A DNA stretch of 34,665 bases. Source: Snodgrassella alvi (GTDB taxonomy: Bacteria; Pseudomonadota; Gammaproteobacteria; Burkholderiales; Neisseriaceae). A program made the position numbers and the translations under genes. Under the pieces are notes generated by a model. The model was given only the letters and a program-made list of their open reading frames with translations. It was not told where the DNA came from and searched no databases. The stretch covers positions 1-34,665 of the forward strand of contig NZ_MDVC01000060.1 in assembly GCF_002777425.1 (NCBI RefSeq). The letters run 5' to 3'. Below are positions 1 through 34,665 of this stretch, piece by piece (position 1 is the stretch's first letter; every line of letters starts with the position of its first letter).

Positions 1-50
1 TTCGGGTTGTTCGGGTTGTTCGGGTTGTTCGTGTTATTCGTGTTATTCGG
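1..50 (-). repeat. 9-bp tandem repeats encoding an Asn-Asn-Pro / Asn-Asn-Thr linker
   Basis: On the plus strand TTCGGGTTG occurs three times in a row, then TTCGTGTTA twice. Read on the minus strand these give D-D-P-N-N-T-N-N-T-N-N-P-N-N-P-N-N-P. The unit is a multiple of three, so slippage changes linker length and not frame. The array may continue past position 1. Proline-rich linkers between passenger and barrel are common in autotransporters. Confidence 0.85.
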
Positions 51-2435
51 ATCGTCAGGTTTTGCTAGTTGAGTGCGTAAATACCAGTTGCTGTTCTGGC
101 CATTAATATTGCCTTTGTACAAATGATATTCGTAAGCACCAGCATCAATATGATCATTTTGCAGATTAAAGGCGTTGTTGGTGCTGTTACCTGTGATATT
201 GATAATTTCAATACCATCGGTGGTGCCGGTATCAGCACCCAGTCCGTTTGTGTTATTCATTCGTACTGTGGTTCGACCGGAGGCATTACCATTAATAAAC
301 AATTTATCGGTTGCGCTGTTATTATCCTGTGATACGGTATCTAGGGTAATTGTGCCATTGTTGCCGATATAGTTGCCATTGATGGTTAAGTGGTCACCTG
401 CTTGATTATTACTTAAGCTTAGATTACCGGAATTTGTGATATTGCCATTTATTACGGCCTGATGTAGGGATGGGATAAGATTTAATGTTGCAGCTGGGTC
501 GATATTGAGGTTGCTGGTATTTAAATCACCAGTCAGGGTGAGTGTGCTTTGTTGTAGGAGGTTGATATTTTCCCAGTTGCGGATGCCTATATTTCCGGTT
601 GTGCCATTGCTGCTAGATGAACCAGTCAGTGACTGGCTGATATTGAGTGTATCAATCATTCCATCACTATCGCTGGTGTCATCGCCGCCATCAAGTACGG
701 TAATAGCTGATGTATCTGCTCCGCTATTGATGTTTAAGGTATCGCTGCCATTACCCAGAATAATTGAGCCGCTTACTTTGGCTCCATTGTTGATGGTGAT
801 AATGGAGTTGCCATCAGCGTCGCGAATCGCTGTACCTGAGGTGGCATCGACATTGGCACCGTTATTAAGTGTGATTAGTGTGGTGGTTCCGGGGCTGCCG
901 CTGGTATAAATACCTGCGCCCGTGCCGCCAGTGACTTTCCCTGTTACGGTGACGGTGTTGTTTCCATGCGGGGTGCGGTTGAGTACATCAATGCCGTCTA
1001 ACGCGCCCGTAATGGAACCATTGGTCTGATTAATGCTGATATCTGTACCTGTTTGGTTATTTTCTGCGTGGATGCCATATTGGTGCAGGCCTTGTATGGT
1101 ACCAGCAGTGGTGATTGAGGTTGAGCCGGTTCCATTATTGATGACGTATATACCGTTTAGGTTGGCGTTGATATTCTTTGCGTTGATGTTTAGGTTGCCG
1201 GCTGTATTTGAGTTTTGTGCAAATATACCGGTGCTATTGGCGGCGATAATATCATTACTGACAGTTATGGAGGTAATGCCTGTACCGTTGTTGGTGGTAT
1301 ATATGCCGTTCATTTTGGCGTTTACGTTATCTGTTTTGATAATCAGGTCTTTGGTATTGCTTTTATTCTCAATATGAATGGCATCGCTGTTGGTTGCAGT
1401 TATGTTGCCTTTGGCTGTTATTGAGGTGGAACCGGTACCTTCATTAGTTGCATAGATTCCGCTTTGGGAGCCCTGTACATCGTGTGTGTTGATGGTTAGA
1501 TCCTTACCATGATTGAATGCGTATATGCCGTTTTGATTGGTAGCTGTTATGTTGCCTTCTGCTGTCACTGTTGTTGAACCTGTGCCGAAGTTTGCGGCGT
1601 AGATACCATTATTTTTACCGTTAACGGTTTTGGTATTGATGGTTAGATCTGTTGCGGCGGGGTCGTTTTCTGCATAGATGGCATCACTATTGGCGGAGGT
1701 GACATCACCATTGATGGTGATAGAGGTGGTACCGGTACCACTGTTTTTGAGGTAAAGGCCATTTTGATTGGCATTGATTGTTCCGGTTGTGATGGTCAGG
1801 TCTGTGGTGTTATTGCTATTTTGTGCATAGATGCCATTGCTACCGCTGGAGGTGATGTCTGCTGTGGTGATAGAGGTGGCACCGGTACCATAGTTTACAG
1901 CGTAGATTGCGTTTGTCTGGCTGTTAATGTTTTTGGTGTTGAGCGTGAGATTTGTACCGGCGTTGCTCACGGAGATGCCAAAACCATTGGGTGTTGTCAT
2001 GTCTGCGGTTGTGGTGATTGATATTGCTGCTTTTCCTGAGTTGTTAAGGGAGTATATGTTTTTTATATTTGTATTTTTTACTGTGACATTCAAATCGCTG
2101 GCGCCAGCATTATTTATGATGGTTAGTGAATTATTTAATGGTTTATCGCTGGTGGAGATGTTTACTGGATCTGTATTGTCGTTTGCGATATAGCCATCAA
2201 AATTGGTGGTGTTTCCGCTGTATGTGGATGGCGATGAGTTTGTTTCTTTGGTAATACAATTTTTATTAGATGAATCAGAGCAGCTGGCATATGCTTCGCT
2301 GGTAGTGAAAGCGATAATGCCGATAACTGCCATTAGTTGAACCAGTGTTTTTTTTCTGAACTCTGGCTTTGGTGCGGATGCGCTAATATATGCTTTTGTT
2401 CTGATTCGCCATGTTGGTTGGTAAGTTTTATTCAT
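1..2435 (-). CDS. Type Va autotransporter (adhesin-like), C-terminal barrel cut off by window edge
   Basis: The minus strand is open from an ATG at 2435 to the window edge: 811 codons with no stop. Residues 1-50 form a long signal peptide of ESPR type: an MNKTYQPTW start, a basic stretch, a hydrophobic core and a cleavage site after SEAYA. Two Cys follow (52, 60). Residues ~90-490 are Asn/Thr/Ser-rich beta-helix with tandem ~50-residue units carrying NGIYAxN and GTGxTSIT motifs. Residues ~490-630 are less regular helix. Residues ~633-790 match the pertactin-like autochaperone region (LTINGNYIGNNGTITLDT, DKLFINGNASG, GAYEYHLYKG, NWYLRTQL). Residues 793-811 are an NNP/NNT linker that should lead into the missing 12-strand translocator. 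An AGGAAA ribosome site sits 8 nt before the ATG. The role is probably a surface-displayed or shed adhesin. The ligand cannot be read from sequence. No protease triad was seen. Confidence 0.9.
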   Translation of the reverse strand, partial: MNKTYQPTWRIRTKAYISASAPKPEFRKKTLVQLMAVIGIIAFTTSEAYASCSDSSNKNCITKETNSSPSTYSGNTTNFDGYIANDNTDPVNISTSDKPLNNSLTIINNAGASDLNVTVKNTNIKNIYSLNNSGKAAISITTTADMTTPNGFGISVSNAGTNLTLNTKNINSQTNAIYAVNYGTGATSITTADITSSGSNGIYAQNSNNTTDLTITTGTINANQNGLYLKNSGTGTTSITINGDVTSANSDAIYAENDPAATDLTINTKTVNGKNNGIYAANFGTGSTTVTAEGNITATNQNGIYAFNHGKDLTINTHDVQGSQSGIYATNEGTGSTSITAKGNITATNSDAIHIENKSNTKDLIIKTDNVNAKMNGIYTTNNGTGITSITVSNDIIAANSTGIFAQNSNTAGNLNINAKNINANLNGIYVINNGTGSTSITTAGTIQGLHQYGIHAENNQTGTDISINQTNGSITGALDGIDVLNRTPHGNNTVTVTGKVTGGTGAGIYTSGSPGTTTLITLNNGANVDATSGTAIRDADGNSIITINNGAKVSGSIILGNGSDTLNINSGADTSAITVLDGGDDTSDSDGMIDTLNISQSLTGSSSSNGTTGNIGIRNWENINLLQQSTLTLTGDLNTSNLNIDPAATLNLIPSLHQAVINGNITNSGNLSLSNNQAGDHLTINGNYIGNNGTITLDTVSQDNNSATDKLFINGNASGRTTVRMNNTNGLGADTGTTDGIEIINITGNSTNNAFNLQNDHIDAGAYEYHLYKGNINGQNSNWYLRTQLAKPDDPNNTNNTNNPNNPNNP
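978..1889 (-). repeat. Six tandem ~50-residue (about 150-bp) coding repeats in the autotransporter passenger
   Basis: Residues 183-486 fall into six consecutive units of 50, 51, 49, 51, 51 and 52 residues. Each begins with GTG(A/T/S/I)T(S/T)(I/V)T and contains two half-units, each usually ending in a GIYAxN-like turn. A half-unit of ~25 residues fits one beta-helix rung, so each unit would be two rungs. The DNA copies have diverged but keep phrases such as GGTACCGG. Copy number could change by recombination without loss of frame. Confidence 0.8.
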
Positions 2436-3194
2436 TTGAGTTTCCTGATTCTGTATGCTGTAGTGATGCTGCTGGGGAATACTTGGCTGATATAAATCAA
2501 TGTAAATGTTTATAAAATAAATCTGCTTGTTGTATTCGACTACAAAGCTAGTTATTAGTCAAAATGTAATTTATTGAATTATTTTAATAAAATTTTATTT
2601 TTATTAATCTGTGTTTTGGGGTGTTATTTTTAGTTGGTTTTAATTTGTATATTTATGTATGGTTTTTATTGGGTAATTGCTGAATGTGGTTAGGTTAATT
2701 ATTACTGTATATAAGCTGAATTGATTTGGTGGAAATGAGGTAATTTAATTTTGATTTATTTTTTTAGTATTTTTTTACTTTGTTGGTAGTGGTATAGACG
2801 CTGCTATCTGGTTTGTTTTCTTTCAGATTTGGTAGGTAATGGTTGCTGCGATTGTGTTCTTTGAAAGTGAATATATTTGCAGTGGGGTATTGTAAGTAAG
2901 AATATATAACCGGATTTTATTATGAGTTTGTGTGAGATTTAATCGTTAAAAGATATATGGTGTGTGTCAGTTAATTGTTTATTGTGCAGTTTTTGTGGAT
3001 ATGGGTTGATGATGCTGTTTTTTTAACGGTACGTTGTTTGGCTATCAGATAAGAGGCTGGTGCTTTGCGTGTTAAAATGGCTATTTTGGATTAGAATAAG
3101 TAGTTATTTTCTGGTTGATTAATGCCACAGTTGGGTTGATGTTTTTGTCTGGTGGTTACAGGAAAGAACTAGATATTATGGTATGGGAATACAT
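2436..3194. other. AT-rich gene-free spacer between autotransporter and lysS
   Basis: This ~760-bp spacer lies between two genes transcribed away from each other, so it must hold both promoters. It is very T-rich on the plus strand. I found no convincing reading frame, tRNA, strong hairpin or repeat. Apart from the candidate autotransporter promoter and the start region of lysS, I see nothing specific. Confidence 0.6.
2534..2562 (-). promoter_or_regulatory. Candidate sigma70 promoter for the autotransporter
   Basis: On the minus strand TTGACT (2562-2557) is separated by 17 nt from TCGAAT (2539-2534), about 100 nt upstream of the start codon. The -35 is good but the -10 is poor, in an AT-rich stretch where chance matches are common. 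Confidence 0.3.
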
Positions 3195-4718
3195 ATGAGT
3201 GAACAGCATAATGCGTCGGTTGGTGGCGCACACGAAGAGCAACTGGATGAAAATCAGATTATGGCAAATCGTCGCGATAAGCTGACGGCAATTCGGACGC
3301 AGGGTATTGCGTTTCCGAATGATTTTAAGCGCGATGCTTTTGCCGGTGATCTGCATGAGCAGTATGAGCAGTTTGATAAAGATGTTCTGGCGGAAAAGGC
3401 TATTCCAGTCAAGGTTGCAGGACGTATTATGCTGAAGCGTCATATGGGTAAAGCCAGCTTTGCTACAATTCAGGATATGACCGGACGTATCCAGCTGTAT
3501 ATTAATAATCAGGGTGTGGGTGAGCAGGTACATGATGCATTCAAGCACTGGGATCTGGGTGATATTGTTGGTGCTGAAGGTGAGTTGATGAAAACGAATC
3601 ATGGTGAGCTGACAGTGCGGGTATCCGCTCTTCGTCTGCTTACTAAATCGTTACGTCCATTACCGGATAAATTCCATGGATTGGCTGATCAGGAGCAGAA
3701 ATACCGTCAGCGTTATGTGGATTTGATTACTAATGAGCAGACGCGGGATACTTTTGTGAAACGCAGCCGGATTATTCAGGCGGTTCGTAATGTGATGGTA
3801 AGCGAGCGTTATCTGGAAGTGGAGACGCCGATGATGCATCCCATTCCGGGCGGTGCAACAGCAAAGCCGTTTGTAACGCATCATAATGCGCTGGATATGG
3901 ATTTATTTTTGCGGGTGGCGCCTGAGCTTTATCTGAAACGGCTGGTTGTAGGGGGGCTGGAGCGGGTATTTGAAATTAATCGCAATTTCCGCAATGAAGG
4001 TATGAGTACGCGTCATAATCCGGAATTTACCATGATGGAATTCTATGAAGCCTATGGTGATTACCAGCGTATGATGGATATGACGGAAAAGGTGATTCGT
4101 GCGGCAGCCATTGAGGCTACTGGTAGTGCGGTTGTGAGCTATAACGGTAAGGAAGTGGATTTAAGCCAGCCGTTTGCGCGGATGACTATTGTGGAGGCAA
4201 TCAAACATTTTAATTCGCAGTATGCTGATGAACAGCTGGCAGATGAGGCATGGCTGAAATCTGAAATTAAAAAACTGGGTGGTGCTTTACCTGTGGCGCA
4301 GGGACTGGGCAGTTTACAGCTGGCGCTGTTTGAGGAGTGTGCTGAAGCTCAGTTATGGCAGCCGACATTTATTGTTGACTATCCGGTAGAGGTGTCGCCA
4401 CTGGCACGTGCTTCTGATACTAAACCTGGTTTAACTGAACGTTTTGAGCTGTTTGTGGTAGGGCGTGAACTGGCTAATGGTTATTCGGAGTTAAACGACT
4501 CTGAAGATCAGGCAGCACGCTTTAAGGCACAGGTGGCACAGCTGGATGCAGGTGATGATGAGGCGATGCACTACGATGCGGATTATATTCGTGCTATGGA
4601 GTATGGTTTACCACCAACCGGTGGCTGTGGTATTGGGATGGATCGCTTGGTAATGTTGCTGACGGACGCACAGACTATACGTGATGTGATTCTGTTTCCA
4701 CAAATGCGTTTAGAGTAA
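3195..4718 (+). CDS. lysS: Lysyl-tRNA synthetase, class II
   Basis: This 507-residue protein charges tRNALys with lysine using ATP in the cytoplasm. The N-terminal OB-fold anticodon-binding domain (about residues 60-150) contains [17 protein letters not shown]. The class II catalytic core follows, with motif 1 around [21 protein letters not shown], motif 2 [21 protein letters not shown] and motif 3 [13 protein letters not shown] near the C terminus. Length and sequence fit bacterial LysRS. An in-frame ATG lies 12 nt upstream (3183, MGIH). MSEQHN at 3195 is preferred because it matches the family N terminus as I remember it and has GGGAA about 6 nt upstream. A strong terminator follows directly, so it appears to be transcribed alone. 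Confidence 0.96.
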
Positions 4719-4733
4719 CGGAACATAATGAAG

Positions 4734-4772
4734 AAAAGCCGCCGGATGTATTCCGTGCGGCTTTTGGTTTTT
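4734..4772 (+). terminator. Rho-independent terminator after lysS
   Basis: The arms AAAAGCCGC (4734-4742) and GCGGCTTTT (4757-4765), with an inner CGGA/TCCG extension, form a hairpin followed by GGTTTTTAT. The A-run on the 5' side means it could also end fxsA transcription coming from the right. Confidence 0.85.
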
Positions 4773-4782
4773 ATTAATCCAA

Positions 4783-5244
4783 TTATCTGGGTGGAAGGTG
4801 TTGTTGTTTATTGGAATGATGGGTTTGTCCATTGTTATTTTCTACGGTGAATTCACCTTCGATAATGTCGTTTTGGTCTGGCTGTGGTGTGTTGGAAAAA
4901 GGATTGTTGCTGGTGCTGGCTAAGGGTTTACCACTGATGGGCAGCAGTAGCAGGACGGCGAATATATCAGATACAAATCCGGGGCTGATAAGCATGATGG
5001 CTGACAGTATATAACGGAGAGGCCATAATAACTGGTAGAGCGATACATTGCTGCCGGTGCGAATGGTAGTTACAGCGAGAAATAAGCCGGACAGGCCGAT
5101 ATTGCGTAGCATAAACACGCCACAGGCAATAGACAGTATGATGAGAAGCAGTGTCCAGCCACCGCCAATCAGATTACTAACCAGAATAATGGAAATCACT
5201 TCCAGCGCCGCCAGTATCAGTAATGCCCAACTCATATATCGCAT
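4783..5244 (-). CDS. fxsA: FxsA family membrane protein
   Basis: This 153-residue inner-membrane protein of the FxsA family (PF04186) has hydrophobic segments at about 7-25, 28-48 and 80-100. The family pattern is visible in GGGWTLLLIILSIACGVFMLRNIG and in the segment LLWPLRYILSAIMLISPGFVSD. The C-terminal ~45 residues are polar, rich in Asn, Gln and His, and likely cytoplasmic. In E. coli FxsA is known for relieving phage T7 exclusion by the F-plasmid PifA protein. Its normal cellular job is not settled. It converges on lysS, with a shared hairpin between the two. An alternative start at MSWALL (residue 4) is possible. Confidence 0.88.
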   Translation of the reverse strand: MRYMSWALLILAALEVISIILVSNLIGGGWTLLLIILSIACGVFMLRNIGLSGLFLAVTTIRTGSNVSLYQLLWPLRYILSAIMLISPGFVSDIFAVLLLLPISGKPLASTSNNPFSNTPQPDQNDIIEGEFTVENNNGQTHHSNKQQHLPPR

Positions 5245-5390
5245 GTGAGTTTCCCTTTTTAGCTATAACAGTTTTTATAGATGGTTGCAGGATTGGGGAA
5301 TTCAATATGTCAGGGCACAAAATGGCTATCTGTATCTCTTGGCAGATTGATCGGGCGGCTGGCGGATGTGAGGGAAAAGCTATGTTAATA

Positions 5391-5418
5391 TTGACCATAG
5401 GATAATTAAACCTATTGT
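5391..5418 (+). promoter_or_regulatory. Candidate promoter for the nlpD-like gene
   Basis: TTGACC (5391-5396) is followed after 16 nt by TATTGT (5413-5418), about 35 nt before the start codon. The position is plausible but the -10 matches only 4 of 6 consensus bases. Confidence 0.35.
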
Positions 5419-5453
5419 ACTGTACGGATTATTGTTGGGGTTGAGATAGATTA

Positions 5454-6191
5454 ATGATACAGGTATGGAAGTTGTACGGGATGTTGTGGCGGTTTGGTTT
5501 ATATTTAATACCATGTATGGGATTGTTACTGGGCGGATGTCAGAGTAACACCACAGCTAAGGCACCGGTAATGAGTGGTAGTGCCCAAAATGGTTTTTAT
5601 CGTGTGCAGCGTGGGGATACTTTATATCGGATTGGTTTACGCTTTAATCAGAATGTGAATACGCTGGTACGCTGGAATAATCTGGCTAATGCTAATGCAA
5701 TTGAGGTAGGGCAACTGATTCGTGTGCGCAAGCCGGCAGCGGTGTCAGGCCGTCCTGCTGGAGTAAAACCGTCATCTGGCCGTGTTGCAGGTCAATCTGA
5801 AGCAGTGGCTACCAGTACAGCAGCTCCTGATATCCGTTTGCAATGGCCGGTACGCGGGAAAGTGATCAGTATGTTTAATGGCCAAACGCAAAAGGGTATT
5901 GATATTGCTGGTAGCCGCGGTACACCGGTTAAGGCCGCAGCCGCGGGTACGGTGCAGTATGCTGGTGATGAGTTGCGTGGATATGGCCGGCTGGTATTGA
6001 TTAAACACAGTAATAGTACGATGACAGCTTATGCATATAATGACTCACTAAAAGTGCGCAATGGGCAGAGTGTGCAGGCGGGGCAGACGATTGCGACGAT
6101 GGGTGACAGTGGTACTACTGGGGTAAAGCTGCATTTTGAGGTAAGGGTGAATAGTCGGGCGGTTAATCCGTTGCGTTATCTGTCTGATTAA
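5454..6191 (+). CDS. nlpD: NlpD-like lipoprotein, LysM plus degenerate LytM (M23) domain
   Basis: This 245-residue envelope lipoprotein probably activates a cell-wall amidase (AmiC type) during daughter-cell separation. A signal peptide ends in the lipobox LLGGC with Cys29. A LysM domain (about 49-92: YRVQRGDTLYRIGLRFNQNV) should bind peptidoglycan. The C-terminal M23/LytM domain (about 130-243) closely follows E. coli NlpD in KGIDIAGSRGTPVKAAAAGTV, GYGRLVLIKH and LHFEVRVNSRAVNPLRYL. Two metal-site positions of active M23 enzymes are changed: K precedes GID where HxxxD is expected, and AYAYND replaces AYAHxD. This is the pattern of the non-catalytic activators. It lies 107 bp upstream of rsmA on the same strand. 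A start at MLWRFG (residue 10) would still leave a signal peptide. Confidence 0.9.
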   Translation: MIQVWKLYGMLWRFGLYLIPCMGLLLGGCQSNTTAKAPVMSGSAQNGFYRVQRGDTLYRIGLRFNQNVNTLVRWNNLANANAIEVGQLIRVRKPAAVSGRPAGVKPSSGRVAGQSEAVATSTAAPDIRLQWPVRGKVISMFNGQTQKGIDIAGSRGTPVKAAAAGTVQYAGDELRGYGRLVLIKHSNSTMTAYAYNDSLKVRNGQSVQAGQTIATMGDSGTTGVKLHFEVRVNSRAVNPLRYLSD

Positions 6192-6298
6192 ATACTGGCT
6201 GGTGTTGGTGGCTTTTGCCAATGGGCGTGTGCCGGTTAAACCGGTAAGTTGATGGTAATGGTTTTATTTTATAATAGGGCAAATTTGAAGGAAGTGAT

Positions 6299-7084
6299 AT
6301 GAAAGAACATCGTGCCCGTAAACGCTTTGGCCAGAATTTCCTACAGGATAAAAGTATTATTCAGGATATTGTGCGTGCGGTGCGTCCACAGCCTGCGGAT
6401 ATTGTGATTGAAATTGGTCCGGGACTGGCAGCCATTACGACTCCTCTGGCGGCGGCTGTTGACAAGTTGCATGTGATTGAGATTGACCGTGATATTGTGG
6501 CGCATTTGCGTACTTTGCCATTTGCATCCAAACTGGTTATTCATGAAGGTGATGTATTGCAGTTTGATTTTGCCAGTGTGCCGGGTCGAAAAAAAATTGT
6601 GGGTAATTTACCTTATAATATTTCTACGCCGTTGTTATTTCGCTTTGGTCAGTATGCTGATGATATTGTTGATATGCACTTTATGCTGCAAAAAGAAGTG
6701 GTTGAGCGAATGGTAGCAGTTGCGGGTAGTAATGATTATGGCCGTTTGAGTGTGATGTTGCAGTATTTTTTTGAGATGGAAAATTTACTTGATGTGCCAC
6801 CACAGGCATTTACTCCTGCGCCGAAGGTTGATTCAGCGGTGGTACGGATGATTCCACAGCGTGGTCGTATTGGAGTTGCGCAGGATTTTAATCATTTTGC
6901 TGCTTTGGTCAAACAGGCTTTTCAGCAGCGCCGGAAAACCATTCATAATAATCTGAAGGAATGGGTAGATGATGCAGCATTAATGGCCGTGGGGATTGAT
7001 CCGGGCTGCCGGCCGGAGCGGATTACGCCAGAGCTTTATGTGGCATTAAGTAATTATTTATTGCAAATTGGTGCGTCTGTCTGA
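6299..7084 (+). CDS. rsmA: 16S rRNA dimethyladenosine transferase (A1518/A1519)
   Basis: RsmA (KsgA) places two methyl groups on each of two adjacent adenines in the 3' terminal hairpin of 16S rRNA, late in 30S assembly. The 261 residues show the full family pattern: [10 protein letters not shown] at the N terminus, the SAM-binding [13 protein letters not shown] (about 38-50), the acidic EIDRD after strand 2, GDVLQFDF, and the catalytic [13 protein letters not shown] (from 103). A C-terminal helical domain includes [23 protein letters not shown] lies about 7 nt before the ATG. The ABC ATPase begins 37 nt after the stop, so the two are probably co-transcribed. Confidence 0.96.
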
Positions 7085-7121
7085 GTGGCTGATGCGGACG
7101 GTTTCAGGATGTGGGGAATAC

Positions 7122-7850
7122 ATGATTGAATTTAAAAATGTCCATAAGTGGTTTAAGGACTTACATGTTATTAATGGTGTGAATCTGAGTGTCAGCCAAG
7201 GGGAAGTGGTGGTTGTATGCGGGCCATCTGGCAGCGGTAAATCTACGCTGATTCGTACTGTAAATCAGCTGGAAAAAATTCAGCAGGGTGAAATCTGGGT
7301 GGATGGGATTAATGTTGCCGATCCGAAAGCAGATTTAAATCGGGTGCGTACTGAAGTTGGATTTGTGTTCCAGCATTTCAATCTGTATCCACACCTGACC
7401 GTTCTGGAAAATATTATTTTGTCACCGATGAAGGTGAAAAAACAGAGTCGCGCAGAGGCAGAAGCCAAGGCACAGGAGCTTCTGGCTAAAGTGGGACTTG
7501 CGCATAAATGCGATGCTTTCCCACAGCAGCTATCCGGTGGGCAACAGCAGCGGGTAGCGATTGCACGTGGTCTGGCCATGGAACCACGGGTGATGCTGTT
7601 TGATGAACCTACTTCTGCCTTAGACCCTGAAATGATTGGTGAAGTGCTAAAGGTAATGAAAGATTTGGCACTCAGTGGTATGACAATGATGGTGGTAACT
7701 CATGAGATGGGTTTTGCCCGTGAAGTTGCTGATCGGGTGGTATTTATTGACCATGGAGAAATTGTTGAAGAAGCGGCGCCAGAAGAATTTTTCCAGCGGC
7801 CGCAGCATGAACGTGCCCAACAGTTTTTGAATCAGTTATTAACGCATTAG
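7122..7850 (+). CDS. Polar amino-acid ABC transporter ATP-binding protein (GlnQ/HisP type)
   Basis: This 242-residue nucleotide-binding subunit powers import of polar amino acids with an inner-membrane permease. The motifs are Walker [10 protein letters not shown] (34-42), Q-loop [17 protein letters not shown] (Q84), signature LSGGQQQR (137-144), Walker [15 protein letters not shown] (157-170) and the switch His in VVTHEMGFA (H194). The [10 protein letters not shown] stretch and the FFxxPxxxRxxxFL C terminus are typical of the PAAT subgroup. ATG 7122 is used rather than an in-frame start at 7068, because GTGGGGA lies just upstream and [11 protein letters not shown] is the usual N terminus. 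No permease or binding protein gene is adjacent, so its partners must be elsewhere and the substrate is unknown. Confidence 0.93.
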
Positions 7851-7921
7851 CATTATTTGTTGCGTTGTAACTGGCTGGGAATGGGTGATTGCCAGACAGA
7901 GTGTAACAGATTATCCATATA

Positions 7922-7953
7922 GCCCCTTATCATTAATTTGATAGGGGTTTTTT
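7922..7953 (+). terminator. Rho-independent terminator after the ABC ATPase gene
   Basis: CCCCTTATCA (7923-7932) and TGATAGGGG (7939-7947) form a stem with one unpaired T, followed by six T residues (7948-7953). Confidence 0.85.
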
Positions 7954-8048
7954 ATTTGTATGGCGTTTTATATAAGAAATTACTTGAGGCAGACAGTCCA
8001 TTAAGTTGAACAGTTTTATGTGCAGTATTTTTTTAGCATCTATTTAAA

Positions 8049-8882
8049 TCAGTAACCTAAGCGCTGGCAGATAGTGGAGACCAGTCCGGCCTGATTGAGG
8101 GTATAAAAATGTAAGCTAGGTGCACCCTGTTGCAATAAGTGATCGCACATTTCAGTGACTACATCTAGCCCCAGCGCTTTAATTGATGCAGTATCGTCAG
8201 CATAGGACTGAAGTTTCAGACGTAACCAGCGTGGAATCTCTGCACCACAGGTTTCAGAAAAACGCGCCAGCTTGGAGAAACTGGCAATAGGCATGATGCC
8301 GGGAATAATGGGAATATTCACTCCACGGCTCTGCACTTCATCTACAAACCAGAAATAGCTATCTGCATTGAAAAAGTATTGGGTAATAGCTGAGTCAGCA
8401 CCAGCCTGACATTTACGCACAAAGTGATTGATATCATCTTCAGCACTACGGGATTGTGGGTGAAATTCAGGATAAGCAGCGATTTCTATATGAAACCAGT
8501 CACCAAATTCCTGACGGATTAGTCCAACCAATTCATTGGCATAGCGTAAGCCCTGATGTCCGAAGCCTACGCCGGAAGGAACGTCGCCACGTAAGGCTAC
8601 GATATGACGGATACCCATGTTTTTATAGGTTTGGAGCAGGCCGGTCATTTCTTCGCGGCTGGCACCTATACAAGCTAAATGAGGTGCGGCTGCCACACCA
8701 TCATTCAAGATATCGGTAATGGTTTGCAGTGTACCGGCGCGCGTGGTGCCGCCTGCACCGTAAGTGCATGAAAAATATTCAGGTTGATATTGACTTAGCT
8801 GCTTGCGGGTAATAGCAAGTTTACGCCGTCCTTCTTCAGTACGTGGCGGGAAAAATTCAAAACTCAGCGGTGTGAAACTCAT
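8049..8882 (-). CDS. metF: 5,10-methylenetetrahydrofolate reductase
   Basis: MetF reduces methylene-THF to methyl-THF with FAD, giving the methyl donor for methionine synthesis. The 277 residues form one TIM-barrel domain, as in the E. coli enzyme. Visible motifs are SFEFFPPRTEEG at the N terminus (E9 corresponds to the catalytic Glu), the TYGAGGTTRAGT FAD/folate region, HIVALRGDVPSG with the conserved Asp, EIAAYPEFHP, and QYFFNADSYFWFVDEV. It is isolated: it converges with the ABC ATPase gene on one side and has ntrX behind it on the same strand. A perfect 26-bp palindrome ending 22 nt before the start codon is a likely operator. Confidence 0.96.
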   Translation of the reverse strand: MSFTPLSFEFFPPRTEEGRRKLAITRKQLSQYQPEYFSCTYGAGGTTRAGTLQTITDILNDGVAAAPHLACIGASREEMTGLLQTYKNMGIRHIVALRGDVPSGVGFGHQGLRYANELVGLIRQEFGDWFHIEIAAYPEFHPQSRSAEDDINHFVRKCQAGADSAITQYFFNADSYFWFVDEVQSRGVNIPIIPGIMPIASFSKLARFSETCGAEIPRWLRLKLQSYADDTASIKALGLDVVTEMCDHLLQQGAPSLHFYTLNQAGLVSTICQRLGY

Positions 8883-8903
8883 GATTGAACAGCCTCTCCA
8901 GTA

Positions 8904-8929
8904 GTTATGGTTAGATATCTAACCATAAC
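8904..8929. promoter_or_regulatory. Perfect 26-bp palindrome, probable metF operator
   Basis: The left half-site GTTATGGTTAGAT (8904-8916) is followed with no spacer by its exact reverse complement (8917-8929). It lies between ntrX and metF, 22 nt from the metF start codon, so within the expected promoter or leader. There is no T-run, which argues against a terminator. A dimeric repressor or activator of methionine genes is the natural reading. It does not look like the E. coli MetJ box (AGACGTCT) or the MetR TGAA-N5-TTCA pattern. Confidence 0.65.
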
Positions 8930-9038
8930 GTTTCAGGCATACTCAATCAATGTTTTATTGAATATTTTCTTTGAAAAATCCGTCAGTTGTTATGAATAAA
9001 ATTAATAATCTGTTTTTGGAATTTTTTATTTGTACCAA

Positions 9039-10319
9039 TCAACAGGATTTATTTTCAGTCTGGCGTCGTGAAAACTGGATACCAAGCTGTTTTAATTTGC
9101 GATAAAGATGGGTACGCTCCAGGCCTACTTTTTGGGCTACTTTGCTCATGTTATGCCCTTCCTGAGCAATATGGTATTCGAAATAGCGTCTTTCCAGATC
9201 TTCGCGCAATTCACGCAGAGGCAGATCAAAATTAAAACCAGTCATGCTTTCATGTGGGTGGTTATATTTGAACTGATTCAGGATGGTACTGATGGCGTTA
9301 ACGTCGATTTCGTTATGTTCTGCTGTTAGCATCAGGCTTTTGACAACACTGCGTAGTTGTTCCAGATTGCCCGGCCAGTCATACTGGCGCAGTTCATTCA
9401 GGGCTGCTGTAGTAAATTTTACTGGCGGAATTTTCTGACTTTCTGCCAGCTCGGTAGTAATTTGTTCTACCAGAAATACCATGTCATCCAGTTGTGAGCG
9501 TAATGGAGGAATGGCAACAATTAGTGATGAAAGGGTATTAAGCAGTTTGTTATCCTGTAGCGGGTCGGTAATCATTTCCTTGATTGGCCGGCTACAAACA
9601 CAGATGATGCGTACATTGTAGCGATCTGCTTTGGTCAGAATAAAGCCGATGCTTTGCTGGGTGCTTTTGCCGTATTGAGCAATATCACCCAGATAGAGTA
9701 TGCCACCGGTGGCTTTCTGCAATAATTCAATGGGTGCGTCAACAATCTGCTCTACTTTTGATGGTTCCACCCACGGAGTTGCGCTTTTATGAAATGAACG
9801 TGCAACCAGTTCAAAAGGTGAACCCAGCTCTCCAGTTAGCAGTACAGGAGTGCTGAATTTGGCTATACGTTCTAGATGCTGATTCAGCTCCTTGATAGCA
9901 GGGCTATGCCCGAGTTTGTCTAATGACAGATTGGAGGCAGCCTGCATCTGTCCATATTTCAGGGCACGATCCACTGTGCTGAGCAGTTTTTGCAGGGAAA
10001 TGGGTTTTTCCAGAAAATCCAGTGCACCGATTTTGGTTGCTTCTATCGCGGTATCAATACTGGCGTGGCCACTCATCATTACCACTGGCATGGTTAACTG
10101 ACCGGATTTTGCCCATTCTTTCAGTAAAGTAATGCCATCGCAATCTGGCATCCAGATATCCAGCAATACCATGGCAGGACGGGTTTGCTGACGCAGTTGG
10201 CGGGCAGTATCGGCATTTTCGGCCGTGGTGACGGTATAACCTTCGTCTTGTAGGATTTCCGATAATAAGTCACGGATACCTACTTCATCGTCAACAATTA
10301 AAATATCACTGCTTCGCAT
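9039..10319 (-). CDS. ntrX: NtrX-type response regulator with degenerate AAA+ domain
   Basis: This 426-residue regulator partners the NtrY kinase encoded just upstream. Residues 1-120 are a receiver domain with acidic D10/D11, phospho-acceptor D54 (VLLDIWMP), S83 and K105 (FLEKP). Residues ~135-350 correspond to the sigma54 AAA+ domain but are damaged. Walker A is GELGSPFE where GETGTGKE is expected, Walker B is ILYLGDIA, and no GAFTGA loop is seen. The YDWPGNLEQLR stretch survives. Residues ~370-416 are a Fis-type helix-turn-helix (MSKVAQKVGLERTHLYRKLK). It therefore probably binds DNA without activating sigma54. NtrYX of Neisseria gonorrhoeae has been linked to respiratory genes. The gene overlaps ntrY by 14 nt, which implies translational coupling. 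Confidence 0.92.
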   Translation of the reverse strand: MRSSDILIVDDEVGIRDLLSEILQDEGYTVTTAENADTARQLRQQTRPAMVLLDIWMPDCDGITLLKEWAKSGQLTMPVVMMSGHASIDTAIEATKIGALDFLEKPISLQKLLSTVDRALKYGQMQAASNLSLDKLGHSPAIKELNQHLERIAKFSTPVLLTGELGSPFELVARSFHKSATPWVEPSKVEQIVDAPIELLQKATGGILYLGDIAQYGKSTQQSIGFILTKADRYNVRIICVCSRPIKEMITDPLQDNKLLNTLSSLIVAIPPLRSQLDDMVFLVEQITTELAESQKIPPVKFTTAALNELRQYDWPGNLEQLRSVVKSLMLTAEHNEIDVNAISTILNQFKYNHPHESMTGFNFDLPLRELREDLERRYFEYHIAQEGHNMSKVAQKVGLERTHLYRKLKQLGIQFSRRQTENKSC

Positions 10320-12408
10320 TTCTATTCACCTGTAAGGGTAAGGTTATTTTGACACAAGCCAGTCCGTTTTTCTGATTACTGATCTGGATCCGCCCGCCGT
10401 GTTCTTCAATGATTTTTTTGACTACTGGTAATCCCAGTCCGGTACCACCGGGTTTGTCTGTTACATAAGGGTCAAATGCATGTAATAACATCTCCTGACT
10501 GAATGTTTTGCCATTATTGCTTACGTAGATAAGGATGTGTTCGTTATTTAGCTCGGTTTGTACGCTGACTTCGGGTGAGATATCAGCCGTGGCTGCTTCC
10601 ACTGCATTTTTTAGCAGATTATGAATAACCTGACGTAATGCCCCACTGTCGGCGTTAACATTCATTGCTATCTTACTCAAATTAACCGCAAATGTACAAT
10701 TACTACCTTCGTAAAGTACCAAAACCTCGCGTATTAATTCATTTAAATCAAGATTTGTGAACTTTAACGCTGGAGAACGGGAATAGTTGCGGAATGCTTC
10801 AACCATATCTTTCATCGCTGCTACCTGTCGAATAATAGTATTGGTGGCGCGGTTGAGAATCTGGGCATCTGCATCGCTGAGTTTGTCACTGAGTTTCCAT
10901 GCCAGCCGTTCGGCAGATAATTGGATAGGTGTCAGTGGATTGCGGATTTCATGTGCCAGCCGTTGCGCAACCTCACCCCAGGCCGCTTCTTTTTGTGCGC
11001 TTACCAGAGCAGTGACATCATCAAATACCAGTATAGTACCGCCGCCACTGTCTTCAGGTAGTGGTGTGGCTTTGCCAAGCAGTATCAGGGTTTCATCTTT
11101 GTGATTATAGGTGATTTGTGCTGGTTTGTTCTGGTGTTCCGTAGCCAGAATCTGCTGGAATACATCTGCCAGCATTGCTGCCCGTGGGCTTTGTTCGGCC
11201 AGCTGGTTTATGTTCTGTCCAAGAATTGAGTTCAGACTTTGCCCGAGAATGTTTTCGGCCATCTTGTTAAAAGTAATCAGGCAGTTTTCTGGATTAAGGG
11301 TAACCACGCCGGTAGTCAGGCTGTTGAGAATATATTCCAGATAATGTCTGGCTGCTTCCTGCTGCTCTCGTGAATGGCGCAGCTGGACTGTCATGTGATT
11401 AAACAAATCAGTTAGTTTACCCAGTTCGTCATTACGGTGAATGGTTTGCTGGACATCCAGATCACCTTTGGCTACTGCTCGGGCACCATCTGCCAGCGAC
11501 AGAATTGGTGCAACAAACTGGCGTGCAAAATACAGGGCTACCAGTAAGGCTAAAACAATTGCCAGCAGGGTGGCCATCAATAGAGTGGCCAGAAAAAAGG
11601 TTTGTAAACTTTTTTTGGTAAAACTCAGTTCACCATATTTGGCGCGGGCAGCTTCAATCAGTGTGGCATCCTGCGCAACTTTGGGCGGAATGGGTTGACG
11701 GAAAAACAGGGCATTATCATTGTTGTGGCCCGGTAAAATCAGCCAGCCCTGAGCATAAAGGATGTTATTGATGCTTTCAATTTCCCGCACTGAACCTGTG
11801 GTATGTAACTGGTGTATCAGATTCTTGTTAAGTTCCGGCGTGGAAAGATGCAGTGGATTATATTCGGCAACAAGCTGGTTACTGCGGAGATTGTGGATAT
11901 TTAGCTGGCTAAACTGTTTGCTTTTGCCATTACTTTCGAGAACCGGTAAGAGTGGTTCTTTCATACCATCGGCGGCAATCAGGGCAATCTGGATATTGGC
12001 TGCACGGCGGACACTATTGTCCAGTTCATAATCCAGAGCGGATTTACTCAGGCTGATACTGCGGTTGAGTGCTTCTTCAGTATCGTTACCAAACCATGAG
12101 TGAATGCTGTGTGAAATAAACTGTGCAGATACCCCAAACAGGAACAGGCCAGGTAATACAGCTACCAGTGTAAACATAGAGGCCAGACGCATGGCAATTT
12201 TGGAACCGAATTCATGCCGGTGCCGGCTCTGTAATAGTTTCCACCAGTAAGAACCAGCCATTAATGTCAGTGTAAGTACCAATAGTGAAGCAAAGCCAAA
12301 TGCAAACCAGAAATATTGCGATAAAACACTGGTATTACCGGTAGCGACGGCCAGAACATACAGGGTGACTACACAGAGCACTGCCATGACCAGAATTAGC
12401 CGTCTCAT
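10306..12408 (-). CDS. ntrY: NtrY-type membrane sensor histidine kinase
   Basis: This 700-residue inner-membrane kinase presumably phosphorylates NtrX. Transmembrane segments lie near 4-23, 34-57, 76-98 and 271-294, with a ~170-residue extracytoplasmic region before the last one. A HAMP linker (about 295-345), a PAS domain (about 352-465), a HisKA domain with H486 in AHEIRNPLTPIQLSAERL, and an ATPase domain follow. The ATPase domain has an N box LLKNAVEAA (about 598-606), and G boxes including PGGTGLGLPVVKKIIEEHGG (653-672). It starts 5 nt after the DUF4390 gene stop and overlaps ntrX, so it is in the fmt-rsmB operon. The signal is unknown. Redox or respiratory control is inferred from the Neisseria homologue. 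Confidence 0.94.
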   Translation of the reverse strand: MRRLILVMAVLCVVTLYVLAVATGNTSVLSQYFWFAFGFASLLVLTLTLMAGSYWWKLLQSRHRHEFGSKIAMRLASMFTLVAVLPGLFLFGVSAQFISHSIHSWFGNDTEEALNRSISLSKSALDYELDNSVRRAANIQIALIAADGMKEPLLPVLESNGKSKQFSQLNIHNLRSNQLVAEYNPLHLSTPELNKNLIHQLHTTGSVREIESINNILYAQGWLILPGHNNDNALFFRQPIPPKVAQDATLIEAARAKYGELSFTKKSLQTFFLATLLMATLLAIVLALLVALYFARQFVAPILSLADGARAVAKGDLDVQQTIHRNDELGKLTDLFNHMTVQLRHSREQQEAARHYLEYILNSLTTGVVTLNPENCLITFNKMAENILGQSLNSILGQNINQLAEQSPRAAMLADVFQQILATEHQNKPAQITYNHKDETLILLGKATPLPEDSGGGTILVFDDVTALVSAQKEAAWGEVAQRLAHEIRNPLTPIQLSAERLAWKLSDKLSDADAQILNRATNTIIRQVAAMKDMVEAFRNYSRSPALKFTNLDLNELIREVLVLYEGSNCTFAVNLSKIAMNVNADSGALRQVIHNLLKNAVEAATADISPEVSVQTELNNEHILIYVSNNGKTFSQEMLLHAFDPYVTDKPGGTGLGLPVVKKIIEEHGGRIQISNQKNGLACVKITLPLQVNRNAKQ

Positions 12409-12413
12409 TATGA

Positions 12414-13010
12414 TTAATCCACGTTGATAACAAGACGATGCCAGCCAGAATCCAGTTGCCAGCTATGAGATGTTAGTGCATTGATTTGAAATGGTTTTGG
12501 TAACTGGCTGATGCTCAGGCTCAGACGTACATCTGCACGGACTTCTCCTGCTGATACACCACTGAGTGTACCGCTGCTGAGTACACGCCAATTAGCTGCT
12601 GCGCCAATGGCTCTGAGTGCGGTATCAAGACTGTTGTATTCCGTAGAAAAAGTAGACCCCATACTGACACGATAGCGATTAGTAAGTGGGTGAAAGGCCA
12701 GTTTGTACTGAATAAGATTATCACCGGCAATCAGGTTGTTAATCCGGTTGCGGTAGGAAGCAAGTGTGGGGGAGGTAAGCTGATAGTTCAGGTCAAAGTT
12801 TAATGGTACACCCTGTGTCAGTGCCTGTTTTAGCTGATCGGGCAGCTGGGTATTAAAACGTGTATTGATGGAAAGCTGGCCATTGCTGGTAATATAAGCC
12901 TGAGCACGTGTAGTGCTGATGCCCTCTGCCTTTACTACAGCAGTACTCAGGCAGAGGAGACAGGCAAAAAATAGACTAGATTTTATCGATAAGCGCGTAA
13001 AAAAAGCCAT
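12414..13010 (-). CDS. DUF4390 family exported protein
   Basis: This 198-residue protein from MAFFTRLS resembles the DUF4390 family, which is commonly found upstream of ntrY in betaproteobacteria. Residues 1-28 look like a Sec signal peptide (basic start, LFFACLLCLSTAVVKA), so it should be periplasmic. The mature part is beta-rich with Trp/Tyr/Phe-rich strands such as YKLAFHPLTNRYRVS and HSWQLDSGWHRLVINVD. No catalytic motif is visible. A longer reading from 13064 (MRMPASV) exists but would destroy the signal peptide position and extend further into rsmB. With the start at 13010 it already overlaps the rsmB 3' end by 35 nt. Its place suggests a link to NtrY sensing, but this is inference. Confidence 0.8.
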   Translation of the reverse strand: MAFFTRLSIKSSLFFACLLCLSTAVVKAEGISTTRAQAYITSNGQLSINTRFNTQLPDQLKQALTQGVPLNFDLNYQLTSPTLASYRNRINNLIAGDNLIQYKLAFHPLTNRYRVSMGSTFSTEYNSLDTALRAIGAAANWRVLSSGTLSGVSAGEVRADVRLSLSISQLPKPFQINALTSHSWQLDSGWHRLVINVD

Positions 13011-14226
13011 CTTGTTTGCTGTCCGGTAACAATACACGTGATTGACGCTGGCGGGCATCCGCATGTCGGGTTAAAAAATGGGTTAGCTGTTGCTGATTTT
13101 CTTCCATAAAAATCGAACAGGTGGCTAAAAGCAGGCGACCGCCTGATTTTAATGTCAGCCACAGACTGTCCAGTAACGCTTCCTGCTGTAACGCAGTTTT
13201 CCGGCTATCCTGTGGCTGGCGCAGCCATTTGATGTCTGGATGACGTTTTACTACACCTGAAGCTGTGCATGGTACATCGGCCAGAATGGCATCAAAAGTG
13301 TTGTTATCATACCATGAGTGCAGCTCTTTTGCGTCAGCACAATGCAAGTGTGCCCGTTGCTGCAAGCGCTGCAGGTTGTCCTGTACGCGTTTCAGGCGCA
13401 AAGGATCAATATCCAGAGCGGTAACGTCACAGTCTGCCCATTCGAGTATATGTCCGGTTTTGCCACCGGGAGCAGCACAGGCATCCAGAATACGTTCGCC
13501 AGACTGCGGGTTAAGCATGGGAATAGCCTGCTGGGCACCGAAGTCCTGTACCGACACGTGACCCGCTGCGAAGTCCGGCAGCTTCTGTACAGCTACTGCC
13601 TGTTGTAGCATGACGCTATGAGTATCCAGAATTCTGGCCGGAATGCCGGCAGCCGTCAGTTTCGCCTGATACTGTTCAGCATCTGTATAACGACGGTTGA
13701 TTCGCAACGTCATGGGTGGATGTTGCGCCATGGCTGTGACCATGTTGTGCCAGTGCTGGGGATAATGCTTTTTCAGGTAATTTAACCACCATGCAGGCAG
13801 GTTGTAACGCGCTTCATTCTGTTTAAGTGCACTGGCCAGTAAGGTTTCGCGTTCACGCAAAAAGCGCCGTAACAAAGCATTAACCAGCTTCTGGTAACGG
13901 CCTCCGTGCAGCTGGCGGGCATGATTAACGGCTTCATTAACCACGGCATGGGCTGCATTGCGGGTAAAGTGCAGTTGATATAAAGCAATGACGAGAAGGT
14001 TGCCAATTTCTGCCGGTGGTAATGTTTTTGTCATTTGTTGCACAAGTTGTCGCAACATGCCTAAATGACGCAGACTACCATGACTGAGATCCTGCAAGGC
14101 ACCTTTATCCGCAGCTGACAGTTCTGGATACTGCATTGCCTGAACCAGAACTTCGCTGAGATTACGTCCGTTTAATACTTCACCGATGGCGTGAACCGCC
14201 AGTTGCTGGGCACGCGCCATACTCAT
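12976..14226 (-). CDS. rsmB: 16S rRNA (cytosine967-C5)-methyltransferase
   Basis: RsmB (Sun/Fmu) makes m5C967 in 16S rRNA. The N-terminal NusB-like helical domain (about 1-130) includes AAHAVVNEAVNHARQL. A linker containing PAWWLNYLKKHYP leads to the Rossmann methyltransferase domain, with the SAM motif LDACAAPGGKTGHI (247-260). The two catalytic cysteines are C320 in DVPCTASGVVKRHPDIKW and C370 in LLATCSIFMEEN. The 416 residues fit the family. Its ATG overlaps the fmt stop (ATGA), and the 3' end overlaps the DUF4390 gene. A second Met at residue 3 is an alternative start. Confidence 0.95.
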   Translation of the reverse strand: MSMARAQQLAVHAIGEVLNGRNLSEVLVQAMQYPELSAADKGALQDLSHGSLRHLGMLRQLVQQMTKTLPPAEIGNLLVIALYQLHFTRNAAHAVVNEAVNHARQLHGGRYQKLVNALLRRFLRERETLLASALKQNEARYNLPAWWLNYLKKHYPQHWHNMVTAMAQHPPMTLRINRRYTDAEQYQAKLTAAGIPARILDTHSVMLQQAVAVQKLPDFAAGHVSVQDFGAQQAIPMLNPQSGERILDACAAPGGKTGHILEWADCDVTALDIDPLRLKRVQDNLQRLQQRAHLHCADAKELHSWYDNNTFDAILADVPCTASGVVKRHPDIKWLRQPQDSRKTALQQEALLDSLWLTLKSGGRLLLATCSIFMEENQQQLTHFLTRHADARQRQSRVLLPDSKQDGFFYALIDKI

Positions 14227-15164
14227 GCATTGCTCTCCGCTGATGCCAGTACTATACCTTGCTGTAAAGTATTGCCAGCCTGAAAGGCGGTAACAGGCAT
14301 GGCCTTGCTGCCAGCTTTCTGGACTTCCTCAATACTGATGGCGCCACAGCCGCAGGCAATAATCAGTTCATGCTCGTTACTATGCAGTACTGTGCCTGGT
14401 GTCCCTGTATGCGAAGTGACTTGTGCGCGCCAGATTTTAAGTGGTTTGTCCTGCCAGACAGTCCATGCGCCTGGTACCGGATTAAAGGCACGAATTTTGC
14501 GGGCTATTTCCGTGGCGGGACGTGTCCAGTTGATTTGTGCTTCAGCTTTGCTTAATTTGCGAGCATAGGTTACGCCCGTTTCGCTTTGTGCCGTGGGTTG
14601 TAATCGGGTGATTTGTTGCAAATCTGCAACAATTGCATTCGCACCCAGATGCATCAGTGCATCGTGTACTTCAGCAGCCGTATCATCAGAATTTATGGTA
14701 TAAATATGCCGACTGATTACTGCACCCGTATCCAGACCAGCATCCATTTGCATAATACATACACCGGTTTCCTGATCACCAGCTTCAATAGCGCGCTGTA
14801 TTGGTGCGGCGCCACGCCAGCGTGGCAGTAGTGACGCGTGAATATTCAGACAGCCATATCTGGGAATATCCAGCACTGCCTGCGGTAATAATAATCCATA
14901 AGCAGCCACCACCATTACATCCGCATTCTGCTCTTGTAGTACTGCCTGTGCTTCAGCCGTTTTCAGGGTGCTTGGCTGGATTACTGTAAGACCATGTGCC
15001 AGTGCAGCCTTTTTGACTGCGCTGGGCTGTAACTTTAATCCACGGCCACAGGGGCGATCTGGCTGGGTTAATACCAGCGGTACATCAAAACCGGCAGCAA
15101 CAATAGCATCAAGGGCTGCGGCAGCAAAATCAGGCGTTCCAGCAAAAATAACAGAAGGCTTCAT
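14223..15164 (-). CDS. fmt: Methionyl-tRNA formyltransferase
   Basis: Fmt formylates Met-tRNAfMet with 10-formyl-THF for translation initiation. The 313 residues contain VIFAGTPDFAA (6-16), the folate-site QPDRPCGRGLKL, the catalytic NIHASLLPRWRGAAPI (from N107, H109), and MDAGLDTG with D145. The C-terminal tRNA-binding OB domain starts near residue 205 (INWTRPATEIARKIRAFNPVPGAW). The ATG at 15164 is preferred over 15179 because MKPSVIFAGTP is the family start. It lies downstream of def (product deformylase), the usual pairing, but a terminator-like hairpin stands between them, 14 nt before this ATG. Confidence 0.96.
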   Translation of the reverse strand: MKPSVIFAGTPDFAAAALDAIVAAGFDVPLVLTQPDRPCGRGLKLQPSAVKKAALAHGLTVIQPSTLKTAEAQAVLQEQNADVMVVAAYGLLLPQAVLDIPRYGCLNIHASLLPRWRGAAPIQRAIEAGDQETGVCIMQMDAGLDTGAVISRHIYTINSDDTAAEVHDALMHLGANAIVADLQQITRLQPTAQSETGVTYARKLSKAEAQINWTRPATEIARKIRAFNPVPGAWTVWQDKPLKIWRAQVTSHTGTPGTVLHSNEHELIIACGCGAISIEEVQKAGSKAMPVTAFQAGNTLQQGIVLASAESNA

Positions 15165-15177
15165 GCAATAAATCCAC

Positions 15178-15210
15178 AAAAAACACCATCACTATCATTT
15201 AAAGATGGTG
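15178..15210 (-). terminator. Terminator-like hairpin between def and fmt
   Basis: On the minus strand CACCATC (15210-15204), a 13-nt loop and GATGGTG (15190-15184) are followed by six T residues (15183-15178). It sits after the def stop and 14 nt before the fmt start, so it is either the end of the def transcript or an attenuator that lets part of the transcription into fmt. Confidence 0.6.
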
Positions 15211-15241
15211 GTACAAATATCAGGGCTGACAACAGGGTTAT

Positions 15242-15745
15242 TCACATTTTTTCGCGTGCGCGTTTTTTCAGTTTGGTTTTGATGCGATTCTGTTTCAATG
15301 GTGACAGATATTCGACAAATACTTTGCCGGCAAGATGATCCAGCTCGTGCTGAATACAGATAGCCAACAGGCCATCCGCTTCTAGTGTGAATTTTTCACC
15401 ATGTTCATCATATGCTTCGACAGTGATGCGCTCCGAACGGTGCACTAACTCATAAATACCGGGTACAGAAAGGCAGCCTTCTTCGTATTCAGTATCACCT
15501 TCTCTGGCAGTAATCACCGGATTGATAAATACGCGCAGTTCGTTACGTTCCTCGGAAAGATCCATCACCACTACACGTTCATGAACATTAACCTGAGTTG
15601 CGGCCAGCCCGATACCGCGTGCCTGGTACATGGTTTCGGCCATATCCTGCACCAGAGTGCGAATTCTGTTATCAAATTGAGTCACAGATTGCGCAACAGT
15701 GTGTAAACGCTCATCAGGATATTGTAAAATGTTTAATAGAGCCAT
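15242..15745 (-). CDS. def: Peptide deformylase
   Basis: This metalloenzyme removes the formyl group from the N-terminal Met of nascent proteins. The 167 residues carry all three family motifs: GIGLAATQ (44-51), EGCLS with metal ligand C91, and QHELDHLAG with ligands H133 and H137 and catalytic E134. The C-terminal tail is basic ([17 protein letters not shown]), as in other type I enzymes. It is transcribed divergently from the LysM protein gene across a 157-bp spacer and heads the def-fmt-rsmB-ntrYX series. Confidence 0.97.
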
Positions 15746-15902
15746 TGTGTGTTTAATTCCTTGTTCAATTTGACCTGATTACATGATGGCAATATGGATT
15801 TTTTAAAGATTGTTGATATGGATTCAGGTAAACTGGCACTAATATCCATACTATGTCATACAACGACCATTTAAAACAGTAAGTTCACTAAGGATACTTT
15901 AC

Positions 15903-17120
15903 ATGCATAAACATATTATAACCCTGCTGTGTACGCTGGGTGTGGCAATCTCTACACCCGTAATGGCCAAATTGAAATTACGTCCGGATGCACCAGCACA
16001 ATATGTAGTGAAAAACGGCGATACTCTGTGGAGCATATCCGGTAAGTATCTTTACAGTCCGTGGCAATGGCCACAACTGTGGGGTTCTAATCGTGCCCAG
16101 ATTCAGAATCCACAGAAAATCTATCCAGGACAGGTTTTAAGCCTTCGTTATGTTGATGGTCAACCCCGCCTCGGTTTTGACAACAGTGGTGATATTCCAA
16201 CTGTTAAGCTGCAGCCACGGGTGCGTAATATGTCTTCCGGTTATGGTATTAATACCGTAGATGTCGATTTTTACCGTATATTTATGCAGCATCCGCAGGT
16301 CATTGACAAAGAACAAACCAGAAAGGCACCACGTCTTGTTGGAGGGCCTGAAAGTCGTGCTATATATTCAACTGGCGACCGTGTATATGCTGATCGTACA
16401 CTGGAATCAGGTCGTTATCTGGTTTACCGGATCGAAAAAAATATTACCGATCCGGATACACATAAATATCTGGGTCAGATGGTACGCTTCAGTGGTGAAG
16501 TAGCAACTCTGGCCGGAAAAAACAGTGCTCTGGCTGAACGAAGTACAAGCGATGCTGCCAGCTTACCCAAAGATGAGTATTATACGCGCGTGAATCCGCT
16601 GATTAAACTACCTACCCGTTCCGCGCAGCCGCTGGTGGTTACCAATGCCGCATCGGAAATTAGTAAAGGTGATTATCTGTTAAAAGTAACCGATGAGCAG
16701 GATTCGTTCCAGATGATGCCACATGCACCCAATACTCAGGTTAAAGGCAAAATTATTTCTATTATGGATGGAACTCAGGAGGCAGGTACTTACCAGACAA
16801 TTACCCTGAATTTGGGTAGCAATGATGGGGTAGATAAGGGTACAGTAGTGAGTCTGTATAAAAAGAGACGTCAGTTTACAGCCGGTATATCCACTGATCC
16901 TAAAGCATCGCGCAGCATAATTAGATACCTGAGCATCCCCGCAGAGGAAGTTGGTCTGGCACTGATTTATCGTGTTAGTGACAAATTGTCATCGGCTCTT
17001 ATTATAAGTGCGTCCAGTCCGGTGAAAGAAGGGGATATGGTGATGAATCCTGGTCATGATCTGGATGATGTTACCGATAATCGGAGCCATGTATCTAATT
17101 CATCAAAAGATTTGCGCTAA
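15903..17120 (+). CDS. Secreted LysM peptidoglycan-binding protein
   Basis: This 405-residue protein has a Sec signal peptide (about 1-22, ending TPVMA) and one LysM domain (about 34-82: YVVKNGDTLWSISGKYL, then NPQKIYPGQVLSL). A ~300-residue domain of unknown role follows, with YRIFMQHPQVIDKEQTRKAPRLVG and, near 270-345, a beta-rich stretch reading LNLGSNDGVDKGTVVSLYKK. No lipobox Cys and no peptidase or amidase motif was seen, so it is probably a periplasmic cell-wall-binding protein without hydrolase activity. Proteins of this build are often found divergent from def/fmt in Neisseriaceae and other betaproteobacteria. A clean terminator follows. Confidence 0.85.
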   Translation: MHKHIITLLCTLGVAISTPVMAKLKLRPDAPAQYVVKNGDTLWSISGKYLYSPWQWPQLWGSNRAQIQNPQKIYPGQVLSLRYVDGQPRLGFDNSGDIPTVKLQPRVRNMSSGYGINTVDVDFYRIFMQHPQVIDKEQTRKAPRLVGGPESRAIYSTGDRVYADRTLESGRYLVYRIEKNITDPDTHKYLGQMVRFSGEVATLAGKNSALAERSTSDAASLPKDEYYTRVNPLIKLPTRSAQPLVVTNAASEISKGDYLLKVTDEQDSFQMMPHAPNTQVKGKIISIMDGTQEAGTYQTITLNLGSNDGVDKGTVVSLYKKRRQFTAGISTDPKASRSIIRYLSIPAEEVGLALIYRVSDKLSSALIISASSPVKEGDMVMNPGHDLDDVTDNRSHVSNSSKDLR

Positions 17121-17205
17121 CAGGTGCGGTAGCAAGTAAATTATAGACAACGGTAATTCATAAGAATGTTTGAGTTCCATATTGTTGATGAATTACTTTG
17201 AATAT

Positions 17206-17230
17206 AAAGTGCGGATTTTCCGCACTTTTT
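17206..17230 (+). terminator. Rho-independent terminator after the LysM gene
   Basis: AAAGTGCGG (17206-17214) and CCGCACTTT (17220-17228) form a perfect 9-bp stem with a 5-nt loop and end in a run of five T. Confidence 0.93.
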
Positions 17231-18020
17231 CTTTGTGTACTTGCCGGCAATAGGAACAGACTACTGTAGAAATAAATAGTAAGACAAATATGGATGGTTA
17301 AAGTAGATCGTGCTGGTGCTTACCAGAATATTTTAATAACAGCAATGATTTCAGCGTAGAATAGTAAAACAGAGTATTAAAATGGGTAAGCTAATTATTC
17401 TGTATAGAACGATTACTTGTGCCTAAAAGGAATTTGGTAGGATCATGGCTTGATTATTATGTAAAATTAAGATAAATTAGTTATCCTTTTGTTTGCTTCC
17501 ATTGTAAAAATAACAATGGTTATTATTTTAGCGCTCTATTTGTTTCTATCATTTCACAGATACGTCAATCACATAGGTTTAATTTCTGGCTGAAATGTTT
17601 TAAAATATACGGTTTGTTTGACTAAATTTGCCAGATATTTAAGTTATCTGGATAAATGAGTATCTGTTGGGGATAGGTTTGATGCTGATGGTGGCTAACA
17701 AGTAGTTTGAATTTTAGACGGATACATCGGCACATTCATGAAAGTATTCCTGTTTTTATCAATATATTGAACTGAAATTCATATTCAAAATGAATATATA
17801 CTAATCAGCTAATATATTTTGATAAGCCTTAATCTCAGACTGGCAAATCACGGCTTCAGCTGGTTTGCAATATGTATAGCAGCAAGTCGTGATTGGCGGA
17901 AAACTGAGTGTGTTGGTTATATTTGTTTACACACAAATGTATTCATCATTTTGAATAATCCACCTTTTTCCTTATTACAATGCCAGCCTGTTTTCGTTTG
18001 TAATTTTTACTCGGGATAAT
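17231..18020. other. Gene-free AT-rich region with several hairpins upstream of the HAD-phosphatase operon
   Basis: I see no convincing protein gene in this ~790 bp. Four inverted repeats are present. CCATTGT/ACAATGG (17499-17505, 17513-17519) is followed by TTATTATTTT, a weak terminator shape. CCAGATA/TATCTGG lies at 17631-17637 and 17645-17651. ATATTCA-AAA-TGAATAT lies at 17781-17797. AATCACGGCTT/AAGTCGTGATT (17846-17856, 17884-17894, one G-U pair) lies about 125 nt before the first gene. The last could be a structured 5' leader. No known riboswitch pattern was recognised. Confidence 0.5.
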
Positions 18021-18767
18021 ATGAGCAGTTTCACTCCCATTGTTGAGAACCAGACTAGCCACAAACCATTATTCTATGCCAATGGTTTAACTCAGTATAC
18101 GATATTGTGCGATTTTGACGGTACCATTAGTGAGAAAGATGTTACTGATACCTTACTGAACCATTTCGGCAATGAAAAATGTGCCTTATTGGAGCAGCAA
18201 TGGTTGGATGGCATGATTGGTTCGCGTGAATGTATGCGTCAGCAAATTGCTAATATGCAAGCTAGCCAGGCAGAATTGGACAGTGTGCTGGCACAAATCA
18301 GAATTGATCCAGCATTTAGCGAATTTATTGATCTGGTGCGTAATGCACATTTAAATGTGCATATTGTCAGTGATGGGCTGGATTATGCAATTCGGACGAT
18401 TCTGAAGCGATATAATTTTGATTTCTTGCCTATTTTTGCAAATCGTTTATTGCATGATCAGCGGCAGGGCTGGAAACTGGATTTTCCTTATGCCAATGAA
18501 CATTGTCTTAAAGCCAGTGGCAATTGTAAATGTCAACATCGCCGACAGTTAGTTGGTTTTCAAAAGATTTTTTATGTTGGTGATGGTACTTCGGATTTTT
18601 GTGTGGCAGATAAAGTAGATTTGGTTTTTGCTAAAGATAAGCTAATTGATTTTTGTCAGCAGCAGGGCATTCGACACTATCCGATTAAGGATTTTAATGA
18701 TGTTGTTGCCATTTTGCCTGACCTGATTACAGCACCAACTGAAAATTACTGTCTGTCTCCTGCATAA
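18021..18767 (+). CDS. HAD-superfamily (IB) phosphatase, MtnX-like
   Basis: This 248-residue phosphatase has the HAD signatures in order: motif I LCDFDGTIS (nucleophile D31, acid/base D33), motif II IVSDGLD (S117), and motif IV YVGDGTSDFCVA (D188, D192). A helical cap lies between motif I and motif II. A Cys cluster (C162, C169, C171 in HCLKASGNCKC) precedes motif IV, as in MtnX-type and related phosphatases. MtnX acts in methionine salvage on 2-hydroxy-3-keto-5-methylthiopentenyl-1-phosphate. No other mtn genes are nearby, so the substrate here is open. It is the first of five tightly spaced plus-strand genes. The N-terminal ~25 residues before the HAD core are unusual, and a later start is possible. 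Confidence 0.82.
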   Translation: MSSFTPIVENQTSHKPLFYANGLTQYTILCDFDGTISEKDVTDTLLNHFGNEKCALLEQQWLDGMIGSRECMRQQIANMQASQAELDSVLAQIRIDPAFSEFIDLVRNAHLNVHIVSDGLDYAIRTILKRYNFDFLPIFANRLLHDQRQGWKLDFPYANEHCLKASGNCKCQHRRQLVGFQKIFYVGDGTSDFCVADKVDLVFAKDKLIDFCQQQGIRHYPIKDFNDVVAILPDLITAPTENYCLSPA

Positions 18768-18791
18768 GGCTTTAATAGCTGATTTCAAATT

Positions 18792-19613
18792 ATGATTCAA
18801 GATTCTTCCTATTTTTTACCCGGTAATCGCAATGGCGTGCTCCTGATTCACGGTTTAACCGGTACACCAAATGAGATGCGTATTCTGGCCAAAGGGTTGC
18901 ATCAGGCCGGTTTTACTGTGTATGCAATGCAGCTGGCCGGTCATTGTGGTGATGAGACTGATTTATGTCAGACCACGTGGCATGACTGGTATGCCAGTGT
19001 GCAGGAAGCTGCGCAGTTTTTACAGCAACATGTTGACTACCTATTCGTAGCCGGATTATCGATGGGCGCGCTATTGGCATTGAAGTTGGCTGCTGATCAG
19101 CCAGAGCTGGTAAAGGGTGTTGGTGTCTATGGGGTAACGTTTAGCTATGATGGCTGGTCTATTCCCTTCTGGGCAAAACAGCTTTTTGTTTTGTTACCCT
19201 TTTTAAAAAAATTACATTTATTTCAGAAAACCTCTTTTATTGAAAAACCACCATATGGGCTGAAAGACGAACGTATCCGTGCAACTGTCGCTGCCAGTAT
19301 GTTCAGTGGCGACAGTGCCAGCGCCGGTCTGGCTGGCAATCCATTTCCGGCATTGGCGGAAATGCAGACACTGGCCAAACTGATGCGGCGGCAACTGCCA
19401 CAGGTAAAGGCTCCCTGTCTGATTATGCATTCCGGTCACGATGATATTGCTAATATCAATACCAATGCCCGTTTAGTAGAAAAGCATGTTAGCGGAACGA
19501 CTCGATTTGTGGTGCTGGATGACAGTTATCATCTGATTACCATTGATCGGCAGCGGCGCGAAGTTATCAACCAGTCAGTTGCCTTTTTTGAAAATATTGC
19601 TCAGTCAGCTTAA
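18792..19613 (+). CDS. Alpha/beta hydrolase (carboxylesterase / monoacylglycerol-lipase type)
   Basis: This 273-residue cytoplasmic hydrolase has no signal peptide. The oxyanion-hole motif is LLIHGLTGTPNEM (18-30), the nucleophile elbow is AGLSMGA with S90, the acid is D217 or D218 in MHSGHDDIAN, and the base is H247 in DDSYHLITID. A lid-like insertion (about 117-185) contains the hydrophobic WAKQLFVLLPFLKKL. The layout resembles Est30-type carboxylesterases and monoacylglycerol lipases (S33 family), which cleave short acyl esters. The spacing of 24 nt from the phosphatase gene and 35 nt to the first SMR gene suggests one transcript. The natural substrate is unknown. A thioesterase or acyl-transfer role in the cluster is conceivable. 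Confidence 0.85.
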   Translation: MIQDSSYFLPGNRNGVLLIHGLTGTPNEMRILAKGLHQAGFTVYAMQLAGHCGDETDLCQTTWHDWYASVQEAAQFLQQHVDYLFVAGLSMGALLALKLAADQPELVKGVGVYGVTFSYDGWSIPFWAKQLFVLLPFLKKLHLFQKTSFIEKPPYGLKDERIRATVAASMFSGDSASAGLAGNPFPALAEMQTLAKLMRRQLPQVKAPCLIMHSGHDDIANINTNARLVEKHVSGTTRFVVLDDSYHLITIDRQRREVINQSVAFFENIAQSA

Positions 19614-19648
19614 GTGAATACTCATCTTATAGCAGAAAGAAATATTGT

Positions 19649-20005
19649 ATGACCCTGATTGTGTTCATGTTGTGGTTGGCCAACGTTTGTTTTGATACGC
19701 TTGGACAAACTGCATTTAAATATGCAGCCATAGCGCCGAATAATCGTGATGGCTGGTATTACTGGGTCGACCTGTTCAGTAATTACTGGTTATGGATTGG
19801 CATCGGTTCCTATGTCGCTGAATTTTTATTGTGGTTGGCGTTTTTAAGTCAGGTGCCTTTGTCACAGGGTATATTACTGGGTTCAATTAATATTATTGTA
19901 CTGATGCTGGTTGGACGTGTGCTGTTTCAGGAAAAACTTACTCGTTTTCGGCTGATTGGCATGTTCTGTATCACCATCGGGGTAGTACTGGTAGGAGCGT
20001 CATAA
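19649..20005 (+). CDS. Small SMR/EamA-type membrane transporter subunit 1 (ArnE/F-like)
   Basis: This 118-residue protein has four predicted transmembrane helices (about 2-22, 45-66, 71-92 and 98-117). Helix 1 carries FDTLGQTAFKYAA, with D16 buried in the membrane. The second half includes the family-like SQVPLSQGILLGSINIIVLML and RLIGMFCITIGVVLVG. Size, helix count and the GQ-x-x-FK motif resemble the ArnE/ArnF subunits, which flip undecaprenyl-phosphate-aminoarabinose, more than multidrug SMR pumps with Glu14. Its stop overlaps the start of the next gene (TAATG), so the two are likely made in equal amounts and work as a heterodimer. The cargo is not known. Confidence 0.78.
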   Translation: MTLIVFMLWLANVCFDTLGQTAFKYAAIAPNNRDGWYYWVDLFSNYWLWIGIGSYVAEFLLWLAFLSQVPLSQGILLGSINIIVLMLVGRVLFQEKLTRFRLIGMFCITIGVVLVGAS

Positions 20006-20412
20006 TGCGTAAATTTTATTTAATTGGTTTTGCGCTCTTATTATTGTTCGATACGCTAGGGCAAAGCAGTTTTAAACTAACTGCTATTCATGCCCAGCCC
20101 CTAGAGGCAAGTTTAGACTGGATTATCCGGGTATTTACTCAGCCATGGGTCTATATTGCCATTGCAGGCTACATTGGGGCATTTTTTACTTGGATGATGT
20201 TACTTAAGAAAGCCCCAGTTGGCCCGGCGTTTGCTGCTTCGCATCTGGAAGTAGTGACAGTTATGGTGGTTTCAGCTTTTCTGTTTCATGAACATATCAC
20301 TGCTATACGTATTATTGGTGCAGTATTTATTGTGGCTGGCATCATCTTTTTGGCTCTGGCTGAAAAAGAAATCATCCAAACTGAACACAGCAAAGATGAT
20401 GAAGCGTGTTAA
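20005..20412 (+). CDS. Small SMR/EamA-type membrane transporter subunit 2 (ArnE/F-like)
   Basis: This 135-residue protein has four predicted transmembrane helices (about 4-23, 47-68, 72-95 and 99-120) and a polar C-terminal tail. Helix 1 carries FDTLGQSSFKLTA, with D16 at the same position as in the preceding gene product. The second half has GPAFAASHLEVVTVMVVSAFLFHEHITAIRIIG, typical of EamA/SMR halves. The two proteins are clearly related paralogues. They overlap by one base and probably form an antiparallel pair. The matching membrane Asp in both suggests a functional site for ion coupling or head-group binding; this is inference from position. Confidence 0.78.
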   Translation: MRKFYLIGFALLLLFDTLGQSSFKLTAIHAQPLEASLDWIIRVFTQPWVYIAIAGYIGAFFTWMMLLKKAPVGPAFAASHLEVVTVMVVSAFLFHEHITAIRIIGAVFIVAGIIFLALAEKEIIQTEHSKDDEAC

Positions 20413-20442
20413 ATTTTATGGGTCTGAGTTTTAGTGCTATTT

Positions 20443-21630
20443 ATGCCCAGCTATTATGAAAATCCGCCTACTGCCGGTTTACCATTGAAATGGCGTGACT
20501 GGTTGCCGACACAGCAATCACTGCTAGACAGTGTCAGTGCACAATTAAATTTGTCGCCATTACAGGTTACCTGTTCCGGTACGGCCGCGCTAATTATTGC
20601 CTTAACCACGCTGGCACAACAACATCCCCAACGCAAAACCGTAATTGTTCCGGCATACACCTGTCCACTGGTAGCTTTAGCCATTCACCATTGTGGTTTA
20701 CAGATACAGCTATGTGATTTAAGGCCAGACAGCATTGATCTGGATATTGCACAACTTACTACCCTGTTAAATGAGCATGTATTGGCTGTCATACCCACTC
20801 ATCTGGGTGGACGGGTAACGGATGTAGATACCGTTAAACAACTGGTACAGCCACACCAGATTAGCGTAATAGAAGATGCGGCGCAGGCATTGGGTGCTGA
20901 AGTAGGCAAACATGGCGATATTGTATTGTTTAGCCTGGCGGCCGGCAAAGGGCTAACCATGTATGAAGGAGGTTTACTAACCGCAGCTGATACACAGTTA
21001 CGCCGCAGTTTACAAACCACCGCCAACAGGTTATTACCATTGCAGCTTAAATGGGAAGCACTGCGAACTCTCGAGCTTTTAGGGTATACAGCCTTATATA
21101 ATCCTACTGGGTTGCACTTTGCCTATGGACACGGCCGGCGCAAAGCACTGCGTCGGCAGCAATGGGTTGCAGCAGTAGGCGATGATTTTGATTTTGCTAT
21201 CCCTTTGCATCGGGTTAGCCGCTGGCGTCAGAATGTCGCTGCGAATGCCTTACAGCGCTTACCGGCATTTTTACATACCCTGCAACAACAGGCGCAGCAA
21301 CGTATTCAACAGTTGCAGAGCATTACCGGTGTACAGGTGATTATTGACCAGTATGGTCAGGGAGTATGGCCATTTCTGATGGTGTTATTGCCCAGCGGCC
21401 AGCACCGCGATGCAGTATTAAACCAATTATGGGCTAGTCCTTTAGGCGTAACGCGCTTATTCATCCATACACTGGCACAATACGATTACTTGCGCCCGAT
21501 TGTACCTACTATGGCCACGCCAAATGCTGAAGATTTTGCTGCACGTATGTTAACCATTACCAATAGCCCATGGCTGACTGATGCACAATTTTCCCGAATA
21601 GGTGAAGTTATTCAAGATGCCGTTTGCTGA
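20443..21630 (+). CDS. DegT/DnrJ/EryC1/StrS-family PLP aminotransferase
   Basis: This 395-residue PLP enzyme (fold type I) belongs to the family that aminates sugar nucleotides and includes ArnB. Motifs: CSGTAALIIAL (44-54, phosphate site), VPAYTCPLVALAIHHCGLQ, a D-L-R-P-D-S-I-D-L stretch, IPTHLGGRVTDVD, IEDAAQALGAE with D145, and FSLAAGKGLTMYEGG with the Schiff-base lysine K169. The usual TK-N-L-TTGEGG is altered, so the substrate may not be a standard sugar nucleotide. ATG 20443 (MPSYYENPP) is preferred; GTG 20434 is an alternative. It follows the SMR pair by 30 nt. Its 3' end overlaps the convergent ureohydrolase gene by 19 nt. Confidence 0.83.
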   Translation: MPSYYENPPTAGLPLKWRDWLPTQQSLLDSVSAQLNLSPLQVTCSGTAALIIALTTLAQQHPQRKTVIVPAYTCPLVALAIHHCGLQIQLCDLRPDSIDLDIAQLTTLLNEHVLAVIPTHLGGRVTDVDTVKQLVQPHQISVIEDAAQALGAEVGKHGDIVLFSLAAGKGLTMYEGGLLTAADTQLRRSLQTTANRLLPLQLKWEALRTLELLGYTALYNPTGLHFAYGHGRRKALRRQQWVAAVGDDFDFAIPLHRVSRWRQNVAANALQRLPAFLHTLQQQAQQRIQQLQSITGVQVIIDQYGQGVWPFLMVLLPSGQHRDAVLNQLWASPLGVTRLFIHTLAQYDYLRPIVPTMATPNAEDFAARMLTITNSPWLTDAQFSRIGEVIQDAVC

Positions 21631-22502
21631 TGTTGAGCTAAAGCAGTGAGCAGCTGCTGGTTAACAGCATGGTGTTGTTGCTGCCATGCAGCCAGCGTGA
21701 CTGCCGGAATCGGTTCCTGTTTGTCCATGGCGCTAAGCAGACGTTTGAGCAAGCTGGTGTATTGCCATTGAGAAACTTCTCCGGTAATGTCACTACCAAT
21801 AATGCGCTGATTCAGAGCAGCAATGACACTCAATAGATGCTCTAGCTGCATACGACCCTGATCCCAGTTGGTTTGTACCACATCCTTACCCAGCACATCC
21901 TTATCAATTGAAACATATACTGATTCACTGGTTTGTTGCTGTGCATGAATAAATGCGCTAATCAGCTCTTCTGGTGAAGCAAAGGCACGAAAAGCCTGTT
22001 GTAGGCCGATTTTTTTTGCCCAGCCAACTTGAACATCCATACACCAGTAAGTTAATTTACCTTGAAATAATGGCGCCAGTCGGTTTTCCCAGCAGTGAGC
22101 AAGGCCAATATCATCTGAAGTAATACCCAGTACATGTACGTGGCTGACAAAAGGCAGTTGTGCCACATAGCTTACCCATGAGCCACAATGAATCCCAAAC
22201 AGATAGCGCATATTGTCTGGATGATTGTCAAAAATAACTATCTGTATTGGGTTAGTAGCACTGAAATACTGCTGTAAACGTTTAATCAGTAATAGTGAAA
22301 CATGGTGGTAATCGCCGCTACCCATCAGTACCGTACCATAGCACGCTGGTAACTGTCGTGCCAGTTCTCCCTGTAACTGTTTGAATTTGGCTTGTGAACA
22401 GCCAAAACGAATAGCTTCCTGCCATTGCCCCAGTTCAATTCTGAAAGCATCTGCTATTGTGCCCGTACTGTGGTCAAAATCCAGAATTACCGGTTTATTC
22501 AT
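21612..22502 (-). CDS. Divergent ureohydrolase (arginase/agmatinase/formiminoglutamase superfamily)
   Basis: This 296-residue protein has the order of metal-binding motifs of the arginase fold: GSGDYHH (61-67, for GGDHS), FDNHPD (D92, H94, D96, for DAHxD), SIDKDVL (D200, D202, for SxDxDxxDP) and DITGEVS (238-244, for the D-x-x-E motif near the guanidinium). All six expected Mn ligands therefore have counterparts, but the loops between them depart from arginase and agmatinase, and the DP after the third motif is missing. It probably hydrolyses a guanidino or amide-like C-N bond. The substrate is unknown. ATG 22502 gives MNKPVILDFD; a longer reading from 22562 would run into the upstream gene. 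It overlaps that gene by 8 nt, implying coupled translation. Confidence 0.75.
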   Translation of the reverse strand: MNKPVILDFDHSTGTIADAFRIELGQWQEAIRFGCSQAKFKQLQGELARQLPACYGTVLMGSGDYHHVSLLLIKRLQQYFSATNPIQIVIFDNHPDNMRYLFGIHCGSWVSYVAQLPFVSHVHVLGITSDDIGLAHCWENRLAPLFQGKLTYWCMDVQVGWAKKIGLQQAFRAFASPEELISAFIHAQQQTSESVYVSIDKDVLGKDVVQTNWDQGRMQLEHLLSVIAALNQRIIGSDITGEVSQWQYTSLLKRLLSAMDKQEPIPAVTLAAWQQQHHAVNQQLLTALAQHQQTAS

Positions 22503-23583
22503 GTATTTTACTATCCTGACTATGTTGCTTACTGGCTTCCTGCCAAGTTTTGTCCTGCTCAAAGCGGCTACTGATCTTGGATAGTAAGGTTCTTAAAACC
22601 GGGTTACGTACATAGACCATATGCTTGGTAAAAGTGAAATGTGCGCCTAAGGATGCTTTCACTTGCGGATCAGTCCAACCGGCTACATAAAAATCCAGTC
22701 CGTGCTGTCTAGCGTAATCCAGATTATAAAACCAGCTCAGATAATACAGATTCAGCTTCCGAGCCTGTGGATAAACAAAGCCAATATATTTATCTACCAG
22801 CATATTATTGAGAACAAAACAAATATTGTATCCAATCAATTGCTGTTGATAATGATAGGTAAAAATTCGGGCTTGATTGCTGCTGTCCTGCAACAGACGC
22901 ACAAAAAATTCCCGGGTTAATAAATCAAAATGAATTTCACTTTGATTGTAAACATTCAAATATAACTGATAAAACTGCGCTAAAACGTCCTCATCCTGAA
23001 AATACGCATCACCGCTGCGTAGACAACCAGTTTCAACCAGTGACTGAGTTTTCAACTTACGTCGAAAATTTTTGCGGCGTTGATAAGATAAGCGGCTCAG
23101 ATATTCGTCAATATCATTAAAATCAATAGGCACCCACGCTAAAGCCTGACCTTCCACTGCAATAAATCCCTGTTGCTGCAATGATTGAATCAGTGTGGCT
23201 GCGTAATCATTTGCCTGAGTATCCAGTAATGGTGACTGTTGCGGAATATCTTTCACAATCAGCAGCGGGTATTTTTTGCCATAATTCTGCTTTATTTCTA
23301 AAGCTAATTGCTGTGCTGATTGGTGCTGAGTGAACAAAGCATATTCAGATACCGTTGTGCCAATAAAACAGGTAAGAGGTTGCAGAAACCGTTGCCACCA
23401 ACGAAATAGTGGCCAATGACGAATTTTTTGCTGAAAAGCAGAATCAGCGGTAGTGAGTAAATTAAAGCGTGCAGCAAAAGCGGGTACATCACTCGTTAGT
23501 TGCCATGCAGTAAAATCTTTTGGAGGACTGGCCAAAAAAGTTTCGACCAGTTCATCCGGTTCCAGTTGAGTCAGATAATTCAT
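22495..23583 (-). CDS. FemAB/GNAT-like acyltransferase
   Basis: This 362-residue protein resembles the GNAT-related FemAB-like group (BioF2-like acetyltransferase, PF13480 type). The characteristic stretch YLSRLSYQRRKNFRRKLK lies near 174-191. After it come a helical segment (VLAQFYQLYLNVYNQSEIHFDLLTREFF) and beta strands with RIFTYHYQQQLIGYNICFVLNNMLVDKYIGF, then WTDPQVKASLGAHFTFTKHMVYVRNP at the C terminus. Members of this group transfer acyl or aminoacyl groups to amines. There is no signal peptide or membrane helix. AGGA lies 4 nt before the ATG. It overlaps the ureohydrolase gene by 8 nt and follows the class III aminotransferase gene by 55 nt, so all three are probably one operon. Confidence 0.72.
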   Translation of the reverse strand: MNYLTQLEPDELVETFLASPPKDFTAWQLTSDVPAFAARFNLLTTADSAFQQKIRHWPLFRWWQRFLQPLTCFIGTTVSEYALFTQHQSAQQLALEIKQNYGKKYPLLIVKDIPQQSPLLDTQANDYAATLIQSLQQQGFIAVEGQALAWVPIDFNDIDEYLSRLSYQRRKNFRRKLKTQSLVETGCLRSGDAYFQDEDVLAQFYQLYLNVYNQSEIHFDLLTREFFVRLLQDSSNQARIFTYHYQQQLIGYNICFVLNNMLVDKYIGFVYPQARKLNLYYLSWFYNLDYARQHGLDFYVAGWTDPQVKASLGAHFTFTKHMVYVRNPVLRTLLSKISSRFEQDKTWQEASKQHSQDSKIHE

Positions 23584-23638
23584 AAAATCCTATACGGCAG
23601 CAGGCTTAAATACCAGCCGAGCTGCCATCTTACGTGGC

Positions 23639-25054
23639 TTAAACGTTTAATTCTTTTTTAGCACGCGTAATCAATTGATCCAGTAATTCAATACCTTGAT
23701 CAATTTCCTGTTTCGTAATATGCAATGATGGGGCAAAAGTAATCACATTCTTGTAATAACCGCCAATATCCAATACCAGCCCCATTTTCTGGCCTTGCCA
23801 GTCGAGATCGCCAGACATACCGATATCTACCATCTTGTCTACCAGCGCCTTATTTGGTGTAAAGCCGTCTTCAGTACAGATTTCGGCACGCAACGCCAGT
23901 CCCAGACCATCTACTTCACCGATTTCCTTATGGCGCTGTTCCAAAGTTTTCAAGCCTTCAAGGAAATAGGCACCGCTTTCCATAACCATTTTCTCATAAT
24001 CGGTTTCTGCCATCATTCTGAATACTTCCAGACCCACGGCTGTACCCAGCGGATTTGAAGCAAAAGTAGAATGAGTAGAACCAGCGGGGAATACCTGCGG
24101 ATTAATCAGCTCTTCCCGTGCCCACAAGCCGCCGAGAGGATTCAGACCATTGGTCAATGCTTTAGCAAACACCAGCATATCTGGTTGTACATCAAAGTGT
24201 TCAATCGACCATAACTTACCAGTGCGATAAAAGCCCATTTGAATTTCATCGACCACCAGCAAAATACCATACTGATCCAGAACTTTTTTCAGGCCTTTAA
24301 AATAGTTACGTGGCGGCACAATATAACCACCAGTACCTTGCAGCGGCTCTATATAGAACGCCGCATATTCGGCCTGACCTGCTTTCGGATCCCACACACC
24401 GTGGTATTCCGTTTCAAACAAACGGGCGAAATCAGCTACCAGATGTTCTCCATATTCCTCTGCTGTCATACCTTTAGGCCGACGGAACGGATAAGGAAAC
24501 GGAATAAACATTGCACGGTCAGCAAAATGACCATAGCGACGGCGATAGCGGAAGCTTGAAGTAATAGAAGATGCACCCAGCGTACGACCGTGGTAGCCAC
24601 CTTCAAACGCAAACATCAATGACCGGCCTTCAGACGCATTACGGATAATTTTCAGTGAATCCTCAATACACTGAGAACCGCCAACATTAAAATGAACCCG
24701 ACCATCACGCCCAAATTTGCGCTTCATATCCTCAGCAATAGTTTTTGCCAGCTCAATTTTGGTTGGATGTAAATACTGGCTTGCACACTGCGGCAAAGTA
24801 TCTACCTGCTGCTTTAACACCGTATTCAAGCGTTCATTAGCATAACCAAAATTACAGGCCGAATACCACATCTGCAAATCCAGATAGGGCGTGCCATTTT
24901 TATCATACATATAGCTGCCTTCGCAGCCATCAAAAATTTTCGGCGGATTAACATAATGTACCGTATCACCAAAAGAGCAATACTTTGCTTCATCTGCGAG
25001 CAACTGCGCATCATCCCGACGATTTTCAATTGTTTGAGCACTTGGCTTACTCAT
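23639..25054 (-). CDS. Class III PLP aminotransferase
   Basis: This 471-residue enzyme of the omega-aminotransferase group (GABA, ornithine, diaminobutyrate type) has FEGGYHGRTLGASS, IEPLQGTGGYIVPP, the cofactor-binding Asp in LLVVDEIQMGFYRTGKLWSIE (D269), and the Schiff-base lysine in MLVFAKALTNGLNPLGG (K298). THSTFASNPLGTAVGLEV is the C-terminal domain signature. The phosphate-binding segment reads NVGGSQCIEDSLKI instead of the common GSDAVEAAIK, which may mark an uncommon subgroup. Substrates are likely an omega-amino acid or diamine and an oxo acid, but the exact pair cannot be fixed. An upstream in-frame ATG (25066) sits too close to its AGAAAG. The start at MSKPSAQ has GGA 7 nt before it. 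Confidence 0.85.
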   Translation of the reverse strand: MSKPSAQTIENRRDDAQLLADEAKYCSFGDTVHYVNPPKIFDGCEGSYMYDKNGTPYLDLQMWYSACNFGYANERLNTVLKQQVDTLPQCASQYLHPTKIELAKTIAEDMKRKFGRDGRVHFNVGGSQCIEDSLKIIRNASEGRSLMFAFEGGYHGRTLGASSITSSFRYRRRYGHFADRAMFIPFPYPFRRPKGMTAEEYGEHLVADFARLFETEYHGVWDPKAGQAEYAAFYIEPLQGTGGYIVPPRNYFKGLKKVLDQYGILLVVDEIQMGFYRTGKLWSIEHFDVQPDMLVFAKALTNGLNPLGGLWAREELINPQVFPAGSTHSTFASNPLGTAVGLEVFRMMAETDYEKMVMESGAYFLEGLKTLEQRHKEIGEVDGLGLALRAEICTEDGFTPNKALVDKMVDIGMSGDLDWQGQKMGLVLDIGGYYKNVITFAPSLHITKQEIDQGIELLDQLITRAKKELNV

Positions 25055-25452
25055 CATTAATTCCATTCTTTCTAAATAAAAAGCTTATAAAAAAGTGCAT
25101 AATTAATACTATTATATCCTGCTAAAGCATAAAATCTGTAGAAAACAATACCCTGATAGCCATATAAAACCATTAACTGCTACAAATTAAATTATCTTTG
25201 CATTTAAATCATAAGCATAAAATTCAAAAATACAGCATATTCAACAGCCATAACAGAATAAATCATCTGCAAATATATACCCTCACCAAATTTTATGCTT
25301 CACAACGATTAACATAATCAAATTAAAAACAGCAAATTGTATGTTGTAGAGTAAAACCAGTTTTTTTACTAATATTTCTCAATCAGTTAAACTTAAATCT
25401 TAATAAACACGCAATTAGCCCGGCTGCAATACGTCCGCATACTAATACACCT
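25055..25452. promoter_or_regulatory. Divergent promoter region with a thrice-repeated AAGCATAAAAT motif
   Basis: This ~400-bp, very AT-rich spacer separates the divergent class III aminotransferase and MFS genes, so it must hold both promoters. The 11-mer AAGCATAAAAT occurs at 25125-25135 and 25213-25223 on the plus strand and inverted at 25290-25300. The last two extend to a perfect 12-bp inverted pair 64 nt apart (25213-25224 and 25289-25300). This might be an operator array for a shared regulator. Base composition makes chance repeats more likely than in balanced DNA. No regulator gene is adjacent. Confidence 0.4.
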
Positions 25453-26652
25453 ATGAACACAGAACCTAACCGTATCCCCCATCCACGCTGGCTATTATTT
25501 GCCCTGGCAGTTGGTGGTTTTGCCATTGGCACTACCGAATTTGCCACTATGAGTGTTTTGCCTTATATCGCCAGCGGCTTAAATATCAGTGAACCCACAG
25601 CAGGGCATCTAATCAGTATTTATGCCCTTGGTGTTGTCGTTGGAGCACCCGTTATTGCTATATTTGGTGCGCGTTTCAGCCGGCGTAGCCTGTTACTGGT
25701 GCTCATGGCATTTTTTGCTTCGGCACATCTGGGCACCATGCTCGCCCCCAACTACAACAGCATGATGCTATTTCGCTTTTTAAGTGGCTTACCACATGGC
25801 GCTTATTTTGGTGTTGGCGCGTTGGTCGCCGCAGCCATGGTACCACCAGAAAAAAGAACACAGGCTGTTGGATTAATGATGATAGGCTTAACCATAGCCA
25901 CCACCATCGGCGTACCCTTAAGCAGCTGGCTGGCTCAGGCAGTAGGTTGGCGCGTTGTCTTTCTCATCGTAGCCTTACTGGCTGCTACCACTGTCATCTT
26001 GGTGGCTCTTTTTTTGCCACCAAACTGCATGCAGGGTAGCGGTAGCAATGCCGTACGGGAACTCAGCGCGCTCACCAATCGTCAGATTTGGCTGACACTG
26101 GCCATAGGTGCCATCGGCTTTGGCGGCATGTTTGGCATATATGCCTACATGGCCTCAACCTTAGAAAACATTACCGGCATGTCACCCAAAAGCGTGCCAT
26201 TGGTTATGTGTTTATACGGCGTAGGCATGACCCTAGGCAACATCATCATACCGCGTCTGGTTGGACGCCATGTGATGTCAGGATTAGCATGGTTACTGGC
26301 ATGGTCGGCTATCATGTTAGCCTTATATCCTTTTGCTCTACATTATCCATACTGGATATGCATACAAGTCGTTCTCATCGGCATGAGCGGTGCCGTAGGT
26401 ACATTGTTACAAATTCGTCTTATGGATGTAGCCAAAGATGCCCAAACTCTGGCCGCAGCACTGAATCACAGTGCCTTCAACGCCGCCAATGCCCTGGGGC
26501 CTTATTTGGGTGGTTTAACGATTGCCGCAGGCTGGGGCTGGAGCAGTACCGCATGGGTTGGTGTTATGCTGGCAATAATTGGCTTAATCGTATGGTGGTT
26601 TACCGTACGTGACGAACAGCGTACTAATGCCAAAAGCCAGCTGCCACGATAA
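25453..26652 (+). CDS. MFS efflux transporter (DHA1 family, AraJ/PbuE-like)
   Basis: This 399-residue inner-membrane transporter has about 12 transmembrane helices. Helix 1 carries ALAVGGFAIGTTEFATMSVLP, the hallmark start of the AraJ/NepI/PbuE group. A motif-A-like loop (FGARFSRRSLLL) joins helices 2 and 3, and LFRFLSGLPHGAYFGVGALVAA marks helices 4 and 5. Known members export sugars, purine nucleosides or drugs by proton antiport. It is divergent from the class III aminotransferase operon and could export that pathway's product, which is inference from position. An inverted repeat GGACAGA/TCTGTCC (26673-26693) follows the stop but lacks a T-run. Confidence 0.9.
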   Translation: MNTEPNRIPHPRWLLFALAVGGFAIGTTEFATMSVLPYIASGLNISEPTAGHLISIYALGVVVGAPVIAIFGARFSRRSLLLVLMAFFASAHLGTMLAPNYNSMMLFRFLSGLPHGAYFGVGALVAAAMVPPEKRTQAVGLMMIGLTIATTIGVPLSSWLAQAVGWRVVFLIVALLAATTVILVALFLPPNCMQGSGSNAVRELSALTNRQIWLTLAIGAIGFGGMFGIYAYMASTLENITGMSPKSVPLVMCLYGVGMTLGNIIIPRLVGRHVMSGLAWLLAWSAIMLALYPFALHYPYWICIQVVLIGMSGAVGTLLQIRLMDVAKDAQTLAAALNHSAFNAANALGPYLGGLTIAAGWGWSSTAWVGVMLAIIGLIVWWFTVRDEQRTNAKSQLPR

Positions 26653-26850
26653 TTCGTTCCATATCCTCAATAGGACAGATGGACATTCTGTCCAAAAATT
26701 AGTCAGATTACACAAAAATGAATATCTGAATAAAAGTACAATGTAAAAACGCGTAACTCAAGTTGCAAATGGCTGTTATCATTAATATTCTGTTTATATA
26801 GGTAAAAGTAGTTTAACTATTAACAAACCAACCGGCAAAGGGTGGTAATT

Positions 26851-27720
26851 ATGACTGATAAACAGTTGCAACCAGAGATAGAAACGCCTGATACCGAGCA
26901 AGCTGAAAAACAAAGCAATATCTGTACCGACAAAAATAGCAAACACAAAAAGCTAACCAAAAAGAAATACTACAAAGAGCTGGAAAAACTTCAGGGTGAA
27001 ATGGTCGCTCTGCAAGAATGGGTGAAAGCTTCTGGGCAGAAAGTTTGCATCATCTTCGAAGGACGTGATGGTGCAGGCAAGGGTGGTGCGATTAAAGCAA
27101 TTACCGAAAGAGTCAGTCCACGCATATTTCAGGTAGTAGCCTTACCAGCACCGAGTGAACGCCAGAAAACACAAATGTACATGCAGCGTTACATTCCCCA
27201 TTTACCTGCAGCCGGCGAAGTTATCATCTTTGACCGTAGCTGGTATAACCGTGCTGGCGTAGAGCGTGTTATGGGATTTTGCACAGAACAGGAAAGCAAA
27301 GAATTTCTCGAAATCATTCCTTTTATGGAAAAGGCCATCATCAATTCGGGCATCATCCTGCTCAAATACTGGCTTGAAGTAAACATGGAAGAACAGCACC
27401 GACGCATGCTTGGTCGGATTAATGACCCGCGTAAAATCTGGAAACTCTCTCCCATGGATATCAAATCTTACAGTCGCTGGTATGACTACTCCCGTGCCCG
27501 TGACGAAATGATTATGGCTACCGATACCTCATGGGCTCCATGGTATGTTGTCGATTCCAACGACAAAAAGAAAGCGCGTTTGAACATCATCAAACACATA
27601 CTCAGCGAAATTCCATACAAAAAAACACCACGGAAAAAAGTCGAACTACCAAAGCGGCAGGATAAAGGCGATTATCAGGAACCCAATTACCCTTATCGTT
27701 ACATTCCGGAAAAATACTAA
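26851..27720 (+). CDS. ppk2: Polyphosphate kinase 2 (PPK2, class I type)
   Basis: This 289-residue P-loop kinase moves phosphate between polyphosphate and nucleoside diphosphates or triphosphates, usually favouring NDP phosphorylation. A ~35-residue charged N-terminal tail is followed by Walker A FEGRDGAGKGGAIK (69-82), PSERQKTQMYMQRYIPHLP, Walker B IIFDRSWYNRAGVERVMGF with D128, and the lid RRMLGRINDPRKIWKLSPMD. It is a single-domain enzyme. ATG 26851 is chosen over the in-frame GTG 26842 because AAGGGTGG is a good ribosome site for it. It has ~200 bp of its own upstream DNA and a strong terminator, so it is probably monocistronic. Confidence 0.95.
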   Translation: MTDKQLQPEIETPDTEQAEKQSNICTDKNSKHKKLTKKKYYKELEKLQGEMVALQEWVKASGQKVCIIFEGRDGAGKGGAIKAITERVSPRIFQVVALPAPSERQKTQMYMQRYIPHLPAAGEVIIFDRSWYNRAGVERVMGFCTEQESKEFLEIIPFMEKAIINSGIILLKYWLEVNMEEQHRRMLGRINDPRKIWKLSPMDIKSYSRWYDYSRARDEMIMATDTSWAPWYVVDSNDKKKARLNIIKHILSEIPYKKTPRKKVELPKRQDKGDYQEPNYPYRYIPEKY

Positions 27721-27727
27721 ATACATT

Positions 27728-27755
27728 CACCAGCCACACTGGCTGGTGTTTTTTT
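27728..27755 (+). terminator. Rho-independent terminator after ppk2
   Basis: CACCAGCCA (27728-27736) and TGGCTGGTG (27740-27748) form a perfect 9-bp stem with a 3-nt loop, followed by seven T residues. It lies between convergent ppk2 and rsmE. Confidence 0.95.
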
Positions 27756-27778
27756 CAACTCTTAATACCTATCCTGAA

Positions 27779-28504
27779 CTACCTACGAAAATCACCCCAT
27801 AACACCTGCATCGCAGCAATTGCCGCCAGCGAAGCCGTTTCTGTACGCAATACCCGCGGCCCCAGACTAATAGCAGCGAAACCATGTTTAATTGCCAGCT
27901 CCTCCTCAGCATTACTTAACCCGCCTTCCGGGCCAATTAACAGCGTTACCGCCTGTGGCTGTGCAAACTCAGTTAATGCCTGTGGTCGGCATAAACTCAT
28001 CAGCAGCTTTAAATCATCAGTAGCCAAACCAGCCAATGCATTAGCCAAATCCACCACCGGCCGAATTTCTGGCACCATCGTCCGCCCGCATTGTTCACAT
28101 GCACCAATCGCAATATCCTGCCAGCGTTCCAGCTTTTTCAACGCCCGTTCACCACTTAAACGCTGACTACTACGTTCCGTCAGCACCGGCTGAATCAGCG
28201 TAACTCCCAATTCCACAGCTTTCTGGATAGTCATATCCATCCGTTCACTGCTTGAAACTGATTGTAGCAACGTAATCGCCAATGGAGACTCAAGCGTAAC
28301 AGTCTCACTGCCACGGATCAGCACATCCACATTTTTCTTACCCATAGCTGTAATTTCAGCTTGATAAACAGTGCCAAGACCATCAAACAGCTCAATCAGC
28401 TCACCCGGCTGGCAGCGCAAAACCTGTACATGGCGCGCAGTTGCATCCGGTAAAGAAAATGTCTCTGAATGACAAATACTAGACGGAACATAAAAACGAG
28501 GCAT
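27779..28504 (-). CDS. rsmE: 16S rRNA (uracil1498-N3)-methyltransferase
   Basis: RsmE makes m3U1498 in 16S rRNA. The 241-residue protein has an N-terminal PUA-like domain (MPRFYVPS, ATARHVQVLRCQPGELIELFDGLG) and a C-terminal SPOUT (trefoil-knot) methyltransferase domain. In the latter, LLQSVSSSERMDMTIQKAVELGV, TERSS and the SAM-binding knot LLIGPEGGLSNAEEELA and SLGPRVLRTETAS are visible. ATG 28504 is used rather than 28522 because MPRFY is the conserved family start. Convergent with ppk2. Confidence 0.96.
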   Translation of the reverse strand: MPRFYVPSSICHSETFSLPDATARHVQVLRCQPGELIELFDGLGTVYQAEITAMGKKNVDVLIRGSETVTLESPLAITLLQSVSSSERMDMTIQKAVELGVTLIQPVLTERSSQRLSGERALKKLERWQDIAIGACEQCGRTMVPEIRPVVDLANALAGLATDDLKLLMSLCRPQALTEFAQPQAVTLLIGPEGGLSNAEEELAIKHGFAAISLGPRVLRTETASLAAIAAMQVLWGDFRR

Positions 28505-29056
28505 AATAATGAAAAAATCCAATAATAATCAAACAAGCCAAATAGCAAGATTAGAAATTAATAAAATAAGCTGCTTCCTGATTAAACCAGCCCTAACCAC
28601 AATCAGCAACTTATCAGCTTTATTTATCGGCAAATATAAAATTCTGCCATACAGTCATTTATTGTTTCAGATAGCAGTAAAAATAAAAGCACTAGCAAAT
28701 AAGACAACAACTATACTGAAACAGCAAAGCCATAATTAATAATAGGCCTATCTATAAGTAACAGCGTAGACAAGCTTAATAAGATATAAAAGTAATATAT
28801 ATAGAATTACCAAAATCACAAACTATACAACGGCAACATGTAAGTCCAGACGCAACAACTAAAACAGAGATATGCATGGATAAAAAGCAGCAGATTAATC
28901 AGAAATACAGGAATAGCAGATTAACTAGTACTAAGGAATGACTGGGTAAAGGGAAGAATTTAAAATAGACAGGCGTAAAGAAGTCAAAAGTGCTAAAAAT
29001 AAAATCTTAAAAAACAGTCATATGATGAAATAATGAAAAATAAAAGGGGGAAGTAG
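28505..29056. other. AT-rich spacer upstream of the rrn operon
   Basis: This 550-bp stretch is strongly A-rich on the plus strand. A 76-codon open frame (28509-28739) has no ribosome site or recognisable domain and I do not accept it as a gene. The last ~80 bp before the rrn -35 box carry A- and T-tracts that would suit an UP element. Otherwise I see nothing. Confidence 0.55.
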
Positions 29057-29085
29057 TTGACATGATTTTGAGTGAGGCGTATAGT
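29057..29085 (+). promoter_or_regulatory. rrn operon promoter
   Basis: A perfect -35 TTGACA (29057-29062), a 17-nt spacer and -10 TATAGT (29080-29085) lie about 225 nt before mature 16S, with A/T tracts upstream. Transcription should start near 29091-29093. Confidence 0.88.
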
Positions 29086-29155
29086 TCGCTTTCTTCGCTG
29101 ATGACGCGACACGAAACGAACTAAACAGTTTAAAGTAGAACGCAGTCGAAAGCAA

Positions 29156-29167
29156 CGCTCTTTAACA
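29156..29167 (+). promoter_or_regulatory. rrn leader boxA antitermination site
   Basis: CGCTCTTTAACA in the 16S leader matches the bacterial boxA consensus bound by NusB/NusE, which protects rRNA transcription from Rho. Confidence 0.75.
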
Positions 29168-29174
29168 GAACAGA

Positions 29175-29198
29175 TTACCGATAAGTGTGAGTGCGGAT
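29175..29198 (+). other. 5' arm of the 16S precursor processing stem
   Basis: This 24-nt arm pairs with 30869-30892 beyond the 16S 3' end over its whole length (22 Watson-Crick and 2 G-U pairs), the expected RNase III substrate enclosing 16S. Part of it (AGTGTGAG, 29184-29191) can instead pair locally with CTCACACT (29203-29210). Confidence 0.8.
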
Positions 29199-29309
29199 GA
29201 GCCTCACACTGATTCAGAGAGACGAGATATATAGACATATACTTGTCAATAACTTTGAAGCAGACCAGTGATTTCGGAGGGGACTTCGAGATTGCAACAA
29301 GCTAAGATT

Positions 29310-30851
<1,542 letters not shown>

Positions 30852-30868
30852 GAGAAAAGAAGAGGCTG

Positions 30869-30892
30869 ATTCGCATTCACACTTATCGGTAA
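30869..30892 (+). other. 3' arm of the 16S precursor processing stem
   Basis: Complementary to 29175-29198. It begins 20 nt after the mature 16S 3' end and ends 33 nt before tRNAIle. Confidence 0.8.
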
Positions 30893-30925
30893 ACTGAAAA
30901 GATGCGAGAAGAGACTGAATAAACT

Positions 30926-31002
<77 letters not shown>

Positions 31003-31017
31003 CATATTTAAGGACGC

Positions 31018-31093
31018 GGGGGCATAGCTCAGTTGGTAGAGCACCTGCTTTGCAAGCAGGGGGTCATCGGTTCGATCCCGTTTGCCTCCACCA
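31018..31093 (+). tRNA. tRNA-Ala (TGC)
   Basis: 76 nt including encoded CCA. Acceptor stem GGGGGCA/TGCCTCC carries one G-U pair. The anticodon TGC is at 31051-31053 in CTTTGCA, and the T-loop is GGTTCGATCC. It lies 15 nt after tRNAIle, in the standard rrn spacer order. Confidence 0.97.
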
Positions 31094-31446
31094 CGACTCT
31101 GTAGGAAGAGGGAAGTTAAATCAGGATACTTTGGAAATTAAAGGTAGTTTAGTCTGAGTACAGACGAAGCAGAAGCTAGCTTTAATTTGCGAAGTAACGC
31201 ATCGATCTTTAACAAATTGGAAAGCCGAAATCAACAAACAAAGATTGAGGCACAGGAATCGGAATCTGGAAACAGATGAAGAAGAAAGTGCTGAAAGAAT
31301 TGGGTGATGATTGTATCGCTGAACAACGAAAACAAAAGGCGTTGTTCAGACAACCAAAGCAGTAAGCTTTATGAGAGTAAAGGCCTTAGTCATATTCACT
31401 AGTCAACGGTGGAGATGGCGAAGTCAAGAGGTTCTTGAAATGATAG
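31094..31446 (+). other. tRNAAla-23S spacer with boxA and processing stems
   Basis: The spacer has no gene. A long hairpin AAATTAAAG...CTTTAATTT (about 31135-31148 with 31176-31189) contains an inner GTCTG-AGTA-CAGAC. A classical boxA region GATCTTTAACAAATTGG starts at 31204. The last 9 nt (31438-31446) belong to the 23S processing stem: 31438-31453 is the exact reverse complement of 34328-34343. Confidence 0.75.
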
Positions 31447-34336
<2,890 letters not shown>

Positions 34337-34443
34337 ATCATTTGAAGGACTTCATACATGAGAGCATGTACAGAAGAAATGATAAAAGCTTACTGATGAA
34401 TACACATCACCAAGATTAAGGCTTTCTGATTTGACAGTTTAAT

Positions 34444-34557
34444 GTCTGGCGGCCATAGCAGGTTGGTCCCACGCCTTCCCATCCCGAACAGGACCGTGAA
34501 ACGACCTAGCGCCGATGATAGTATGGATGCCCATGTGAAAGTAGGACACCGCCAGAC
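34444..34557 (+). rRNA. rrf: 5S ribosomal RNA
   Basis: About 114 nt. The terminal stem GTCTGGCGG/CCGCCAGAC pairs perfectly. TGGTCCCACGCCTTCCCATCCCGAACAGGACCGTGAAACG and GCGCCGATGATAGTATGG match the loop A to loop E pattern. It closes the rrn operon. Confidence 0.96.
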
Positions 34558-34570
34558 TCCCCATAAGAAG

Positions 34571-34603
34571 AACCCGGTTGAGAGATCAGCCGGGTTTCTT
34601 GCT
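34571..34603 (+). terminator. Rho-independent terminator of the rrn operon
   Basis: AACCCGGTTGA (34571-34581) and TCAGCCGGGTT (34586-34596) form an 11-bp stem with one G-U and a GAGA loop, followed by TCTTGCTTT. The ~60 bp to the window end hold no recognisable feature. Confidence 0.9.
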
Positions 34604-34665
34604 TTGGCTAAAGGCTAGAAGGCAATGAATATAGATGCCTGCTAGCAAAACATAACAGCAGCCTT

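What the first reader, a model, noticed from the sequence alone, without database searches (positions are those of the whole stretch)
18021..25054. Convergent eight-gene cluster: phosphatase, hydrolase, ArnEF-like pair, two aminotransferases, acyltransferase, ureohydrolase
Seen: five tightly spaced plus-strand genes meet three minus-strand genes with coupled overlaps, next to a divergent MFS exporter and flanked by gene-poor DNA. Known: DegT enzymes, FemAB/GNAT enzymes, class III aminotransferases and ureohydrolases are typical of small amino-metabolite pathways, and SMR pairs such as ArnE/F flip amino-sugar-lipids. Inference: the set makes an amine-bearing, acylated compound or lipid head group and moves it across the inner membrane. 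I do not recognise this combination as a described pathway.
Basis: partly seen in the sequence, partly recalled or inferred. Interest (0 to 1): 0.72.

Follow-up and report, generated by a model that had tools for sequence, protein, structure and literature searches.

The report
Shared gut-symbiont amino-lipid gene cluster
A block of eight genes in a bee-gut bacterium turns out to be one conserved, undescribed pathway, found in scattered branches of the Proteobacteria and apparently passed between bee-gut lineages, that most likely builds an amine-bearing, lipid-like molecule and flips it across the membrane.

Summary
The eight genes at 18021-25066 are real and intact. The window is from Snodgrassella (bee gut, Neisseriaceae). 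Homologues travel together far outside the genus: of 80 loci found with the ureohydrolase-like protein, 78 also carry the FemAB-like gene, 72 each SMR gene, 65 the hydrolase, 49 the class III PLP gene, 44 the DegT gene and 43 the HAD gene within 10 kb. In a sample of 398 Pseudomonadota genomes, all 16 with a strong ureohydrolase match also have the class III gene (25 of 398). Many relatives add a ketosynthase and carrier protein, a DevBCA-type exporter, MipA/OmpV or a two-component system. The Snodgrassella copy nests with Orbaceae (Gilliamella, Frischella), so it moved horizontally between these lineages. Six of the eight match, by length and annotation, genes already listed singly as shared by all Snodgrassella and by no other group of that study; no paper I found describes the set. 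My reading: a pathway for an amine-bearing amphiphile, flipped by the SMR pair. The boldest version, a FemX/MprF-like transferase adding arginine and an arginase-like enzyme trimming it to ornithine, is untested.

The parts
18021..18767 (+). A: HAD-IB phosphatase, MtnX/PHOSPHO-like (248 aa)
   Evidence: PF06888 58 bits, TIGR01489 107 bits over its cut-off; MtnX equivalog cut-offs missed. D31, D33, S117, D188 and D192 kept in 65 of 65.
18792..19613 (+). B: alpha/beta serine hydrolase, monoacylglycerol-lipase-like (273 aa)
   Evidence: PF12146 4e-22; PDB best 5xks monoacylglycerol lipase 5.6e-30. Ser90 in 84 of 86 (Cys in 2), His247 in 85 of 86.
19649..20005 (+). C: SMR/EamA subunit 1 (118 aa)
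   Evidence: EamA 25.2 bits (below 28.2), weak ArnF/ArnE hits; four hydrophobic segments. In 72 of 80 loci.
20005..20412 (+). D: SMR/EamA subunit 2 (135 aa)
   Evidence: EamA 35.9 bits, over cut-off; three hydrophobic segments called; same strand as C in 83 of 83 loci with both, gap within 60 bp in 76.
20434..21630 (+). E: DegT/DnrJ/EryC1 PLP enzyme (398 aa; GTG start, or ATG at 20443)
   Evidence: PF01041 1e-39; Lys172 in 53 of 53. Optional: in 44 of 80 loci; not seen near the cluster in Gilliamella.
21612..22502 (-). F: ureohydrolase-fold metal hydrolase (296 aa)
   Evidence: Arginase-type metal-ligand positions invariant in 93 of 93; model pLDDT 94; all 50 Foldseek PDB rows shown are ureohydrolase-family entries.
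22495..23583 (-). G: FemAB_like/GNAT transferase (362 aa)
   Evidence: PF04339 5e-14, PF13480 4.9e-10; model pLDDT 92; Foldseek ranks 1-26 are FemX, LysPG/AlaPG synthase/MprF or Sbb17/Sba18 entries.
23639..25066 (-). H: class III PLP enzyme (471 aa from the ATG at 25054; 475 from 25066)
   Evidence: PF00202 9.5e-73; Lys298 and Asp269 in 74 of 74; Thr439 in 74 of 74, where the four PDB relatives whose printed alignment reaches that point (of five printed) carry Arg.

Best explanation
One pathway, not eight unrelated genes. It makes an amine-bearing amphiphile (a lipid or lipid-like head group) and moves it across the inner membrane. Proposed order: a fatty-acid-synthase-derived acyl intermediate (housekeeping in Snodgrassella; dedicated ACP and ketosynthase in many relatives) is turned into an amino-lipid by H (non-canonical class III PLP enzyme), A (phosphatase) and B (serine hydrolase). 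G, a FemX/MprF-fold transferase, loads a further residue on it. F, coupled to G, hydrolyses a guanidino or similar group on the loaded residue; the simplest case is arginyl to ornithyl plus urea. E adds or exchanges another amine where present. The C/D heterodimer flips the product to the outer leaflet. In some relatives a MacB-type DevBCA/NodT exporter then carries it out; in Snodgrassella no such exporter was found, so the product probably stays in the envelope. Shown: gene set, conserved active-site residues, co-occurrence, predicted folds of F and G, horizontal ancestry. Inferred: every substrate, the order of steps, lipid nature, arginine chemistry, flipping. Confidence 0.6 is for the pathway and its amphiphilic, amine-bearing product; for the arginyl-to-ornithyl step about 0.2.
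For: Co-occurrence: in 80 loci found with F, G 78, C and D 72 each, B 65, H 49, E 44, A 43 within 10 kb; G and F on one strand in 88 of 88 loci with both, gap within 60 bp in 85, overlapping in 73. All 16 strong F genomes are among the 25 H genomes of 398; all 3 F genomes among the 6 H genomes of 369. All eight genes run on one strand, with a response regulator, in L107 and L145. Lipid link: FabF-like KS in 31 and ACP in 29 of 80 loci; DevC permease 12 and NodT-type channel 12; MipA/OmpV 24; OmpR-type regulator 28. In distant lineages the set splits into ACP-KS-A-H-B and, elsewhere in the genome, a G-like gene, next to SMR gene(s) in 3 of the 6 such places read (L176, L178, L179). That recalls MprF, where synthase and flippase are fused (recalled). 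G fold: Foldseek ranks 1-26 are aminoacyl-tRNA-dependent or aminoacyl-lipid enzymes, first entry named with acetyl-CoA (VipF) at rank 31; weak ATE_C (arginyl-tRNA transferase) similarity in 23 of 35 members at E up to 1, best 0.0011. F: ligand positions kept, ureohydrolase fold.
Against: No product, substrate or expression data exist here. Snodgrassella has no KS/ACP in the cluster: its KS matches in 5 genomes are 31-42% identical, FabF-level, and two genomes without F have them too; ACP was not searched. No DevC match in 8 of 8 genus genomes searched (no positive control). So the lipid/export link rests on relatives, and DevC and the NodT channel are in only 12 of 80 loci each. By sequence G belongs to PF04339/PF13480, which as I recall contains acyl-CoA-dependent N-acyltransferases such as bacterial ceramide synthase, whose structure I do not know to be in the PDB; profile comparison of G with ATE was no better than an unrelated control. 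In 3 of 6 distant places read, the G-like gene has no SMR neighbour (L173-L175). F-fold TM-scores are only 0.43-0.53 of the query. Two genus genomes at 99% completeness lack F (G011, G012).
Confidence: 0.6

Rival explanations
1. G is an acyl-CoA or acyl-ACP-dependent N-acyltransferase (ceramide-synthase-like): H and A make an amino-alcohol or amino-lipid, G acylates its amine, and F removes an amidino group from a precursor. The product is an acylated aminolipid.
For: G's significant sequence families are PF04339 and PF13480; dedicated ACP and KS sit beside G in many loci; B is monoacylglycerol-lipase-like.
Against: Closest solved structures of G are aminoacyl-tRNA-dependent transferases, with acetyl-CoA enzymes lower. 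The PDB may hold no PF13480 N-acyltransferase, so this is weak. The membership of ceramide synthase in PF13480 is recalled; my paper search for it found nothing.
Confidence: 0.3
2. The cluster makes a soluble amine- or guanidine-containing secondary metabolite (signal, antibiotic, polyamine conjugate) that the SMR pair and, in relatives, the DevBCA/NodT system export.
For: DegT, class III PLP and ureohydrolase-fold enzymes are common in such pathways (recalled); Sbb17/Sba18, among the top structural relatives of G, were solved with streptothrisamine and act in streptothricin-type biosynthesis (recalled); MacB-type exporters also carry non-lipids (recalled).
Against: FAS-type KS/ACP without reductases, a lipase-like hydrolase and EamA/ArnE-F-like SMR proteins rather fit a lipid; the set behaves as genus core in Snodgrassella (11 of 14 genomes carry F; Table 2 of PMC9239279), unusual for a typical secondary metabolite.
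Confidence: 0.2
3. Ordinary unrelated metabolic genes that happen to be neighbours after transfer.
For: Each protein belongs to a broad known family.
Against: Conserved order and co-occurrence; none of the eight reaches the cut-off of a functional (equivalog) NCBIfam model among those shown (for H 25 of 69 models shown).
Confidence: 0.04

Closest known systems
MprF (lysyl/alanyl-phosphatidylglycerol synthase-flippase)
   Same: Tandem-GNAT transferase fold of G (6lv0 TMq 0.56); a synthase paired with a flippase, seen most clearly where SMR genes sit next to G-like genes.
   Different: G has no PF09924 match in any of 35 members at E up to 1; the flippase is an SMR pair, not the MprF membrane domain; extra PLP, phosphatase, hydrolase and ureohydrolase genes. 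The window's genome has no PF09924 match.
Peptide arginases such as OspR (arginine to ornithine in RiPPs)
   Same: A ureohydrolase-fold enzyme with an arginase-type bimetal site; E. [quoted passage not shown]
   Different: PF12640 is matched by 1 of 36 members at E 0.2 only; F has the classical arginase motif order; no RiPP precursor was looked for.
ArnE/ArnF flippase
   Same: Paired small EamA/SMR proteins presumed to flip a lipid.
   Different: Far below equivalog cut-offs; no Arn glycosyltransferase among the eight genes.
DevBCA-TolC exporter (heterocyst glycolipids)
   Same: DevA/DevB/DevC-type ATPase, adaptor and permease with a NodT-type channel beside part of the relatives.
   Different: Below DevA/B/C cut-offs; DevC not found in 8 of 8 Snodgrassella genomes searched.
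Snodgrassella core-specific gene list (PMC9239279, Table 2)
   Same: Six entries match by length and annotation: MtnX 248, YvaK esterase 273, EmrE 118, EmrE 135, SpeB 296, ArgD 471 aa.
   Different: Listed singly among 25 genes in the section I read; not recognised there as one cluster and given no joint function.

Membership tests
Ureohydrolase (arginase/agmatinase) superfamily (protein F) | Six metal ligands in GGDHS, DAHXD, SXDXD-type motifs | tested here: met
   H65 and H66, D91, H93, D95, D199, D201 in 93 of 93 (numbering of a query without the start Met, add 1 for the full protein); which of the two His binds metal is not settled
Ureohydrolase (arginase/agmatinase) superfamily (protein F) | alpha/beta/alpha arginase fold and Pfam match | tested here: met
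   50 of 50 Foldseek rows shown are ureohydrolase family, TMq 0.43-0.53; PF00491 in 36 of 36 members at E up to 1, best 7e-10; the window protein itself 21.9-22.0 bits at a cut-off of 22
Ureohydrolase (arginase/agmatinase) superfamily (protein F) | Hydrolysis of a guanidino group | not testable with these tools
   needs enzyme assay
Peptide arginase (PF12640) | PF12640 match | tested here: not met
   1 of 36 members at E 0.2
Class III PLP aminotransferase (protein H) | PF00202 fold and catalytic Lys | tested here: met
   9.5e-73; K298 in 74 of 74
Class III PLP aminotransferase (protein H) | Arg that binds the alpha-carboxylate of the amino donor | tested here: not met
   Thr439 in 74 of 74; the four PDB relatives aligned through that point have Arg. 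The role of this Arg is recalled; sequence alignment only
MprF / LPG synthase (protein G) | PF09924 domain | tested here: not met
   no match in 35 members at E up to 1
FemAB (PF02388) | PF02388 match | tested here: not met
   absent among matches of 35 members at E up to 1; PF04339 FemAB_like in 35 of 35
Aminoacyl-tRNA-dependent transferase (protein G) | Uses aminoacyl-tRNA | not testable with these tools
   fold similarity only; profile test inconclusive
ArnE/ArnF | NCBIfam equivalog cut-off | tested here: not met
   27.0/31.7 bits (ArnF, cut-off 99), 23.0/30.1 bits (ArnE, cut-off 92) for C/D
MtnX | equivalog cut-off | tested here: not met
   87.5 bits against 303.2; 104.3 against 292
DegT sugar aminotransferases (PseC, ArnB and others) | equivalog cut-off | tested here: not met
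   best 104.3 against 423.5; PF01041 fold and Lys172 met
DevBCA exporter (in relatives) | NCBIfam devA/devB/devC cut-offs | tested here: not met
   222.6/295.8, 62.7/129, 71.8/290.35 bits for one example each

The most novel reading that the evidence does not exclude
A tRNA-dependent route to ornithyl-lipid: G loads arginine from arginyl-tRNA on to an amino-lipid made by A, B and H, and F, acting as a lipid-bound arginase, removes urea to leave ornithine, after which the SMR pair flips the cationic lipid. That would be a split MprF-like system in which a non-coded residue is made on the lipid after transfer, shared horizontally by Orbaceae and Snodgrassella in the bee gut.
Probability: 0.2. 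Interest if true: 0.85.

Novelty: new variant of a known kind. Interest (0 to 1): 0.6.

Why it matters
It links a set of genus-defining but unexplained Snodgrassella genes into one testable pathway, shows that the bee-gut symbionts Snodgrassella and Gilliamella/Frischella share it through horizontal transfer, and points to an undescribed envelope amphiphile in scattered Proteobacteria. If cationic, it could bear on how gut symbionts live with host antimicrobial peptides; that is a guess.

Tried and rejected
Rejected: MtnX methionine salvage, ArnE/F, PseC/ArnB-type sugar aminotransferase, peptide arginase and MprF as memberships (cut-offs or families not met). MFS (I) and PPK2 (J) as parts: I is in 7 of 80 loci, all Snodgrassella or uncultured Neisseriaceae; J is in 9, eight of them of that kind, plus L095. 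The ORF finder gave wrong frames in GC-rich loci and was replaced by a codon-usage finder of my own; counts rest on it, on a 70% length filter and, for H, on a score over 400 bits, and for RR, HK and MipA on a score of at least 90 bits, so they are approximate. Single-linkage counts and best-hit counts differ slightly (H 51 against 49, A 44 against 43, G 79 against 78, RR 31 against 28, HK 29 against 28). Many loci end at contig ends, so absences near the cluster are not proof. Only the best 80 of 153 F loci were returned. My F query and alignment A1 left out the start Met of F.

hhalign of G against ATE was inconclusive: ATE E 0.017 over 168 columns, the unrelated HAD control E 0.014 over 41 columns, LPG synthase (one sequence) E 0.11 over 142 columns (10 of 15 ATE loci and 1 of 4 LPG loci gave a usable ORF). 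Ideas without test: serinol phosphate, beta-amino acyl or methyl-ketone routes for H. Papers: ten searches; no paper on the combination was found in the listings. PMC9239279: section 6 read and passages, rest not; PMC10028609 and PMC12703449: passages; PMC9598484 and PMC10104596: searched for my terms only, none found.

Trees: one search used 47 of the 73 loci that had all five proteins (26 near-duplicates left out by hand), one search used 28 of 73. A1 held 36 of 93 F rows, A2 35 of 90 G rows.
Full report
What is there. The window lies in a 2.58-Mb, 115-contig genome whose nearest named relative at this locus is Snodgrassella alvi Nev4-2 (98% identity over 1175 columns). Eight intact ORFs occupy 18021-25066: A HAD-IB phosphatase, B alpha/beta hydrolase, C and D small SMR/EamA membrane proteins, E DegT PLP enzyme on the + strand; F ureohydrolase-like, G FemAB_like/GNAT, H class III PLP enzyme on the - strand. 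Best family matches are; none of the eight reaches an equivalog cut-off among the models shown (for H 25 of 69 are shown), while A reaches the subfamily models TIGR01489 and TIGR01488. dN/dS estimates against L020 are 0.017-0.101, so all eight appear under purifying selection.

Co-occurrence. F was found in 11 of 14 Snodgrassella genomes (window genome included), in 0 of 23 other genomes of the family, and in 1 of 24 other genomes of the order; in a class sample in 3 of 369, window genome included. A scan of GTDB species genomes gave 153 F relatives, of which 80 were returned: Snodgrassella, Gilliamella, Frischella, Orbus, Wohlfahrtiimonas, Dyella, Rhodanobacter, Rudaea, Dokdonella, Pigmentiphaga, Delftia, Comamonas and others. 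Within 10 kb of F in these 80: G 78, C 72, D 72, B 65, H 49, E 44, A 43. This set was chosen by F, and many loci end at contig ends. Using H instead, 6 of 369 class genomes (E up to 1e-150) and 25 of 398 phylum genomes (E up to 1e-130) have it. The 3 F genomes of the class sample are among those 6. A profile of F has matches in 17 of the same 398 phylum genomes, 16 strong (E below 1e-80) and one weak (1.6e-6, G692, not an H genome). All 16 strong ones are among the 25 H genomes; drawn at random this has probability about 1e-22, though the 16 come from 9 genera only and are not independent.

Order. C and D share a strand in 83 of 83 loci with both, G and F in 88 of 88 (73 overlapping), D and E in 52 of 52; A and B in 55 of 62, A and H in 23 of 61. 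Of 71 F loci with F, G, C and D, 70 are convergent as in the window and one has all on one strand (Orbus, L052). In L107 and L145 all eight genes follow a response regulator on one strand.

Wider context. Relatives add modules absent from the window: FabF-like KS (31 of 80) and ACP (29), DevC-type permease (12) with NodT-type channel (12), MipA/OmpV (24), OmpR-type regulator and kinase (28 each) (identities of one example each). L137 carries A-H-ACP-KS-G-F and E-D-C-B-HlyD-DevA-DevC side by side. L102 has H, D, C, B, A and the exporter but no E, F or G, and its whole genome (G067) has no F or G profile match. In lineages of another class the set is ACP-KS-A-H-B (L147-L149), and a G-like gene lies elsewhere in the genome. 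I read six such G-like places: in L176, L178 and L179 it is next to SMR gene(s), in L173-L175 it is not. Profile F was found in 11 of 22 H genomes and profile G in 19 of 22, the weaker ones at E 1e-20 to 1e-59. So A, H and B look like the oldest core, SMR and G the next layer, F and then E later additions. Snodgrassella has no DevC match in 8 of 8 genus genomes searched (no positive control). Its best KS match in 5 of 5 genomes is 39-42% identical, and genomes without F have it too; G005 and G012 hold further, weaker KS matches. ACP was not searched.

Enzymes. F keeps the arginase-type metal-ligand positions in 93 of 93 sequences; its model (pLDDT 94) matches ureohydrolases only among the 50 rows shown (agmatinase 7lox first, E 8.9e-8, TMq 0.50). 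G is PF04339/PF13480 by sequence; its model (pLDDT 92) ranks FemX, LysPG/AlaPG synthase/MprF and the aminoacyl-tRNA-dependent synthases Sbb17/Sba18 as the first 26 matches, with the first entry named with acetyl-CoA at rank 31 (ranks 27 and 28 are of unknown function). Weak ATE_C similarity appears in 23 of 35 members (best E 0.0011; 18.4 bits against a cut-off of 25 for the window protein), and G is the only ATE_C match in the window's genome (E 5e-4, below cut-off). A profile comparison with true ATE proteins was not better than an unrelated control. H has Lys298 in 74 of 74 but Thr439 in 74 of 74, where the four solved relatives aligned through that point carry Arg, so it is probably not a standard alpha-keto-acid aminotransferase. 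It is also the most conserved member: about 89% identical between Snodgrassella and Gilliamella, where F and G are about 60%.

History. In trees of B, C, D, F and G together, Snodgrassella falls among Orbaceae. The branch that joins it with Frischella and Gilliamella, leaving out Orbus hercynius, has support 99/99; its exact sister is unresolved (62/35). Holding Snodgrassella with the Burkholderiales copies is rejected (AU p 0.0026); holding Orbaceae as one clade without Snodgrassella is rejected more weakly (p 0.026). The groups were named after the first tree was seen, so these p-values are optimistic. Horizontal transfer is well supported; the direction from Orbaceae to Snodgrassella is likely but not firm.

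What it does. The most economical reading is one pathway to an amine-bearing amphiphile that the C/D pair flips, with G and F acting as a pair on the head group. If G takes arginine from tRNA, F beside it explains itself: ornithine has no tRNA, so a ureohydrolase would make it after transfer, as peptide arginases do in RiPPs (PMC10028609, passages). The acyl-transfer rival for G remains open. Neither substrate nor product is shown by any result here.

What is known. PMC9239279 (section 6) lists 25 genes shared by all Snodgrassella groups and specific to them in that analysis; six match this cluster by length and annotation but are listed singly, and the section discusses no common pathway. My ten paper searches (listed in Tried and rejected) found no description of the set; the library holds open-licence papers only, so subscription papers may exist.

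Noticed in passing
L060, L074, L079, L083, L086, L087, L091 (L074:10818-15640): Two cyanophycin-synthetase-like genes lie between F and E in seven Pigmentiphaga-type loci; in L074, the one tested, NCBIfam PRK14016 is passed by both (1248 and 1039 bits). Cyanophycin is an arginine store (recalled), which is suggestive next to an arginase-like gene but may be coincidence.
   Followed up: partly
window 25453-26652 and 26842-27720: The divergent MFS gene (nearest to Cmx/AraJ models, below cut-off) and PPK2 are neighbours in Snodgrassella (PPK2 also in L095), not part of the conserved set.
   Followed up: yes
L177 (G644) 9005-11721 and G644:C52: One 5.9-Mb genome carries both a Snodgrassella-type G-F and D-C unit and a second, distant G copy near its H gene.
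   Followed up: no
G011 and G012: Two 99%-complete genomes of the genus lack F, although Table 2 of PMC9239279 lists a matching gene as shared by all Snodgrassella of that study.
   Followed up: no
L150:9912-11291: A more distant H homologue (54%) stands alone, without other cluster genes within about 9 kb on either side, yet keeps the Thr in place of Arg.
   Followed up: partly
window 18021-18767 (protein A): A G-x-C-K-C motif is strongly conserved in the HAD protein family; its role is unknown.
   Followed up: no
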